DNA of 64,000 nt from Lysobacter sp. S4-A87 (GTDB lineage Bacteria; Pseudomonadota; Gammaproteobacteria; Xanthomonadales; Xanthomonadaceae): positions 1,550,001 through 1,614,000 of the forward strand of contig NZ_CP093341.1 of assembly GCF_022637455.1 (NCBI RefSeq), in the 5' to 3' direction. Under the pieces are notes generated by a model. The model was given only the letters and a program-made list of their open reading frames with translations, searched no databases and was not told where the DNA came from. Below are positions 1-64,000 of this stretch, one piece after another. Both the position numbers and the translations under genes were made by a program. Numbering within the stretch: position 1 is the first letter of the stretch; each line of letters starts with the position of its first letter.

Positions 1-1795
1 GGGTGAGGCCGCGCACGCTCGACATCCAGACGATGCCGGCGGCGTCCACGCTCAGGCCGCCGGCGGCGACCAGCGGCAGGCCGTCGTCGGTGCCCATGCG
101 CCATTCCCGCTGCAGCGTCGAACCGGCCCAGCGGTACGCCTCCAGTTCGCCCAGGCGCGCCAGCCAGACCTGGCCGCGCGTATCGGTGGCAAAGCCATGG
201 ACGCGGCCCTGGCCTGCGCCGGGAATTGGCTCGAAGCGGTGCCTGCCCGCGTTCCATCGCGACATGCCCGCGCTGCCAGCCAGCCACAGAGCGCCGTCCG
301 GCCCCAACCCGGCCTGTTCGATGAAAACGTCGCTGGCCAGGCCGATGGCCTCGCCGGGCACCATGGTCTCGCGGATGCGGCCGTCGGGCGAACGCACCTG
401 CATGACGCCGTCCTCGGTGATCAGCCAGACCATGCCGTCACCGGTCTCCACCAGCTTGCTCTCGCCGGCCGGCGCCGGATCGCTCTCGTCGTCGACGCTC
501 CAGCGGCGCAACCGGTGCGATCCGGCTTCGATGCGTGCCAGGCCGCCGACATAACTCACCCAGACCGCGCCGGATCGATCCTCCAGCACGTGCGACAGGA
601 TGTAGCCGTCGCCGACATCGCGCGCGACATGGGTGATCGCACCGCTGTCGGGGTCGAGCCGGTCGAGCACGCCACCGCTGCCGACCAGCCACATCGTTCC
701 ATCCGCGGACGGGGCGATGCCGCGAACGTGCGCGTTGGCCAGCGAGGTGGCGTCGTCGATGCGGCGCGACATCACCGCGAACTGGCGCCAGTTCGCCGGC
801 AGGTACCACAGTCCGTTGCTGCTGCTCGCAAACCACAGACCACCTTCGCGGTCCTGGTACGCGCCCACCCAGCCAGGACGCACGAGACCCTGCGCCGTGC
901 CGCTGTAGAGCGGCACCACACTGAGCTTGCCGTGCTCGTCGCGACCCAGTCCCTGCGGGATGTCGAACCAGTACATGCCGCTGCGGTCGCGCAGCAGTAC
1001 ATGCAGGATCGAGTCCTTCATTCCCGCATCGGCCCACGGCGTCGCCGAGACGCGACCATCGACGTGGCGCACGCCGACGCCGCGCGGGGTTGCGAACCAG
1101 AGCGTGCCGTCGGCCTCGGCCGTGATGCCGTTGACCAGCGGCGAACTCAGCGCGTTCGGCGGCAGGCGCTCGAAGGCGCGACCGGTCCAGCGCGCGACGC
1201 CGCCCTTGGTGCCGGCCCAGAGGCTGCCATCGGGCGCGACCACCAGCTGCCCGACCTCGGCATCGGGCAGGCTGCGCGGGTCGCCGGCGAGCGGCATGAA
1301 ACGGGTGACCTTGCCGTCGCCATCGAGCCGGTGCAGGCCGCCGAACGAGGTGCCGAACCAGATCGAGCCGTCGGGCGTGGAGGTCACGGCCCACACGGTG
1401 TCGCTGCCGATCTGCGGCGTGTTGGCGCGGTTGTAGTAACGGAACTGCTTGCGGTCGGTGTCGAGCATCGCCAGCCCGGCCTGGCTGGTGCCGATCCAGA
1501 CACGGTTGCGCGCATCGACGTGGACGGCCCAGACGAAGTTGTCGCGCAGGCCGTGCTCGGCGCGCCAGATGCGGAAACCGATGCCGTCGTAGCGCGCCAG
1601 TCCGTCGCTGGTCGCGATCCACAGATAGCCGTTGTGGTCTTCGGTGATGCCGTTGATGCGGTTGGACGGCAGGCCATCGGCCACGGTGATCTGGCGCGGC
1701 CGCGGGGTCTCCGGAACGGCGGCGTGGACCGGCCAGAGCGCTGCACTTGCCAGCCACAGCAGCAGCACCATCCTTGCGATCGCTCGTGTCCGCAT
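1..1795 (-). CDS. Beta-propeller sensor protein (two-component regulator propeller type), C-terminus off the window
   Basis: The frame is open from an ATG at 1795 to the left edge (about 598 codons visible). The N-terminus has a signal peptide (hydrophobic MVLLLWLASAALW stretch) followed by ITVADGLPSNRINGITED. Repeats of the type 'DGxLWxGTxxGxxR' then run through the whole visible part, for example IWFGTSFGGLHRLD, LWAGTKGGVARWTG and LWFATPRGVGVRH. These are Reg_prop repeats, which form a periplasmic seven-bladed ligand-sensing propeller. In known families the propeller is followed by a Y_Y_Y domain, a TM helix and a histidine kinase, GGDEF or LytTR output. That output part lies outside the window, so the signalling type is unknown. 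The ligand is unknown. It is divergent from the YceI gene. Confidence 0.85.
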   Translation of the reverse strand, partial: MRTRAIARMVLLLWLASAALWPVHAAVPETPRPRQITVADGLPSNRINGITEDHNGYLWIATSDGLARYDGIGFRIWRAEHGLRDNFVWAVHVDARNRVWIGTSQAGLAMLDTDRKQFRYYNRANTPQIGSDTVWAVTSTPDGSIWFGTSFGGLHRLDGDGKVTRFMPLAGDPRSLPDAEVGQLVVAPDGSLWAGTKGGVARWTGRAFERLPPNALSSPLVNGITAEADGTLWFATPRGVGVRHVDGRVSATPWADAGMKDSILHVLLRDRSGMYWFDIPQGLGRDEHGKLSVVPLYSGTAQGLVRPGWVGAYQDREGGLWFASSSNGLWYLPANWRQFAVMSRRIDDATSLANAHVRGIAPSADGTMWLVGSGGVLDRLDPDSGAITHVARDVGDGYILSHVLEDRSGAVWVSYVGGLARIEAGSHRLRRWSVDDESDPAPAGESKLVETGDGMVWLITEDGVMQVRSPDGRIRETMVPGEAIGLASDVFIEQAGLGPDGALWLAGSAGMSRWNAGRHRFEPIPGAGQGRVHGFATDTRGQVWLARLGELEAYRWAGSTLQREWRMGTDDGLPLVAAGGLSVDAAGIVWMSSVRGLT

Positions 1796-1984
1796 TGCCC
1801 CTGTCCGGCTTCCTGTCCCCGCCGCTAGGCTGGTCGAAGCGCCGGTGCGGCGCAAGTCCACGGCGGCTGGGCCGATGCCTGCAACGATCCGTTGCGGGCG
1901 TCCACGGACCCGTTCACCCGCCTGCGCCTAGAATCACTCCCCTAGAATCGCTCCCTTGGATTGCCGCCCCCGGGATCGCCCGCC

Positions 1985-2740
1985 ATGAGCCCCAGACCGA
2001 TGCCACGAACCCGTTGCACCCGCGTGTTCGTCCTGCTCGGCATCGCGCCGGCGCTGGCCATGGCGGCGCCGCCGGAGACCTGGTCGCTCGACCCGGTGCA
2101 CACCCGCGTGCTGTTTGCGGTGGAGCACGCGGGCTTCTCGCATGCGCTGGGCACCGTATCGGGCAGCACCGGCACCCTGGTGTTCGACCGTGACGACTGG
2201 AAGTCGGCGCGGCTCGACGTGCAGGTGCCGCTGCAACGCCTCGACCTGGGTGATGGCAAATGGAACAAGGCCGTGCTCGCGGCCAACCTGCTCGACGCGC
2301 AACGGTATCCGGTGGCGCACTTCGTTTCCGCCACGGTCGAGCCGGTCGATGTCGACCATGCCAAGGTCTGCGGCGAACTGAACCTGCGCGGTGTCAGCAA
2401 GCCGCTGTGCATGGACGTCACCCTCAACGCGGTCAAGCGCCATCCGCTGCCGCCGTTCCGCCGCACCGCCGGGTTCTCCGCCACGGCCAGCCTCAGCCGC
2501 GCGGATTTCGGCATGACCGCCTGGAAGAACGTGATCGGCGATCGGGTCGACCTGCGCATCGAGGCCGAGGCCCTGCGCGATCGCGGTGCAGGCGAACCGG
2601 CCAATGACGCCGTGCCGCCAGCCGGCGAAGCGCAGCCGGCCACCGAGCCAACCTCCGAGCCCGCCGTCAAACCACCGGGCACGGAACCGCCGAGCGACCC
2701 GCCGGCCACCCAGGAACCCGCACCGGAAACGACTCCATGA
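1985..2740 (+). CDS. YceI family periplasmic protein with proline-rich C-terminal tail
   Basis: This is a 251-residue exported protein. I chose the ATG at 1985 over an in-frame TTG at 1961 because the signal peptide (RVFVLLGIAPALAMAAP) follows it directly. The mature part starts ETWSLDPVHTRVLFAVEH, the characteristic YceI start. It continues with NLRGVSKPLCMDVTL and FSATASLSRADFGM, both typical YceI strands. YceI proteins are lipocalin-like barrels that bind isoprenoid quinone-like lipids. Unusually, about 50 residues rich in Pro, Glu and Thr follow the barrel and may be a flexible linker. The stop overlaps the start of the cytochrome b561 gene (ATGA), so the two are co-translated. Confidence 0.9.
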   Translation: MSPRPMPRTRCTRVFVLLGIAPALAMAAPPETWSLDPVHTRVLFAVEHAGFSHALGTVSGSTGTLVFDRDDWKSARLDVQVPLQRLDLGDGKWNKAVLAANLLDAQRYPVAHFVSATVEPVDVDHAKVCGELNLRGVSKPLCMDVTLNAVKRHPLPPFRRTAGFSATASLSRADFGMTAWKNVIGDRVDLRIEAEALRDRGAGEPANDAVPPAGEAQPATEPTSEPAVKPPGTEPPSDPPATQEPAPETTP

Positions 2741-3318
2741 CCTTGAAGAACACTGCCGACCGCTGGGGCGCCATCAGCCAGCTGCTGCACTGGCTGATCG
2801 TGCTGCTGATCCTCGGGCTCGGCGTGGTCGGCCTGATCATGGTCGAGCTGCCGAAATCGCCGCGCTATTTCTGGGTCTACGACCTGCACAAGTCGTTCGG
2901 CATCAGCGTGCTCGCCCTGATGTTGCTGCGCCTGGCCTGGCGCCTGGTCGCCGGCGCGCCGCAGGCGGTGCCGGGAACGCCGGGCTGGCAGCATCGAATC
3001 GCCACCGTCACCCACGGCCTGCTGTATGCGTTGACGTTCGCCGTGCCGCTGTCGGGCTGGCTGTACGACTCGGTCAGTGGCCTGCGTCCGATGCGCTGGT
3101 TCGGACTGTTCAAGATGCCCAAGATCGCCGCCCCCAGCCAGGAACTGCAGCCGCTGGTGCGTGACTGGCACGAATGGTTGTTCTGGATCCTGATCGCGCT
3201 GGTTGCCGTGCACGCGGCGGCAGCGCTGTACCACCACCTCTTTCAGCACGACGCCACCTTGTCCCGCATGCTTCCGGGCCGGCGCCGCGCCCCTTCCCCC
3301 GCTTCGGAGATCCGCTGA
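2737..3318 (+). CDS. Cytochrome b561 family membrane protein
   Basis: At 193 residues this has the usual length for bacterial b561 (CybB/YceJ). It has four predicted membrane helices, around residues 10-32, 48-66, 90-108 and 145-165. Candidate haem-ligand histidines sit in SQLLHWL, DLHKSFG and VAVHAAAALYHH. The family carries b-type haem and moves electrons between quinols and periplasmic partners such as superoxide. It overlaps the preceding yceI by ATGA and the following yceI by TGATG, so one transcript carries YceI, b561 and YceI. This mirrors the yceJ-yceI pairing of enterobacteria, with an extra YceI on the other side. Confidence 0.93.
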   Translation: MTLKNTADRWGAISQLLHWLIVLLILGLGVVGLIMVELPKSPRYFWVYDLHKSFGISVLALMLLRLAWRLVAGAPQAVPGTPGWQHRIATVTHGLLYALTFAVPLSGWLYDSVSGLRPMRWFGLFKMPKIAAPSQELQPLVRDWHEWLFWILIALVAVHAAAALYHHLFQHDATLSRMLPGRRRAPSPASEIR

Positions 3319-3926
3319 TGTTCATCCACTTGAAGTCGAGCCCGCTGAAGTCGAGCCTGTCGAGGACGAGCCAGCGCTTCACCCTGGCTGCGAGCGTGGC
3401 CGCGTCGCTGCTGCTGGCCACGCCCGCCTTCGCCGCCAACTATGTGCAGGCCGCGGGCTCGACGCTGACCTTTGCCAGCAAGTACGAAGGCGAAGTCTTC
3501 ACCGGTCGCTTCCCCGGCTTCGTCACCAGTTTCAGTTTCGATCCGCAGCAACTGGCCACCGCCAAGCTCGACGTGACCATCCCGCTGGCTTCTGCGACCA
3601 CCGCCAACACCGATCGCGACGATGCATTGAAGGGCAGCGATTTCTTTGCGTCGGGCAAGTTCCCCCAGGCCCGCTACACCGCGACGAAGTTCCGCAGCCT
3701 CGGCGGCAACCAGTACGCGGCCGATGGTTCGCTGAGCCTGCGCGGCGTCAGCAAGCCGGTGACGCTGACCTTCACCTGGACGCCTGGCGCCAAGCCGGTG
3801 CTGGCCGGCAAGGCCACGATCAAGCGCCTGGACTTCGGTGTCGGCGGCGGCGACTGGGCCGATACCGCGGCGATCCCCAACGAAGTGGCAGTGAGCACCA
3901 AGGTCGTGTTCGACCCGGCGAAGTAG
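3318..3926 (+). CDS. YceI family periplasmic protein (second copy)
   Basis: This 202-residue exported protein starts at the ATG that overlaps the b561 stop (TGATG). The signal peptide FTLAASVAASLLLATPAFAA precedes NYVQAAGSTLTFASKYEG. The YceI hallmark strands SLSLRGVSKPVTLTFTW and LDFGVGGGDWADTAAIPNEV are present. Family knowledge: an eight-stranded antiparallel barrel that binds a long isoprenoid. Compared with the first YceI in this operon it lacks the proline-rich tail and ends right after the barrel. The sequences differ clearly, so this is an old duplication or two separate subfamilies. Confidence 0.93.
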   Translation: MFIHLKSSPLKSSLSRTSQRFTLAASVAASLLLATPAFAANYVQAAGSTLTFASKYEGEVFTGRFPGFVTSFSFDPQQLATAKLDVTIPLASATTANTDRDDALKGSDFFASGKFPQARYTATKFRSLGGNQYAADGSLSLRGVSKPVTLTFTWTPGAKPVLAGKATIKRLDFGVGGGDWADTAAIPNEVAVSTKVVFDPAK

Positions 3927-3933
3927 CTCGCGC

Positions 3934-4236
3934 CTACGCCGGTTCTGCGAGGAATGCCCGCAGCCGTTCTAGGTCGAACGGCCAGTCCAGCTCGATACCG
4001 CGGCCCTCGTCGCGCAGCACCGGCACGCGCACGCCATAGCGCAGCTCCAGGCCGTCGTCGGCGTCGATGAACACGCTCTCGAATTCGGGCACGCGCGCCA
4101 CCGCCAGCACTTCCAGCGCCAGATCGCACAGGTGGCAGTCGTCACGCTGGAACAGCGTCAGCGCAGGTGCGGCGGCAGGGATCGAGTCATGCAGGGAATG
4201 GGGCATCCAATCGCTCACGGTTCCGGGCATCGGCAA
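3934..4236 (-). CDS. Glutaredoxin-like family protein (DUF836)
   Basis: This 100-residue cytosolic protein has the thioredoxin-like start LTLFQRDDCHLCDLALEVL, with a CxxC redox pair near residues 35-38. The conserved cis-proline stretch YGVRVPVLRDEG follows. This is the compact glutaredoxin-like DUF836 fold; its physiological substrate is unknown. It is convergent with the second yceI, with only 7 bases between the stops, and divergent from sdaA. Confidence 0.88.
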   Translation of the reverse strand: MPMPGTVSDWMPHSLHDSIPAAAPALTLFQRDDCHLCDLALEVLAVARVPEFESVFIDADDGLELRYGVRVPVLRDEGRGIELDWPFDLERLRAFLAEPA

Positions 4237-4249
4237 TGCGGCAGGGTAT

Positions 4250-4266
4250 GGCAGGGTGACCCTGCC
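4250..4266. promoter_or_regulatory. Inverted repeat in the sdaA / glutaredoxin divergent region
   Basis: GGCAGGGT-G-ACCCTGCC is an 8-bp perfect inverted repeat with a 1-base centre. It lies just upstream of a TAGAAT -10-like hexamer (4275-4280) that could serve sdaA. Its position fits a repressor or activator operator, but the protein is unknown. It is GC-rich, so chance is possible. Confidence 0.35.
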
Positions 4267-4354
4267 AGGGCGCGTAGAATAGCCGGATTACCTGTTCGCA
4301 TCCCGCCAGCGCGCATCCGCCCGCGCAGCCAGCCCTCTCCGGAGTAGCCCCCAC

Positions 4355-5752
4355 GTGGCCGTCAGCAGTTTCGACTTGTTCAAGATCGGCATCGGTCCGA
4401 GTTCGTCCCATACCGTCGGCCCGATGCGTGCTGCCGCGCGCTTCGTCCAGCGCTGGCTGGTCGAGGGCGGCAATGGCGACGGCAGCGACCTGCAGCGCAC
4501 TGCGCGCATCCGCGCCGAGGTCTTCGGCTCGCTGGCGCTGACCGGCCGCGGCCACGGTACCGACAAGGCGGTGCTGATGGGACTGGAAGGGCACCTGCCC
4601 AACGCGATCGATCCGGACATCATCCCGCCGGCGCTCGAGCGCATCCGCAACAGCAAGCGCATCCACCTGCACGGCGAGCACGAGATCGGCTTCGACGAGA
4701 AGCACGACCTCATCATGAACAAGCGCCAGAAGCTGCCATTCCATACCAACGGCATGCGCTTCACCGCGTTCGACGCCGCCGGCGACGTGATCGCCACGCG
4801 CGACTACTACTCCGTCGGTGGCGGCTTCGTGGTCAACCAGGACGAGGCGGCCGAGGACCGCATCGTCGCCGACGAGACCGAGCAGCCCTACCCGTTCGGT
4901 TCCGGCGACGAACTGCTGGCGCGGGCGCGCGAGAGCGGCCTGACCATTGCCCAGCTGATGTACGCCAACGAAAAGGTCTGGCGCACGGCGGAAGAGATCG
5001 ATGCCGGTCTCGACGAGATCTGGGAGGCGATGCAGGCCTGCGTCGGCCGCGGCATCCGCGCCCACGGCACGCTGCCCGGCGGCCTGCACGTGTCACGCCG
5101 CGCGCCGACCCTGCACGCCGAGCTGACATCGCGTCCGGAAGCGGCCATGCGCGATCCGCTGACGACGCTCGACTGGGTCAACCTCTACGCCCTGGCGGTC
5201 AACGAAGAGAACGCCGCCGGTGGCCGCGTCGTCACCGCGCCGACCAACGGCGCCGCCGGCATCATTCCGTCGGTGCTGCACTACTACGACAGGTTCTGCC
5301 CGGGCGCGAACATCCAGGGCGTGCGCACGTTCCTGCTGACCGCCGCCGCGGTGGGCATCCTCTACAAGGAAAACGCCAGCATCTCCGGCGCCGAGGTCGG
5401 CTGCCAGGGCGAAGTCGGCGTGGCCTGCTCGATGGCGGCCGCCGGCCTCACGGCGGCGATCGGCGGCACCTCCAGCCAGATCGAGAATGCCGCCGAGATC
5501 GGCATGGAACACAACCTCGGCCTGACCTGCGACCCGATCGGCGGCCTCGTCCAGATTCCGTGCATCGAGCGCAATGCGATGGGCGCGGTCAAGGCGATCA
5601 ACGCCAGCCGCATGGCGATGCGTGGCGACGGCAAGCACAAGGTCAGCCTCGACAAGGTCATCAAGACCATGCGCGACACCGGCCGCGACATGCAGGACAA
5701 GTACAAGGAAACCTCGCGCGGTGGCCTCGCGGTCAACGTGATCGAGTGCTGA
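4355..5752 (+). CDS. sdaA: L-serine ammonia-lyase (serine dehydratase)
   Basis: At 465 residues it matches single-chain bacterial L-serine dehydratases (about 455-460). It converts L-serine to pyruvate and ammonia using a [4Fe-4S] cluster. The start is GTG at 4355, giving [23 protein letters not shown], the classic N-terminus of the beta domain. The alpha domain carries [16 protein letters not shown] and the cluster-region cysteines in [27 protein letters not shown] and [18 protein letters not shown]. It is transcribed alone. Downstream is a dispersed palindromic repeat and then an unrelated operon. Confidence 0.97.
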
Positions 5753-5759
5753 GCGCCCC

Positions 5760-5790
5760 GTAGCCCGGGTAAGCGCAGCGCACCCGGGTT
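5760..5790. repeat. Dispersed REP-like repeat (single arm)
   Basis: GTAGCCCGGGTAAGCGCAGC followed by GCACCCGGGTT. The same core recurs at 25668-25744 and 40496-40572, there as head-to-head pairs, and in a shortened form at 16616-16629. All copies are intergenic and close to stop codons, as expected for REP-type elements of this lineage. Confidence 0.8.
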
Positions 5791-5911
5791 CCGCACCAGG
5801 CATCCTGCAGACGGCCGCCGCCGGCAGGGGCCAAAGCCCCTCACACACCGCCAACACGCCGTTCCCGGCACTGTGGTTACCATCCGCCACAGGCCAGCCG
5901 GAGTGTTGCCC

Positions 5912-8758
5912 ATGCCAGCCCGAGTGAGTCGTCGCGACTTCCTCAAATGCACCGTCGTCGCGGGCATCAGCGTGTATATCGCTGCACCGGGCAGCGCCGC
6001 GCTGGCCGCGCTGTTCGAGCAGCAGCGCCTGCGGCCACTGCCCTGGGATCCTGGCACCGGCAAGATCCGTTACCGCATCGACGCAACCGCCAAGGTCACC
6101 GGCGAGAAGGTCTTCAGCTTCGACATGCGCGGCCGCGACCTGCCGGGCTGGCCGGATCAGCAGGCGCACGCGATGCTGCTGCGCGCGACCCGCGCCGACC
6201 GCGCCTACGCCGGCTTCGATCTGTCGATGCTCGGCGATGCACTGCGGCCCGATCGCGTCGTCACGGCCGCCGACCTGCAGCGCGACGGCGTGCAGTTCCC
6301 GCCGTTCTACGGCGAGGACATGCTGCTGCCGGAGGGCAATACGCCGGCCTATCTCGGCCATGCCGTCGCCCTGCTGGTCTGGCACGACTTCGCCCGTTTC
6401 CGCGCCGCCAAGACCACTCTCAAGTTCCGCGACGACATCGTCCGTTACGGCGCCAGCACCGGCCCGCTGGAGCGCGATCCGTGGGCCGCCTTCCGCTACG
6501 TCCGCGTCGGCGGCGCGACCGCATTCGACGACGATGCCTATTCCAGCCTGAAGGACACTCCCCTGTTTCCGTCGGGCTACAGCAAAAAGCGCCCGCTGTG
6601 GCCGCAGGCCAATCCGCGCGGCGGACTCGATGCCCAGGGCGCCGCCCACGCCGCCACGATCGCAGCGGCGCTGGACGCGCCAGGCGACGACCAGCTGGTG
6701 CTGCAGCGCGAGTACTTCTCGCAGTCCATCGACACCGCCGCGCTCGAACCCGACAACGGCAATGCCTGGTTCGACGCCGCCAACGCCACGTTGCACCTGG
6801 TCGTGGCCACGCAGTCGCCGCAGGAAATCGCCGAGGATGGCCCGCGCGTGCTCGCCGCGAGCGGGCTGAACGTGAAGAACCTGGTGCTGCATCCCTGCTA
6901 CACGGTCGGCTACGGCTCCAAGGACCACACCCCGTTCCCGTTCTACGTGCTGATGGCCGGCCTGTACGGCGACGGCCGGCCGGTGCGGCTGGCCAATGAT
7001 CGCTACGAGCAGTTCCAGTCGAGCCTGAAGCGGCACAGTTTCCGCATCCGCTATCGCATCGCGGTCGATCGCAAGACCGGCAAGTTCGGGATCTTCCAGG
7101 GCGACATGGTCGGCGACGGCGGCGGCCGCCTGAATTTCTCGCCATCGGTGTGCCTGGTGGCGGCAACCGCGGCGCAGTCGATCTACTACTTCCCGCAAAG
7201 CGACCTGGCCAGCACGGTGATCTCCTCGCGCGCGCTCGATTGCGGCTCCGCGCGCGGCTACGGCACGCTGCAGAGCATGGGCGCGACCGAGATGCTGGTC
7301 GACGAAGTCGCCGCCGAGCTCAAGCTCGATCCGATCGAGCTGCGCCAGCGCAATGTGTTTACTACCGGCATGAAGAACACCCAGGGTGCGATCCCCGGCG
7401 GCGCACAACGAGCCGACGAGGTGCTGGCCCAGTGCCGCGCGCATCCGCTGTGGCGCGACCGCGACAAGCGCAAGCGCGAGTACGAAGCGACGCATCCGGG
7501 CAAGCGCCATGGCATCGGCTTCGGTTGCGTGCAGAAGGATTTCGGCACCGGTGCCGAAGCGGCGTTCGTCGAGGTGGCCTTCGCCCCGGACGGTCGCCTG
7601 CTGCTGCGCCACATCGGTGTCGACATGGGCACGGGCATGGCGACCAGCCAGTCGGCGCTGTGCATTCCGTGGCTGGGCAAACCGGCCGACGACGTTCGCA
7701 CTGGCGAGACGCACTGGCCGGAACTGCCGATGATCGCGACCGGCGACCCGTGGCTGATGCAGCAGGCCGAGCAGGACCGCAATGTCGGCAACCCACGCTG
7801 GACGCCGCACGTCTGCAGTCCGAGCAGCGCCAGCAACTCGGCGTACTTCTTCAGCCATGCCACGCGCGAGGCCGCACGGCTGTTGTTCACGCAGGGCCTG
7901 TGGCCCGCGGCCAGGGCGATATGGAGCGAGGGCTTCGGCGGCGGCCAGCTGGCACCGCTGGCGATTCGACGTGAGGACGCCCACTGGGTCGATGGCCGGC
8001 TCACCGCCGGCGGCCTGGCCGGACTGCCGCTGCAGCAGCTTGTCGCCAAGGCCTACGAACTTGGCCTGGCCACCGGTGCGATCGTCCACACGTTCAACCG
8101 CTGGCAATGGGCCGAAGCCGATTTCCCGCTCGACGGCGAAGACGCGCGCCTGCCACTGGATGCCATCGCCCTGCGCTGGGGCGCGGAAGGAAGCACCGGC
8201 AAGGGCACCGCCACGGCCAACGGCTATCGCATGATCGAACGCACCCGCGTGTTCTACCCGCCGACCCAGCGCAACAACGCGGGCGTCGTTTACTACAGCG
8301 CCATCGGCACGATCGCGGAAGTCGCGGTCGACACGGCCAGCGGCAAGGTCGAGCTGATCAATCACCATTCCGTGCTCGAGTGCGGCAACCCGATCGTTGC
8401 CGAACTGGTCTCCGGACAGCTGCAGGGCGGCCTGGCGATGGGCATCGGCCACGCCCTGCACGAATACCTGCCGCTGTACGAAGACGGCCCCGGTGACGGC
8501 ACCTGGAACTTCAACCGCTACACCCTGCCACGCGCCGCCGATGTCGCGGTGTGGAAGCAGACTGGCGAAGTGTTGCCGGCGCTGTCGGCCAGCGACCCGC
8601 CCAAGGGCATGGCCGAGGTGGTGATGATCGCGGTGGTGCCGGCGATCGTGAATGCCATCGCCCACGCCACCGGGCTGCGCTTTCGCGAACTTCCAGTGAC
8701 CGCCGAGAAGGTCCGCGCCGCCCTGGTCGCCGGCCGTGTGCAGGAGCAGACGGCATGA
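5912..8758 (+). CDS. Xanthine dehydrogenase family molybdopterin-binding subunit, Tat-exported
   Basis: This is the large catalytic subunit of a molybdenum hydroxylase, 948 residues. I chose the ATG at 5912 (GGAG about 8 bases upstream) over an upstream in-frame GTG. The N-terminus MPARVSRRDFLKC is a twin-arginine signal, so the folded Mo enzyme is predicted to be periplasmic. The C-terminal PPKGMAEVVMIAVVPAIVNA matches the family's catalytic-glutamate segment. ELVSGQLQGGLAMGIGHAL matches the cofactor-binding stretch. It resembles the isoquinoline 1-oxidoreductase/aldehyde oxidase beta-subunit type but is longer than the usual 700-780 residues. The substrate, probably an aldehyde or N-heterocycle, cannot be read from sequence. 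It overlaps the 2Fe-2S subunit gene by ATGA. Confidence 0.9.
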   Translation: MPARVSRRDFLKCTVVAGISVYIAAPGSAALAALFEQQRLRPLPWDPGTGKIRYRIDATAKVTGEKVFSFDMRGRDLPGWPDQQAHAMLLRATRADRAYAGFDLSMLGDALRPDRVVTAADLQRDGVQFPPFYGEDMLLPEGNTPAYLGHAVALLVWHDFARFRAAKTTLKFRDDIVRYGASTGPLERDPWAAFRYVRVGGATAFDDDAYSSLKDTPLFPSGYSKKRPLWPQANPRGGLDAQGAAHAATIAAALDAPGDDQLVLQREYFSQSIDTAALEPDNGNAWFDAANATLHLVVATQSPQEIAEDGPRVLAASGLNVKNLVLHPCYTVGYGSKDHTPFPFYVLMAGLYGDGRPVRLANDRYEQFQSSLKRHSFRIRYRIAVDRKTGKFGIFQGDMVGDGGGRLNFSPSVCLVAATAAQSIYYFPQSDLASTVISSRALDCGSARGYGTLQSMGATEMLVDEVAAELKLDPIELRQRNVFTTGMKNTQGAIPGGAQRADEVLAQCRAHPLWRDRDKRKREYEATHPGKRHGIGFGCVQKDFGTGAEAAFVEVAFAPDGRLLLRHIGVDMGTGMATSQSALCIPWLGKPADDVRTGETHWPELPMIATGDPWLMQQAEQDRNVGNPRWTPHVCSPSSASNSAYFFSHATREAARLLFTQGLWPAARAIWSEGFGGGQLAPLAIRREDAHWVDGRLTAGGLAGLPLQQLVAKAYELGLATGAIVHTFNRWQWAEADFPLDGEDARLPLDAIALRWGAEGSTGKGTATANGYRMIERTRVFYPPTQRNNAGVVYYSAIGTIAEVAVDTASGKVELINHHSVLECGNPIVAELVSGQLQGGLAMGIGHALHEYLPLYEDGPGDGTWNFNRYTLPRAADVAVWKQTGEVLPALSASDPPKGMAEVVMIAVVPAIVNAIAHATGLRFRELPVTAEKVRAALVAGRVQEQTA

Positions 8759-9339
8759 GCACGATTCCAGCCAGGCGGCGCCCCCTGTCGCTGCAGGTCA
8801 ACGGCGTCGCCCACGGGCCCATCGACGTGCCCGAGGACATGATGCTGGTCGATGTCCTGCACGAGTACCTGGGGCTGACCGGCACGCGCTTCGGCTGCGG
8901 CCAGGGTGAATGCCGCGCCTGCACCGTGATCGTCGACGACGAGCGCGGCCCGCGCGAAGTGCGCAGCTGCATCACCGGGGCACACTATTTCGACGGCAAG
9001 CGCATCCGCACGGTCGAAGGCCACGCCAGGCGCGATGACGCCGGCACGATCGTCGAGCTGTCCCCGGTGCAGCAGGCCTTCCTCGATCACTTCAGCTTCC
9101 AGTGCGGCTACTGCACGCCCGGCTTCGTCAACGCCGCCACGGTACTGCTCGAACGCCTGCGCAAAGCTCCCATCAGCAACGACCAGGTCGAGGACACGAT
9201 CAGCGAGGCGTTGAATCCGCACCTGTGCCGCTGCACCGGCTACGTGCGCTACTACCAGGCAGTGAAGGCGCTGGTGCTGGCCACGCCCGGCCTGGTCAAG
9301 GGCGGCCTGGTCGAGGGCGGCAAGGAGCGCGCGCCATGA
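8755..9339 (+). CDS. (2Fe-2S)-binding subunit of the molybdenum hydroxylase
   Basis: This 194-residue protein has two iron-sulfur domains. The N-terminal plant-ferredoxin-type domain has GCGQGECRACTVIVD. The helical domain has QCGYCTPGF and LCRCTGYVRY. This is the standard small subunit (XdhC/IorA/CoxS type) that passes electrons from the molybdopterin to the next carrier. The start overlaps the stop of the large subunit, and its own stop overlaps the cytochrome gene start (both ATGA). It has no signal peptide and is probably carried through the Tat pore with the large subunit. Confidence 0.95.
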   Translation: MSTIPARRRPLSLQVNGVAHGPIDVPEDMMLVDVLHEYLGLTGTRFGCGQGECRACTVIVDDERGPREVRSCITGAHYFDGKRIRTVEGHARRDDAGTIVELSPVQQAFLDHFSFQCGYCTPGFVNAATVLLERLRKAPISNDQVEDTISEALNPHLCRCTGYVRYYQAVKALVLATPGLVKGGLVEGGKERAP

Positions 9340-10592
9340 CCCGCGTCGGCTGGAAGCGCATCTTCGCCTGGCTGTTGCTGATCGTCGTGGCCGTGCTGCT
9401 GATCGGCTGGATCTCACGCTGGTGGTCGAACCGCGGACCGGTCCAGAAGGTCCAGGCGACGCCCGCGCAGATCGAGCGCGGCCGCTACCTGGCCGATGCG
9501 GCCGACTGCGCCGGCTGCCATACCGCGCACGGTGGCGCACCACTGGCCGGCGGCGTTCCGCTGCATTCGCCATTCGGCACGATCCACGGCACCAACATCA
9601 CCCCCGACGGCGAGCACGGCATCGGCCGCTACACCGCCGACGATTTCTTCCACGCGCTGACCCACGGCGAAGCGCGCGACGGCCATCAGCTGTACCCGGC
9701 CATGCCGTACGTGTCGTACCGCACGATCAGCCGCGCCGACAGCGATGCGATCTACGCATTCGTGATGAACCAGCCTGCGGCGAACGTGCCCAACCGCAAG
9801 AACGGCGTGCGCTTCCCGGCCAACATCCGCACCGCGCTGCATGGCTGGAACCTGTTGTTCGCGCACCCGCAGGTGCGCTCCGCTTCGCAGGGCAGCAGTG
9901 CCGAATGGAAGCGCGGACACTACCTGGTGGAAACCCTGGGCCACTGCGGCGAATGCCACAGTCCCCGCGGCTTGCTCGGCCAGATCGACCGCGACCGGCC
10001 GATGGCCGGCAGCACCAAGCTCGGTCGCTTCGCCGCGCCCGACATCACTCCGCAAGGGCTGGCCGCTCGCGGCTGGGACGCGGCCTCGCTGCAGCAGTAC
10101 CTGGCCACCGGGGTCAGCGCGCAGGCCGTGGCATCGGACGAAATGCTGCGCGTGGTCGACCTGTCGACCAGCCGCCTGCGTCGCGAGGATGTGCACGCAA
10201 TCGCGGTGTATCTGCTCGGCGACGCGCCGCTGCCGCCGAAGACCGTGGCGAGGGCCGCGACGACTGCTGGACCCGGGCAGCGGCATTACCTGGACCTTTG
10301 CTCGGGTTGCCACGGACGTGATGGCGAAGGCGTACCCAACGTCGCGGTGAGCCTGCGGCGCAACACCGCCGTGCACGACAGCAACCCGCACAACCTGATC
10401 GTGGCGATTCTCGACGGCTTGCCCGTGCACGACTTCCCCGGGATTGCGCGGATGCAGGACATGCCAGGCTTTGCCGACGACCTCGACGATGCGCAGGTGG
10501 CCGCACTTGCTACCTGGTTGCGCCAGCGCCACGGCGCCCAGGCGACTGCGGTCGACGCGTCGGCGGTAGCCGAACTGCGGAAGCAGCGCTGA
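9336..10592 (+). CDS. Membrane-anchored tri-heme cytochrome c
   Basis: This 418-residue protein has an uncleaved N-terminal membrane anchor (residues about 9-27). Three class I cytochrome c domains follow. The haem motifs are CAGCH (58-62), CGECH (204-208) and CSGCH (322-326). The architecture matches the cytochrome subunit of periplasmic alcohol/aldehyde dehydrogenases such as AdhB. Being last in the Mo-hydroxylase operon, it probably accepts electrons from the 2Fe-2S subunit and delivers them to the respiratory chain. Its start overlaps the preceding stop (ATGA). Confidence 0.93.
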   Translation: MTRVGWKRIFAWLLLIVVAVLLIGWISRWWSNRGPVQKVQATPAQIERGRYLADAADCAGCHTAHGGAPLAGGVPLHSPFGTIHGTNITPDGEHGIGRYTADDFFHALTHGEARDGHQLYPAMPYVSYRTISRADSDAIYAFVMNQPAANVPNRKNGVRFPANIRTALHGWNLLFAHPQVRSASQGSSAEWKRGHYLVETLGHCGECHSPRGLLGQIDRDRPMAGSTKLGRFAAPDITPQGLAARGWDAASLQQYLATGVSAQAVASDEMLRVVDLSTSRLRREDVHAIAVYLLGDAPLPPKTVARAATTAGPGQRHYLDLCSGCHGRDGEGVPNVAVSLRRNTAVHDSNPHNLIVAILDGLPVHDFPGIARMQDMPGFADDLDDAQVAALATWLRQRHGAQATAVDASAVAELRKQR

Positions 10593-10716
10593 CCCAATGC
10601 CCGGATTCCCGGCCCTCCCTTCGCGTTGCGAACGGGAGCAGCGAAGCTGTGGCCTCACGCTGGCGTCTGTCCTGAGCCATGTCCGTCGCCCGGGCATGTT
10701 GTCTACAAGCCAATTG

Positions 10717-10745
10717 TTAAGACGGCGACTTTCCTACGCTATAAC
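10717..10745 (+). promoter_or_regulatory. Candidate sigma-70 promoter upstream of the chitinase gene
   Basis: TTAAGA, a 17-base spacer, then TATAAC. This is the best match in the 494-base gap between the cytochrome and chitinase genes. It would give a leader of roughly 335 bases containing the palindrome at 10831-10846 and a GC-rich hairpin (10944-10963, stem GGCGCCGA/TCGGCGCC). I see no gene in this gap. Confidence 0.4.
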
Positions 10746-10830
10746 GCGTGACAATCCCAGCCGTTCGTCGCCTTCCTGCCCAATGCGCGGCAGAAAATGT
10801 GCGCTACGACACATATCTCGCTGACCTGAG

Positions 10831-10846
10831 CTGACAACGTTGTCAG
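10831..10846. promoter_or_regulatory. Perfect 16-bp palindrome, probable LacI-family operator
   Basis: CTGACAACGTTGTCAG is perfectly self-complementary, with a central CG. This is the usual form of LacI-family operators. It resembles sites described for NagR-type LacI regulators of chitin/N-acetylglucosamine genes; that match is from memory and is inference. It sits about 240 bases upstream of a chitinase, which fits substrate-induced expression. Confidence 0.55.
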
Positions 10847-11086
10847 AAGACGCGGCCAGGACGGCCGTCGACCTTCCCGGAGGCGAGGCGTGCTGGACCA
10901 ACCACGTTTGGACCCGTCAGGCCCGGATCGGCACCACTCCGTCGGCGCCGACCGATCGGCGCCGCCATCTCCCCTCCCGCGCACGCAGGCACCGCCGCGT
11001 CGCCGCATGCATTTCCGCAAGGAAATAGGAGCCTGCCCGGAAGGGCCGGCATGTGTGGTGGTCAATCTCGTATGGGAGGGATGCTC

Positions 11087-13168
<2,082 letters not shown>

Positions 13169-13204
13169 CCCCCTCTCCAGAACCCTCCTCGGGTTTTGAC
13201 CCTC

Positions 13205-13235
13205 AGCGCCGATCCCCGATCGGCGCTCTTTTTTT
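13205..13235 (+). terminator. Rho-independent terminator of the chitinase gene
   Basis: A 9-bp stem AGCGCCGAT/ATCGGCGCT with a 5-base loop is followed by a run of seven T. It lies about 36 bases after the chitinase stop. Confidence 0.9.
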
Positions 13236-13272
13236 GGGCCGCGCCCGGGGCGGCTATATAATTCGCCACCCC

Positions 13273-13683
13273 ATGCGCCACTCCCCCTTCCACCGTCGAA
13301 TGAGCCTGCTGGCGCTGGCCACCATGCTGCTGCTCCTGCTTATGCCGACGGTCGGTCGATTGCTGGCCGGCGTGTCCGGCGCACGCGACGGCGGCGTGTG
13401 GACGCAGATGTGCACCATGGCCGGCCTCAAGCTGGTCAAGGTGTCCGCGGGCGCTGCCAACCCGCTGGATCCGGTCACGCCCAACCCCGGCGGCGACCTG
13501 CCGATGCAGGACTGCGCCTACTGCCCCGTGCTCAACACGCTGGTCGCACTGGTGCTGTGCGTGGTGTTCGCGCTGGCCGCGGCGCAACGGCAACGCCAGG
13601 CGCCACCGCGACGCACCGCGTTGCCAGGAGCACGCTGGCATCCCTGCGGCCTGGGCTCGCGCGGCCCGCCGCTGGCCCTCTGA
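13273..13683 (+). CDS. DUF2946 family protein
   Basis: This 136-residue protein has an N-terminal hydrophobic segment (SLLALATMLLLLLMPTVG), the cysteine-bearing VWTQMCTMAGLKLV, then DCAYCPVL. A second hydrophobic segment (LNTLVALVLCVVFALA) follows. The CAYCP pattern and this layout match DUF2946, small inner-membrane/periplasmic proteins often found next to TonB receptors and metal (often copper) genes. Here the next gene, 84 bases downstream, is a TonB receptor, so they probably work together. The function is not established. The start codon is the first ATG of the reading frame before the hydrophobic helix. Confidence 0.75.
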   Translation: MRHSPFHRRMSLLALATMLLLLLMPTVGRLLAGVSGARDGGVWTQMCTMAGLKLVKVSAGAANPLDPVTPNPGGDLPMQDCAYCPVLNTLVALVLCVVFALAAAQRQRQAPPRRTALPGARWHPCGLGSRGPPLAL

Positions 13684-13767
13684 ACCACAAGGCCTGGCCG
13701 CTACCGGCGGCTATCTGATACCCGCATGCAGCGATGACGCCGCGTGCACTTGTGCTTTGGAGTTTCC

Positions 13768-15951
13768 ATGCCATCCCCATTCCCGTCGTCGTCGCGCCTG
13801 TGCGCGGCGATCCCGGCCGCGCTCGCCTGCGCGCTTCCCTTTGTCGCCCGGGCCGATGATGCCGCCAACGCCGACGCGACCACCCTCGACCGGATCGAAG
13901 TCGCTGCCTCCAACCACCCGCTCGACGCTTCCGCCGCCGCCGGCACGCGCCTGAAGCTGAGCCTGCAGCAAACCCCCGCCTCCATCACCGTGGTCGACCG
14001 CAAGACCATGGACGATCGCGGCGTCCGCAACACCCAGGAAGCGCTGTTCGGCATCCCGGGGCTGGCAGTGGCCTCGCCACCCGGCAATGGCAATGCCGTG
14101 ACCTGGCGCGGCTTCTCCGGCGCGCAGATCGCGCAGCTGTTCAACGGCATCGGCGTGCAGTACGACGCGATCGCCGCGCGGCCGGTCGATGGCTGGATCT
14201 ACGAGCGGGTGGAGGCGATTGGCGGTCCCTCGAGCTTCCTGCACGGCGCCGGCGCGGTCGGCGGCTCGATCAACTACGTCAGCCGCCTCGCCCGGCTCGA
14301 TCGCGACAGCACGCAGCTGCTCGCTACGGCGGGTTCGTTCGGCAGCGGCATGCTCGCCGGCGGAACCAACCAGCGCATCGGTGGCGAAGATGCGCACAAC
14401 GCCATCCGCGCCGACGCGGCGTGGTCGCATACCGACGGCTGGGCCGACCGCAACCAGCGCGAAGCCACGACGCTGGCGCTGTCGTGGCTGGATCAGCTGA
14501 CCGGCAACCTCAGCCATACCCTCGCCCTGGAATACCAGGACGAGGACAGCGAGCGTCCGTACTGGGGCACGCCGACCTACCGCGACGACGGAACCCTGCG
14601 GATGGTCGACGGCACCCGCACCAGCAACTACAACGTCGCCGACGGCCACTACGGCCAGCAGGTGCTGTGGGCGCGCTCGCTGCTGGAATGGCAGGTGTCG
14701 GACCAGACCGGGGTCCGCAACACGCTCTACCACTACGACGCACTGCGCGACTACCGCAACGTCGAGTCCTACCGGCTGACGCCCGACCGGCACGGCGTGA
14801 TCCGCTCCGGCGCGCTGCTGCAACGCCACGACCAGCAACTGTTCGGCGATCGCGTCGAGTGGTCGCATGAAGGCACGCTGGCGACACTGCCTACGCAATG
14901 GAGTGCTGGCCTGGACGTGAGCTACAACCGGCAGACGCGTTTCCCGCTGTCGCTGCCCGGCGTGGTCGACACGGTACCGCTCGCTGCGGTGACGCCCGGC
15001 AGCTTCTTCGACGTGCCCGGCGCCGGGCAGGTCTATCGCCCTGACCGCACCAACCGGCTCCACACGCAGGCACTGTTCGTCGAGAACCTGACGCATCTCA
15101 ATCCGCGACTGTCGCTGCTGACCGGGCTGCGCCATGACCGGATCGACCTGGACGTGGTGAATCACCGCGCAGCCAGCGCGACCAACCCGGCGCGCTTCCA
15201 GCACGACTACGCACCGACCACCGGACGCATCGCGCTCGACTACGCGTGGACGCCGGCCCTGAGCACCTACATCCAGGTCGCCACGTCGGCCGATCCACCC
15301 GCGGGCATCCTCACCACCGCCAACTTCGCCACGCTGCGCGACTTCGACCTCAGCACCGGCCGGCAGGAGGAGATCGGCGCCAAGTTCCAGTCCGGTGATG
15401 GCTGCCGTTTCGCCACGCTGGCCGCGTACCACATCGTCCGCGAAAACCTGGCGGTCACCGATCCGGCCAATCCGGGTCAGACGCTTCCGGTCGGCCAGCA
15501 GTCCTCGCGCGGCGTCGAGCTGGCCTTTGGCATCAAGCCGCTGCAGGGGCTGTCGATCGACGGCAACCTGGCCTGGGTCGATGCCACGCTCGACGACTTC
15601 TACGAAAGCGTCGGTGGCGTGCCGGTTTCGCGCGCGGGCAATCGCCCGACCAACACGCCTTCGCGCGTGGCAAACCTGTGGCTGGATTACCTGATCGCAC
15701 CGCAGTGGAGCGCGGGCCTGGACCTTCGCGCGCTGTCGTCGCGTTATGCCGATACCGCCAATACGACCCGGGCCGCGGGGTATGGCGTGCTGGGTGCGCA
15801 CCTGCGCTGGCAGGTCGATCCGGCCACCAGCGTGACCGTGCGTGGCCGCAATCTCGCGGACCGCGACGTCATCACCTACGCGCTCAGTACCGACATGGTC
15901 TATCTCGGCGAGCCGCGTTCGTGGGAGCTGGAGCTGCGCAGGGAATTCTGA
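13768..15951 (+). CDS. TonB-dependent receptor, siderophore-type
   Basis: This is a 727-residue outer-membrane receptor. I chose ATG 13768 because TTGGAG lies just upstream and a signal peptide ending FVARADD follows; an upstream GTG at 13744 is possible. The plug domain has LDRIEVAAS (TonB-box region), SLQQTPASITVVDRKTMDD and ERVEAIGGPSSFLHGAGAVGG, the last typical of FhuE/FoxA-type ferric-siderophore receptors. The barrel ends in LELRREF with C-terminal Phe, the normal outer-membrane assembly signal. The ligand is unknown: a siderophore by family, but the DUF2946 neighbour leaves copper as an alternative. Confidence 0.9.
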   Translation: MPSPFPSSSRLCAAIPAALACALPFVARADDAANADATTLDRIEVAASNHPLDASAAAGTRLKLSLQQTPASITVVDRKTMDDRGVRNTQEALFGIPGLAVASPPGNGNAVTWRGFSGAQIAQLFNGIGVQYDAIAARPVDGWIYERVEAIGGPSSFLHGAGAVGGSINYVSRLARLDRDSTQLLATAGSFGSGMLAGGTNQRIGGEDAHNAIRADAAWSHTDGWADRNQREATTLALSWLDQLTGNLSHTLALEYQDEDSERPYWGTPTYRDDGTLRMVDGTRTSNYNVADGHYGQQVLWARSLLEWQVSDQTGVRNTLYHYDALRDYRNVESYRLTPDRHGVIRSGALLQRHDQQLFGDRVEWSHEGTLATLPTQWSAGLDVSYNRQTRFPLSLPGVVDTVPLAAVTPGSFFDVPGAGQVYRPDRTNRLHTQALFVENLTHLNPRLSLLTGLRHDRIDLDVVNHRAASATNPARFQHDYAPTTGRIALDYAWTPALSTYIQVATSADPPAGILTTANFATLRDFDLSTGRQEEIGAKFQSGDGCRFATLAAYHIVRENLAVTDPANPGQTLPVGQQSSRGVELAFGIKPLQGLSIDGNLAWVDATLDDFYESVGGVPVSRAGNRPTNTPSRVANLWLDYLIAPQWSAGLDLRALSSRYADTANTTRAAGYGVLGAHLRWQVDPATSVTVRGRNLADRDVITYALSTDMVYLGEPRSWELELRREF

Positions 15952-15957
15952 GTGGCG

Positions 15958-15987
15958 ATGCCCGGGGCACTATCCTGCCCCGGGCAT
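15958..15987. terminator. Bidirectional hairpin between convergent genes
   Basis: A perfect 12-bp stem ATGCCCGGGGCA/TGCCCCGGGCAT with a 6-base loop lies between the stops of the TonB receptor and the peroxiredoxin. It has no clear T tract, so efficiency is uncertain. Confidence 0.55.
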
Positions 15988-15999
15988 GCGATGCGGCGG

Positions 16000-16545
16000 T
16001 TACTTCTTGAGCGCCTTCACGGCGTCGAGGGTTTCCTTGACGTGCTGGTTCGGATTGAGCTCCGAATAGGCATGCACGATGGTGCCCTGCTGCGAGATCA
16101 CGTACGACGTACGGTCCGACCATTCCGGCTTCTGCGCGAGGATCGCGTCGTACTGCTTGGCGATCTTGGCGCCGTTGTCGGCAGCAACGGGGAACTTGCC
16201 GCCGCAGTGTTCGGTTTCCTTGGAGAACGCCGCCAGTTCGCTGGTGTTGCCGGCGGTGACGCCGATCAGGGTCGCGCCCTGATTCTTGAACTGATCGGCT
16301 GCCTCGGAGAACAAATGCGCCTCGAGGTTGCAGCCTGGCGTGTGCGCGGCCGGGAAGAAGTACACGACCACCGGGCCCTTCTTCAGGGCGTCGGCGAGCT
16401 TGAAGGTGAAGGGCTCACCGGCGAGGTAGGCCGGGGCGCTGAAATCGGGAGCCTTGGCGCCTTCCTTGAGGGCGGCGTAGGACGGTGCGGCAACAGCGAC
16501 GGCGGCGATGAAGCCGGCGACGGACAGCTTGAGCAGGGAGTTCAT
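16000..16545 (-). CDS. Exported peroxiredoxin (AhpC/TSA, Bcp-like)
   Basis: This 181-residue protein has a cleavable signal peptide (SVAGFIAAVAVAAPSYA), so it is predicted to be periplasmic. The peroxidatic motif is FPAAHTPGC with Cys at about 72. A second cysteine at about 114 (TEHCGGKF) is a possible resolving residue. The AhpC/TSA fold reduces peroxides at the expense of a thiol donor; the donor here is unknown. Most Bcp proteins are cytosolic, so export is the notable point. An in-frame extension to 16725 exists but would bury the signal peptide. Confidence 0.9.
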   Translation of the reverse strand: MNSLLKLSVAGFIAAVAVAAPSYAALKEGAKAPDFSAPAYLAGEPFTFKLADALKKGPVVVYFFPAAHTPGCNLEAHLFSEAADQFKNQGATLIGVTAGNTSELAAFSKETEHCGGKFPVAADNGAKIAKQYDAILAQKPEWSDRTSYVISQQGTIVHAYSELNPNQHVKETLDAVKALKK

Positions 16546-16615
16546 GGCGGACGTCCGGGTGGCGGGTGCGGCATACGATAAGGCCCCAAAGGTTAAAAAG
16601 CCCACCACGTAACCC

Positions 16616-16629
16616 GTAGCCCGGGCTAC
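16616..16629. repeat. Short REP-like palindrome
   Basis: GTAGCCCGGGCTAC is a perfect 14-bp palindrome made of the outer arms of the dispersed repeat seen at 25668-25744 and 40496-40572. It looks like a collapsed copy with the middle lost. It lies at the end of the methionine operon. Confidence 0.6.
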
Positions 16630-17726
16630 GTGTGATTGCACAACCGCAGCGCGTCGTCGAGCAGCCCTGCTGCGGTGACCTCGGCGCCTGCTCCCGGCCC
16701 CTGGATCACCAGCGGCTGGTCGCAATAGCGGTCCGACCAGATCGCCACGCGATTGTCGGTGCCGGCACCGCCGGCAAGCGGATGGTCGGCCGGCAGCGAC
16801 TCCAGGCCGACCCGCGCGACGCCATCCTGCAGCCGGGCGATGAAGCGCAACTTCTCGTGCCGCTTGTAGGCGCTGGCGTAACGGTCGCGCAGTGGCACGT
16901 CGAGCGCCGGCAAGGCGGCATCGAGCGCATCGCGCGACAGCACCGCCAGTTCCGGCGGCACCAGCGAGGTGACCTCGACATCACCGGCATCGAGTTCGAC
17001 ACCGGCGCTGCGGGCGAGGATCAGCAGCTTGCGCCGCACGTCTTCGCCGGAGAGGTCGTCGCGTGGGTCAGGTTCGGTGTAGCCGGCATCGCGCGCCTGC
17101 CGTACCAGCGCGGAAAACGGCCGCATGCCGTCGTAGTGGTTGAACAGCCAGGCCAGCGATCCGGACAGCACGCCGGCAATGGAGTGGATGCGATCGCCGC
17201 CCGCCTGCAACTCGCGCAGCGTCCGCAACAGCGGAAGCCCCGCGCCGACCGTGGCGCTGTCGCCGTAACCGGCATCGCCGATCGCCGCGGCGGCGCGGAT
17301 CGATCGCCAGCGCGAGAGCGAGGTGCCCTGCCCGATCTTGCAGGCGGTGGCGACGTGGATTCCCTGCTGCAGCCAGTGGGCGTGGCGCTCGGCGACGACC
17401 TCGCTGGCCGTTGCATCGATGACGATGCGGGCGCCATCGCCTTTCAGCGCGGCGTCGATCGTCTCAAGCGAGCTGCGTTGCGGCGCCAGCGCCAGCCGCT
17501 GCGCCGCCTCGGCGGGCGCCAGGCCGGACCGGTCGCTGGCCGCCTTGCGCGAGTTGGCGACGTGCACCAGCTGCAGCCGCTGGCCAAGGCTGTTTCCCTG
17601 CCACGACGCCAGCCGTGCCAGCACTGCGCTGCCGACCGTGCCGGTGCCGAGCAAGGCCACGCGCGCCGGCGCATGGCGCGGTTGCGCGGCGACGGCGCGG
17701 GCGACGTCGAGCGCGGCGGCACTCAT
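16626..17726 (-). CDS. hom: Homoserine dehydrogenase (monofunctional)
   Basis: This enzyme reduces aspartate semialdehyde to homoserine with NAD(P)H, feeding methionine and threonine synthesis. It has 366 residues. The N-terminal Rossmann motif is VALLGTGTVGSAVLARL. VIDATASE follows, then the catalytic-domain segments GVLSGSLAWLFN and AGYTEPDPRDDLSGEDVRRKLLILAR. There is no aspartokinase domain and no ACT domain, so classical threonine feedback is not expected. Its start overlaps the metB stop by ATGA. It is the last gene of the metX-metB-hom operon and is under the SAM-I riboswitch. Confidence 0.95.
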   Translation of the reverse strand: MSAAALDVARAVAAQPRHAPARVALLGTGTVGSAVLARLASWQGNSLGQRLQLVHVANSRKAASDRSGLAPAEAAQRLALAPQRSSLETIDAALKGDGARIVIDATASEVVAERHAHWLQQGIHVATACKIGQGTSLSRWRSIRAAAAIGDAGYGDSATVGAGLPLLRTLRELQAGGDRIHSIAGVLSGSLAWLFNHYDGMRPFSALVRQARDAGYTEPDPRDDLSGEDVRRKLLILARSAGVELDAGDVEVTSLVPPELAVLSRDALDAALPALDVPLRDRYASAYKRHEKLRFIARLQDGVARVGLESLPADHPLAGGAGTDNRVAIWSDRYCDQPLVIQGPGAGAEVTAAGLLDDALRLCNHT

Positions 17727-18913
17727 CGTTTGGCGCGCTCAGCCGTGGCAACGGCAGTCCCGGCACGGGCGAGCGCGGCCTCGATGTCGGCGACCAGGTC
17801 GTCGGCGTGCTCGATGCCGATCGACAGGCGCAGCAGGCCATCGCCGATGCCGGCGGCAGCGCGCGCCTCGGCCGACATCGCCGCATGCGTCATCGTCGCC
17901 GGGTGCGCGATCAGGCTTTCAACGCCGCCGAGCGACTCGGCGAGAGTGAAGCACTCCAGTCCGTCGACGAACGCACGCACGGCCGCCTCGCCGCCTTCCA
18001 GCTCCACGCTCAGCATCGCGCCGAAGCCAAGCTGCTGCCGCGCCGCCAGGGCGTGGCCGGGATGCGACTCCAGCCCCGGGTAATGCACGGTGCGCACCGC
18101 CGGATGGCCGTCGAGCAGCGCAACCACGGCTTCGGTGTTCTCCTGGTGCACGCGCAGGCGTGCATCGAGCGTGCGCAGGCCGCGCAGGGTCAGGAAGCTG
18201 TCAAACGGCGAGCCGGTCAGGCCAAGCGCGTTCGCCCACCAGACCAGCTGCTGGTGCTGCTGGGCATCGCGCGCGACGACCGCGCCACCAACCACGTCGC
18301 TGTGACCATTGATGTACTTGGTGGTCGAATGCAGGACGAAGTCGGCACCGAACGTCAGCGGCTGCTGCAGCGCCGGCGACAGGAAGGTGTTGTCGACCAC
18401 GGTCAGCGCGCCCTTGGCCTGCGCGGCTTCGATCACGAAGCGCAGGTCGGTGATGCGCAGCAACGGGTTCGAGGGCGTTTCGATCCAGACCACGGTCGGG
18501 TCGGTGGCCAGCGCATCGGTCAGCGAGCGCGGATCGGTGAGGTCGGCGGTGATGAGCTCGAAGGCGCCCTTCGCTGCCAGCGCGTTGAACAGGCGCCAGC
18601 TGCCACCGTAACCATCGTGCGGCACCACCAGGCGGTCGCCGGGCTTGAGCAGCGCGTGCAGCAACAGCGTGATCGCGCCCATGCCGGTGGCGGTGACGAC
18701 ACCGCCGGCGCCGCCTTCCAGTTCGCTCAGCGCGTCGGCGAGCAGGTCGCGGGTCGGGTTGCCGCTGCGGGTGTAGTCGTACTGCCGCTTCTCGTTGAAG
18801 CCGGCAAAGCTGAAGTTCGACGACAGCACGATCGGGGGCGTGACCGCGCCGAATGCGGTATCGCGGTCGATGCCGGCGCGGACGGCGGCGGTACAGCGGT
18901 TGCGCGTGCTCAT
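17723..18913 (-). CDS. metB: Cystathionine gamma-synthase / O-acylhomoserine sulfhydrylase family PLP enzyme
   Basis: This 396-residue Cys/Met-metabolism PLP enzyme has YDYTRSGNPTRDLL at the N-terminus and the PLP lysine in HSTTKYINGHSDVVGG (Lys at about 199). The family covers cystathionine gamma-synthase, O-succinylhomoserine sulfhydrylase and gamma-lyase. The metX partner directly upstream (ATGA overlap) supports a biosynthetic role on an O-acylhomoserine. Whether cysteine or sulfide is the nucleophile cannot be settled from sequence alone. Confidence 0.93.
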   Translation of the reverse strand: MSTRNRCTAAVRAGIDRDTAFGAVTPPIVLSSNFSFAGFNEKRQYDYTRSGNPTRDLLADALSELEGGAGGVVTATGMGAITLLLHALLKPGDRLVVPHDGYGGSWRLFNALAAKGAFELITADLTDPRSLTDALATDPTVVWIETPSNPLLRITDLRFVIEAAQAKGALTVVDNTFLSPALQQPLTFGADFVLHSTTKYINGHSDVVGGAVVARDAQQHQQLVWWANALGLTGSPFDSFLTLRGLRTLDARLRVHQENTEAVVALLDGHPAVRTVHYPGLESHPGHALAARQQLGFGAMLSVELEGGEAAVRAFVDGLECFTLAESLGGVESLIAHPATMTHAAMSAEARAAAGIGDGLLRLSIGIEHADDLVADIEAALARAGTAVATAERAKR

Positions 18914-20013
18914 GCCAGCACCTCCGTGCGTGCATCGGCGACACAGTCTTCAAGCGCCTCGCGCAGGACCGCGGCGACCTCGGCTTCCTCCTTGAGGAAG
19001 GCATCGTGGCCATAGAGCGATCGCAGCACGCGCAGGCGGGTTTCGCCGCGCAGGCGCTCGACCAGGTCGTAGGCATCCGGCAGCGGCACCAGGCGATCCT
19101 CGGCAACCGCGACCACCGTCACCGGCAAGCGGATCGCGCCCGGGTCGACGGCCTGCAGGTCGATGGATTCCGACAGGCGCAGGTAGGCCGTCGGCGAGGT
19201 GCGCTCGACGTAGGTCGCGCCGCAATGGTCGAGGTAGTCCTCGGCCCCGACACGGACCCGGCCGTCGCTGACCTGGGCGGCTTCGAATCGCGCAGCGAAC
19301 TCCTCGGGGGTGCGGTAGCTGAGGATAGCCAGCTGGCGTGCCAGCGCGAGGCCATGGGTTTCGTCGCACTGCAGCGCGCCGAGCGCGACCGCGCGGCGCT
19401 GCAATGCACGCCAGGCGCTGGCATAGGGATGGGCGCGGTGGACACCGCTGATGGCGACGAGCTGCTGCAGGCGCTCGCCATGGCGGACGGCGAACTGCAG
19501 GCCGACCATCGCGCCGTACGAACAGCCGACGAATGCCTGCAGGCGGTCGATGGCAAGCACGTCCAGCAACGCGGCGATCGCGTCGGCCTGGTCGGCCGGG
19601 TCGATCGGCGCATCGAGGCTGCCATCGGCGCCGAGCCAGTCGAAGGCCACCACGCAAAGCTGGCGCGGATCGATCGTGCGACCTTCGCCGACCTGGGCCT
19701 GCCACCAGCCGTTCTCGCCGAAGGCATGGCTGGCAGCGACATGGCGATGCGCGGAGATGCCGCCGGCAACGAACACCGCCGGCAGCGCGCGATCACCGAG
19801 GATCTCGTAACGCAGCGTCACGCGCTGGCGTCCGGCATGCAGCAGCGGCAGCTCGATCGTGCAATCGCCGCGCTCTGCGGCAACGGCGGGAGCACCCGCG
19901 CCTTTCACCCATGCGGTGGCGTGGGCGATCGCATCCAGCGTGGCTGCTGCGTCATGGGCGCTGTGGCCACTGTGGTCATGGGCGGCGGCGGCGGGGGTGT
20001 TGGCAAGACTCAT
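18910..20013 (-). CDS. metX: MetX-type homoserine O-acyltransferase
   Basis: This alpha/beta-hydrolase-fold acyltransferase activates homoserine for methionine synthesis. It has 367 residues from ATG 20013; an in-frame ATG at 20022 is an alternative. The nucleophile elbow is GCSYGAMVGL with Ser at about 165. The triad is completed by Asp in VAEDRLVPL and His in LYGHDAFLKE. The oxyanion region reads FVAGGISAHRHV rather than the common HALTGDSH form. This suggests a divergent subgroup, and whether the donor is acetyl- or succinyl-CoA is open. The N-terminus is histidine-rich (AHDHSGHSAHD). It is the first gene behind the SAM-I riboswitch. Confidence 0.88.
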   Translation of the reverse strand: MSLANTPAAAAHDHSGHSAHDAAATLDAIAHATAWVKGAGAPAVAAERGDCTIELPLLHAGRQRVTLRYEILGDRALPAVFVAGGISAHRHVAASHAFGENGWWQAQVGEGRTIDPRQLCVVAFDWLGADGSLDAPIDPADQADAIAALLDVLAIDRLQAFVGCSYGAMVGLQFAVRHGERLQQLVAISGVHRAHPYASAWRALQRRAVALGALQCDETHGLALARQLAILSYRTPEEFAARFEAAQVSDGRVRVGAEDYLDHCGATYVERTSPTAYLRLSESIDLQAVDPGAIRLPVTVVAVAEDRLVPLPDAYDLVERLRGETRLRVLRSLYGHDAFLKEEAEVAAVLREALEDCVADARTEVLA

Positions 20014-20094
20014 GGCGTGCATCCGAAGTGACGGGGCCATCGAGCCTGCGAGTCGCGGTGCACCCGGCCAGCGATCGGCGGGGCGCACTCACAA

Positions 20095-20226
20095 CCATCT
20101 TCCGACCGGCGCGGACGCCTGTCGCAGGAATTGGCACCTTCACCTCACTGCCCCATTGCCTGGGGTGGTGGGTTGGGTTGCCCCGGCTTCAAAGGGCCTG
20201 TCCCTCTGCCGGTCTCGATGGATGGC
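20095..20226 (-). ncRNA. SAM-I (S-box) riboswitch
   Basis: Read on the minus strand, the leader contains the S-box core in order. P1 5' arm CCATC is followed by GAGACCGGCAGAGGGAC, then AGGCCCTTTGAAGCCGGGGC, then AACC. AAGGTGCCAATTCCTGC follows, and the P1 3' arm GATGG closes it. These match the conserved GAGGGA, GGCCC, GAAxCCxGGCAACC and GGTGCxAATTCC boxes of Rfam SAM-I. It lies about 80 bases upstream of metX. It should bind S-adenosylmethionine and turn the operon off. I see no T-rich terminator before metX, so control may be on translation initiation or by Rho. Confidence 0.92.
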
Positions 20227-20230
20227 CGCA

Positions 20231-20259
20231 GTCTGCCAGCGTCTGCCGGCGAGTGTCAA
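20231..20259 (-). promoter_or_regulatory. Candidate promoter of the metX-metB-hom operon
   Basis: On the minus strand there is a perfect TTGACA -35, a 17-base spacer and a weak GCAGAC -10. It ends about five bases before the riboswitch, which is the expected spacing for a riboswitch leader. Confidence 0.55.
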
Positions 20260-20342
20260 TCGCTCTATCCGCATATAGCGATTTATTATTTCGGTCACGT
20301 CTTGGCGCCACATTGTTAAGGCCACGCGAATACACTTCGTCC

Positions 20343-21464
20343 ATGACGCCACGCCTCCTTCCCCCCGTCGCCACCGCAGTCATGCTGGCGAGCCTCATCT
20401 CCGCCTGTTCCACCACCCGCCCGGCCGCCGCGCCGGCGCAGGAGGCTGCTGCCGCTCCGGCCGTGGCGCCGGCGGTACAGACCGTGTTCGAGCGCTATGT
20501 ATCGGCCGAAAGCCCGCAGGACGAACTCGACTCGCTCGCCACCTGGACCAGCGAGGACGGGCGTACGCTGCTGATCGCGACGGCCAAATCGACCCACCGA
20601 CTGGTGGTGTTCGATGCCGACACCGGCAAGCGCCTGCGCGAGGTCGGCAACGAAGGCAAGGCACCGGGCGAGTTCGACCGCCCGAACGGCGTCGCCGTCT
20701 ACGGCGACTACCTGTTCGTGGTCGAGCGCGACAACCACCGCGTGCAGGTGTTCACCCTGCCCGACTTCAAGCCGCTGGGCATTTTCGGCGACAAGGAACT
20801 TCGCAGCCCCTATGGCATCTGGCTGACCGAGACCGAGCCGGGCGAGCTGGAGGTGTATGTCACCGACAGCTTCATGTACGGCAAGAAGTTCGACGAAGTG
20901 CCGCCGCTGCCCGAACTCGACCAGCGCGTGCGCCGCTACCGCGTGCAGTTCGACCAGGCCGGCCGCCTGCGCAGCAGCTATGGCGGTTCGTTCGGCGATA
21001 CCAGCGAGGCCGCCGGCCTGCGCATGGTCGAGTCGATCGCCGGCGACCCGGGCAATGACCGCCTGCTGGTCGCCGATGAAGACCGTCGCCACGAATCGAC
21101 CCTGCGCGAGTACAGCTTCAGCGGCAAGTACACCGGCCGCAGCCTGCCGCAGGACAGCTTCGCCGCCGAAGCCGAAGGCGTGGCCCTGTGGACGTGCGCC
21201 AACGGCGGCGGCTACTGGATCGCCGTCGACCAGCTGGCACCGCTGACGGTTTTCCACCTGTTCGACCGGACCACGCTGGCACCGCGCGGCAGCTTCGAGG
21301 GTGAAGTCACCGCGCACACCGACGGCGTCGCCCTGCACGCTGCCTCCACCGCGGCGTTCCCGAATGGGGCGCTGTTCGCCGTGCACGACGACAAGTCGGT
21401 GACAGCGTTCGATCTGTCCGAGGTCGTGCGCGTGCTGGGCCTGTCGGCGGACTGCACCCGCTAG
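20343..21464 (+). CDS. Beta-propeller phytase-like lipoprotein
   Basis: This 373-residue lipoprotein has a signal MLASLISACSTT with a lipobox cysteine near residue 22. An Ala/Pro-rich linker precedes a six-bladed beta-propeller. VERDNHRVQVFTLPDF, VADEDRRHESTLREYSF and AEAEGVALWTC resemble the blade and phosphate/calcium-site segments of beta-propeller phytases, which release phosphate from phytate. Activity is inferred from this resemblance only; a general NHL/esterase-like propeller is the alternative. It is divergent from the methionine operon and 4 bases upstream of the LytM gene. Confidence 0.65.
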   Translation: MTPRLLPPVATAVMLASLISACSTTRPAAAPAQEAAAAPAVAPAVQTVFERYVSAESPQDELDSLATWTSEDGRTLLIATAKSTHRLVVFDADTGKRLREVGNEGKAPGEFDRPNGVAVYGDYLFVVERDNHRVQVFTLPDFKPLGIFGDKELRSPYGIWLTETEPGELEVYVTDSFMYGKKFDEVPPLPELDQRVRRYRVQFDQAGRLRSSYGGSFGDTSEAAGLRMVESIAGDPGNDRLLVADEDRRHESTLREYSFSGKYTGRSLPQDSFAAEAEGVALWTCANGGGYWIAVDQLAPLTVFHLFDRTTLAPRGSFEGEVTAHTDGVALHAASTAAFPNGALFAVHDDKSVTAFDLSEVVRVLGLSADCTR

Positions 21465-21468
21465 CGCC

Positions 21469-22401
21469 ATGGCCACCAGGCGCCACCTGGCAGCAGCAAC
21501 GATCGGCATCGCGACGGTGCTGGTCGCGTTCGCCGCGGGCGCGGCCAAGGTCTATCGCTGGACCGACAGCAACGGCATCACCCATTACGGCGACCACGTG
21601 CCCGATGCGTCCACGACGCAGGTGCGCGCGATCCCCGTGTACACCGAACCCAGCGCGATCGCGCGCCTGCGCATCGAGAACGACGGCGACCGCTACCTGG
21701 CGTTTGCCGACAACCGCCTGTCGGGGCCGATCGAGGTGCAACTCGATTTCAGCCGCAGCGACAACGTGGTCGGACGGCCCTTGCTCCCGGCCCGCGCGAC
21801 GGTGGCCGCGCGCGGCAGCGCGCTGGTGGCCGTGCTGCAATCGGCCGACCCGGAGCGCGGCTTCGGCTTCGAACTGCAGATGGAAAGCCTGCCTGGTGAC
21901 CCCAGCGCGCGACCGCAGAACGTCGACTACGTGCTGCCGTTGCAACAGGAGGCGTTCCGCATCGACCAGGGCTACGGCGGCCACTTCAGCCACAACGATG
22001 GGCAGAGCCGCTACGCGGTCGACTTCGCTGCGGCCATCGGCACGCCGGTGCTGGCCGCGCGCGGGGGCGTGGTGATGCAGGTCGAGTCGGACTTCGACAA
22101 GGCCGGCCTCAACCTCGAACGCTTCGGCGGCCGCGCCAACTTCGTGCGCATCCTCCACGACGACGGCAGCATGACCCTGTACGGCCACCTCAAGGCCGAC
22201 GACGGCGTGCTGGTGCGGGTCGGCCAGCGCGTCCGCGCCGGCCAGCAGATCGGCCTGTCCGGCAATACCGGCTTCACCACCGGCCCCCACCTGCACTTCG
22301 CAGTGCAGGTGAACCGGGGCATGCGCCTGGAGTCGATTCCGTTCAGGATGCAGGGACCGACGGGTCCACTGCGGATTTCCGGGGGCCGGGGCGGCCTGTA
22401 G
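21469..22401 (+). CDS. M23 (LytM) family metallopeptidase with N-terminal DUF4124 domain
   Basis: This 310-residue exported protein has a signal peptide ending near AAGAAK. A DUF4124 segment KVYRWTDSNGITHYGD (residues 27-42) follows. The C-terminal LytM domain has zinc ligands in HNDGQSRYAVD (His175, Asp185) and GPHLHF (His274, His276). The full H...D and HxH set suggests an active peptidoglycan endopeptidase in the periplasm. It lies 4 bases after the phytase-like gene and is probably co-transcribed with it. Confidence 0.92.
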   Translation: MATRRHLAAATIGIATVLVAFAAGAAKVYRWTDSNGITHYGDHVPDASTTQVRAIPVYTEPSAIARLRIENDGDRYLAFADNRLSGPIEVQLDFSRSDNVVGRPLLPARATVAARGSALVAVLQSADPERGFGFELQMESLPGDPSARPQNVDYVLPLQQEAFRIDQGYGGHFSHNDGQSRYAVDFAAAIGTPVLAARGGVVMQVESDFDKAGLNLERFGGRANFVRILHDDGSMTLYGHLKADDGVLVRVGQRVRAGQQIGLSGNTGFTTGPHLHFAVQVNRGMRLESIPFRMQGPTGPLRISGGRGGL

Positions 22402-22472
22402 GCCGCGTATAATCGCCCCCCTCACCCGCTTCCCCATTCGCGGACCGGTCGCCCGACCCGCCCGCCGCCGCC

Positions 22473-24077
22473 ATGTCCGACGTTTCCCTCGAAGCCGCCC
22501 GCCGCCGCACGTTCGCGATCATTTCGCATCCCGACGCGGGCAAGACCACGCTGACCGAAAAGCTGCTGCTGTTCGGCGGTGCCATCCAGATGGCCGGCTC
22601 GGTCAAGGGCCGCAAGGCCGCGCGCCATGCCACGTCGGACTGGATGGCGCTGGAAAAGGAACGCGGCATCTCGGTGACCAGCTCGGTGATGCAGTTCCCC
22701 TACGAGGGCCGCATCGTCAACCTGCTCGACACCCCCGGCCACGCCGACTTCGGCGAGGACACCTACCGCGTGCTGACCGCGGTCGACTCGGCGCTGATGG
22801 TCATCGACGTGGCCAAGGGCGTCGAGGAGCGCACGATCAAGCTGATGGAGGTGTGCCGCCTGCGCGACACGCCGATCATGACCTTCATCAACAAGCTCGA
22901 CCGCGAGGGCAAGAACCCCATCGACCTGCTCGATGAAGTCGAGTCGGTGCTGGGCATCCAGTGCGCGCCCATCACCTGGCCGATCGGCATGGGACAGCGC
23001 CTGAAGGGCGTGGTCCACCTGGTCACCGGCGAAGTGCACCTGTACGAGCAGGGCCGCAACTTCACCCGCCAGGACTCCACGATCTTCGCCTCGATCGACG
23101 ACCCGGCCCTGGCCGAGCGCATCGGCGAGAACATGCTCAAGGAGCTGCGCGACGAGCTCGAGCTGGTCGAAGGTGCTTCGCATCCGTTCGACCCGGCCAA
23201 GTACCTGTCGGGCGAGCAGACGCCGGTGTTCTTCGGTTCGGCGGTCAACAACTTCGGCGTGCAGCTGCTGCTGGACTTCTTCGTCGAGCAGGCGCCCTCG
23301 CCCAAGCCGCGCGAGACCACCGGTCGCGAAGTCGGCGCCTACGAGCCCAAGCTGACCGGCTTCGTGTTCAAGATCCAGGCCAACATGGACCCGCAGCACC
23401 GCGACCGCGTCGCGTTCATGCGCGTGTGCTCGGGTGCATTCCACGCCGGCATGAAGGCCTTCCACGTGCGCACCGGCAAAGAGGTCAAGCTTGCCAACGC
23501 GCTGACCTTCATGGCCTCCGACCGCGAGATCGCCGAGAGCGCATTCCCGGGCGACGTGATCGGCATCCACAACCACGGCACCATCTCGATCGGCGACAGC
23601 TTCACCGAAGGCGAGGCGCTGAATTTCACCGGCATCCCCAACTTCGCCCCGGAGCTGTTCCGCCGCGCCCGCCTGCGTGACCCACTCAAGCTCAAGCAGC
23701 TGCAGAAGGGCCTGGCGCAGTTGTCGGAGGAAGGTGCCACCCAGTTCTTCCGCCCGCTGATGAGCAACGACCTCATCCTCGGCGCGGTCGGCGTGTTGCA
23801 GTTCGACGTGGTCGCCTACCGCCTCAAGGACGAGTACGGCGTCGACGCCAGCTTCGAGCAGGTCGCCGTCTCCACGGCGCGCTGGATCCGCTGCGACAAC
23901 GACAAGAAGCTGGAAGAGTTCCGCGACAAGAACGCGATGAACCTGGCCATCGACGCCGCCGGCCAGCTGGTCTACCTGGCGCCGACGCGGGTCAACCTGC
24001 AGCTCGCGCAGGAACGCGCACCGGACGTGACGTTCATGGCCACGCGCGAGCACGCGCACGCCACCGCGATCGACTGA
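22473..24077 (+). CDS. prfC: Peptide chain release factor 3 (RF3)
   Basis: This 534-residue translational GTPase recycles RF1/RF2 from the ribosome after termination. The G1 motif is [16 protein letters not shown]3 is [14 protein letters not shown] and G4 is FINKLDREG. The C-terminal part has [20 protein letters not shown], typical of RF3. Length matches the family (about 529). DUF1294 follows 9 bases downstream. Confidence 0.98.
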
Positions 24078-24086
24078 GGTCGCGCG

Positions 24087-24356
24087 GTGCCGGCCTGGGC
24101 AGCGTGGTTACTGGCGTTCAATGCCGTGACCGTGCTCGTTTACGGCTACGACAAAGCCATCGCCGGCGGCCGCCGCCGGCGAATCCCCGAACGCACCCTG
24201 CTCGGAATGGCCCTTTGCGGGGGCACACCCGGCGCACTGCTGGCGATGTGGCTGTTCCGCCACAAGACCGCCAAGCAAAGCTTCCGCAAATGGCTGGCGC
24301 TGGTGATTGTCGCGCAGCTGAGCGCGGCCATCGCACTGGTCGCGCTCACGCGTTGA
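24087..24356 (+). CDS. DUF1294 family small membrane protein
   Basis: This 89-residue protein starts at GTG. It has N- and C-terminal hydrophobic helices around the DUF1294 signature YGYDKAIAGGRRRRIPERTLL and FRHKTAKQSFRKWL. The function of the family is unknown. It is 9 bases downstream of prfC and probably co-transcribed. Confidence 0.88.
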   Translation: MPAWAAWLLAFNAVTVLVYGYDKAIAGGRRRRIPERTLLGMALCGGTPGALLAMWLFRHKTAKQSFRKWLALVIVAQLSAAIALVALTR

Positions 24357-24363
24357 CTGCCGA

Positions 24364-24993
24364 TCACGTGCGCGCCGGCAACGTCCCCACCCACTCCGGC
24401 GCCGCCTGATCCAGATCGAAGTACTCGAAGATCAGATGGATACGATCGGTCGCCCCCGCATTCTCGACCGCATGCACCGCCATGTTGCTGACCTCCACCG
24501 CCTCGCCCTCACCGAAGTGGTAACCGACCCCATCGATGAAGAACGTCACCTGCTCATTGGTCAACAGCGGCACATGGATCTTGTGCGGCCACTTCGCCGC
24601 CGGATTCGTATCGCGGTGCGGCTTGATCACACCGCCCGGCGCCATCCGCGCCAGCATCACCCGCGGAAACTCCGCACGGGCATAAGCGTACGGCGCCACG
24701 GCCTGCGCCAGCACCGGCTCGAGCAGCTCGCGCCATTGCGCCCACAGCGGCCGGTCATAGGAACCACGCCAGTCCTGGAAATCGCTGACGAAGCGGAAAA
24801 CGATGTGGCGGGTGCGGTCCAGTGCCTCGAAGCGATTGGGCTTGTCGGCGTTCTCGGCATCCCACAAGGCATCGGGAATGGCCAGCACCGCTTCGCGCAG
24901 GCGGGCGATGTCGACCTGGCCCAGCGCGCGCACCGACGTCGTCTTGCGCGGGTTGGGCTGGATGGCCACTGGCGACACGGCGGGCGACTGCAT
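24364..24993 (-). CDS. Aspartyl/asparaginyl beta-hydroxylase-like 2OG-Fe(II) dioxygenase
   Basis: This 209-residue protein has the Asp_Arg_Hydrox fold. Iron-binding HxD is in GGVIKPHRDTNP and the distal His is in SNMAVHAVENAG. KIHVPLLTNEQVTFFIDG is the typical 2-oxoglutarate-pocket strand region. Members hydroxylate amino-acid side chains or lipid-like substrates; the target here is unknown. It starts 2 bases after the stop of the sulfotransferase gene upstream, so the pair is co-transcribed. This suggests hydroxylation and sulfation of a common target (inference). Confidence 0.9.
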   Translation of the reverse strand: MQSPAVSPVAIQPNPRKTTSVRALGQVDIARLREAVLAIPDALWDAENADKPNRFEALDRTRHIVFRFVSDFQDWRGSYDRPLWAQWRELLEPVLAQAVAPYAYARAEFPRVMLARMAPGGVIKPHRDTNPAAKWPHKIHVPLLTNEQVTFFIDGVGYHFGEGEAVEVSNMAVHAVENAGATDRIHLIFEYFDLDQAAPEWVGTLPART

Positions 24994-24995
24994 GG

Positions 24996-25619
24996 TCAGA
25001 ACTCGTATCCGAAAAGTTCCAGGTCACGCCGGTAGTACGCGGCGACGCCATCGATCAGCGCCTGGTCATAGTAGTCCCGGTAGCTGCCGCGGCGCGAACT
25101 GTTGACCTGGCCCAGTGGCGTCGAGGCGATGCCGATGCGCTCGCAGATGGCGTCGTACGAGCCCTGCATGTCCTCGACGCGGCCGATCTGGTCGGCCAGC
25201 AGCTGGCCGTCGCCGTCGGTGACGAAGGTGTGCTGCGGCTGGAACAGGATGTGCTGCGTCGGCGGCGCCTCGAACAACAGGTAACGCATCACCTGCTGCG
25301 GGTTGCTGAGGAAGGCGCCGTCGGCACGGGTCATGAATGCGCAATAGGAAACGAAGCGGTCGAACGGGTTGCGCACGAACGCGAACTTGCAATACCCCGC
25401 GAACGCCGTCTCGCCCAGGAAGGGCCGGATCTGGTCGAGGGTGATGTGGCCGTGCCTGATCGCCGCCAGCTCCTCGAACGGGAAGCGCTTGTTGACGAAC
25501 AGGCCGACCTGCTCCAGGTCCGCTTCGCTCATGTGCTCGCGCAGCGCCTGCCGCACCGAATGGGTGCCGGTCTTGGGGATTGCAGCGAACACGAAGCGGT
25601 GCTGGTGGGAAATGATCAT
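24996..25619 (-). CDS. Sulfotransferase family 2 protein
   Basis: This 207-residue protein begins HRFVFAAIPKTGTHSVRQAL, the 5'-phosphosulfate-binding loop of PAPS sulfotransferases. CKFAFVRNPFDRFVSYCAF is the 3'-phosphate-binding segment. It should transfer sulfate from PAPS to a hydroxyl or amine acceptor, but the acceptor cannot be read from the sequence. It is the first gene of a two-gene unit with an Asp/Asn-hydroxylase-like protein. A dispersed inverted repeat separates it from the divergent hemolysin III gene. Confidence 0.9.
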   Translation of the reverse strand: MIISHQHRFVFAAIPKTGTHSVRQALREHMSEADLEQVGLFVNKRFPFEELAAIRHGHITLDQIRPFLGETAFAGYCKFAFVRNPFDRFVSYCAFMTRADGAFLSNPQQVMRYLLFEAPPTQHILFQPQHTFVTDGDGQLLADQIGRVEDMQGSYDAICERIGIASTPLGQVNSSRRGSYRDYYDQALIDGVAAYYRRDLELFGYEF

Positions 25620-25667
25620 CGAAGGAAGTCTGGGGCGACTGGCGAATCATAGTGCGATGCGCTCCCC

Positions 25668-25744
25668 GTAGCCCGGGTAAGCGAAGCGCACCCGGGGACT
25701 TGGGGGACCGCCGACCCCGGGTGCGCTTCGCTTACCCGGGCTAC
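25668..25744. repeat. Dispersed REP-like inverted pair
   Basis: GTAGCCCGGGTAAGCGAAGC plus GCACCCGGGG, a 19-base centre, then the reverse complement ending GCTTACCCGGGCTAC. The arms match almost perfectly over about 29 bases and would form a long hairpin in RNA. It matches the pair at 40496-40572. Confidence 0.88.
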
Positions 25745-25816
25745 CTGCCAACCCGGTCACGCCGCGCCCGCCCCCTTCAGAGCATTTGCTCCAACCTGCG
25801 CTAGGATGCTGGGGCC

Positions 25817-26515
25817 ATGCCCACCGCACGCTCCGTCAACGACGGCTCCGCTCCCGCCACGCGCGGCACTACTTCGCTGCGCGAAGAGTTCTACAGCGCG
25901 CTCACCCACGGGCTCGGCGCCACCGCCGCGCTTGCCGGCGGCGCGGTCCTGATCACGCTGGCCGCGTTGTTCGGCGACGGCTGGCAACTCGCCGGCGCGA
26001 TCGTCTTCGGCATCAGCCTGCTGCTGCTCTACCTGGCCTCGACCCTCTATCACGCGATCCAGCATCCGGTCGCCAAAGCGCGGCTGAAGGTGTTCGACCA
26101 CTGCGCGATCTACCTGCTGATCGCCGGCACCTACACGCCCTTCACCCTGATCGGCCTGCGCGGTCCGTGGGGCTGGAGCCTGTTCGCGGCGATCTGGACG
26201 CTGGCGCTGGCGGGCGTGGTGTTCAAGCTGTTCTACACCGGTCGTTTCAAACTGCTGTCGACCGGCATCTACATCGCGATGGGCTGGCTGGTGGTCGTTG
26301 CAATCGAGCCGTTGCTGGGCGCGCTCGACGCCTGGACCATCGGCTGGCTGTTCGCCGGCGGTGTCTTCTACACGCTGGGCACCGTGTTCTATCACCGGCC
26401 GTCGCTGCCCTATTCGCACGCGATCTGGCACCTGTTCGTGGTCGCCGGCAGCGTCTGCCATTACGTCGCCGTGATGGCGCAGGTCGTATCGCCCACGCAG
26501 GTGATGGCCAGCTGA
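25817..26515 (+). CDS. Hemolysin III family (PAQR-like) membrane protein
   Basis: This 232-residue integral membrane protein has seven predicted helices. Signature segments are EEFYSALTHGLGA, YLASTLYHAIQHP, DHCAIYLLIAGTYTPF and SHAIWHLFVVAGSVCHY. These hold the conserved His/Asp/Ser set of the PAQR/HlyIII superfamily, which may bind zinc and act as a hydrolase. The name is historical; a haemolytic role is not implied. Confidence 0.95.
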   Translation: MPTARSVNDGSAPATRGTTSLREEFYSALTHGLGATAALAGGAVLITLAALFGDGWQLAGAIVFGISLLLLYLASTLYHAIQHPVAKARLKVFDHCAIYLLIAGTYTPFTLIGLRGPWGWSLFAAIWTLALAGVVFKLFYTGRFKLLSTGIYIAMGWLVVVAIEPLLGALDAWTIGWLFAGGVFYTLGTVFYHRPSLPYSHAIWHLFVVAGSVCHYVAVMAQVVSPTQVMAS

Positions 26516-26668
26516 ACTGCTCACAACGCGTTCACCCCCGCTTGACCGGTGCCCATCGAAGGTGGGGCCGTATCCATGCAGGGAGTGAAACTCGTGCCGG
26601 CACCAAACGCGCTGCCAGTGAACGTGCACGTGGCCATTGCCGCTGACCGCGGCAAGCGTCGCTGACGC

Positions 26669-28645
26669 ATGCGCTGGCCTGGGCGCACCACCGGCAACAG
26701 CAGCGACGGGACGGCCACGCCGGATGCAGGCCGACCTTGGCCGCTGCGCCATCGGCTGTGGAGCCTGCTTGCACTGCTGGCGCTGGCGATCGTGGTGCTG
26801 ATCCTGGTCTGGGACTGGAACTGGTTCCGCGGCCCGATCGAGCGCCAGGTGCAGGCGCGTACCGGCCGCGAATTCCACATCCGCGGCGATCTCGATGTCG
26901 ACCTGGGCTGGACGCCACGGATCAGTGCCGAGTCGGTGAGCTTCGGCAACGCCGCCTGGTCGCGCCAGCCGGTCATGGCCGATGCCCGTCGTGCCGAGCT
27001 CGACATCGCCCTGCGCCCGCTGCTTCACGGCCAGGTGCTGCTGCCGCAGATCACACTGGACCAGCCGCGCCTGCTGCTGGAAACCAACCCGCGTGGCGGT
27101 GAAGGCAACTGGGTGTTTGGCAAACCGGGGCAGACCGACATGCAGTTCCGTCGCGTCAGCATCGGCCAGGGCCAGCTGCGCTTCCTCGACCGTCGCAAGC
27201 GCACCGACATCCGCATCGGCGTCAGCAGCTACGCCTTGCCGGACAACGCCCAGGCCGCACCGGTTGCCGTCGTCGGCGGCGGGCAGTGGCGCGGCAGTGC
27301 GTTCCGCCTGCGCGGCAATGCCGCCTCGCCGCTGCTGTTGCGCGATCGCGACGCGCCCTACCAGATCGACGTGCGCGCCTCCGCCGGCGCGACCCACGCG
27401 CATGCCCGCGGCACCCTGCTCGACCCATTGCGCCTGACCGGCTTCAACCTGCGCATGGCACTGTCGGGGCGCGACATGGCCGATCTCTATCCGCTGCTCG
27501 GCCTGGCCATACCGACCACACCGCCTTACTCGCTCGATGGCCGCTTCAGTCGCGAGGGAAACACCTGGCACTACCGTGGCTTCACCGGCCGGATCGGCGA
27601 CAGCGACATGCATGGCGATGCCAGCGTCGAAACCGGGCGCGCCCGCCCGTACCTGCGTGCCGACCTGCGTTCGCAGCGCCTGGACTTCGACGACCTGGCC
27701 GGCTTCGTCGGCGGCACGCCGCAGGCCGGCCGCGGTGAAACCGCCAATCCCGAGCAGGCGGCCAAGGCGGCCAGCCGCGAAGTCAGTGCCCGGCTGATTC
27801 CCGACAAGCCCTACGAACTGGAAAAGCTGCGCGCCATGGACGCCGATGTCCGCCTGCGTGCCACGCACATCAACGCCCCGCGCCTGCCGCTGGACGACAT
27901 GGACGCGCACCTGCTGCTCGAAGGCGGTCTGCTGCGCCTGCAACCGCTCAACTTCGGCGTCGCCGACGGCGAGATACGCTCCACCATCCGCATGGACGCG
28001 CGCACCAGCACCATCACCACGCGCGCCGACATCGACGCGGCCGGGCTCAACCTCGCCAAGCTGATGCCCGAGGTGAAGCTGGCGCAGAACGCGATCGGCA
28101 AGATCGGCGGCAAGGTCAACATCACCGGCGCCGGCAACTCGGTGGCGCGCATGCTCGGCAGCAGCGACGGCAGCGTGCTGCTCGGCATGGGTCGCGGCAA
28201 GATCAGCAACCTGCTGATGGAGATGGCCGGCATCGACCTGGCCGAGATGATCAAGTTCAAGCTCTCCGGCGATCGCCTGATCCCGGTGCGCTGCGGCTTC
28301 GCCGATTTCGCTGTCGATGACGGCGTGATGACCGCGCGCTCGTTCGCCTTCGACACCACCGACACCATCCTGCTCGGCTCGGGCACGATCAACCTGGGCA
28401 AGGAGACGCTGGACCTGACCATCCGCCCGCGACCGAAGGACCGCAGCCTGCTCGCCTTCCGCACGCCGCTGAAGGTCGACGGCAGATTCCGCCAGCCCAG
28501 GGTGCATCCGGACCTGGTCAAGGTCGGCCTGCGTGGCGCGATTGCATTGACCCTGGCCACGATCACGCCGCCCGCAGCGTTGCTGGCGACGCTGGAAACA
28601 GGTCCAGGCGAAGACTCCGGTTGCGGCGGTCGCTACGCGAAGTAG
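26669..28645 (+). CDS. AsmA family protein
   Basis: This 658-residue protein is anchored by one N-terminal helix (residues about 30-50). A large periplasmic part follows. FRGPIERQVQARTGREFHIRGDL and the C-terminal LLGSGTINLGKETLDLTIRP are hallmarks of AsmA/TamB-like proteins. These bridge inner and outer membranes and are thought to carry phospholipids. The C-terminal block from about residue 400 to the end fits the AsmA_2 domain. It has no operon partner in the same direction. Confidence 0.92.
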   Translation: MRWPGRTTGNSSDGTATPDAGRPWPLRHRLWSLLALLALAIVVLILVWDWNWFRGPIERQVQARTGREFHIRGDLDVDLGWTPRISAESVSFGNAAWSRQPVMADARRAELDIALRPLLHGQVLLPQITLDQPRLLLETNPRGGEGNWVFGKPGQTDMQFRRVSIGQGQLRFLDRRKRTDIRIGVSSYALPDNAQAAPVAVVGGGQWRGSAFRLRGNAASPLLLRDRDAPYQIDVRASAGATHAHARGTLLDPLRLTGFNLRMALSGRDMADLYPLLGLAIPTTPPYSLDGRFSREGNTWHYRGFTGRIGDSDMHGDASVETGRARPYLRADLRSQRLDFDDLAGFVGGTPQAGRGETANPEQAAKAASREVSARLIPDKPYELEKLRAMDADVRLRATHINAPRLPLDDMDAHLLLEGGLLRLQPLNFGVADGEIRSTIRMDARTSTITTRADIDAAGLNLAKLMPEVKLAQNAIGKIGGKVNITGAGNSVARMLGSSDGSVLLGMGRGKISNLLMEMAGIDLAEMIKFKLSGDRLIPVRCGFADFAVDDGVMTARSFAFDTTDTILLGSGTINLGKETLDLTIRPRPKDRSLLAFRTPLKVDGRFRQPRVHPDLVKVGLRGAIALTLATITPPAALLATLETGPGEDSGCGGRYAK

Positions 28646-28656
28646 CGCGGCGCGGC

Positions 28657-29085
28657 TCAGCTCGCGATGTACCGCTGCAGCTGGTCGAGTTCGATCTGCT
28701 GGTCCTCGATCACCGCCTTGACCAGGTCGCCAATCGAGACCACGCCAAGCACCTCGCCGTTGTGCAGCACCGGCAGGTGGCGGATGCGGCGGTCGGTGAC
28801 CATCTGCATGCAATGCTCGGCGGTGTCGGTGAGGGCAACCGTGAGCACCTGGCTGGTCATGATCGTGCGCACCGGCGTGTCGGCCGAGGAACGCCCCTGC
28901 AGGACGATCTTGCGCGCGTAGTCGCGCTCGGAAAGGATGCCTACCAGGTGCCCGGCTTCGATCACGAGCACGGCACCGATCCGCTTCTCGGCCATCAACC
29001 GGATCGCTTCGATCACCGGCGCGTCCGGGCCGATCGCGAAGATCTCAGGCGCTTTGGCTTCTAGCAGTTGTCGTACGGTGCGCAT
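28657..29085 (-). CDS. Two-CBS-domain protein
   Basis: This 142-residue cytosolic protein is made of two CBS domains. EAIRLMAEKRIGAVLVIE and LVGILSERDYARKIVL are in the first. RRIRHLPVLHNGEVLGVVSIGDL is in the second. CBS pairs bind adenine nucleotides and act as energy or redox sensors. I chose ATG 29085 (MRTVRQLLEAKAPEIF), the standard start of this family. The coding region overlaps the 3' end of the upstream glycosyltransferase gene by 41 bases in another frame. Confidence 0.93.
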   Translation of the reverse strand: MRTVRQLLEAKAPEIFAIGPDAPVIEAIRLMAEKRIGAVLVIEAGHLVGILSERDYARKIVLQGRSSADTPVRTIMTSQVLTVALTDTAEHCMQMVTDRRIRHLPVLHNGEVLGVVSIGDLVKAVIEDQQIELDQLQRYIAS

Positions 29086-30064
29086 GGCCGTCTCCTTCCG
29101 CAAGCGGGGCTTGCCCCGAGGATACTCCTGCCGCCGGCTGCCAGGTGTCGACGAGGTATAGCGGCCGCTGCTTGGATTCGTCGTAGAGGCGGCCCAGGTA
29201 CTCACCGATCACGCCCAGCGCGATCAGCTGGACGCCGCCCAGGAACAGGATCACCGACATCATCGTCGGCCAGCCGGCCACCGCGTCGCCCCAGAACAGC
29301 GCCTTCACGATCACGGCGGTGCCATAGACGAAGGCCGTCAGCGCTGTCAGCAGCCCCAGGTAGGTGGCCAGGCGCAGCGGCGCGGTGGAAAAGCTGGTGA
29401 TGCCTTCCAGCGCCAGGTTCCACAGCCGCCAGAAGTTGAACTTGCTGTGCCCGGCGGCGCGCGGCGCGCGGTGATAGGGGATGGCGACGCTGTTGAAGCC
29501 AACCCAGCCGAACAGCCCCTTCATGAAGCGGTGGCGCTCGCGCAGCTGGCGCAGGGCCGACAGGGCCCGCGGCGAGAGCAAGCGGAAGTCGCCGGTGTCG
29601 GCCGGGATGGGCGTGCGCGACAGCCGGCCGATCACGCGATAGAAGGCATGCGCGGTGCTGCGCTTGATCCAGCCTTCACCCTCGCGCTCCAGGCGCGTGC
29701 CGTGGACATCGTCATAGCCCTCGCGCCACTTCGCGACGAACTGGGGGATCAGCTCCGGCGGATCCTGGCCGTCGGCATCGAGGATCAGCGCGCCGCCCTC
29801 CTCGACGCGGTCGAGCCCGGCCGTCAGGGCCAGCTCCTTGCCGAAGTTGCGCGACAGCCGCAGCACGGCGACACGGCGGTCGGCCGCCGCCAGCTGCAGC
29901 ATCACCGGCCAGGTGCCGTCGTTGCTGCCGTCGTCGACGTACAGCACCTGCGCATCGAGATCGTGTGCCAGCGGATCGAGCACCGCGGCGATGCGCGGAT
30001 GCAGCAACGGCAGGTTGTCGGCCTCGTTGAAGGCGGCAATGACGATGGTCAGGCGTTCGCTCAT
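29045..30064 (-). CDS. GtrB/DPM-type glycosyltransferase family 2, membrane-bound
   Basis: This 339-residue GT-A enzyme has TIVIAAFNEADNLP, YVDDGSNDGTW and the metal-binding ILDADGQDPPEL. The C-terminal region has two membrane helices (YLGLLTALTAFVYGTAVIVK; MMSVILFLGGVQLIALGVIG). This is the layout of undecaprenyl-phosphate glycosyltransferases such as GtrB/ArnC, which load a sugar on the lipid carrier. I chose ATG 30064 (MSERLTIVIAAF); the upstream extension reads through a repeat. The last 41 bases overlap the CBS gene. Confidence 0.93.
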   Translation of the reverse strand: MSERLTIVIAAFNEADNLPLLHPRIAAVLDPLAHDLDAQVLYVDDGSNDGTWPVMLQLAAADRRVAVLRLSRNFGKELALTAGLDRVEEGGALILDADGQDPPELIPQFVAKWREGYDDVHGTRLEREGEGWIKRSTAHAFYRVIGRLSRTPIPADTGDFRLLSPRALSALRQLRERHRFMKGLFGWVGFNSVAIPYHRAPRAAGHSKFNFWRLWNLALEGITSFSTAPLRLATYLGLLTALTAFVYGTAVIVKALFWGDAVAGWPTMMSVILFLGGVQLIALGVIGEYLGRLYDESKQRPLYLVDTWQPAAGVSSGQAPLAEGDGHAHRTTTARSQSA

Positions 30065-30088
30065 GCCGCGAATAGTAGCCCGTCGCCC

Positions 30089-30116
30089 GTCATTCCCGCG
30101 CAGGCGGGAATCCAAG
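30089..30116. repeat. Short dispersed repeat of the CATTCCCGCNNNGGCGGGAATCC type
   Basis: CATTCCCGCGCAGGCGGGAA followed by TCC is an inverted repeat (ATTCCCGC/GCGGGAAT) of the kind scattered through many proteobacterial genomes. It lies in the gap between mtgA and the glycosyltransferase. The gap also holds a low-complexity stretch (30165-30225) of CCCGAAACC- and CCCGGCGCCAC-like units. Confidence 0.65.
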
Positions 30117-30241
30117 GACGTTGCACTTCGAAGTCCGTGCAGCCACTCGCCGAAGCGCCGTCCGCCGGCCCGAAACCCGAAACCCAACCCCGAAGCCCGG
30201 CGCCACCCCGGAGCCCGGCGCCACACCGAACCTCACCGCCG

Positions 30242-31000
30242 CTACTCAAGGCGCTTGAGGTACTCGGTTCCGCCGATGTAACGCATCTGCCGCTGGATCG
30301 CCTGCGAGCGTCTTTGCACGTAGGGCCCCGGCTTGACCACGCTGTAGCGGCGCGGGCTCGGCAGCACCGCGGCCAGGCGCGCCGCCTCGGACGGCGCCAG
30401 CTGGCTGGCATCCTTGCGGAAATAGGTCCGCGCCGCGGCCTGCGCGCCGTACACCCCATCGCCGAACTCGGCGATGTTGGCGTAGACCTCGATGATCCGG
30501 TGCTTGGGCCACAGGGCCTCGATCAGCAGCGTGTACCAGGCCTCGATGCCCTTGCGCACATAGCTGCGGCCGCTCCACAGGAACAGGTTCTTGGCGGTCT
30601 GCTGGCTGATGGTGCTGCCGCCGCGGACCTTGCGGCCACGCGCGTTGTTCTTGCGCGCCTTCTCTATCGCCTTCAGGTCGAAACCGAAATGCTCGGCGAA
30701 GTTCTGGTCTTCCGAGGCCACCAGCGCGAGCGGGAGGTTGGGCGAGATGTCGTCGAGGTCGCGCCAGTCGTAGGCGATGCGGAACGACCACTCGCCATCG
30801 CCCCACGCCTCCAGTTGCCGCGACAGCATGAAGGCGCTGAAGGCCGGGTCGACGAAGCGCAATGCCGCCACCTGCGCGACGCTGCCGATCAGCAACAGCA
30901 GCGGCAGCGCCAGCAGCCATCGAATCCAGCGACGGCGACGACGGACCGGAACGGCTGCGGTCTGGGCAGTGTGCCCGCCTGCTTCTTCGGTCCCCGTCAT
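30242..31000 (-). CDS. mtgA: Monofunctional biosynthetic peptidoglycan transglycosylase
   Basis: This GT51 enzyme polymerises lipid II into glycan strands at the periplasmic face. It has about 252 residues from ATG 31000; an in-frame GTG at 31042 is the alternative. A basic stretch and one membrane helix ([19 protein letters not shown]) come first. The catalytic Glu is in [35 protein letters not shown] and [20 protein letters not shown] are the other conserved GT51 motifs. No transpeptidase domain follows. Confidence 0.96.
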
Positions 31001-31072
31001 GCCTTGCACTGCGCCATCTCCATCCCCATCTTGTCTCGTCACCCTTCACACGGTCGCGTGCATTATCCGCCA

Positions 31073-32029
31073 ATGCCGCGCGCCGGCAGCACGAGCACGA
31101 TGATGACCCAAGCCAGCACGCAATCCCGCCCCGACGGCAACGACCGCGACCAGTTGACCCGATTCCTCATCGAAGGCGCCGGCGTGCGCGGTGTGCGCGT
31201 ACACCTGCAGGACACCTGGCACCAGATCCGCGAGCGCGCCGAGTATCCACTGGCCGCGGCCGAACTGCTCGGCGAGGCGGCCGCGGCGGCCGCGCTCTTC
31301 ACCGGCCATGCCAAGGTCGACGGACGCCTGTCGGTGCAACTGCGTGGCGATGGCGCGCTGCGCACGCTGTTCGCCGAATGCACCGCCGCCGGGACCCTGC
31401 GCGGCATCGCCCAGCTCGCCGACGATGGCGAAGTCTCGCGCGACCTGACCCAGCTGGGACCCGATGCGGTCCTGGCGATCACCATCGAGAACCCCTCGAT
31501 CGACGGCCGCGACCCCACCCGCTACCAGGGCCTGGTGGCGCTGGAGTCGGATTCGCTGGCGGGTGCCTTCGAAGGCTATTTCCGCCAGTCCGAGCAGTTG
31601 CCGACGAGACTCCTGCTGGCAACCGACGAACGGCATGCAGCGGGACTGATGCTGCAGAAGCTTCCGGGGGATGATGGCGACGACGACGGCTGGGCACGCG
31701 CCTGTGCCCTCTTTGACACCCTCAGCCCACGCGAGCTCCTGGAATGGAGCGCCGATGATCTTCTGACCCGCTTGTTCCACGAGGACGGGGTGCAGCTGCT
31801 GGGCCGCAAGCCATTGCGGTTTGCCTGTTCATGTTCACGCGAGCGGGTCGAGGCGATGCTGGTCTCGCTTGGCGCGGACGAGGCGGAAGCGGCGGCGGAC
31901 GCGGCCGGCGGCGAAGCCAATATCCGTTGCGAGTTTTGCGGACACAGTTACCGTTTCGGCAAAGAGGAAATCGCTAGCTTGTTCTCCGTGGCAGCCGCTG
32001 AACTGGCCGCCCCGGAACGGCTTCAGTAG
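31073..32029 (+). CDS. hslO: Hsp33 redox-regulated chaperone
   Basis: This cytosolic holdase is activated by disulfide formation on oxidation. It has 318 residues from ATG 31073; ATG 31100 or 31103 would give lengths closer to E. coli Hsp33 (292). The N-terminus has DQLTRFLIEGAGVRGVRV and a GRLSVQLRGDGALRTLF core. The zinc-binding redox switch is complete: CxC in FACSCSRERVEAML and CxxC in IRCEFCGHSYRF. It is divergent from mtgA. Confidence 0.95.
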   Translation: MPRAGSTSTMMTQASTQSRPDGNDRDQLTRFLIEGAGVRGVRVHLQDTWHQIRERAEYPLAAAELLGEAAAAAALFTGHAKVDGRLSVQLRGDGALRTLFAECTAAGTLRGIAQLADDGEVSRDLTQLGPDAVLAITIENPSIDGRDPTRYQGLVALESDSLAGAFEGYFRQSEQLPTRLLLATDERHAAGLMLQKLPGDDGDDDGWARACALFDTLSPRELLEWSADDLLTRLFHEDGVQLLGRKPLRFACSCSRERVEAMLVSLGADEAEAAADAAGGEANIRCEFCGHSYRFGKEEIASLFSVAAAELAAPERLQ

Positions 32030-32051
32030 TCCGTCTCGGTTTCATCTGAAA

Positions 32052-32080
32052 TTGTTAAATAAACATAAACGGTCTATAGT
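32052..32080 (+). promoter_or_regulatory. Strong candidate sigma-70 promoter
   Basis: TTGTTA, 17 bases, TATAGT, in an AT-rich island unusual for this GC-rich window. It is followed by AAAGGAGAGGGG and precedes the exported hypothetical protein at 32135. Confidence 0.65.
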
Positions 32081-32134
32081 CGCGGTCCAAAGGAGAGGGG
32101 AACTCCACCGGGTTTACCCGGTCGTAACCAGACC

Positions 32135-33001
32135 ATGTACACGCGCCTGCTTCGACTGCCGTTGACCCTGCTGCTCGCCCTGGGCGTGGCTGCGGGCGTA
32201 CATGCGCAGGGAGCCCCCAAGCGAGCTGCCAGCGATACGACCTACCTCCCGGTCTGGAACCAGACCAGCGGCAAGCTCGAATACCTGCTGCAGCTGGAAC
32301 CGGCCAGCACGCCGATCGCCGGCGCCCGCTGGCAGGTCGGCAGCAATACCCTCGGCGCGGCCTTCGGGCTCGAGGCCGGAGACACGCTCGGCCTGGTCTG
32401 CGACCGCCAGACCGGCCTGGCCGGTGCGATCGGCAACCTCGCCAACCACTGCATGCTGGCCACCCTCGACGACGACGGCGAGTACTCGGCCAGCCGCACC
32501 GCCACGATCGGCGCCAGCCTCACCCGCCCGGGTGGCAAGGTCGGCCTGGCACTGGGCAGCGGCCGCGATGCCATGCCGGCATGGCTGAGCCCGAACAACA
32601 AGGCCAGCAAGGTCGACCAGAACACGCTCACCGTCTACGGCCAGAAGAACATCGGCCGCGAGGCGACCGTGTCCATCGGCGGTACCTGGGCCCGGGCCCG
32701 GCTGATCCCGGCCGGTGAAGTCCCGGCGCTTGCAGATCGCTGGAGCAGCAAGAGCGTCACCATCGGTGCCGGCCTGGGCAATTTCAGCGCGAACATCGTC
32801 GGCCGCGTGGTCGACATCCCCGGCGAACCCGGCCAATGGGAAGGGCTGGGCGTCGGCCTGACCTGGCGCACCCCCTGGAGCGGCCAGCTCACCGTTGGCG
32901 CCGAAAACGTCGTCACCCGCGGCAAGAATCCGTTCGCCCCGGCCGACAACGAGAAGGACGAAGGCACCGTGCCTTACGTCCGTTACGAGCAGGACCTCTA
33001 A
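32135..33001 (+). CDS. Exported hypothetical protein, probable outer-membrane beta-barrel
   Basis: This 288-residue protein has a signal peptide (LPLTLLLALGVAAGVHAQG). The rest is Gly-rich alternating beta strands such as IGASLTRPGGKVGLALGSG, KSVTIGAGLGNFSANIVGRV and GVGLTWRTPWSGQLTVGAENV. This pattern suggests a small barrel in the outer membrane. It has no domain I recognise. Two cysteines (VCDRQ; NHCML) could form a disulfide. It is a single-gene unit with its own promoter and terminator, which suggests a well-expressed protein. Confidence 0.75.
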   Translation: MYTRLLRLPLTLLLALGVAAGVHAQGAPKRAASDTTYLPVWNQTSGKLEYLLQLEPASTPIAGARWQVGSNTLGAAFGLEAGDTLGLVCDRQTGLAGAIGNLANHCMLATLDDDGEYSASRTATIGASLTRPGGKVGLALGSGRDAMPAWLSPNNKASKVDQNTLTVYGQKNIGREATVSIGGTWARARLIPAGEVPALADRWSSKSVTIGAGLGNFSANIVGRVVDIPGEPGQWEGLGVGLTWRTPWSGQLTVGAENVVTRGKNPFAPADNEKDEGTVPYVRYEQDL

Positions 33002-33012
33002 GCCTGCTGTCC

Positions 33013-33034
33013 GGCCGCGCTTGCGGCCTTTTTT
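33013..33034 (+). terminator. Rho-independent terminator
   Basis: A GGCCGC/GCGGCC stem with a 4-base GCTT loop is followed by six T. It lies 12 bases after the stop of the exported hypothetical gene. Confidence 0.88.
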
Positions 33035-33142
33035 GATCCAATCTCACGCCTGACAGGTCGTACTGCGACCTGTGTCACCGTTTGCGTTCGCAAACGTACC
33101 AGGGCGTATCTTCACACGATCAATACAAATCGTTAACGAGTC

Positions 33143-33171
33143 TTTCACTTTCCTGAGCGCGCAGTTAGGAT
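33143..33171 (+). promoter_or_regulatory. Promoter of the first twin TonB receptor (shared module)
   Basis: TTTCAC, a 17-base spacer, TAGGAT, preceded by TTAACGA at 33133-33139. The same arrangement occurs at 36701-36729. The following leader (to about 33212) shares TTGCCG, TGGCGTC and TTTTGACTCCA blocks with the second receptor's leader in the same order. Confidence 0.55.
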
Positions 33172-33259
33172 CGGGTCCGACTTTGCCGTTTTTGGCGTCG
33201 CTTTTGACTCCATCGGCCAAGTCGTTCCGGAACACCGACCCGCTTGATTGGAGAGAGAG

Positions 33260-36200
33260 ATGACACCCAAGACCACCCCGCTCCGCGACGCGATCGTTTT
33301 CGCGCTCGCAGTGGGCACCACCGCAGCCGCCGGCACCGGCGTTGCGATGGCGCAGGAAGAGCAGCAGGCAACCAACCTCGACCGCATCGAAGTCACCGGC
33401 TCGCGCATCCGCCAGGTTGATATCGAGACCGAGGCACCGGTGCTGACCATCACCCGCGCCGACATCGAAAAGCAGGGCTTCCAGTCGGTCGCCGACATCC
33501 TGCAGAACATTTCGGCAGTGGGCGCACCGGCCATCAGCCGCGCCGCTCCGCTGACCGCGGGCGAGAACGTCGGCGGCCAGTTCATCAGCATGCGCAACCT
33601 GGGTGCCGCCCGCACCCTGATCCTCGTCAACGGCAAGCGCCTGGGCATCAGCACCAGCGGCCTGCAGGACGTGTCGCTGATCCCGACCGTTGCGGTCGAG
33701 CGCATCGAAGTGCTGAAGGACGGCGCCTCGTCGATCTACGGCTCCGACGCGATCGCCGGCGTGGTGAACATCATCACCCGCTCGAACTTCGAAGGCGCCA
33801 CCGCCAACGCCTACTACGGCCAGTACAGCGAAGGCGACGGCGAGACCACCCGCGCCGACTTCATCATGGGCTTCACCGGTGAACGCGGCTCGCTGACCGC
33901 CGCCGTGGAATACCGCAAGGAAGAGGAAGTCTTCGCCAAGGACCGCCCGTACAGCGCGTTCGGCCAGAGCGATCGCCACCCGACCCGCAACTGGACCACC
34001 GTCAGTCAGTGGGGCGTGATCAACCTGCCCGCCACGATCGGCGGCGGCACCACGGCGTTGACGGCTTACCAGAACAATCGCGTGCTGAACGACGGTGGCG
34101 ACTGGCGCAGCCTGGGCAACTTCCACATCCAGAACTGCGACGTCGGCGCCGTTGGCGCATCCGTCCCCGCTGCCTGCCGCGCCACCGCCGGCGCCGGCTC
34201 GGTCACCGACAAGACCAACACCAACCAGCAGACGCACCTGCGCACGCCGCTGGAAAGCCGTGCGCTGTTCGTCAACGGCCTGTTCGACATCACCGAAGAC
34301 ATCCGTTTCCGCGGCGACATGCTGTACTCGAACCGTGATGCCGAGCGCCAGGTCGCCGGCTATCCGTTCCAGAGCACGGCGGCCGGCCCGATCCCGGGCG
34401 GCTTCAAGATGTCGAAGGACAGCTACTACAACCCGATCGGCAGCCACCATGGCTTCGCCACGCCGCAGGATGTGGGCTTCTGGCGCCGCACCTGGGAAGT
34501 GCCGCGCGTCGACAGCCCGTCGTCGACCACCTGGCGCTTCGCCGCCGCGGTGGAAGGCAGCTTCGACGTCGCCGAGCGAATCTTCGACTGGGACGTCAAC
34601 TACCTCTACAACAACAACAAGGTCCACCAGGAAAACTACGGCAACCTCAACGTTGACCGCGCCAAGCAGGCGACCGGCGCGTCGTTCGTCGACAGCAACG
34701 GCCAGGTGGTCTGCGGCACGCCGGACAACCCGGCCACCGCGACCGTCAATGAGCGCAACGTCATTCCGGGCTGCGTGCCGTGGAATCCGTTCATCCCCTA
34801 CGGCCGCACCGGCGACGGCGGTCTCACCGGCAACCAGGCGCTGCAGGACTGGCTGTTCCAGCGCCTGAACTCCAGCGGCGAAACCGAAACCACGGTGTAC
34901 AGCGCCAACCTCAGCGGCTCGATTGCAACCCTGCCGGGCGGCGACCTGGGCATGGCGGTGGGTTACGAAAACCGCAAGGAATCGGGTCGCTTCATTCCCG
35001 ACGCGCAGGCGGTGACCGGCAACTCCACCACCCTCGCAGGTGGTCCGACCCAGGGCCGTTACACGGTCGACGAAGTCTATGCCGAGCTGCTCATCCCGGT
35101 GCTGGCCGACATGACCATGGCGAAGGAGCTGAGCTTCAGCCTCGCCAGCCGTTACTCGGATTACGACACCTTCGGCGACACGGTCAACAGCAAGTTTGGC
35201 TTCAAGTGGAAGCCGATCGACTCGCTGCTGTTCCGCGGCACCTGGGCTGAAGGCTTCCGCGCTCCGACGATCAACGACCTGTTCGGCGGCGGCTCGCAGA
35301 CGTTCTCGTTCTTCACCGACCCGTGCGACACCAGCTTCGGCGCTTCGCGCACCAACCCGGCGGTGCGGGCCAACTGTGCCCGCGACATCACCAACGCCAA
35401 CACGTTCCGTCAGCTTGGCCAGGGCTTCCAGCCGGCCGGTTCGGGCAACTCGCAGACGCCGGTGGCGTTCTTCTCGGGTTCCAATCCGAACCTGATTCCG
35501 GAGACCTCGGAGTCCAAGACGCTCGGCACGGTGTGGAGCCCGGGCTTCATCGAAGGCCTGAACGTCAGCCTGGACTGGTGGACGATCCGCATCGACGACA
35601 CGATCGTTGCCGACTCGCCGACGCAGATGCTCAACGACTGCTACATCCAGAACGATCCGACGCGTTGCGTGGACTTCACGCGTGACCCGACGCTGGGCTA
35701 CGTCAACAACCTCACCTTCACCGGCATCAACGCCGGTTACCGTGAGGCTGAAGGCTACGACCTCGACCTGGGCTACCGCCTGCCGACCGACACCTTCGGC
35801 AACTTCAACCTGTCGTGGCAGACGACGTACACCGTCAAGGACGAGATCAAGACCGACACCAACCCGGCGACTCCGCCGCAGCAGCTGGTCGGCTACGCAA
35901 CGTCGCCTGGCTTCACGGGCACGTTCCGCATCCGCTCCAACGCCACGCTGAGCTGGGACATGGGCGCGTGGGGCATCAGCTGGGGTGCGCGTTACTACTC
36001 CGGCCAGAAGGAAACCTGCCTGTCGCTCACGATCTTCCCGGACGAGTGCGACAACCCGGACTTCGCCGTTGCCAACCCGAGCCCGGCACAGGCTCGCGCG
36101 ATCAACGAGCTGGGTTCCAACACCTTCCACGACCTCGAGTTCCGCTGGCAGGCTCCGTGGAATGCCACTGTCGCCATCGGCGCCAACAACGTTTTCGATC

Positions 36201-36304
36201 ATGTTGGCCCGGTGCTCTACAGCCAGCCGAGCGCGAACGTGTCCTACCAGGGCCAGTTCGACATCGGTCGTTTCATGTACATGAAGTACCAGCAGCGCTT
36301 CTGA
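33260..36304 (+). CDS. TonB-dependent receptor, twin 1
   Basis: This 1014-residue outer-membrane transporter starts at ATG 33260, behind GGAGAGAGAG. The leader [20 protein letters not shown] is almost the same as in twin 2. [16 protein letters not shown] is the TonB-box region. The plug has [10 protein letters not shown] and [20 protein letters not shown]. The large barrel contains paired cysteines (CDTSFG...[24 protein letters not shown]), likely surface-loop disulfides. The C-terminus ends in Phe (MKYQQRF). The substrate is unknown; receptors of this size class usually import oligosaccharides, peptides or large chelates. Confidence 0.95.
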
Positions 36305-36324
36305 TCCACCGGCAACACGCCAGG

Positions 36325-36399
36325 CTGCACGCTTGGCGACTGCAGGCTTGACGACTGCAGGCTTGACGACTGCACGCTTGACGACTGCACGCTTGACAA
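36325..36399 (+). repeat. 15-bp tandem repeat, five units
   Basis: Five consecutive units of CTGCA(C/G)GCTTGACGA differ only at one or two positions (first unit TTGGCGA, last TTGACAA). They lie between the stop of TonB receptor twin 1 and its terminator. The copy number could vary between strains. There is no spacer diversity, so it is not a CRISPR array. Confidence 0.92.
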
Positions 36400-36424
36400 C
36401 TGCGGCCCCTCACGGGGCCGCAGT
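36399..36424 (+). terminator. Terminator-like hairpin after twin 1
   Basis: A perfect 11-bp stem ACTGCGGCCCC/GGGGCCGCAGT with a TCAC loop is followed by a weak CTTGTC tail. Its GGCCCC/GGGGCC core matches that of the terminator after twin 2. The 392 bases from here to the twin 2 start hold the next promoter and leader; I see no gene in them. Confidence 0.65.
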
Positions 36425-36700
36425 CTTGTCCGGCATCGGCCGCCGCGCGGATGCGACCGGGCCCGACCCCACCGGCAAGCATGAACAGGCGGGATCCGGC
36501 ACTGGATCACAGCCTTTTCGGCAGGTACCAACTAACGTTTGTTTCACCAAATCCGCCAGTCATGATTCGGCGACGCACCGCCGGTTTTCAGAGTAGCGCT
36601 GCAACCGACTGTTTTTACTGGCTATTTTTTGACATACCGAAGCGTATCCGTGACTACCCCGGGGCCCGGTACGGGCTGTCCTGTTCAAAATTAACGACAC

Positions 36701-36729
36701 TTTAATTCTTCTTTCCAAGCGTCTACTAT
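36701..36729 (+). promoter_or_regulatory. Promoter of the second twin TonB receptor (shared module)
   Basis: TTTAAT, a 17-base spacer, TACTAT, preceded by TTAACGA at 36691-36697. It aligns with the promoter at 33143-33171, including the TTGCCG, TGGCGTC and TTTTGACTCCA blocks between promoter and start codon. Confidence 0.6.
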
Positions 36730-36816
36730 CGGCCCGACCTTGCCGGATTTGGCGTCTTTTTTGACTCCACCCGCTCGGTTCCCATGGGAAACCCCAAGAC
36801 ACGCTTGGAGAGAGAG

Positions 36817-39702
36817 ATGACCTTGAAGACCACCCAGCTCCGTGACGCGATTACCTTCGCGCTCGCTGTGGGCACCACCGCTCTTGCAGGCACCGGCGCA
36901 GCAGTTGCCCAGGATGCTCCGCAGGAAGCGACCACCCTTGACCGTATCGAAGTGACCGGTTCGCGAATCAAGCGCACCGACATCGAGACCTCGCAGCCGA
37001 TCTTCTCGCTGAGCCGTGACGACATCCAGGCCCAGGGCCTGACCTCGGTCGGTGACGTGATCCAGAACCTGACGGCCAACGGTTCCACGCTCAACACCAG
37101 CTTCAACAACGGCGGCAACGGCGAAACCCGCGTCAGCCTGCGCAACCTCGGCTCGAACCGCACCCTGGTGCTGGTCAACGGCCGTCGTTGGGTCGGTGGT
37201 ACCGGCCTCGGCGGCGCGGTCGACCTCAACACGATCCCGACCGCAGCAGTCGAGCGCATTGAAGTCCTGAAGGACGGCGCCTCGACGATCTACGGTTCCG
37301 ATGCCATCTCCGGCGTCGTCAACGTGATCCTGCGCCAGAACTTCGAAGGCGCCGAAGCCAACGCTTACCTCGGCCAGTTCGACAAGGGCGACGGTTCGCG
37401 CCAGGCCTATGACTTCACCATCGGCACCAGCAGCGATCGCTTCCAGGCGATGCTGGGTGTTGGCTACGTGAAGGAAGAGCCGGTCATGGCCGGCGACCGC
37501 GAGATCTCCAAGGAGCCGGTGTTCGGTTCGCGTCCGGGTACCCGCGGCAGCCTGGCCAACGTTCCGGCCAACGTCGCGATCTTCGACGGCAGCTCGTTCA
37601 ACAATCCGGACGGCGACTACGGCATCTTCGTGCCGGACGCGTCGGCACCCAATGGCTGGCGCCCGTTCGCTGGTCTGCCGGACCAGTACAACTTCGCACC
37701 GGCCAACTACCTGCTGACCCCGCAGGAGCGTTACTCGGTGTTCGGTAATGCCAGCCTCGACATCACCGACGACATCCGCTTCAAGACGACGGTGACGTAC
37801 AACTCCCGCCGTTCGACCCAGCTGCTTGCCGCCACCCCGCTGGTCATCGACGCCTCCTCGGGCGACGCTGGCTTCATCAGCGCCGACAGCATCTACAACC
37901 CGTTCGGCCAGGACATCAACGAAGTCTTCCGCCGCATGACGGAGACCGGTGGTCGCATCTTCGACCAGGACGTCCGTACCGTCGTGTTCGATGGCGCCTT
38001 CGAAGGCACCCTGACCCTCAACGAGAAGCCGTACGACTGGGAAGCCGGTTACTTCTACGGTGAGAACAAGGCCAACAACACCACCAACGGCCTGTTCCAG
38101 ACCAGCCACGTGCTCAATGCCGCCGGTCCGTCGTTCGTCGACGCCCAGGGCGTTGCACGCTGCGGCGCGCCGGGTGCGGTCATCGACGGCTGCGTGCCGA
38201 TCAACCTGCTCGGAGCGGAAGGCTCGGTCACCCAGGACATGCTGGACTACAGCACGTTCGTGGCACACGACGAGCTGTTCTATAAGCAGAAGACCTACTA
38301 CGCCAACATCGGCGGCGAAGTGTTCGACATGCCGGCCGGCGCGCTGGCCTTCTCGTTCGGTATGGAACACCGCACCGAGTTCGGCTACGACTCCCCGGAT
38401 GCGCTGATCAACTCCGGCGACACCAGCGGCAACGCCCGTACCGCAACCCGCGGTGGCTACTCGCTCGACGAGGCCTACCTCGAGTTGGCAATTCCGGTGC
38501 TGGCCGACCTGCCGGGCGCCAAGCTGCTCGACTTCAGCCTGGCAACCCGTTACTCGGACTACTCGAACTTCGGTGACACGCTCAACAGCAAGTTCGGTTT
38601 CCGCTGGAAGCCGATCGACGACCTGATGGTGCGTGGTAACTGGTCCGAGGGCTTCCGCGCTCCGTCGATCAGCGAGCTGTTCACCGGCCAGGCCGACAGC
38701 TTCCCGGCCATCGCCGACCCCTGCGCCGGCTCGATCCAGGGCACGCCGAACCCGGGTATCCCGGCAGGCTGCGCAGGCATCCCGGCCTACAACCAGCCCA
38801 ACGGCCAGGTTCGCATCACCGTCGGCGGCAACCCGGACCTGGGTCCGGAGAAGTCGGAAACCGTCACCTTCGGTTTCGTCTACAGCCCGAGCTGGGCGGA
38901 AGGCCTGGACGTTTCGCTTGACTGGTGGCAGATCGAGATTGACGAAGCGATCTTCCTGCAGACGGGCCAGGCGATCCTGGACAACTGCTACCGCAGTGGC
39001 GTGGCCAGCGCGTGCGCGCTGATCTCGCGTACCCCGTCGGGCCAGATCGCCGACCTGCTGTCGGTGCCGACCAACATCGGCAAGATGGAGACCGAAGGCT
39101 TCGACATGACGGTCGGCTACCGCCTGCCGGAGACGTCGTGGGGCAAGTTCTCCTTCACGTGGGACACCACCTACGTGTCGAACCTGTACATCGACACCAA
39201 CGGCGACGGCCTGTACTCGGAAGATCCCATCTCGGGTGAAGCCGGCAACAACGTCGGCGAGTACTTCGGTGCCAGCTTCACCAACAACTGGCGCATCCGC
39301 TCCAACCTGCAGGCTCGTTGGGAAATGGGTGACTGGGGCGTGTCCTGGTTCGTCCGTTACTTCTCGCCGCAGGAAGAAATCTGCCTTGGCCCGAACGTTC
39401 CGGCCAACCAGCGCGCGCAGCTGTGCTCGGATCCGACCCGCCGCACCGCCCTGGACGGCAACGATCCTGGCCTGGCACCGGATGCCCCGGCCGCCCGTCC
39501 GCTCAACCGCATCCCGTCGGCGACGTACAACGACATGCAGGTCAGCTGGCAGGCTCCGTGGAATGCCAAGGTCTCGCTGGGTATCAACAACATCTTCGAC
39601 CGCGATCCGCCGGTGGCAATCACTGCGTTTGCCAACAGCTTCGATCCCGCGTACGACGTTCCGGGCCGCTTCTTCTACATGACGTACAACCAGAAGTTCT
39701 GA
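36817..39702 (+). CDS. TonB-dependent receptor, twin 2
   Basis: This 961-residue outer-membrane transporter starts at ATG 36817 behind GGAGAGAGAG. The signal region [20 protein letters not shown] is nearly identical to twin 1. [20 protein letters not shown] is the TonB-box region. The plug has LVLVNGRRW and [20 protein letters not shown]. The C-terminus is FFYMTYNQKF. The barrel has diverged from twin 1 much more than the leader and plug, so substrates probably differ. It has its own promoter and terminator and is followed by a 2OG-Fe(II) oxygenase gene. Confidence 0.95.
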   Translation: MTLKTTQLRDAITFALAVGTTALAGTGAAVAQDAPQEATTLDRIEVTGSRIKRTDIETSQPIFSLSRDDIQAQGLTSVGDVIQNLTANGSTLNTSFNNGGNGETRVSLRNLGSNRTLVLVNGRRWVGGTGLGGAVDLNTIPTAAVERIEVLKDGASTIYGSDAISGVVNVILRQNFEGAEANAYLGQFDKGDGSRQAYDFTIGTSSDRFQAMLGVGYVKEEPVMAGDREISKEPVFGSRPGTRGSLANVPANVAIFDGSSFNNPDGDYGIFVPDASAPNGWRPFAGLPDQYNFAPANYLLTPQERYSVFGNASLDITDDIRFKTTVTYNSRRSTQLLAATPLVIDASSGDAGFISADSIYNPFGQDINEVFRRMTETGGRIFDQDVRTVVFDGAFEGTLTLNEKPYDWEAGYFYGENKANNTTNGLFQTSHVLNAAGPSFVDAQGVARCGAPGAVIDGCVPINLLGAEGSVTQDMLDYSTFVAHDELFYKQKTYYANIGGEVFDMPAGALAFSFGMEHRTEFGYDSPDALINSGDTSGNARTATRGGYSLDEAYLELAIPVLADLPGAKLLDFSLATRYSDYSNFGDTLNSKFGFRWKPIDDLMVRGNWSEGFRAPSISELFTGQADSFPAIADPCAGSIQGTPNPGIPAGCAGIPAYNQPNGQVRITVGGNPDLGPEKSETVTFGFVYSPSWAEGLDVSLDWWQIEIDEAIFLQTGQAILDNCYRSGVASACALISRTPSGQIADLLSVPTNIGKMETEGFDMTVGYRLPETSWGKFSFTWDTTYVSNLYIDTNGDGLYSEDPISGEAGNNVGEYFGASFTNNWRIRSNLQARWEMGDWGVSWFVRYFSPQEEICLGPNVPANQRAQLCSDPTRRTALDGNDPGLAPDAPAARPLNRIPSATYNDMQVSWQAPWNAKVSLGINNIFDRDPPVAITAFANSFDPAYDVPGRFFYMTYNQKF

Positions 39703-39727
39703 TCTGGTTCCCGGTAAGCAACACTTT

Positions 39728-39757
39728 CTACGGCCCCGAAAGGGGCCGTAGTTTTTT
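39728..39757 (+). terminator. Rho-independent terminator after twin 2
   Basis: CTACGGCCCC-GAAA-GGGGCCGTAG, a perfect 10-bp stem with a stable GAAA tetraloop, followed by six T. It lies 25 bases after the receptor stop. Confidence 0.95.
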
Positions 39758-39812
39758 GCGGGCTCCGCCTGCAGCGCGGCCCGGTTGGCCACGTTAAACT
39801 CCAGCCACGCAA

Positions 39813-40493
39813 ATGGCCGGCATGCCCCCAATGGCTTTCGAGATCTATCCCGCCTTCTCCGTACCGTTCGCCCAGGACTTCCTTCCCGACGCGGAGCGGA
39901 TCAATGCCCAGCTCAAGGCGTTGCTGCTGGCGCGCGAGGCGGAGGGTGCGCGCTACGCCAATCCCAATCCGTCACTGAAACAGCAGCAGGGTGTGTTCGA
40001 GAGCGATTTCAACCTGTTCGCATGGCCCGATGCCTGCATCCAGCAACTGCGCCAGTTCTGCTGGACCACGCTGGGACGGACGATCCAGAAGCTCAACGGT
40101 TACAGCGCGCAGGAAATGCAGCGCCTGCAAATCTTTTCCCACACCTGGTTCCACGTGACCCGGAGTGGTGGCTTCACGATCGCGCATACGCATCCGATGG
40201 CGTCCTGGTCGGGCGTGTACTGCGTCGATCCCGGACAACGGCCGGAAGACCGGCCGGAATCGGGCGTGCTGCGGTTCCACAATCCGCACCACTACAGCAA
40301 CTGCTTCCTCGATGCCGGCAACGCCAGGCTGGAGGCGCCGTATCACCACGGCACCTGGAACGTGCACTTCCAGCCCGGGCAACTTGTGTTGTTCCCGTCG
40401 TGGCTGCAGCACGAGGTGATGCCGTTCTACGGCGCCGACGAACGCATCACGATCGCGTTCAACTGCTGGTTCGGGATGAAGGACGACAAATAG
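39813..40493 (+). CDS. Putative 2OG-Fe(II) oxygenase (TIGR02466-like)
   Basis: This 226-residue protein begins FEIYPAFSVPFAQDFLPDAE and contains FTIAHTHPMASWSGVYCVDP, a segment typical of the putative 2OG-Fe(II) oxygenase family TIGR02466. QHEVMPFYGADERITIAFNCWF carries the distal His and Arg for iron and 2-oxoglutarate. The substrate is unknown. The start is the first of three in-frame ATGs (39813, 39822, 39831); no clear ribosome site separates them. It follows the twin TonB receptors but lies beyond a strong terminator, so it has its own transcription. Confidence 0.8.
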   Translation: MAGMPPMAFEIYPAFSVPFAQDFLPDAERINAQLKALLLAREAEGARYANPNPSLKQQQGVFESDFNLFAWPDACIQQLRQFCWTTLGRTIQKLNGYSAQEMQRLQIFSHTWFHVTRSGGFTIAHTHPMASWSGVYCVDPGQRPEDRPESGVLRFHNPHHYSNCFLDAGNARLEAPYHHGTWNVHFQPGQLVLFPSWLQHEVMPFYGADERITIAFNCWFGMKDDK

Positions 40494-40495
40494 AA

Positions 40496-40572
40496 GTAGC
40501 CCGGGTAAGCGCAGCGCACCCGGGATCGTGCGCGTCCGTCGGCCCCGGGTGCGCTTCGCTTGCCCGGGCTAC
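40496..40572. repeat. Dispersed REP-like inverted pair
   Basis: Arms GTAGCCCGGGTAAGCGCAGC/GCTTCGCTTGCCCGGGCTAC face each other across about 19 bases. This is the same family as 25668-25744. It lies just after the 2OG oxygenase stop. Confidence 0.88.
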
Positions 40573-40600
40573 AAAAAAGCCCGGCGATGCCGGGCTTTTT
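40573..40600. terminator. Bidirectional terminator between convergent genes
   Basis: AAAAGCCCGGC-GAT-GCCGGGCTTTT has A and T tracts on both sides, so it can stop transcripts of the 2OG oxygenase (plus) and the DUF4097 operon (minus). Confidence 0.92.
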
Positions 40601-40623
40601 CGTTGCGACCCGAGGTTGGCCGA

Positions 40624-41541
40624 TCAGTCGAATTCCAGCGTGCCGTCGCCCGAGAAGGTCTCGATGGAGATGTCGCCATCACCGCTGCCGTAACGGTGCT
40701 CGAAGCTCGAACCCGGGCCGTGCTTGGGACGGATGACCTGTGCGCCTGGCGCGACCAGGTCGCCGCTGAAGCTCTCGCCGCGGACGTTCGCCGACAGATC
40801 GCGCGGCATCCGCAGGGTGAGGTCGCCGCTGACGGTGTCCATCGAGATCCGGCCATTGTTGGCCAGGCCCGTCGCGACGAGGATGTCGCCCGACACCGAC
40901 GAGCCCGACAGCCGCTGCAGGCGGTTCTGCAGCACCGCCACGTCGATCCGGCCGGAGACGGTCTCGACATCGACTTCGCCGTTCATGCGGCCACGCAAGG
41001 TGAGGTCGCCACTGACCGACTCGGCGCGCACGCGGTTGCTGTTGAGCGTCAGCATCAGGTCGCCACTGACGGTGTCGATGCTGGCTTCGGTCGGCGCGCC
41101 GGCGACGGTGACTTCACCGCTGACGCTGTCGATCGACAATTCGCGCGAGGCGATGCCCTCGACGGTGACGTCGGCCGAGACCACGTCGATGTCGAGGTCG
41201 GCACGCACCGGCACCGTCAGCCGCAGGTCGGTCGGTTCGCTCTTGTCGCCGCCGCCGAACATGCCCATACCGCTGCGGTTGGGGTATTTCACGCGCACCG
41301 TCAGGTGCTCGCCGTCGCCTTCGATCTCGAGCTTCTCGACACCCTGGCCGAGGCTGCCTTCGATCTTGACCTCGGGCCGCTCCCAGGTGCGCACGTCGAC
41401 GCGGCCCTTGATGTTTTCGATCTCCACCGTTCCTCGCGGATCCAGCGGCCGGGTCTCATTGATCGGGGTGGCTGCCATGGCGGAGTTCGCCGCCAGCACG
41501 GCCAGGCCGAATGCGAGACGTTGGAGTTTGGCGCGGGTCAT
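40624..41541 (-). CDS. DUF4097 family exported beta-repeat protein
   Basis: This 305-residue protein has a signal peptide (LAFGLAVLAANSAMAA). After TRPLDPRGTVEIENIKGRVDV come many repeats of the form V(S/D)GDLTLR or VSGEVTV, the right-handed beta-helix pattern of DUF4097 (putative adhesin/polymer-like) proteins. The function is unknown. It is last in an operon of ECF sigma factor, anti-sigma-like membrane protein and this protein. It may be part of an envelope-sensing unit or a regulated product. Confidence 0.88.
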   Translation of the reverse strand: MTRAKLQRLAFGLAVLAANSAMAATPINETRPLDPRGTVEIENIKGRVDVRTWERPEVKIEGSLGQGVEKLEIEGDGEHLTVRVKYPNRSGMGMFGGGDKSEPTDLRLTVPVRADLDIDVVSADVTVEGIASRELSIDSVSGEVTVAGAPTEASIDTVSGDLMLTLNSNRVRAESVSGDLTLRGRMNGEVDVETVSGRIDVAVLQNRLQRLSGSSVSGDILVATGLANNGRISMDTVSGDLTLRMPRDLSANVRGESFSGDLVAPGAQVIRPKHGPGSSFEHRYGSGDGDISIETFSGDGTLEFD

Positions 41542-41607
41542 GGAGTTTCTCCGGAAAGATCAGGGCAGGACAGGTTCGGATTCATGTGTTGGGCGATGCG
41601 ATACGAA

Positions 41608-42123
41608 TCAGGCATAAGCCAGGCGCTGTGCAAGTGCCAGGCGACGTGCATAGGTGCGGCGCAGCTGTTCCAGCAGCAGGCGCGAATCGGGGTTGCGCGC
41701 CAGCGCTTGCAGGATCAGCCCGGCGTTGCGGTCGAGGTCGTCGAAAACCGGCTGCAGTTCCATCGGCGGCTGGCCGCTGTCAACTTCCTGCAGGGCCGCC
41801 TGGTATTGCAGCGTCATGCCTTCGGCCTCGCGCTGCACCAGGGTCGCCCTGGCCGGCGTGACGATCGGCGCATTGCTGCCGCCCTCGCCCCGCCACAGCC
41901 CGACCATTCCCACCGCCAGCACCAGCGTGGCCGCCATGGCCACTGGCGCCAGCCAGCGTGGGCGGGCACTGGCCTGTGGCCGCTGTGCCTGCAGGCGCGC
42001 GGCGATGCCGGGCCACAGGTCGGTGCCGGGCGCGACGTCGCGGCGCATCGAGCGAAGCTGCCAGCGCAGGGCGTCGGGCAACTCGTCGTCGGGGGTACGG
42101 GGGTTGTTGTCGTTGGTGTTCAT
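41608..42123 (-). CDS. Anti-sigma-factor-like membrane protein
   Basis: This 171-residue protein has a cytosolic N-terminal 50 residues, one membrane helix (LAPVAMAATLVLAVGMVGLW) and a periplasmic helical tail. It has no zinc-binding HxxxCxxC motif. Its start overlaps the stop of the ECF sigma gene (ATGA), so the two are made together. That context and the single-TM topology suggest it holds the sigma factor at the membrane. The assignment rests on context, not on a recognised domain. Confidence 0.6.
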   Translation of the reverse strand: MNTNDNNPRTPDDELPDALRWQLRSMRRDVAPGTDLWPGIAARLQAQRPQASARPRWLAPVAMAATLVLAVGMVGLWRGEGGSNAPIVTPARATLVQREAEGMTLQYQAALQEVDSGQPPMELQPVFDDLDRNAGLILQALARNPDSRLLLEQLRRTYARRLALAQRLAYA

Positions 42124-42716
42124 GCGTGTCCTCCTAGCCGCTCGCGCAACAAGCCACGCGCGCGGTGCAATTGCGCTTTCGAACTGCCGACCGCCATGCC
42201 GAGTTCGGCGGCGATCTCTTCGTGCTTCCAGCCTTCCACGTCGTACAGCACGAGGACGGCCCGGGCCCTGGGCGGCAGTGTTGCCACGGCGCGCTCCAGG
42301 TCCATCGTCAGCGCGGTCGTGTGACCGGCCGAGTCGGTGCTGCCGAGCAGGTCGAAGACCTCCTCGTCGGAATCGCCGTCGTCCTGCGGCCGGCTGCGGC
42401 GACTGCGCAGTTCCATCAGCGCGGTGTTGACGGCCAGGCGGTGCAGCCAGGTCGAGAACGCCGACTCGAAACGGAACGCCGGCAGTGCCTGCCAGGCCCG
42501 CACGAACGCTTCCTGGGTCAGGTCCTCGGCGCGCGCCCCCTGGTTTCCGACCAGGCGGGCGATGACGCCATGGACCCGCCCGGCATGGCGCCGATAGAGG
42601 GACTCGAAAGCACCCACCTCGCCACGTGCGGCCGCGGCCACCAGGCCACGTTCGTCGGCGCCGTCGTCGCTCGCGGCAGGGGTGTCGGTGAGGATTTCGG
42701 TCACGACTGTCAGCAT
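42120..42716 (-). CDS. ECF-type RNA polymerase sigma factor
   Basis: This 198-residue protein has region 2 in FESLYRRHAGRVHGVIARLV, AEDLTQEAFVRAWQAL and FSTWLHRLAVNTALMELR. Region 4 has LPPRARAVLVLYDVEGWKHE and EIAAELGMAVGSSKAQLHRA. I chose ATG 42716; a longer open frame to 43091 crosses into the next gene and lacks coding character. It directs transcription of an unknown regulon, probably envelope-related given its operon partners. Confidence 0.94.
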   Translation of the reverse strand: MLTVVTEILTDTPAASDDGADERGLVAAAARGEVGAFESLYRRHAGRVHGVIARLVGNQGARAEDLTQEAFVRAWQALPAFRFESAFSTWLHRLAVNTALMELRSRRSRPQDDGDSDEEVFDLLGSTDSAGHTTALTMDLERAVATLPPRARAVLVLYDVEGWKHEEIAAELGMAVGSSKAQLHRARGLLRERLGGHA

Positions 42717-42825
42717 GGTCCTTGAGATGCGCCGAACTGGCCGCGGGTTTAACGCCCTTCCGGTCGGCGCTTCAGTCGCCCACCGCCCATCCCGCGGTCG
42801 GCCGATCCTTACGGCTGCACGGCCC

Positions 42826-44436
42826 TTACGGCTGCACGGCCCTTTCGGCAGGGATCGCGCCCGCCTCGGCCAGCCCGTCGAGCAAAGGCTGCAGGTGGGC
42901 CCGGTACGGCTTCCAGGCGGCGCCACGGTTGCCCAGGATGCCCTGGCGGACATGCGCCATGCTGGCCGTCGCGACCGCTCCGCTGTCGCGCTCGACCCGC
43001 AGCGCCGCGGCTTCGAAGGGCAGCCCGCAGAAATCGAAGATCTGCCGCGCGGTGGCCTCGGTGTCGTTGACCAGCCCGTCGTAGGACACATCGAGGATGC
43101 GCCCGGGCATGACCTGGCGCCAATGTTCCATCAGGTCCAGGTAGCGGCCGTAGTAGCGGGCCAGGTTGCGCTGGTCGAACGAGTACGGGGCGGCCTTGGA
43201 GAAGTAAGTACGCAGGTTCGAGAAGCACGTGTCCACCGGGTCGCGCACCATGTGGAGGATGCGCGCATTGGGCAGGGCCCTGGCGATGAAGCCGGTGTTC
43301 AACACGTTCAAGGGCAGCTTCTCGGTCAGGAACGGCTTGCCATGCGTGCGCCAGCGCGAGGCGTCGATGAAGCCGCGACCGATCGCATCGAAGTCGGCAT
43401 CGGCCAGTGCGTCGAGCGCGGCCTCGTCCAGTGCACCGCGGATGCCATGGTCGGCAGCGATGCGCAGTTGTGCCGTGAAGGCGTAGCTCTCGCCACCGTC
43501 CGCCACCTGGCTGTGTCCGCCGAGGATGCGTTCGAGGAGGGTGGTGCCGGAGCGATGCATGCCGACGATGAAGACTGGAACGTAGGCGTCTTCGCGCTGC
43601 ACCGGCGCGACGAACCCGGCGTTGCAGATCGCCTTGATGCGGGAGAACAGCGCTTCGGTGCGGCAGTCGTCGTACGGCTCGGCGTGGGCCTTGATCCGGC
43701 AGGCGTCCTCGAGCGCGACCCAGGCCGGGTCGAAGTCCTTCAGGTCATGCAGCTCGTTGTGCAGCGCGAAACCGGCGTAGGCCGCCGCTGGCGAGCCCGC
43801 CGGCAACTGCGCGAGCAACGCGCGCAGCCGGACGACGTGGTCCTCGCCGGGTTTCCATTTGCGCAGCAGAGACAGCAGCCAGTGCGCCTGCGCCAGCTGC
43901 GGTTGCAGCGCGATGCTGGCTTCGAATTCGACTTCGGCCTCGTCCGGTCGCCCCAGGAACATCTCGATCACGCCGCGCAGGTAGCGCGAGCGCGGCACCT
44001 GCGGCTCCAGCCGCAGGGAGCGATCCACCAGGTCCAGCGCCAGCGACTGGTCGCCGGGACCGGAGCTGACGATCTGGGCCATTTCCGCCAGCATCCGGCC
44101 ATCGGCGGATTCTGCGAAACCGCTGCGGCCGATCAGGTCTAGCAGGCGCTCGTACTCGTTGAACCGGGTGAGGGTCCGCGCCAGCTCGAGTACGACCGCG
44201 GGATGGTGGCTGGCGCTTTCCACCGCAAGCAGCGCGTGTCGCCGCGCGGCGCGGTAGTGGTCGAGCTGCAGCCGGATCGCCGCCAATCGCAGCTGCGCGG
44301 CCGTGTGGCGTGGATCCAGCGCCACCACCGTCTCGAATTCGCGTAGTGCCTGCTGCCAGTCGCCTTGCGTCAACGCCTGTTCGCCGCGATGGGCGGCGTG
44401 CCGGATGATGTCTATCTGGCGGGGGTCCAGCGTCAT
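42826..44436 (-). CDS. TPR-containing sulfotransferase
   Basis: This 536-residue protein has N-terminal tetratricopeptide repeats (QALTQGDWQQALREFETVVA and following) to about residue 210. A PAPS sulfotransferase domain follows. FIVGMHRSGTTLLERILGGH is the 5'-phosphosulfate loop and ILHMVRDPVDTCFSNLRTYF the 3'-phosphate segment. TPR-sulfotransferases are related to tyrosylprotein sulfotransferases and often act on peptides or proteins, but this substrate is unknown. The start overlaps the upstream gene by ATGA. A 17-bp direct duplication (CCTTACGGCTGCACGGC type, about 42808-42841) spans the stop. Confidence 0.93.
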   Translation of the reverse strand: MTLDPRQIDIIRHAAHRGEQALTQGDWQQALREFETVVALDPRHTAAQLRLAAIRLQLDHYRAARRHALLAVESASHHPAVVLELARTLTRFNEYERLLDLIGRSGFAESADGRMLAEMAQIVSSGPGDQSLALDLVDRSLRLEPQVPRSRYLRGVIEMFLGRPDEAEVEFEASIALQPQLAQAHWLLSLLRKWKPGEDHVVRLRALLAQLPAGSPAAAYAGFALHNELHDLKDFDPAWVALEDACRIKAHAEPYDDCRTEALFSRIKAICNAGFVAPVQREDAYVPVFIVGMHRSGTTLLERILGGHSQVADGGESYAFTAQLRIAADHGIRGALDEAALDALADADFDAIGRGFIDASRWRTHGKPFLTEKLPLNVLNTGFIARALPNARILHMVRDPVDTCFSNLRTYFSKAAPYSFDQRNLARYYGRYLDLMEHWRQVMPGRILDVSYDGLVNDTEATARQIFDFCGLPFEAAALRVERDSGAVATASMAHVRQGILGNRGAAWKPYRAHLQPLLDGLAEAGAIPAERAVQP

Positions 44437-45473
44437 GCCTGGCTCCAGCGCGCCGGGTCGAGTCGCGCCTGCGGCCGCATGGCCGGCAACAGCCAGCGCT
44501 CGGACCAGGCCAGCGCATTGGCCAGCTCGCGGGCGAAGTGCGCGACCACGATTTCCGCCTCGCTTGCCCGCTGCGCCGCCGAATAGGCCACGTCCATCGC
44601 CTTGGCATTGCGCCCGCCTATCCCTTCGCAGCGGTCGCGCAGGGCATGCTCGGGAATCTCGACTTGAAGCCAGCGCGCGCACTGCGTCATCGCATCTGCG
44701 AGGTCGTCGAGCAGCCAGCTCATGTCGATCGCGCGAACCCGTGCTCCGTCGTCCACCGCCACCAGGTCGGCCATGACTTCGCGCTGCGCGGCCCATTGCA
44801 GGGCGGCGGCACACAGCAGGTCCGGCGGTGCCAGCGCCTGCGGCGGCAGTCGCGATGCGAACGTGCCGATCGCCAGTGCCCGTTCCGCCAGTTGCGGGAT
44901 CCTGGATTGCGACTCCGGTGGCTTCTTCAGGTTGGAGACGAGGAAGTCCTGCAGCGACGAAGTCAGCACGACGGCGCGACTGCCGGGTGTCGCGGCGAGC
45001 ATGTCGGAGGCAAGGTTGAGCGCGGCGTGCGTGGGCTTGATGACCACCGCGCCGCCCGCATGCCAGGGGCGTGCAAGCAGTCCCACCGTAGTCTCGAGCA
45101 GGCCCTGCAGCGGCATCGCGCGGTGCCGGGCATCCGCGAGCCGCCGCAGTACCAGCGGTTCACGCAGGCAGACCGCGGCAGGCGGGCAATGCAGCGCGCG
45201 TGCAGCCAGGGTGGATCCGCAGAACGAGGTGTGGAACAACCAGGCCACGCGAGCGCTGGGCAGGTCGCGTTGACCACGTTGGTCGCGTTGAATCTGCGCC
45301 TGCCCCACCTGCACCGCGGCGGCGAGCGGCGCGTCGATGCGGGTGTCGAGGAAACTGGAGCGATCGATGACCGCGTCATCGAGTGCAACAAACGAGAACG
45401 TGCGCGACGGCACGTCCAGGTCCGTCGGGAACCAGCGCGCTTCGCCCAGCTCCTGGTCGGACGGTCCGGTCAT
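44433..45473 (-). CDS. Sulfotransferase-like P-loop protein
   Basis: This 346-residue protein has a P-loop-like segment WLFHTSFCGSTLAARALHC, which resembles the PAPS loop of sulfotransferases. AVVLTSSLQDFLVSNLKK lies where the 3'-phosphate site is expected. No other domain is recognised. It is between a 2OG hydroxylase (upstream, ATGA) and a TPR-sulfotransferase (downstream, ATGA). The tight coupling suggests the three form one pathway. I chose ATG 45473, since the upstream extension overlaps the hydroxylase gene. Confidence 0.72.
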   Translation of the reverse strand: MTGPSDQELGEARWFPTDLDVPSRTFSFVALDDAVIDRSSFLDTRIDAPLAAAVQVGQAQIQRDQRGQRDLPSARVAWLFHTSFCGSTLAARALHCPPAAVCLREPLVLRRLADARHRAMPLQGLLETTVGLLARPWHAGGAVVIKPTHAALNLASDMLAATPGSRAVVLTSSLQDFLVSNLKKPPESQSRIPQLAERALAIGTFASRLPPQALAPPDLLCAAALQWAAQREVMADLVAVDDGARVRAIDMSWLLDDLADAMTQCARWLQVEIPEHALRDRCEGIGGRNAKAMDVAYSAAQRASEAEIVVAHFARELANALAWSERWLLPAMRPQARLDPARWSQA

Positions 45474-46063
45474 GGCGCAGCGTGGGCTGCCGGGACGCGC
45501 TCGAACTTGATGGCGAAGGTGTAGCGCGGCGCGTAGCAGATGCGGTTCGGCGGCCGGCCGACGTGCTTGATCGCGCCATCGAAGATCACCAGCCGTCCGG
45601 GTCGCGGCTGGACGGCATGGGCGATGTCGTCGTGTGAATCGAAGAAGACCGTCTCGCCGCCCCATTCCAGGTCCCACTTCTCGCACAGGTACCACAGCGC
45701 GGTAAGGTCGTGCTGGTCGGGCAGGCAGTCGGTGTGGCTGAAGAGCATGTCACCGTAGCTGGCGACGTTGGTGTAGGCGCGATAGGGACGGTACGTGTAA
45801 CCCGGTGATTCGAAGGCCAGTACCGCGCGGCGGGTGACCTCGAAGATGGGCTGGCGGACCAGCCCATCGAGCTTCACTTCCGTGGCCCAGTGCAGGTACG
45901 CGGCCGTCTCCGGCCGCGCCATCTCGGTACGGGTGAAGGCCGCTCGCGACAACCCGGCCACATAGTCGCTGACGTTGGGCAGGTGCCCGTCGAACACCCG
46001 CAGCGGGCGGCCGTCGATCAGCAGTTCACGACTGGCCGCGAGCGCGGCGGGGTTGTCGGTCAT
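45470..46063 (-). CDS. 2OG-Fe(II) oxygenase, hydroxylase-like
   Basis: This 197-residue protein has the double-stranded beta-helix of the 2OG superfamily. The HxD is in GDMLFSHTDCLPD. The distal His is in FDGAIKHVGRPP, followed by ICYAPRYTFAIKFER with the 2OG-binding Arg. LEWGGETVFFDS is a characteristic strand of prolyl-hydroxylase-type members. The substrate is unknown. It is the first gene of the coupled set with two sulfotransferase-like proteins, and it starts 22 bases after the PEP carboxykinase stop, so read-through from that gene is possible. Confidence 0.85.
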   Translation of the reverse strand: MTDNPAALAASRELLIDGRPLRVFDGHLPNVSDYVAGLSRAAFTRTEMARPETAAYLHWATEVKLDGLVRQPIFEVTRRAVLAFESPGYTYRPYRAYTNVASYGDMLFSHTDCLPDQHDLTALWYLCEKWDLEWGGETVFFDSHDDIAHAVQPRPGRLVIFDGAIKHVGRPPNRICYAPRYTFAIKFERVPAAHAAP

Positions 46064-46085
46064 GGAGTCCTCAGTCGGCCAGATC

Positions 46086-47906
46086 TCAGCGGGAAAGATC
46101 CCGGGCGATGCGCTGCTGCTCGTCCTTCAGTGCCTGCGGCATGCGCGGGCCGTACTCGTCGAGGTACTCGCCGATGCTGGCGAACTCGGCCTGCCAGCCG
46201 GCATGGTCGAAGCCGAACAGCTTGGCGCGTGCCTCATCGCCCAGCGCGATGCCGTCGAGGTTGAGATCGCCTTCGGCCGGCAGATGGCCGATGGGCGTCT
46301 GGACCGAACCGGCCTCGCCCTTCACGCGCTGGATCATCCACTCCAGCACGCGCAGGTTGTCGCCGAAGCCCGGCCACAGGAACTTGCCGTCGTCGCCCTT
46401 GCGGAACCAGTTGACGTGGAAGATCTTCGGCAGCTTCGCGCCGGCCTTGTCGAACGACAGCCAGTGGCTGAAGTAGTCGGCGAAGTTGTAGCCGCAGAAC
46501 GGCTTCATCGCCATCGGGTCGCGGCGCATCACGCCGACCGCGCCGGTGGCGGCGGCGGTGGTTTCCGAGCCCATCGCGGCACCGACCAGGACGCCGTGCG
46601 CCCAGTCGCGCGCTTCGAACACCAGCGGCACCAGCGAGGCGCGGCGACCGCCGAAGACAATGGCGCTGATCGGCACGCCGGCCGGGTTCTCGGCCTGCTG
46701 CGAATAGCTCGGGCACTGCCTGGCCGACACGGTGAAGCGCGAGTTCGGATGTGCGGCGGGACCCTTGGCGGCGTCATACGGATTGCCGCGCCAGTCGGTG
46801 ACCGGGACCTGGCCGTTGTCGAGGCCTTCCCACCACGGCTGGTTGTCGGCGGTGACGCCGACATTGGTGAAGATGGTGTCGTGCTGGATCGAAGCCAGCG
46901 CATTCGGGTTGGACTTGTCCGAGGTGCCAGGGGCGACGCCGAAGAAGCCCGCTTCCGGATTGATCGCATACAGGCGGCCGTCGGCACCCGGGCGCATCCA
47001 GCAGATGTCGTCGCCGACCGTCCACACCTTCCAGCCCTGGGCGCGGTAGCCCTCCGGCGGAATCAGCATGGCCAGGTTGGTCTTGCCGCAGGCCGACGGG
47101 AACGCCGCGGCCACGTAGTGGGTCTCGCCCTGCGGATTTTCCAGGCCGAGGATCAGCATGTGCTCGGCCAGCCAGCCTTCCGAACGGGCCTGATGCGAGG
47201 CGATGCGCAGGGCATGGCACTTCTTGCCAAGCAGCGCATTGCCGCCGTAGCCGGAGCCGAACGACTTGATCGTCAGTTCTTCCGGGAAATGCATGATGAA
47301 GCGGCGCTCGGGGTCGAGCTCACCGATCGAATGCAGGCCACGCACAAACTCGCCGTCATGGAGCCGGCCTTCGCGCTCGATGCGCGCCAGCGCCGGCGCG
47401 CCCATGCGGGTCATGATGCGCATGTTGGCGACCACGTACGGGCTGTCGGTGATCTCCACGCCACAACGCGACAGCGGCGAGTCGATCGGGCCCATGCAGT
47501 ACGGGATCACGTACATCGTGCGGCCCTGCATGCAACTGTCGAACAGGGCGTCCATCTGCTTGTGGCCGTCGGCCGGCGACATCCAGTGGTTGTTCGGGCC
47601 GGCGTCTTCCTGCTCGCTCGTGCACACGAAGGTGAGGTGCTCGACACGGGCGACGTCGTCCGGATGCGAGCGGTGCAGCCAGCTGTTCGGGTGGGTCTGT
47701 TCGTTGAGCTTGACCAGGGTGCCGTCGGCCTGCATCTGCTTGATCAGCGCGGCGTTCTCGGCATCGCTGCCGTCGCACCAGACGATCGCGTCCGGCTGGG
47801 TCAGTGCGGCGACCTGGGCGACCCAGGCGTTGAGTGCCGTCAGCTTGCTGCCTTCGCTCCCCGGCGCAATGGCAGGTTTCGAGACGTCATGGGAAATCGC
47901 ATTCAT
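46086..47906 (-). CDS. pckG: Phosphoenolpyruvate carboxykinase (GTP)
   Basis: It converts oxaloacetate and GTP to PEP, the first step of gluconeogenesis. It has 606 residues, as in the GTP-dependent family. The nucleotide P-loop is FPSACGKTNLAMLIPPEGY. The active site includes YCMGPIDSPLSRCGVEITDS, and GGNALLGKKCHALRIAS is the substrate segment. The start is ATG 47906 behind GGAGG; TTG 47912 is an alternative. It lies 31 bases after the TetR gene in the same direction and may share its regulation. Confidence 0.97.
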   Translation of the reverse strand: MNAISHDVSKPAIAPGSEGSKLTALNAWVAQVAALTQPDAIVWCDGSDAENAALIKQMQADGTLVKLNEQTHPNSWLHRSHPDDVARVEHLTFVCTSEQEDAGPNNHWMSPADGHKQMDALFDSCMQGRTMYVIPYCMGPIDSPLSRCGVEITDSPYVVANMRIMTRMGAPALARIEREGRLHDGEFVRGLHSIGELDPERRFIMHFPEELTIKSFGSGYGGNALLGKKCHALRIASHQARSEGWLAEHMLILGLENPQGETHYVAAAFPSACGKTNLAMLIPPEGYRAQGWKVWTVGDDICWMRPGADGRLYAINPEAGFFGVAPGTSDKSNPNALASIQHDTIFTNVGVTADNQPWWEGLDNGQVPVTDWRGNPYDAAKGPAAHPNSRFTVSARQCPSYSQQAENPAGVPISAIVFGGRRASLVPLVFEARDWAHGVLVGAAMGSETTAAATGAVGVMRRDPMAMKPFCGYNFADYFSHWLSFDKAGAKLPKIFHVNWFRKGDDGKFLWPGFGDNLRVLEWMIQRVKGEAGSVQTPIGHLPAEGDLNLDGIALGDEARAKLFGFDHAGWQAEFASIGEYLDEYGPRMPQALKDEQQRIARDLSR

Positions 47907-47937
47907 TTGCAAACATCCTCCAGCGGGGGCCGGTCTA

Positions 47938-48567
47938 TCAAGAAGAAGGGATCAGCGTGGCCATCATGTGCTCGACATAGGCCTCGAATTCGTCGTGCTG
48001 CATGCGCGCCTGGTGCAGCTGCAGGTTCAGCTGCAGGAAGCCGACATAGGCGGCGTAGAGCAGGCGGGCGCGATGCTGGGCATCGGTGCGGGCCAGGCCG
48101 GCCTGGCGGAACGATGCGGTGAGGTAGTCCAGGCGGCGCTCGGAGACGCGACCGATCACCGGCTGCACGGCCGGGTGGTCGAGCGCCTTGAGCAGCTCGG
48201 AATAGATGACGTGCGACTTGAACTCGTGCGCGACCAGGGTGAACAGCGCGCGCAGGCGCTCACGCGGATCGGAGATGGGTTCGAGCTGGCCGAAGACGGT
48301 CTCCTGCTCGACCTTCTCCCAGCGCTCCAGTGCTGCTACCAGCAGGGCGTCGCGGGACGGGAAGTGCCAGTAGAAGCTGCCCTTGGTCACGCCCAGGCGA
48401 CGGGCGAGCGGTTCGACCGCGACCGCGGCGACCCCCTGCTCGGCGATCAGGTCGAGCGCGGCCTGGGCCCAGTCGTCTGCGCTGAGACGGCCGGTGCGTT
48501 CTGTTCCGGAGCCGCCACTACGGGCCTGTCCGGGGCGGTCTTGCTTGGGGTGCGCGGTCGAGCTCAT
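47938..48567 (-). CDS. TetR/AcrR family transcriptional regulator
   Basis: This 209-residue repressor has an N-terminal HTH at about residues 30-75: LDLIAEQGVAAVAVEPLARR, LGVTKGSFYWHFPSRDALLV. The C-terminal ligand domain is variable. It is divergent from fadE and upstream of PEPCK, so it probably responds to a fatty acyl-CoA. I chose ATG 48567 (MSSTAHPKQD). A CATAC-N6-GTATG inverted repeat at the fadE promoter is a likely target. Confidence 0.9.
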   Translation of the reverse strand: MSSTAHPKQDRPGQARSGGSGTERTGRLSADDWAQAALDLIAEQGVAAVAVEPLARRLGVTKGSFYWHFPSRDALLVAALERWEKVEQETVFGQLEPISDPRERLRALFTLVAHEFKSHVIYSELLKALDHPAVQPVIGRVSERRLDYLTASFRQAGLARTDAQHRARLLYAAYVGFLQLNLQLHQARMQHDEFEAYVEHMMATLIPSS

Positions 48568-48775
48568 AGGTGACAAGTTTAACCATACGGCACCGGCGGG
48601 AACAGTATGCATCTGTAATGAAACGGGAACGGCGGGCCGGAACGGGAAACACTGTGGTGCTCCGGAGGCCCTCTACCGGCGATTACGGGCGCGTTAGGCT
48701 TTATCCAACAAGCACCTGCGTGCGTCGGCAACCTCGCCCTGCGGCTCCGCTCTCCGGGTGGCCCGTTCCGCTTCC

Positions 48776-48805
48776 TTGACAGCAACCGGCGAACATTACC
48801 ATACT
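48776..48805 (+). promoter_or_regulatory. Candidate fadE promoter
   Basis: TTGACA, an 18-base spacer, CATACT. The -10 overlaps the inverted repeat at 48800-48815. The 384-base gap between the TetR and fadE start codons holds this promoter, the operator and scattered ATACGG-like half-sites near 48584, and no gene. Confidence 0.55.
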
Positions 48806-48815
48806 CGCCCGTATG
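48800..48815. promoter_or_regulatory. Inverted repeat CATAC-N6-GTATG, candidate TetR operator
   Basis: CATACTCGCCCGTATG overlaps the fadE -10 region. The 5-bp arms with a 6-base centre fit TetR-family operators. Binding here would block RNA polymerase. Related half-sites lie in front of the TetR gene (CCATACGG at 48583-48590, CAGTATGC at about 48604-48611). Confidence 0.5.
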
Positions 48816-48951
48816 TTGAGCGTTTGATGCAGTTGCTTGAATGGCCCAGTCCCTCTTTACCGAGGACGGCAATTCCGACACCGGCGCTTCGCCTCAACTC
48901 AATGGTTGGCCTGCCCTTGGCAGACTTCGTCATCGCCGCTGGAGCGTTGTC

Positions 48952-51420
48952 ATGAGTATTGCGATTCCTTTCATTGCCTTTCTGCTGGTCGGGGCCATTG
49001 CCGCCTATCACCGGCTGCGCCTGCCGGTCTGGGCGGCGCTGACCGCGACGGTGCTGGTGGCCTGCTGGCTGCTGGGCGCAAATGGCACGGCCACGCTGGT
49101 CGCCGCCTTCGTCACCGCGCTGATCGCGGTGCCGCTGCTGCTGCCGCAGTTCCGCCTGCCCTTCATCACCAAGCCGCTGCTGGGCTTCTACACCAGGATC
49201 CTGCCGCCGCTGTCGGAAACCGAGCGCGTCGCGCTGGAAGCCGGCACGGTCGGCTTCGAGGGCGAGCTGTTCTCCGGCAAGCCGGACTGGAACATCCTGT
49301 TGAACCAGGCCAAGCCGACCCTGAGCGCGGACGAGCAGGCCTTCCTCGACGGACCGACCGAAGAGCTGTGCCGCATGGTCAACGACTGGGAGATCACCCA
49401 CGTCCATGCCGACCTGACGCCGCCGGTGTGGGAGTTCATCAAGAAGAACAAGTTCTTCGGCATGATCGTGCCGAAGGAATACGGCGGCCTGGGCTTCTCG
49501 GCGCTGGGCAACCACAAGGTGATCCAGAAGCTGGCATCGATCTCCTCGGTGGTCAGCTCCACCGTCGGCGTGCCCAACTCGCTCGGACCGGCCGAGCTGC
49601 TGCTGCACTACGGCACGCAGGAGCAGAAGGACTACTACCTGCCGCGCCTGGCCGATGGCCGCGAAGTCCCGTGCTTCGGCCTGACCGGCCCGTGGGCCGG
49701 CTCGGATGCAACCTCGATCCCGGACTACGGCATCGTCACCACCGGTGAGTGGAACGGCGCGCGCGTGGTCGGCGTCAAGCTGACCTTCGACAAGCGCTAC
49801 ATCACCCTGGCGCCGGTGGCCACGCTCATCGGCCTGGCCTTCCGCATGTACGACCCGGACGGCCTGATCGGCGACCAGAAGGACATCGGCATCACCCTGG
49901 CGCTGCTGCCGCGCGACACCGACGGTGTCGAGATAGGTCGCCGCCACTTCCCGCTCAACTCGCCGTTCCAGAACGGCCCGATCCATGGCCGCGAAGTGTT
50001 CATCCCGCTGAGCCAGCTGATCGGCGGCGAAGCCTACGCCGGCAAGGGCTGGCAGATGCTGGTGGAGTGCCTGTCGATCGGCCGCTCGATCACCCTGCCC
50101 TCCACCGCCAGCGGCGGCGCCAAGATGGCCGCGGTGGTCACCGGTGCGTATGCACGCATTCGCAAGCAGTTCGGCCTCTCGGTCGGCCGCTTCGAGGGTG
50201 TCGAGGAAGCACTGGCGCGCATCGCCGGCAACGCCTATGCCGCCAGTGCGCTGGCCGAGGCGTCGGCTGCGGCGGTCGCGCGTGGCGAACTGCCGGCCGT
50301 GCCATCGACGATCTCCAAGTACCACTGCACCGAGATGGGCCGCGAGGCGGCGCAGGACGCCATGGACATCCATGGCGGCAAGGGCATCATCCTCGGACCG
50401 AAGAACTACCTCGGCCGCGGCTGGCAGGCCTCGCCCATCGCGATCACGGTGGAGGGCGCCAACATCATGACGCGCTCGCTGATGATCTTCGGCCAGGGCG
50501 CGATCCTGTGCCATCCGTGGGTGCTCAAGGAAATGAAGGCGGCCACGCTGCCCGATCCGGACGAGCGCCTGCGCGAGTTCGACAAGAACCTGTTCGGCCA
50601 CATCGGCTTCGCCATCTCCAACGCCGTGCGCAGCTGGTGGTACGGCCTGGTCAACGCCAGGTTCGGCGCGGCCCCGGGCGACAGCTACACCCGTCGCTAT
50701 TACCGCAAGCTCAACCGCTACTCGGCGGCGCTGGCGCTGATGGCCGACACCTCGATGCTGCTGCTCGGCGGCAAGCTCAAGTTCAAGGAATCGCTGTCGG
50801 GCCGCCTGGGCGACGTGCTCAGCCACCTGTACATCGTCAGCGCGATGCTCAAGCGCTACGAGGACCAGGGCCGTCCGGTGTCCGACCAGCCGCTGCTGGC
50901 GTGGTCGGTGCACAACAGCGTGCACAAGATCGAGATCGCCTTCTCGGCGGCGCTGCGCAACTTCCCGATCCGTCCGGTCGGCTGGCTGCTATGGATGCTG
51001 GTGTTCCCGTGGGGCCGCCGCGCGCAGGCGCCGAGCGACCGCCTCGGCCACAAGACCGCCTCGCTGCTGATGTCGCCCAACGAAGCGCGCGACCGCCTTG
51101 CCTCCGGCATCTTCATGACGCCGTGCGAGAACAATCCGGCCGGCCGCATCAACAGCTACCTGCAGAAGGCGATCCTGGCCGAGCCGGTGGAGCGCAAGTT
51201 CCTCAAGGCGCTCAAGAACAGCGACATCGAGGCGCACGATTTCGCCTCGCAGCTGGACGAGGGCGTGCGCGAGGGCTGGATCACCGCTGACGAGCGCCGC
51301 CAGCTGGAAGAGCTGCGCGAGATGACCATCGACACCATCAGCGTCGATGACTTCGACAGCGAGGAGCTGCGCTCGGCCGGCTACCGCGACCTGCAACACG
51401 ACAGTCGCGCCGCCGCCTGA
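48952..51420 (+). CDS. fadE: Acyl-CoA dehydrogenase, FadE type
   Basis: It catalyses the first step of fatty-acid beta-oxidation, forming 2-enoyl-CoA with FAD. It has 822 residues, like E. coli FadE (814). Two N-terminal membrane helices (AIPFIAFLLVGAIAAYHRL; ATLVAAFVTALIAVPLLLP) come first, as in FadE. VGVPNSLGPAELLLHYGTQE, FGLTGPWAGSDATSIPDYGI and LSIGRSITLPSTASGG match FadE closely. HCTEMGREAAQDAMDIHGGK is the flavin-site segment. I chose ATG 48952 because it begins the membrane anchor; ATG 48841 is in frame but adds a non-homologous 37 residues. Confidence 0.97.
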   Translation: MSIAIPFIAFLLVGAIAAYHRLRLPVWAALTATVLVACWLLGANGTATLVAAFVTALIAVPLLLPQFRLPFITKPLLGFYTRILPPLSETERVALEAGTVGFEGELFSGKPDWNILLNQAKPTLSADEQAFLDGPTEELCRMVNDWEITHVHADLTPPVWEFIKKNKFFGMIVPKEYGGLGFSALGNHKVIQKLASISSVVSSTVGVPNSLGPAELLLHYGTQEQKDYYLPRLADGREVPCFGLTGPWAGSDATSIPDYGIVTTGEWNGARVVGVKLTFDKRYITLAPVATLIGLAFRMYDPDGLIGDQKDIGITLALLPRDTDGVEIGRRHFPLNSPFQNGPIHGREVFIPLSQLIGGEAYAGKGWQMLVECLSIGRSITLPSTASGGAKMAAVVTGAYARIRKQFGLSVGRFEGVEEALARIAGNAYAASALAEASAAAVARGELPAVPSTISKYHCTEMGREAAQDAMDIHGGKGIILGPKNYLGRGWQASPIAITVEGANIMTRSLMIFGQGAILCHPWVLKEMKAATLPDPDERLREFDKNLFGHIGFAISNAVRSWWYGLVNARFGAAPGDSYTRRYYRKLNRYSAALALMADTSMLLLGGKLKFKESLSGRLGDVLSHLYIVSAMLKRYEDQGRPVSDQPLLAWSVHNSVHKIEIAFSAALRNFPIRPVGWLLWMLVFPWGRRAQAPSDRLGHKTASLLMSPNEARDRLASGIFMTPCENNPAGRINSYLQKAILAEPVERKFLKALKNSDIEAHDFASQLDEGVREGWITADERRQLEELREMTIDTISVDDFDSEELRSAGYRDLQHDSRAAA

Positions 51421-51437
51421 AGCGGTAACAAGTAGAA

Positions 51438-51466
51438 GACAACGGCGGGCATGTCCCGCCGTTGTC
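51438..51466 (+). terminator. Terminator-like hairpin after fadE
   Basis: A perfect 12-bp stem GACAACGGCGGG/CCCGCCGTTGTC with a CATGT loop lies 17 bases after the fadE stop. There is no T tract, so the downstream DUF4442 gene may still be partly read through. Confidence 0.6.
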
Positions 51467-51494
51467 GTATGTGACACAAGGAGCCTGATCACCC

Positions 51495-51971
51495 ATGTCC
51501 GCGCCCATCCTCTCGATGTACCGCCGCATCACCCGCTGGCCCGCCGGCCACTGGCTGTTCTCGCGCGCGATCTGCTTCAAGGCGCCCTACTTCGCCACGA
51601 TCGCACCGCGCTTCGTTGCGCTGGAGCCGGGTCGATGCGAAGTCCGCATCCGCGACCGCCGCCGCGTCCACAACCACATCGGCACGGTGCACGCGATCGC
51701 GCTTTGCAACCTGGCCGAACTCAGCGCCGGCGTCATGACCGACGCGACGATCCCCGCCAGCATGCGCTGGATCCCCAAGGGCATGACGGTGGAGTACCTG
51801 AAGAAGGCGACCGGCACCCTGCACGGCGTCGCCACGCCGGACATCCCGGTGGTCGAGTCCGGCAGCGGCTACGAACTGCCGGTCAGCGTCGCCGTCACGG
51901 ACGGCGCCGGGGACACCGTGTTCCGTGCGCGCATCAACATGTGGGTGTCGCCGCGCCCCGCCGCGACCTAG
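51495..51971 (+). CDS. DUF4442 hotdog-fold thioesterase-like protein
   Basis: This 158-residue protein has the DUF4442 signature FSRAICFKAPYFATIAPRF, RRRVHNHIGTVHAIALCNLA and MRWIPKGMTVEYLKKATGTL. Its hotdog fold is shared with acyl-CoA thioesterases. The NH and HAIALCNLAEL segment is where the catalytic region lies in relatives. It follows fadE on the same strand, which fits a role with acyl-CoA. Activity is inferred. Confidence 0.85.
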   Translation: MSAPILSMYRRITRWPAGHWLFSRAICFKAPYFATIAPRFVALEPGRCEVRIRDRRRVHNHIGTVHAIALCNLAELSAGVMTDATIPASMRWIPKGMTVEYLKKATGTLHGVATPDIPVVESGSGYELPVSVAVTDGAGDTVFRARINMWVSPRPAAT

Positions 51972-51988
51972 CGAATCATTGCCGAAAC

Positions 51989-52019
51989 ATCGCGGGCGGA
52001 ACCGGGTTCCGCCCGCGAT
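51989..52019. terminator. Hairpin between convergent genes
   Basis: CGCGGGCGGAACC/GGTTCCGCCCGCG, a 13-bp complementary pair with almost no loop, sits between the DUF4442 stop and the OmpA-like gene stop. It could stop transcripts from both sides, though neither side has a clear T tract. Confidence 0.55.
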
Positions 52020-52043
52020 CACCCCCGACAGGCGGAGAGCGTC

Positions 52044-53120
52044 TTACTCGCCGAGTCCGACATTCATCTCGACGCGACGATTCTTCGCCTGGTTTTCCTT
52101 GGTGTCGTTGGGCACGAGCGGGTTCTTCGGCCCGTACCAGAACAGCACCATGCGGGAATGGTCGATCCCGTGCTTCTCGGTCAGGTAGCGCCCGACCATC
52201 TGCGCACGATCGCGCGAGAGGCGTTCGTTGTAGTCGCGGGTTCCGACATTGTCGGTATAGCCGGCGATGACGGCATACGACTTGGGCTTGTCCTGCATGA
52301 ACGCGGCGACCTTGTCCAGCTCGGCCTTGTCCTTGTCGGCCAGCGCGGTCTCGTTGAAGGCGAAGTTGATGTTGTCCGCCTTCAGGCCGACGATCTTGGT
52401 ATCGGTCGTCGTTACGACGTTCTCGGTCACCTTGACGTCGTACAGCGCGCCACTCGTGTACTCGGGCCGATTGAAGAAGTCGGCCAGCGGAATCACCCGC
52501 GAGCAGGCGTTGAGGCTGGCGACATCCTGCGAGAGCGTGGCTTCCCGCGCCGGCTTCGCGCTGCTGACCACGTAGAAGCAGACGTCGTATTCCTTGGCCA
52601 GCCGCTTGGCGATCTCGGCCGGATTCTGCCCGGTGTACTCACCGTCCCAGAACACGAAGACCGCCGTCCGCCCCGTCAACGGCTTGAGGATGCCCTCCAG
52701 CTTTTCCAGCGCGGTGTTGAGTGGGGTGATGCCACTTCCCTTGTCGCGCATGCCATCCAGCGCCGCGTCGACCTTCTCGCGGTTGTACGGTTGCACCGGA
52801 TAGTTGTCCTGCCATCCGGTGTAGGTATAGATGCCGACGTTGTAGCCAAGATCCGGGAAGTAGGAATTGCGGTTCTTGAGCTCCCGCTTCACGACCTGGA
52901 CCGCAGGCAGTCCGGTCTCGCCGTACTTGCGGTTCGTCGAGGACGATGTGTCGAGCAGGAAGATCGCGTTGTCAGCAACTTTCTCGAGTTGCTCTTTCTT
53001 GACGACGTTGTTGACGATGTCGTCCTTGGTGATGATTTCCACGGCCAGGAGATCGGGCGCAATGATGCCGCCGAGAATCCCCACCATGGCCCCGGTCAAG
53101 ACTTTCGACGTGCGCTTCAT
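52044..53120 (-). CDS. OmpA family protein with N-terminal VWA-like domain
   Basis: This 358-residue exported protein starts at ATG 53120 behind a strong GAGGAGGGA site. A signal peptide (LTGAMVGILGGIIAPDLLA) is followed by a von Willebrand factor A-like domain with AIFLLDTSSSTNRKYG and TAVFVFWDGEYTG. The C-terminal OmpA domain has INFAFNETALADKDKAEL and GYTDNVGTRDYNERLSRDRA, the peptidoglycan-binding motif. It probably links an exported or surface VWA module to peptidoglycan. The VWA-OmpA fusion is less common than OmpA alone. It has no operon partners. Confidence 0.9.
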   Translation of the reverse strand: MKRTSKVLTGAMVGILGGIIAPDLLAVEIITKDDIVNNVVKKEQLEKVADNAIFLLDTSSSTNRKYGETGLPAVQVVKRELKNRNSYFPDLGYNVGIYTYTGWQDNYPVQPYNREKVDAALDGMRDKGSGITPLNTALEKLEGILKPLTGRTAVFVFWDGEYTGQNPAEIAKRLAKEYDVCFYVVSSAKPAREATLSQDVASLNACSRVIPLADFFNRPEYTSGALYDVKVTENVVTTTDTKIVGLKADNINFAFNETALADKDKAELDKVAAFMQDKPKSYAVIAGYTDNVGTRDYNERLSRDRAQMVGRYLTEKHGIDHSRMVLFWYGPKNPLVPNDTKENQAKNRRVEMNVGLGE

Positions 53121-53503
53121 TGCTTCCCTCCTCACAGCGGACCCACGTCCGCGAGGTGTCGGACAATGGTCCTGCACGCGTTCCGGAGCCGTGAAGCTGA
53201 ATCGCATCTGCAACGCGCCTGGCTTTGCCTGCAATAGCCGCATCGGCCTTGCATTCGCCAGCCGCGGATCACGCAAGTTGTTGCCGCAACTGGCACTTCC
53301 CATCGGACAGGAACGACAAATTCACACAAGCGCCCCAAGCCTTCACAGCAGCGACGGTGCACGCCGCGCCCATCGCGACAGGCAAGCATCCGACGGACGG
53401 CGACCTTTCACGTCTGTATCGGGGAACTTTTGCTGTTGGCGCGAAACATGCCGAAGGGCGATTCGGTTCCGGCAGGTGGTCCACATTCGACTCGCAGCAC
53501 TCA
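53121..53503. other. 383-base gap upstream of the OmpA-like gene
   Basis: It holds the strong ribosome site of the OmpA-like gene and an 11-bp inverted repeat GTTGC-C-GCAAC (53279-53289). I see no convincing gene or promoter. Confidence 0.4.
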
Positions 53504-54397
53504 CTATCTCGACATGGACTGCATCTGCGCGGCGACGAAATCAGACAGGAGTCCCACGCGCGCCGGCGCAAGCCGACCGAACGCGTGCAGCGCCTGCAAT
53601 GGGAGCCTCGGCAGGATCTGCTGCGTCATCAGCTGCACCAGGTTGCCGCGGTCGATGTCCTCCTGCACCGTGCACTTCATCAGATAGGCGACCCCTGTTC
53701 CGCACAGCGCTGCTGCGCGCAGGCCCGAGCCACTGTCCAGCCCGAACTGCCCGCGCGGCACGATGACGGAACCATCCTTGAAGGTCACCGGCAACGTCCT
53801 TCCGCGCAGCAGATAGCGCACGAACGGCAGCTCGCGCAGTGCATCAAGCGAAGTGGGCGTGCCCCACCGAGCTAGCAGTTGTGGCGAGGCCACCAGGGCC
53901 ATGTCGAGCTCGGCCAGCGTGCGCACCTTCAGATCGCTGTCGGCCACGGCGCCGACCCGGAACACCACGTCGTAGCCCTCGCCGATGACATCGACGTGGC
54001 GGTCGAGCAGCGTCATGTCCAGCTCCAGTTCCGGATTCGCGGGAAGGAATACCCAGGCAAGTGGTTTCATCAGGATGCGGCCGAGGTCGCTGGGCATGCT
54101 GACGCGCAATCGGCCCTGCGCGGCAGAAGCCGGGCGGATCGCGTCGGCGGAATCCTCGATCTCACGCAGCAGGGGCGCGATCCGCTCGAAGAACGCCTGC
54201 CCTTCCTGGGTCAGGCTGAGCAACCGGGTCGAGCGCCGGAACAGCTTGGCACCCAGCTCGCTCTCCAGCCGCCCGATGCTCTTGGAGATCGCCGATGGCG
54301 TTGTGCCCGCATTGCGCGCGGCGGCGCTGAAGGACCCTGCCTCCACCACCCGCACGAAGGCGATCAGGTTCGCGGACTGGTTCAACAGGCTCGCCAT
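53504..54397 (-). CDS. LysR family transcriptional regulator
   Basis: This 297-residue protein has an N-terminal winged HTH: FVRVVEAGSFSAAARNAGTT, PSAISKSIGRLESELGAKLF, FRRSTRLLSLTQEG. A periplasmic-binding-like effector domain follows. It is divergent from an SDR gene with 97 bases between starts, the usual LysR layout, so it probably regulates that gene. I chose ATG 54397 (MASLLNQSANL); an in-frame upstream extension to 54460 lacks family similarity. Confidence 0.94.
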   Translation of the reverse strand: MASLLNQSANLIAFVRVVEAGSFSAAARNAGTTPSAISKSIGRLESELGAKLFRRSTRLLSLTQEGQAFFERIAPLLREIEDSADAIRPASAAQGRLRVSMPSDLGRILMKPLAWVFLPANPELELDMTLLDRHVDVIGEGYDVVFRVGAVADSDLKVRTLAELDMALVASPQLLARWGTPTSLDALRELPFVRYLLRGRTLPVTFKDGSVIVPRGQFGLDSGSGLRAAALCGTGVAYLMKCTVQEDIDRGNLVQLMTQQILPRLPLQALHAFGRLAPARVGLLSDFVAAQMQSMSR

Positions 54398-54494
54398 CGT
54401 TGACTCCAAGGCACAAGTGATATGCCGGCCGAAGGACTGTTTGGCGGGCAATTGCACCATATAACGGGTCTACCGACACGACAGCAGGTGTGCA

Positions 54495-55244
54495 ATGAAC
54501 AAGCTCCAGGACAAGGTCGCGCTGGTGACGGGCGGCAACAGTGGGATCGGCCTGGCGGCAGCCGAGCTGTTCGCCGCCGAAGGCGCGCAGGTCATCGTGA
54601 CCGGGCGCCGGCAGGACGTGGTCGACGATGCGGTCCGCCGGATCGGCCATGGCGCCATCGGTGTCCAGGGCGATGTCGCCGACATCGGGCACCATGCTGC
54701 ACTTGCGGCGATGGTGCGTGAGCGCTTCGGCGCGCTCGACGTGTACATGGCCAACGCCGGCGTCATCACGATCGCGCACTCGGCCGGCGTCACCCCTCAA
54801 GAGTTCGACGCACAGTTCAACGTCAACACACGCGGCGTGTTCTTTGGCGTCCAGTCGATCATTCCGGTCATGCGCGACGGCGGCAGCATCGTCCTGACCA
54901 GCTCGCTGGCAGCAACCCGTGTGCTCGAAGGCCATGCCGTCTACGCCGGCTCGAAGGCGGCGATCGCTGCATTCGCGCGCAACTGGGCGCTGGAACTGCG
55001 CGCACGGCGCGTGCGCGTGAACGTGCTGAGCCCGGGACCGGTCGACACCTCCATCCTCGCCAAGCTCGGCATCGCCGACAGCGATCGCCCGGCGTTCCTG
55101 GAGGCGATGGCGTCGATGATTCCGGCCGGCCGGCTCGGCGAGCCGATGGAGCTGGCCAAGGCCGCGCTCTATCTCGCCAGCGACGACAGCAGCTTCGTCA
55201 ACGGCATCGAACTCAATGTCGACGGCGGCATGTCGCTTACCTGA
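54495..55244 (+). CDS. Short-chain dehydrogenase/reductase
   Basis: This 249-residue SDR has the cofactor motif ALVTGGNSGIGLAAAELF, the VYMANAGVI strand, SIVLTSSLAA and the catalytic YxxxK in YAGSKAAIAAFARNWAL. The C-terminal FVNGIELNVDGG is standard. The cofactor preference (Arg after the first strand, VTGRRQ) points to NADP. The substrate is unknown. It is divergent from a LysR regulator. Confidence 0.95.
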   Translation: MNKLQDKVALVTGGNSGIGLAAAELFAAEGAQVIVTGRRQDVVDDAVRRIGHGAIGVQGDVADIGHHAALAAMVRERFGALDVYMANAGVITIAHSAGVTPQEFDAQFNVNTRGVFFGVQSIIPVMRDGGSIVLTSSLAATRVLEGHAVYAGSKAAIAAFARNWALELRARRVRVNVLSPGPVDTSILAKLGIADSDRPAFLEAMASMIPAGRLGEPMELAKAALYLASDDSSFVNGIELNVDGGMSLT

Positions 55245-55250
55245 TACGCC

Positions 55251-55413
55251 CCGGACCCAGCAGGCCGACCCGGCACTGTACGAACTTCGCCTGCGCAAGG
55301 TCGAAGGCAACTGGCGCGTCGCCGGCGAGACCGTGATGCCCTGGCCCAACCTCGAGCAGGCCAGGGGCTTCCTGCCGCCGCGCACGAAGGAGTGGCCGCT
55401 GGCGGCGTCCTGA
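55251..55413 (+). pseudogene. Short coding remnant, origin unknown
   Basis: Right after the SDR stop, one frame reads ADPALYELRLRKVEGNWRVA then GETVMPWPNLEQARG and ends at a stop at 55411-55413. It has good codon use but no start codon or ribosome site. It looks like the C-terminal end of a lost gene, possibly a SnoaL/DUF4440-like small protein, but I cannot name it with confidence. Confidence 0.4.
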
Positions 55414-55457
55414 TCCTCGCGTCGCGCGTTTGCAGCAGGCGCAACCTATCCGTTGCG

Positions 55458-56459
55458 CTAGCCCGCCAGCTCCGCATCGATGGCGAGTAGGACGTTGCCC
55501 ATCACGCGTCCGGACTCGACCGCTTCGTGTGCCTGCGCGATCTCCTCCAGCGGCAGCCTCAAGGCGATGGCATGCTGCAGCGCGCCGGCGGCGGCCCACT
55601 CGTGCAGGCGCTCGATGGCCGCGGCGCGATGGGCATCGGTCAGGTTGTAGACGATGAAGAACGAAAGCCGCACGTTCTTCAGGATCGCCGGCACGAACGG
55701 CACCTGGATCTGGCCCGCCCCACTGCCGTAGACCACGATGCGCCCTTCCGGCGCGAGCATGGCGAAATCGTGTTCGGCATTGGCGGCGAAGTCGACCTCG
55801 ATGATGCAGTCGATGCCGTGGCCGCCGGTTTCCTCGGCGACACGTGCGACCAGGTCCTCGCTGCGGTAGTCGATCACCGCATCCGCGCCCGCCGCGCGCG
55901 CCCGCTCCGCCTTCTCGCCGGAGCTGACGGTGGCGATCACCTGGCGTGCGCCCGACAGGCGCGCCATCTGCACGGCGTAGTGCCCGACCGCACCGGCGCC
56001 ACCGGCGACGAGCAAGCGTTTTCCGGCCACGCCGCCATCGACGCTGACCGCATGGCAGGCCGTGAGCGCGGGAATGCCGAAACTCGCGCCGACATCCAGC
56101 GCGACGCCATCCGGCAACGTCACAGCCTGCGCGGAGGGGACCACGATCCACTCGGCGGCCGTGCCGTCGGCGCGGCCCCATGCCCCGTTCCAGATCCACA
56201 CGCGCTCGCCCAGGCGATGGGCCGGTACGCCCTCGCCCAATGCGTCGACGATGCCGGCGCCGTCGCTGTGCGGGACGACCTGCGGGTACGGCAGCGCGCT
56301 CGAGCGCGCGCCGGAGCGGGCCTTCACGTCGGACGGATTGACCCCCGACCAGGCGATGCGGATACGTACTTCGCCCGGGCCAGGCTCGGGCCTGTCCTTG
56401 TCGATGATGGCAAGCACGTCCCGGGCGGGCCCGGTGCGGGAGTAGGCGGCAGCGCGCAT
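55458..56459 (-). CDS. Zinc-independent NADPH:quinone reductase-like (MDR) oxidoreductase
   Basis: This 333-residue MDR protein starts MRAAAYSRTGPARDVLAIID. The ADH_N core IAWSGVNPSDVKARSG and the Rossmann segment LLVAGGAGAVGHYAVQMARL are clear. There are no zinc-ligand cysteines, as in quinone reductase/zeta-crystallin members. It reduces quinones or enones with NADPH. I chose ATG 56459; the upstream extension is not similar to any family member. Confidence 0.93.
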   Translation of the reverse strand: MRAAAYSRTGPARDVLAIIDKDRPEPGPGEVRIRIAWSGVNPSDVKARSGARSSALPYPQVVPHSDGAGIVDALGEGVPAHRLGERVWIWNGAWGRADGTAAEWIVVPSAQAVTLPDGVALDVGASFGIPALTACHAVSVDGGVAGKRLLVAGGAGAVGHYAVQMARLSGARQVIATVSSGEKAERARAAGADAVIDYRSEDLVARVAEETGGHGIDCIIEVDFAANAEHDFAMLAPEGRIVVYGSGAGQIQVPFVPAILKNVRLSFFIVYNLTDAHRAAAIERLHEWAAAGALQHAIALRLPLEEIAQAHEAVESGRVMGNVLLAIDAELAG

Positions 56460-56572
56460 GTTGCAGTTCCGGCGGCCTTGGGGGAGTGGCCACAGGCGCA
56501 GGGTACGACCGTGCCGGCGCCGCCTCCAGCCCCACCACCGGAACACTGCACTTGCATCAGAGGTCGTGCCCG

Positions 56573-56965
56573 CTACTCCTCAAAGCGCCCAGTACCTTCA
56601 CGGTCGCGCTCGTACCGCCTCGTGATCGGGAACGGCGGCAACCAGGATTCGCGGCGGATGGTCCAGCTTTCATACGTTGGCATCAGCTGGTCCGGGGCAT
56701 CGAGGGACCCCAGGTTCACTTCGACTTCGTCCGCCGAGCGCCCGAAGACGGTCGAACCGCAACGCGGACAGAAGTGGCGTCCGGCATAGCTGTGTGTCTC
56801 GCCCTCGATCGCTACCGCATCCTCGGGAAAAATCGCCGAAGCGTGAAACAGCGCGCCGTGATGCTTGCGGCAGTCGAGGCAATGGCACAGGCCCACCCGG
56901 TAGGGGCGGCCCGATGCCACGATCCTGACGTCACCGCAAAGGCAACTGCCCGTGAATCGGTCCAT
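56573..56965 (-). CDS. GFA (glutathione-dependent formaldehyde-activating) family protein
   Basis: This 130-residue protein begins TGSCLCGDVRIVASG and has CHCLDCRKHHGALF and HFCPRCGSTVFGRS, the cysteine pattern for the two zinc sites of the GFA/CENP-V fold. The founding member helps form S-hydroxymethylglutathione, but most GFA proteins are of unknown function. It lies 12 bases downstream of the VOC gene on the same strand, so both are probably co-transcribed. Confidence 0.93.
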   Translation of the reverse strand: MDRFTGSCLCGDVRIVASGRPYRVGLCHCLDCRKHHGALFHASAIFPEDAVAIEGETHSYAGRHFCPRCGSTVFGRSADEVEVNLGSLDAPDQLMPTYESWTIRRESWLPPFPITRRYERDREGTGRFEE

Positions 56966-56977
56966 GCCCGGTCTCCC

Positions 56978-57364
56978 TCACTGCCCAGGCGGTGGCTGCC
57001 AGAGTTCGATCTTGTTGCCCTCAGGATCCATGACCCAACCGAACTTCCCGTACTCGGAATCGTCGGTCTTCTCGAGGACGTTGCATCCCTCGTCACGCAG
57101 TGCCTGGAGCAGCGCGGCCAGGTCGTCGACGCGATAGTTGACCATGAAGGTCGAATGGCTGGGTGCGAAGTGTCCGCCATCGGCGGCGCCGATCGACCAC
57201 ACAGTCGTTCCGCCGGCTGGATTGCCCGCTTCGTCCGTCCACGTGAACGCCGTGCCTCCCCATGGCTGGACGTCGATTCCCAGGTGCTGCCTGTACCAGG
57301 CCCGCAACGCGACAGGGTCCTTCGCATTGAAGAAGATCCCGCCGATGCCGGTGACTCGCTTCAT
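56978..57364 (-). CDS. VOC family protein (glyoxalase/bleomycin-resistance fold)
   Basis: This 128-residue protein starts VTGIGGIFFNAKDPVALRAW. It contains FMVNYRVDDLAALLQAL and ends VMDPEGNKIELWQPP, the typical VOC strand with the metal-binding Glu. The substrate is unknown. It lies between the Gfo/Idh gene (25 bases upstream) and the GFA gene (12 bases downstream). Confidence 0.93.
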   Translation of the reverse strand: MKRVTGIGGIFFNAKDPVALRAWYRQHLGIDVQPWGGTAFTWTDEAGNPAGGTTVWSIGAADGGHFAPSHSTFMVNYRVDDLAALLQALRDEGCNVLEKTDDSEYGKFGWVMDPEGNKIELWQPPPGQ

Positions 57365-57389
57365 CTGAACCTCCGAAGTGTGCGTCGCT

Positions 57390-58487
57390 TCATGCCAACG
57401 ATATGGCCCGTCCCGTACGCGCCGACTCGTAGATGGCCTGCATGATGCGCACGTCGCGCATGCCCTCCTCGCCTGGAACCCTGGTGGGTCGGCTTTCGAG
57501 GATGCAGCGGGCGAAGTCGTCCATCTCGGCGGCGAACAGGTCGACCTGTGGAAAGCGGATCTCCTTGCCGTCGCTGCGTCGGCCGTGGTTGCCGTCGTAG
57601 AAGAAGGCCGGATCGAGTTCGAACCAGCCGCGTTCGGCGTTGACGCGAAGATTCTGGATGCGACCGGCCTTGTAGCTGGTGCTGCAGTAGGCGACGACGC
57701 CGCTGGGGAACCTCGTGGTCCAGACCATGCTTTCGTCGACCTCGGCGAACTTCACCGGATCGGTCTTCGTTTCCAGCGCCGACACCAGGATCGGCTCCTC
57801 GCCGGTCAGGTAACGCGTGGCCTGCAATGCGTAGATGCCGACGTCCATCAGCGCGCCGCCGCCGGCCAGCGTCCGCTTCAGGCGCCATTGGTCCGGCGTA
57901 CCGACGTCGATGGCGAAGCCGGCCTGGACGATGGTGGGCTTGCCGAACTCCTGCTCGCGCACCAGGCGGATGCACTCCAGATGATGCGGATCGTACTGGC
58001 AGCGGTACGCCGTGCCGAGCAGACGGCCGGCGCTGCGGCAGGCGTCGATCATCTGCTGGCAACGCTCGACCGATATTTCCAGCGGCTTCTCGCAGAACAC
58101 ATGCTTGCCGGCCTGCGCCGCCTGGATGGTGTGCTGCGCATGCAGCGCGTTGGGCGTGACGACATAGACGAAGTCGATGTCGGTGTTGTCCGCCATCCGG
58201 TGCATCGTGTCGTACGAATACACGCTGTCCGCAGCAATGCCGTACTTCGCCTTCCAGGCTGTCGCTTTGGCCGACGTACCGGTGACGATGCCTGCAAGGC
58301 GGCAGTGTTTCGTCTTCAGCAGCGCGGGCGCGATCTGGTCCGTACTGAGCTTGCCGAGGCCGCAGATGGCGACGCCGAGCTTGCGCGACTCCTGCGCGCG
58401 GGCGCGCGTGGAACTGGTGCTGATGAAAGGCGCCGCCATGACCGCAGCGGTGGAAGCCAGGAACTGACGACGGGAGACCTCGGGCAT
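57390..58487 (-). CDS. Tat-exported Gfo/Idh/MocA family oxidoreductase
   Basis: This 365-residue protein has a twin-arginine signal (VSRRQFLASTAAVMAAPF), so it is predicted to be periplasmic. The Rossmann domain starts LGVAICGLGKLSTDQIAPAL. The hallmark AGKHVFCEKPLEISVE is present with its EKP motif. Relatives include glucose-fructose oxidoreductase, which carries tightly bound NADP in the periplasm; a similar sugar oxidoreductase role is likely. I chose ATG 58487, just before the Tat motif. Confidence 0.93.
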   Translation of the reverse strand: MPEVSRRQFLASTAAVMAAPFISTSSTRARAQESRKLGVAICGLGKLSTDQIAPALLKTKHCRLAGIVTGTSAKATAWKAKYGIAADSVYSYDTMHRMADNTDIDFVYVVTPNALHAQHTIQAAQAGKHVFCEKPLEISVERCQQMIDACRSAGRLLGTAYRCQYDPHHLECIRLVREQEFGKPTIVQAGFAIDVGTPDQWRLKRTLAGGGALMDVGIYALQATRYLTGEEPILVSALETKTDPVKFAEVDESMVWTTRFPSGVVAYCSTSYKAGRIQNLRVNAERGWFELDPAFFYDGNHGRRSDGKEIRFPQVDLFAAEMDDFARCILESRPTRVPGEEGMRDVRIMQAIYESARTGRAISLA

Positions 58488-58689
58488 GACCGGTCCTCGG
58501 GCTGGGCACGCGCAAGGTACCGCGCGCGCTGCCCCTGCCGCCAGCCGCGGCACGGTTAGTCAAACGGAATTTCGCTGGCAAGCCAGCCCGCGAGAGTGCG
58601 GCGCCTCAACCAGTTCGACCGAACGACGCCATTCCAGAGTCAGGGCGTCATGCGCACCAAGCGCCAAAGGCTACACGGCGGCGCGCCCT

Positions 58690-59478
58690 TTACTGGCGGG
58701 CGGCCCGTGCCGGTGTTTCATCATTGCGTTGCGTAGTGGCGCGACTTTGCACGAAGTCCGGGAAGGTCTCTGTCATCGGCGCCGAATCCGGCAGGATATA
58801 GAACACCCCGCCCCGCTCGAACGTCGGACGGATGACCTGCTCGTAAAATTCGGGCGAGACGTTGATGCAGCCATGAGTGATGCGGTTGTCGTCCGGCGAA
58901 GGCGATGCAAGACGTTCGACGCGTCTCTCGGCCGGGACGCCAGTAGCGGTAGGGTGGATGGAGACTGCGGAATCGTAGTCCACCCACAGCACGCGCCCAG
59001 CGTCGATTGACGGACCGAAACCGCCGACAAAGCGACCAGCAGGCGTCGTGCGATCCCTGCCCGGAATCTCGCGAAGCGCGAGACCGGCGACGCCGGGGGC
59101 CGTATGATCGCCGACCGCCGAGCCAAAGAGTCCAGGTGCCGCGCCGCGAAGTCGGCCGTCGCCGCCGAATACCAGGATCTGTGCGGTGGCCTTGTCTATG
59201 ACCGCGAACGGATAGCCTACGGTGTCGTTGGCTGCGACTACCCAGCCGGCGAGCTCAATTACCCTGCCGGACACCTCTTGGCCTGGAGGAAGCTGGTCGA
59301 CTTCGGCGACCGGTTGCGCAGTGGGATCCTCGGCGCTGGCCGCGCCGAAGCTCGCGAACGCCAGGGACAACGCCAGCGCACCATGAAGGGCCCGGATCGC
59401 AGGGTGTTTGCACGTACGGATGGGACGGTACCTTATGAATGAAGATTGGGTGAAGACAAGGAGACCGGTGGCCAGCAT
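58690..59478 (-). CDS. L,D-transpeptidase (YkuD) family protein
   Basis: This 262-residue exported protein has an N-terminal extension before the signal region (ALHGALALSLAFASFGAASA). The catalytic domain carries AVSIHPTAT and NRITHGCINV with nucleophile Cys at about 204 and His at about 202. YkuD enzymes cross-link peptidoglycan or attach lipoproteins to it. The start at 59478 gives 30 extra residues before the signal; an internal start is possible but none has a clear ribosome site. Its upstream neighbour encodes an Lpp-like lipoprotein. Confidence 0.88.
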   Translation of the reverse strand: MLATGLLVFTQSSFIRYRPIRTCKHPAIRALHGALALSLAFASFGAASAEDPTAQPVAEVDQLPPGQEVSGRVIELAGWVVAANDTVGYPFAVIDKATAQILVFGGDGRLRGAAPGLFGSAVGDHTAPGVAGLALREIPGRDRTTPAGRFVGGFGPSIDAGRVLWVDYDSAVSIHPTATGVPAERRVERLASPSPDDNRITHGCINVSPEFYEQVIRPTFERGGVFYILPDSAPMTETFPDFVQSRATTQRNDETPARAARQ

Positions 59479-59529
59479 TGGCCACCGGGTCCCGGTTCAG
59501 GCCGTTCGTCGCGAATAGAGCAAGAGCGA

Positions 59530-59799
59530 CTAACCGCGCGGCGGGCGGCCCGGCTTCGTTTCGAGCTGCTGGACGCGGCTTTCCAGTTGATCCAGCCGTT
59601 GGTTGGCCTGCTGCGCGGACTGATTGGCCGCATCAGCGCTTTGGGCTGCGCTCTGCACCTTCGTGTCGAGTTGATCGAGGCGTGAGTTGACCCGTGCAAA
59701 ATCGTCATCGTAGGTAGCGCAGGCGGCAAGGCCCAAGGTGGCGACGAGCGCCACGCCGAGCGTACGCGCCATCGCAATATGTTGCTTGGTCGGAAACAT
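59530..59799 (-). CDS. Lpp/OprI-like outer-membrane lipoprotein
   Basis: This 89-residue protein starts at ATG 59799 behind a perfect AAGGAGG site. A signal peptide ends at lipobox LAAC. The mature part is a coiled coil of heptads (VNSRLDQLDTKVQSAAQSAD; QRLDQLESRVQQLETK) like Braun lipoprotein or OprI. The C-terminus is KPGRPPRG and lacks the terminal Lys used for attachment to peptidoglycan. It may therefore be the free form of Lpp or act as a spacer. It is 51 bases upstream of the L,D-transpeptidase on the same strand. Confidence 0.88.
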   Translation of the reverse strand: MFPTKQHIAMARTLGVALVATLGLAACATYDDDFARVNSRLDQLDTKVQSAAQSADAANQSAQQANQRLDQLESRVQQLETKPGRPPRG

Positions 59800-59828
59800 A
59801 CCAATCCTCCTTCGTCTGGGGTATCGGA

Positions 59829-59857
59829 AATATAGCGGCCCTTCTTGCCGGAGTCAT
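59829..59857 (-). promoter_or_regulatory. Candidate promoter of the Lpp-like gene
   Basis: On the minus strand ATGACT, a 17-base spacer, TATATT, about 30 bases upstream of the start codon. The rest of the gap to 60359 holds no gene I can support; its long open frame has no coding character. Confidence 0.5.
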
Positions 59858-60359
59858 GAGCCACCTTCAGCTTGCGTTGCAATACGTTGATGGATTGTGA
59901 AGATGTGAAAACTGGTGAGAGTTGCGCCTTCTAGCGGGCAACAGGCCGAGTAAACCAGATGGCCGGCGGCGGCAACGTCCCGTCGAAAACGTCACGCGAA
60001 CTGCCGCGACGCGGGTAGAAATCGCCAAGGGACACAAGCTTCATCCTGCGCACCAAACGTCCGCCAAGTTCAACGTCAACGCAGCCTTCCACCATTTGGC
60101 AAGTGAAGCGAATAGTGACGGCGCGCACGCCCGCACTGGCTCACACCCCGACGACAAACCCTCCGTGGCTGCGGCCTCCACTCACCCCACTGCGGCCCCC
60201 ACTCGTCACTCTCTGGGCCCCGGGAAGCTGCGAGCAGGGGACGATGGCATCGCGCTTGGAGGCAATTGGGTATGCTGCCAACGCCGGCGACGGGGTCGGC
60301 TGGAGGCAGCCCGGCCGATGGCACAGCTCGTTATGGAAGAGCACGAAGGGGCGACACCC

Positions 60360-61439
60360 ATGGTGGAGAACGGGTCCGGAATCAGCCGCCGGGGCGTTGC
60401 GATTCTGGGGGCATGGACGCTGGTCGCGATGCTCTTCGCCGTGCAGGCCTGGTTCGCCGCACAGGTGCGGGACGAACCACTGGCCTGGGGCCGTGCCAGT
60501 GTCATCTGGCTCGTCTGGGCCGCCGTCTGGGCTGCCCTCACGCCGGCCGCCCTTCGGCTCGCGGCGCGGTTCCCGCTCCAGCGACCGCGGGCACTGCGCG
60601 CGCTCGCGGTCCACGGCCTGGCTTCGGTGACCTGCGCCTTGGTCAACCTGGCGATATTCGCGCTGGCGGCGCCGATGATCGGGGCTACCCAGGTGGAGCC
60701 GACCTGGTTTGGCACCTTCAGCCGGCTGCTCGGCACCACGTTCCTCCTCAACCTCCCGGTGTATTGGCTCATCGTCGCTGCCGCCCATGTGGAGCGCCTG
60801 GTACGGACCGCCCGCGAAAAGGATCGGCGACAGCTCCGCCTCGAAGCGCAGCTGACGGATGCGCGCCTGCAGACATTGCGCACCCAGCTGCAGCCGCACT
60901 TCCTTTTCAACGCCCTGAACACGATCTCCGTACTCATGCACGAGAACGTCGACTCGGCAGACCGGATCCTCTTGCAGCTGAGCGCCCTGCTGCGCCGGTC
61001 GCTTGACGGCAGCGAGGCACATGAGGTCGCGCTTGCCGAGGAGATCGGCTTCCTCGAAAGCTATCTCGAGATCGAGCAGGCCCGCTTCGGGGGGCGTCTG
61101 AGCTACCGGATTGCAATCCCCGACGAGGCGCTTGCAGCGCGGGTCCCCAACCTGATCCTCCAGCCCCTGGTCGAGAATGCCCTGCGCCATGGACTGGCGA
61201 CGCGCGCTGGACCTGGGCACATTGAAATCAAGGCGGACCGACAGGGCGAGGCGCTGCTGCTGTGCGTTTCTGATGACGGCCGAGGGCTGCCACCGGCGAC
61301 GACCGAGCGCGTCGGCCTGGCGAACACAAGGGCGCGTCTGCGCTTGCTGTATGCGGACAGGCAACGCTTCGAGGTGCGGAATTCCGCTGACGGCGGTGTC
61401 ATCGCCGAGATCGAGCTGCCTTGGCGCACTGTCGCATGA
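60360..61439 (+). CDS. LytS-type sensor histidine kinase (His_kinase family)
   Basis: This 359-residue inner-membrane kinase has four predicted membrane helices in residues 1-145. The phosphoacceptor motif is LRTQLQPHFLFNALNTISVL. The ATPase domain has VPNLILQPLVENALRHGL and DDGRGLPPATTERVGLANTR. I chose ATG 60360 (AAGGGG upstream); ATG 60318 and 60333 are in frame. It overlaps the response-regulator gene by ATGA. The sensed signal is unknown; such short membrane kinases often sense envelope stress or small metabolites. Confidence 0.93.
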   Translation: MVENGSGISRRGVAILGAWTLVAMLFAVQAWFAAQVRDEPLAWGRASVIWLVWAAVWAALTPAALRLAARFPLQRPRALRALAVHGLASVTCALVNLAIFALAAPMIGATQVEPTWFGTFSRLLGTTFLLNLPVYWLIVAAAHVERLVRTAREKDRRQLRLEAQLTDARLQTLRTQLQPHFLFNALNTISVLMHENVDSADRILLQLSALLRRSLDGSEAHEVALAEEIGFLESYLEIEQARFGGRLSYRIAIPDEALAARVPNLILQPLVENALRHGLATRAGPGHIEIKADRQGEALLLCVSDDGRGLPPATTERVGLANTRARLRLLYADRQRFEVRNSADGGVIAEIELPWRTVA

Positions 61440-62197
61440 CCATCCGCGTACTGATCGTTGACGATGAACCGGTCGCCCGCCGCGGGATACTGCGGCTGCT
61501 GCGGCAGGAACCGGACATCGAAGTCGTGGGAGAGTGCGGTGACGGTGCAGCGGCCATATCGGCGATCAGCGCGCATTCGCCCGATCTCGTCTTCCTCGAT
61601 GTTCAGATGCCAGAACTCGATGGGTTCTCCGTCATTGAAGCCATCGGGGGCAGGCGCATGCCGGCGGTCGTGTTCGTGACCGCATTCGATCAACACGCCG
61701 TGCGGGCGTTCGATGCGCAGGCGATCGACTACGTGCTCAAGCCGATCGATCCGGAACGCTTTCGGCGTGCACTGCAGCGAGCCCGTACCCACCTCGCCCA
61801 TCCCGATGACGGCTTCGTCCGCCGCGTTTCTGAGGTCCTTAAATCGATCGATCGAGGTGCGCTTCAGCGCCATCCCACGCGACTCGCAATCCGTTCCGAG
61901 GGGCGCGTCCGACTGGTCGACATCGACGAGGTCGACCGTATCGTCGCCGCAGGAAACTACGTCGAGATCCACGCAGGCGCGAAACAGCACCTGCTGCGCG
62001 AGACAATGGCCAGCCTCGAGTCCCGCCTGGACCCGCAACGCTTCATCCGGGTATCACGCGCGGCGATCGTCTGCATCGCCCGGATTCGCGAAGTCCAGCC
62101 ACTGTTCAATGGCGACTTCGTCGTTCTCCTCAAGAACGGCGCGCAGGTCAATGGCAGCCGCCGTTATCGGGTGGCGCTCGAAGTGTTGCTCCGCTGA
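61436..62197 (+). CDS. LytTR-family response regulator
   Basis: This 253-residue regulator has a receiver domain with RVLIVDDEPVARRG, phosphoacceptor Asp55 in VFLDVQMPELDG and DYVLKPIDPERF. The C-terminal LytTR DNA-binding domain starts near residue 140, with VDRIVAAGNYVEIHAG and RFIRVSRAAIVCIARI. It overlaps the kinase gene by ATGA, so the two form a two-component pair. Its target genes are not evident here. Confidence 0.96.
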   Translation: MTIRVLIVDDEPVARRGILRLLRQEPDIEVVGECGDGAAAISAISAHSPDLVFLDVQMPELDGFSVIEAIGGRRMPAVVFVTAFDQHAVRAFDAQAIDYVLKPIDPERFRRALQRARTHLAHPDDGFVRRVSEVLKSIDRGALQRHPTRLAIRSEGRVRLVDIDEVDRIVAAGNYVEIHAGAKQHLLRETMASLESRLDPQRFIRVSRAAIVCIARIREVQPLFNGDFVVLLKNGAQVNGSRRYRVALEVLLR

Positions 62198-62373
62198 GCG
62201 CTGTCGCATCCTGGGACCCCGACGGACAACATGCCGTCAGTGCCGGCGTAAGACAGGCCCCCGTCACCGCGCCGCCGCTACTCATCCCACCGCCGCGTCC
62301 GTCCGGCACATAAGGGGCGCGAGCAGTCGTTCGGGACTCCATCATCCGCAACACGCGCTTCCGCGTTTCGGAG

Positions 62374-62928
62374 ATGGCCATGAAAACGTGCAACATCCTG
62401 CTGTCCGCAGTGGCAACGATCGTCACCCTCACCGGCATGATTCCGTGCGAGGCCACCGAGTCCGACGGCGTTCGCGCCGGGTCTCTTGAGCTCAACAAGT
62501 CGATCACCCGCAGGGTGTACGAGGAAGGTCTCAGCCAGGGTCGCTTCGAAGTGCCCTACAGTGCGGACTTCGTCGGCCACGGCGGCAGGACAACCTTCAC
62601 CCATGCCGATGGCATGGCCGAAGCCAAGGGGTGGCGCAAGGCGTTCCCGAATCTCAACATCACGGTCGACAAGCAGGTTGCCGAACGCGATCTGGTGGCC
62701 GTGCGCTGGACCGCGCGAGGGACCAACACCGGCGCCGGCAACGGCATTCCGGCCACTGGTCGCGCAGTGCAGGTCACGGGAACGACGCTGTTTCGAATGG
62801 CGGACGGGCGAATCGCCGAAGAATGGACATGCGCCGATTCGCTTGGGCTGATGAAGCAACTGGGCCTGTCGCCGACGCCGGCAGCGCCGCCGACGGCCGA
62901 AAACAGCGCTGCCCCTGGCGCTCCCTGA
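62374..62928 (+). CDS. Exported SnoaL-like ester cyclase family protein
   Basis: This 184-residue protein has a hydrophobic N-terminus (NILLSAVATIVTLTGMIPC), a probable signal peptide. The SnoaL-like fold shows RRVYEEGLSQGRFEV, GMAEAKGWRKAFPNLNITVD and LVAVRWTARGTNTG, the pattern of the ester-cyclase family. ATGRAVQVTGTTLFRMADGR and the Ala/Pro tail follow. The function is unknown. It lies between the two-component genes and an ArsR unit. Confidence 0.88.
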   Translation: MAMKTCNILLSAVATIVTLTGMIPCEATESDGVRAGSLELNKSITRRVYEEGLSQGRFEVPYSADFVGHGGRTTFTHADGMAEAKGWRKAFPNLNITVDKQVAERDLVAVRWTARGTNTGAGNGIPATGRAVQVTGTTLFRMADGRIAEEWTCADSLGLMKQLGLSPTPAAPPTAENSAAPGAP

Positions 62929-62961
62929 CCCGGGCTGATGCGTCCAGTTCCGCGGCCGATA

Positions 62962-62979
62962 CTTAGGTATTGACCTTAG
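62962..62979. promoter_or_regulatory. Imperfect inverted repeat, candidate ArsR operator
   Basis: CTTAGGT-ATTG-ACCTTAG, 7-bp arms with one mismatched pair, overlaps the -35 of the promoter at 62970-62998. This position fits autoregulation by the ArsR-family protein encoded just downstream. Confidence 0.45.
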
Positions 62980-62998
62980 TGTTTTTCGGTGATAGAAA
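62970..62998 (+). promoter_or_regulatory. Candidate promoter of the ArsR-AHSA1 operon
   Basis: TTGACC, a 17-base spacer, TAGAAA, about 45 bases upstream of the ArsR start codon. Confidence 0.6.
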
Positions 62999-63042
62999 CA
63001 CCGTGTCAGATCGGACGAACCGGTCCATCGAGCGGTGATGAA

Positions 63043-63384
63043 ATGGTGCAATCCGCAGTCGCGGACGATGTCTTCCATGCCTTGTCCAACTCGACGCGTC
63101 GGAAGGTCCTGGAGCAGTTGTCTTCCGGGCCCGCCACGGTCAGCCAGTTGGCAGCGCCCTTCGACATGAAGCTCCCCTCGTTCGTCCAGCACCTCTCGGT
63201 GCTCGAACGCAGCCGACTGGTGAAGTCGAAGAAGCAAGGCCGGGTAAGGACGTACGAAATCGAGCCCGAGCGGTTCAGGGTCGCCGAGCGCTGGCTGTCC
63301 GAGCGACGTCAGCTGTGGGAGTCCCGGCTTGATCGCTTCGATGAGTACGTCATGCAGCTCAAACAGAAGGAGTCGAAGTCATGA
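63043..63384 (+). CDS. ArsR family (winged helix) transcriptional regulator
   Basis: This 113-residue protein has the ArsR HTH DVFHALSNSTRRKVLEQLSS, ATVSQLAAPFDMKLPSFVQH and LSVLERSRLVKSKKQGRVRT. There is no metal-binding cysteine motif, so it is probably of the SRPBCC-partnered type that senses something else. I chose ATG 63043. It overlaps the AHSA1-like gene by ATGA. Confidence 0.93.
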   Translation: MVQSAVADDVFHALSNSTRRKVLEQLSSGPATVSQLAAPFDMKLPSFVQHLSVLERSRLVKSKKQGRVRTYEIEPERFRVAERWLSERRQLWESRLDRFDEYVMQLKQKESKS

Positions 63385-63863
63385 GCAAGCGCTTCGAGAT
63401 CAATCCAAAAACCGATTTCGTCCTCGAACGATTCATCGATGCTCCCAGGAGCCTCGTCTGGGAAGCGTTGACGAAGCCGGAGCACCTCAGGCAGTGGTAC
63501 ATGCCCAAGGCCTGGGGCGCGGTTTACGCGTGTGAGATGGACGTGCGGCCGGGCGGCATGTTCAGCCTCTCAACGGCGGTGGACCAGGAGGTTCCGCATC
63601 TGGGTTGCTTCCTGGACGTCGTTCCAATGGAGCGGCTTGCCTGGACTTCCATGTTGTTCCCCGGCTATCGGCCGGCGGTCTTTGATGACATTCCGATCAC
63701 TGCCATTGTCACGATGGAAACCGCGGGAACTGGAACCCGCTACGTCTTCACGGCGCTGCACCGGAATGAAGCAGACTTCGAGGAGAACAAGGCTTCCGGC
63801 TGGCAGGAAGGCACCGAAATCGCCGTCGACCAGTTTGTGGCGCATGCAACGTCATTGAAGTAG
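63381..63863 (+). CDS. SRPBCC (AHSA1) domain protein
   Basis: This 160-residue protein has the AHSA1 fold with FVLERFIDAPRSLVWEALTK, PEHLRQWYMPKAWGAV and GWQEGTEIAVDQFVAHA. The hydrophobic cavity of this fold binds small lipids or aromatics. It pairs with an ArsR-type regulator in the common ArsR-AHSA1 arrangement (ATGA overlap). The function is unknown. The last 137 bases of the window hold no gene I can support. Confidence 0.94.
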   Translation: MSKRFEINPKTDFVLERFIDAPRSLVWEALTKPEHLRQWYMPKAWGAVYACEMDVRPGGMFSLSTAVDQEVPHLGCFLDVVPMERLAWTSMLFPGYRPAVFDDIPITAIVTMETAGTGTRYVFTALHRNEADFEENKASGWQEGTEIAVDQFVAHATSLK

Positions 63864-64000
63864 CTGGAAAAGCCGGGCCATCGACGGGCGACACGATGCC
63901 TCACGCCACATAGATGCGCCTGCATCGAAACTTGCCGCCCACCTGAGCGGAGATGCGGCATGGCCAGGATCGACCACCCGGCAACCGCAGCATTGTTGCT

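Follow-up and report, generated by a model that had tools for sequence, protein, structure and literature searches.

Three genes that overlap on the minus strand of Lysobacter sp. S4-A87 raise the question of which molecule a hydroxylase and two sulfotransferase-like proteins could modify, and of what the middle protein does between two recognisable enzymes. The genes lie in a window of 64,000 nucleotides, the whole stretch of DNA that was analysed. A preliminary description had proposed that hydroxylation creates an acceptor and sulfation follows, giving a modified peptide or protein.

Three overlapping genes

The first gene, P0002 (45470..46063, minus strand), encodes an FlmC-like Fe(II)/2OG oxygenase of 197 amino acids with a PF13640 domain (46 bits, cut-off 27) and an intact HxD...H motif (H110, D112, H167) that is found in all 27 called relatives scoring over 200 bits. 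It matches the FlmC family NF052475 over almost its full length (E 4.7e-38) but misses the curated cut-off of 240 with 131.1 bits; among the papers listed by one search of the open-licence PMC literature, none treated FlmC as an oxygenase. The predicted structure of P0002 is weak (pLDDT 63.5) and its matches, PasI (E 8.8e-4) followed by PHD2, are taken as support only. The last gene, P0003 (42826..44436, minus strand), encodes a TPR-sulfotransferase (TPR-ST) of 536 amino acids, with PF13469 at 162.7 bits, TPR families and the canonical residues R295, E316, K373, R398 and S406. Both assignments agree with the preliminary description, as does the relationship to tyrosylprotein sulfotransferases: P0003 matches TPST1/2 by sequence with E about 1e-9 to 1e-10. 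Across 36 TPR-STs, the R, E, K, R and S are kept in 36, 35, 35, 35 and 32 proteins, respectively, counted by alignment column instead of by a strict motif regex, which passed 9/36.

The middle gene, P0001 (44433..45473, minus strand; 346 amino acids), is here called MID. It overlaps both neighbours by a 4-base ATGA each, and the coordinates of all three genes are exactly those described before. Neither Pfam nor NCBIfam contains a family that matches MID at E values up to 1; the preliminary description had recognised no family for it. Relatives at E<=0.001 are present in 41 of the 148 searched genomes (source genome counted), and the frames are thus genes rather than chance; identity of MID to its close relatives is 36-66%. 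The same-strand order 2OG-MID-TPR-ST is found at 13 called loci, the window included, and at frame level also at L040 and L051. A phage or viral origin of MID found no support: 71 viral stretches matched the search pattern, none was confirmed by tblastn, and there was no phage match at E 1e-5.

Receptors and a second oxygenase belong to the same conserved locus

The unit also includes two TonB-dependent receptors (TBDRs) and a second oxygenase, which the preliminary description had missed. TBDR1 (33260..36304) and TBDR2 (36817..39702), both on the plus strand and both with Plug and barrel, have a common leader element, TTGGCGTCnnTTTTGACTCCA, at 33192..33212 and 36749..36769 of the plus strand (genome positions 1583192-1583212 and 1586749-1586769); these are its only two copies genome-wide at up to 2 mismatches. 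Rfam gave no match at the gathering score between 30 and 50 kb. The second 2OG oxygenase, P0004 (39831..40493, plus strand; PF13759), lies between the gene triplet and the receptors; at E<=1, neither P0002 nor P0004 matches the YbiX PKHD-type model. A PEP carboxykinase gene (PEPCK, PF00821; 46086..47906, minus strand) is the usual neighbour of the 2OG gene and serves as a position anchor, but is probably not a functional part of the module. All six loci that lack MID have the block ACAD-TetR-PEPCK-2OG-TPR-ST opposite PF13759 and one or more TBDRs. A Pfam scan of ten flanking genes (29.0-51.4 kb) identified PEPCK, TetR, ACAD, sigma-70, DUF4097, Hsp33, a transglycosylase, a glycosyltransferase and two genes without family.

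A TBDR or Oar-like gene is the immediate neighbour of the TPR-ST at 16 of 19 inspected loci (10 of the TBDRs were checked with Pfam), a proportion that is biased upwards because the link had been noticed before the loci were chosen and because one of them, L179, continues the MID locus L141. One TPR-ST adjoins a YadA-type adhesin and L178 has no adjacent outer-membrane gene; L186, fetched together with the 19 loci, had no TPR-ST call and is uncounted. In a count not picked by eye, at least 13 of 64 sulfotransferase matches (MID loci included) are within 6 kb of a Plug domain, among the 150 of 436 Plug matches listed, compared with an expectation of 1.8 from the listed density and 5.3 from the full density.

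Some observations speak against a receptor-linked modification module. In the window, the TPR-ST is several genes away from the TBDRs, separated from them by sigma-70, a 171-amino-acid gene without family and DUF4097. Furthermore, among the 38 genomes in which a close P0002 is present, 17 show no TPR-ST (E<=1e-60) beside it in the matches listed; in two of the 17, G003 and G008, a more divergent TPR-ST is present.

Outer-membrane protein or cargo as client

The reading that we favour, with a probability of about 0.4, is that of a TBDR-linked module that hydroxylates and sulfates either an outer-membrane protein or the cargo of such a protein; MID would be an optional partner of sulfotransferase fold and altered donor site. 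The two Fe(II)/2OG oxygenases, PF13640 and PF13759, would hydroxylate the client and the TPR-ST would transfer sulfate to it from PAPS, probably holding it with the TPR arm. The client would more likely be the partner TBDR or another outer-membrane protein than a free peptide, and would be modified in the cytoplasm and then exported. MID would be an optional cassette between oxygenase and TPR-ST that works as a partner of the 2OG oxygenase. TPR or Sel1 repeats are found fused to PF13759, PF13640 and AspH oxygenases, and these fusions suggest protein clients.

Alternatively, the receptors could be linked to the enzymes via their cargo and not as substrates: oxygenases and sulfotransferases would make, finish or break down a metallophore-like small molecule that is imported by the two TBDRs. 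There is precedent for this: the TBDR/2OG pairs CciT/CciO, PiuA/PiuC and YbiX are discussed around a ligand (PMC12004947), and methanobactin operons encode the sulfotransferase MbnS together with the transporter MbnT (PMC3621798). YbiX/PKHD-type oxygenases adjoin some MID paralogues, and the neighbour at L066 meets the YbiX model. However, no ligand-making core is evident among the ten flanking genes scanned between 29.0 and 51.4 kb, TPR-STs also adjoin Oar-like barrels and the YadA adhesin, and the TPR and Sel1 fusions point to proteins. On balance we consider tailoring of cargo possible but doubtful.

A precedent for the favoured reading comes from Caulobacter, where the CciT receptor depends for its function on the cytoplasmic 2OG enzyme CciO (PMC12004947). 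The authors of that study discuss cargo-related roles and report that the receptor is still produced when the oxygenase is missing, which limits the precedent, as cargo would suit these data no less than protein modification.

MID has a predicted sulfotransferase fold and a probably altered donor site

The preliminary description had suggested predicting the structure of the 346-residue protein and had regarded the lack of a PAPS-binding fold as an argument against its proposal. The model (pLDDT 81.9) has a predicted sulfotransferase alpha/beta fold, and its six PDB matches at E<=1e-3 are all sulfotransferases, with TPST1/2 at the top; the best match is human TPST1 (5wrj_C, E 8.7e-5, prob 1.00, TMq only 0.41). 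The MID profile matches the TPR-ST profile (E 1.5e-6) and 2zq5 (E 3.3e-5). The earlier term 'P-loop sulfotransferase-like' thus stands for profile and fold; the P-loop motif itself is non-canonical (HxxxC[GC]ST, HTSFCGSTL in the window, versus the RSGTT type).

The analysis of residues started from 75 loci. The 57 MIDs come from 55 of them, 9 loci are of the Arg type, and 11 without a MID call of 250 bits were excluded (L049, L051, L057, L142, L144, L152, L154, L158, L159, L164, L165). The MID counts are not independent because many of the 57 proteins are close kin of the same genus. Both donor-side arginines are absent in 57/57 MIDs and kept in 9/9 Arg-type relatives. The position of the 5'-PSB Arg (Arg-11 of RaxST, R79 of TPST1) is F84 in the window MID and Phe, His or Tyr in 34, 21 and 2 of the 57 proteins; the His could in part replace the Arg. 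The position of the 3'-PB Arg (R398 of P0003) is S172. The 3'-PB Ser, S180 in MID and aligned with S406 of P0003, is more variable (Ser 33, Thr 15, Ala 8, Gly 1). In contrast to the arginines, the catalytic residues are kept: E105 corresponds to the catalytic base (E100 of TPST1) and is aligned by hhalign with E316 of the TPR-ST, and K146 is aligned with K373 of P0003, which we infer to be K159 of TPST1. E105, K146, the P-loop Ser S87, H81 and the C-terminal K291 are each present in 57/57 MIDs.

With both Arg contacts missing, the earlier idea that two canonical PAPS enzymes, both of them functional, follow each other is unsupported. The loss of these contacts in every MID, the existence of the locus without MID and the frequent pairing with 2OG oxygenases would all suit a non-catalytic scaffold of sulfotransferase fold or an activator of the oxygenase, but invariant Glu, Lys, P-loop Ser, His81 and Lys291 are unusual for a pure scaffold; we regard this explanation as unlikely, and MID probably remains an enzyme, with a changed donor pocket. 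An equally speculative proposal is that MID founds a lineage within the sulfotransferase fold in which the canonical two-Arg grip on PAPS was lost while the catalytic Glu and Lys were retained, and that it serves as a dedicated partner of Fe/2OG oxygenases. It might then draw on another donor, bind PAPS at a remodelled site or act on the hydroxyl newly formed by its neighbour, and the module around it would modify outer-membrane receptors. Should MID work without a canonical PAPS site, it would add a new branch to a large fold of enzymes.

MID is an accessory gene with a recurrent oxygenase neighbour

The same locus is present without MID in 6 of 21 compared genomes, and MID is thus accessory. 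Co-conservation of the three genes, which the preliminary description had named as a test, is partly supported: where a close MID is present, the 2OG gene accompanies it in 18 of 20 genomes, but of the 38 genomes that carry the 2OG gene, 20 lack a close MID, and the 2OG/TPR-ST pair is found without MID at 6 loci. Close relatives, among them G006 of the same genus, offer natural versions of the locus with and without MID, which makes the part played by each enzyme accessible to experiment.

A Fe/2OG oxygenase directly adjoins 40 of the 57 MID genes; at the other 17 none was found by profiles, and a Pfam scan that covered 30 genes next to them yielded a single TauD. Variant loci (L054-L056) have the order TBDR-TBDR-TPR-ST-PF13759-MID on one strand, and MID is again joined to TPR-ST, 2OG or TBDR genes at L059, L078, L138, L139, L141, L144 (partial MID), L147 and L148. 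A 2OG neighbour peculiar to the non-Arg MIDs (40/57 versus 1/9 Arg-type loci, Fisher p 0.0013) was considered and withdrawn, as Pfam found AspH in 4 of the 18 immediate neighbours at the nine Arg-type loci; it had been missed because the seeds came largely from neighbours of the non-Arg group. The 2OG link therefore belongs to the wider group.

The Arg-type relatives cluster with Asn_synthase, PqqD, an HPr-kinase-like gene (below cut-off) and AspH, and one such cluster (L160) has a 63-amino-acid candidate precursor, picked by eye. Together with the TPST-like TPR-ST, this would fit the version of the preliminary description, a small peptide that is hydroxylated and then sulfated as in RaxX/RaxST or RiPP systems, with a precursor that may be encoded elsewhere. 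The window itself argues against it. PqqD is absent from the ten flanking genes scanned. When 16 small frames (18-130 amino acids) from the gaps between 31.9 and 49.2 kb were compared with 22 relatives, 8 had a match; each of these is located before TBDR1, TBDR2, PF13759 or ACAD, and they look like leader or promoter DNA. As no convincing conserved peptide-precursor gene was found among these frames, a modified small peptide encoded nearby is unsupported, and we judge a peptide client improbable. Finally, a stable chromosomal block of genes that do not work together, as the carriage of PEPCK, TetR and ACAD without evident relation might suggest, is very improbable, since other families and classes also have MID, 2OG, TPR-ST and TBDR side by side, in different orders and in most cases with no PEPCK.

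Comparison with known systems

No description of this hydroxylase/sulfotransferase/TBDR module was found in the open-licence PMC literature, judged by listings and the openings of abstracts, with PMC10040529 among the possible matches listed. If a bacterial outer-membrane receptor is indeed hydroxylated and sulfated, this would to our knowledge be a new kind of envelope modification.

P0002 resembles the FlmC family in its near full-length match but stays well under the family score. In the comparison with tyrosylprotein sulfotransferases and RaxST, P0003 is like TPST1/2 by sequence and MID by fold; the differences are that P0003 has TPRs and MID lacks the Arg equivalents. The locus differs from that of RaxX-RaxST and from RiPP loci in having no convincing precursor gene beside the sulfotransferases in the gaps tested. 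Methanobactin operons likewise encode a sulfotransferase together with a TonB-dependent transporter (PMC3621798), whereas 2OG oxygenases are part of the Lysobacter set. Another parallel is provided by the pairs CciT-CciO, PiuA-PiuC and YbiX: across Proteobacteria, a TBDR gene has a genetic link to that of a cytoplasmic Fe(II)/2OG oxygenase (PMC12004947). The Lysobacter oxygenases are of other types, PF13640/FlmC-like for P0002 and PF13759 for P0004, with no match to the YbiX family, and sulfotransferases belong to the set. That a TBDR and a 2OG enzyme can work together is known from pairs like CciT/CciO, and the Lysobacter module adds sulfotransferases to this picture.

The module and its neighbourhood

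The window lies in a genome of 3.89 Mb on a single contig. All three overlapping frames sit exactly where the preliminary description placed them, on the minus strand, and each joint is indeed a four-base ATGA overlap. P0002 (45470..46063, 197 aa) belongs by Pfam to the PF13640 Fe(II)/2OG oxygenases and is near the NCBIfam model NF052475 (FlmC), with a score below cut-off; P0003 (42826..44436, 536 aa) combines TPRs with a PF13469 sulfotransferase domain (Pfam) and is here called TPR-ST. The middle protein, P0001 or MID (44433..45473, 346 aa), is as familyless as first described, with no Pfam or NCBIfam match up to E 1.

The unit is larger than these three genes: the opposite strand carries a second oxygenase, P0004 (PF13759 by Pfam, 39831..40493), and two TonB-dependent receptors (TBDRs) of ~1000 aa each with Plug and barrel (TBDR1, 33260..36304; TBDR2, 36817..39702), and Pfam identifies PEP carboxykinase (PEPCK), TetR, acyl-CoA dehydrogenase (ACAD), sigma-70 and DUF4097 among the flanking genes. 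The block ACAD-TetR-PEPCK-2OG-MID-TPR-ST ... PF13759-TBDR is conserved in relatives. Lysobacter prati and Cognatilysobacter (Lysobacter) lacus are two named relatives found with MID, which points to a Lysobacteraceae source for the window. Loci L054-L056 have the one-strand order TBDR-TBDR-TPR-ST-PF13759-MID, with 2OG-PEPCK convergent. MID relatives from other families and classes have 2OG, TPR-ST or TBDR genes nearby, without PEPCK at L059, L138, L139, L141, L144, L147 and L148 and with it at L078. A Lysobacteraceae-type block (PEPCK-2OG-MID-TPR-ST-sigma) on a contig binned as a Cupriavidus MAG (L037) is possibly a binning error.

MID is an accessory cassette

Among 148 genomes, including the window's own, a close MID (E<1e-40) occurs in 20 and a close P0002 (E<1e-50) in 38: both are present in 18, MID only in two (G078, G123), P0002 only in 20 and neither in 108 (Fisher p 7.5e-11, kinship ignored). 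The expected co-conservation is only partial: MID tracks P0002 in 18/20 genomes, but P0002 lacks a close MID in 20/38. For 21 of the 38, the matches listed include a TPR-ST (E<=1e-60) next to the 2OG gene, and the gap between the two could be compared: it is MID-sized (1036-1092 bp) in 12, larger with MID inside in two (G030, G031) and only 20-47 bp, with close MID absent, in six; in G029, MID lies upstream. For the remaining 17, no TPR-ST of that strength was listed next to the 2OG gene; they include G003 (L055) and G008 (L054), with a more divergent TPR-ST there. All six MID-less loci have 2OG, TPR-ST, PF13759 and one or more TBDRs, with the layout unchanged, so these four form the core in the window's family and MID is an accessory cassette. 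A tblastn search with MID against the six loci gave no alignment >60 aa at E<=1e-5.

MID has a predicted sulfotransferase fold and lacks two donor-side arginines

The AlphaFold2 model of MID (four input sequences; pLDDT 81.9, pTM 0.82) has a predicted sulfotransferase fold, as the preliminary description had supposed: all six Foldseek matches in the PDB at E<=1e-3 are sulfotransferases, the top one human TPST1 (E 8.7e-5, probability 1.00, TM only 0.41). A profile of 14 MID relatives matches the mycobacterial sulfotransferase 2zq5 (E 3.3e-5) and the TPR-ST profile (E 1.5e-6, hhalign probability 90), pairing MID/P0003 residues F84/R295, E105/E316, K146/K373, S172/R398 and S180/S406. TPST1 uses R79, E100, K159 and S286 as catalytic residues (PMC5562738). 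Three features are essential in sulfotransferases generally: a positively charged residue within motif one, a Ser within motif two and a base located between these motifs (PMC6637879).

In 57 MIDs scoring >=250 bits, H81, S87, E105, K146 and K291 are invariant. At position 84, F (34) is commonest, followed by H (21) and Y (2). Arg occurs at position 172 in none of the 57, position 180 holds Ser (33), Thr (15), Ala (8) or Gly (1), and 55 have Lys/Arg at position 183. Both donor-side arginines are present in nine of nine Arg-type relatives, which a tree separates from the 57 MIDs (FastTree support 0.93), and among 36 TPR-STs the first R is kept in all, E, K and the second R in 35 each, and S in 32. 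MID thus retains the catalytic pair and has lost two donor contacts together.

The module is built from parts of known kinds; what looks new is how they are combined, together with the MID branch, and we found no description of such a module in open-licence PMC, judged from listings. A more novel reading, in which MID founds a fold branch without the two-arginine PAPS grip and serves as a dedicated oxygenase partner (using another donor, a rebuilt PAPS site or transfer onto its neighbour's new hydroxyl) in a receptor-modifying module, we consider rather unlikely.

MID and oxygenases

An Fe/2OG oxygenase (FlmC-like, PF13759, YbiX/PKHD, other PF13640, Sel1-fused or AspH) directly adjoins 40 of the 57 MID genes, a descriptive count, since most seeds were drawn from these same neighbours; seed representatives were confirmed by Pfam or NCBIfam. 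Pfam on 30 neighbours from the 17 remaining loci yielded one TauD. PF13640 background is low, at least 1-10 matches per genome (16 genomes), and a lower bound because the search overlooked an L060 gene that scores 45.8 bits separately. An apparent lack of 2OG linkage in Arg-type relatives (first 1/9) was withdrawn, with the contrast to the MIDs, after Pfam found AspH in 4/18 neighbours.

The window's genome has two His84-type MID paralogues, L061 (near 2372500) and L060 (near 3162300), one convergent with a YbiX/PiuC-type oxygenase, the other with a PF13640 oxygenase that adjoins a PALP/CBS gene and a Cys/Met metabolism gene. Minus-strand TPR/Sel1-oxygenase fusions in MID loci (L138:15621-17468, L139:9148-10467, L139:11213-12598, L141:7115-8437; partners PF13759, PF13640 and AspH-type) parallel the TPR-sulfotransferase architecture. 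At L160:5800-12326, an Arg-type relative clusters with AspH, PqqD, a second sulfotransferase and Asn_synthase (Pfam) and a 63-aa candidate precursor picked by eye (12135-12326, minus strand); L155:4553-9850 is similar, its genes named partly by eye. Both have an HPr-kinase-like gene (score below cut-off) and look like lasso/RiPP-type clusters.

TPR-sulfotransferases mostly adjoin outer-membrane genes

In 19 other TPR-ST loci (L167-L185; L179 continues MID locus L141), picked after the TBDR trend had been noticed, a TBDR or Oar-like gene directly adjoins TPR-ST in 16: ten are TBDRs by Pfam, three by a custom TBDR profile only (L173, L179, L180; 825-994 bits), two are barrel proteins with Oar-like N-terminus (L168, L172) and one has N-terminus evidence only (L170). 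At L175 the TBDR is one gene beyond the immediate neighbour, and L178 has no outer-membrane gene alongside. At L167:9827-12589 (minus strand), also in the genome of the window, the gene facing the TPR-ST encodes no TBDR but a trimeric autotransporter adhesin with YadA head and stalk. Among 64 sulfotransferase matches, not picked by eye and including MID loci, 13 lie <=6 kb from a Plug, counting 150 of 436 Plug matches, versus 1.8 expected at that listed density or 5.3 at full density.

Proposed function

2OG and TPR-ST have intact motif residues, and their linkage to receptor genes is conserved. The module may hydroxylate and sulfate an outer-membrane protein, most simply its own TBDR, and would do so in the cytoplasm before export; the client's identity, the order of steps and MID's contribution to the module are what we infer. 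A serious rival is that the module tailors a cargo instead of modifying the receptor. A nearby peptide substrate, the other option first proposed, is not supported: eight of 16 gap frames tested are conserved, all 5' of TBDR1, TBDR2, PF13759 or ACAD, and they are more simply read as leader or promoter DNA. Translated frames across the TBDR leader DNA match relatives, and the element TTGGCGTCnnTTTTGACTCCA lies 48-68 bases 5' of both TBDR starts (window 33192-33212 and 36749-36769, plus strand), its only copies genome-wide at <=2 mismatches; Rfam has no match for it.

The nearest published experiment we found is CciT-CciO: the cytoplasmic 2OG enzyme CciO is strictly needed for the CciT receptor to work, by a chemistry still open, and the receptor is produced even when CciO is absent (PMC12004947).
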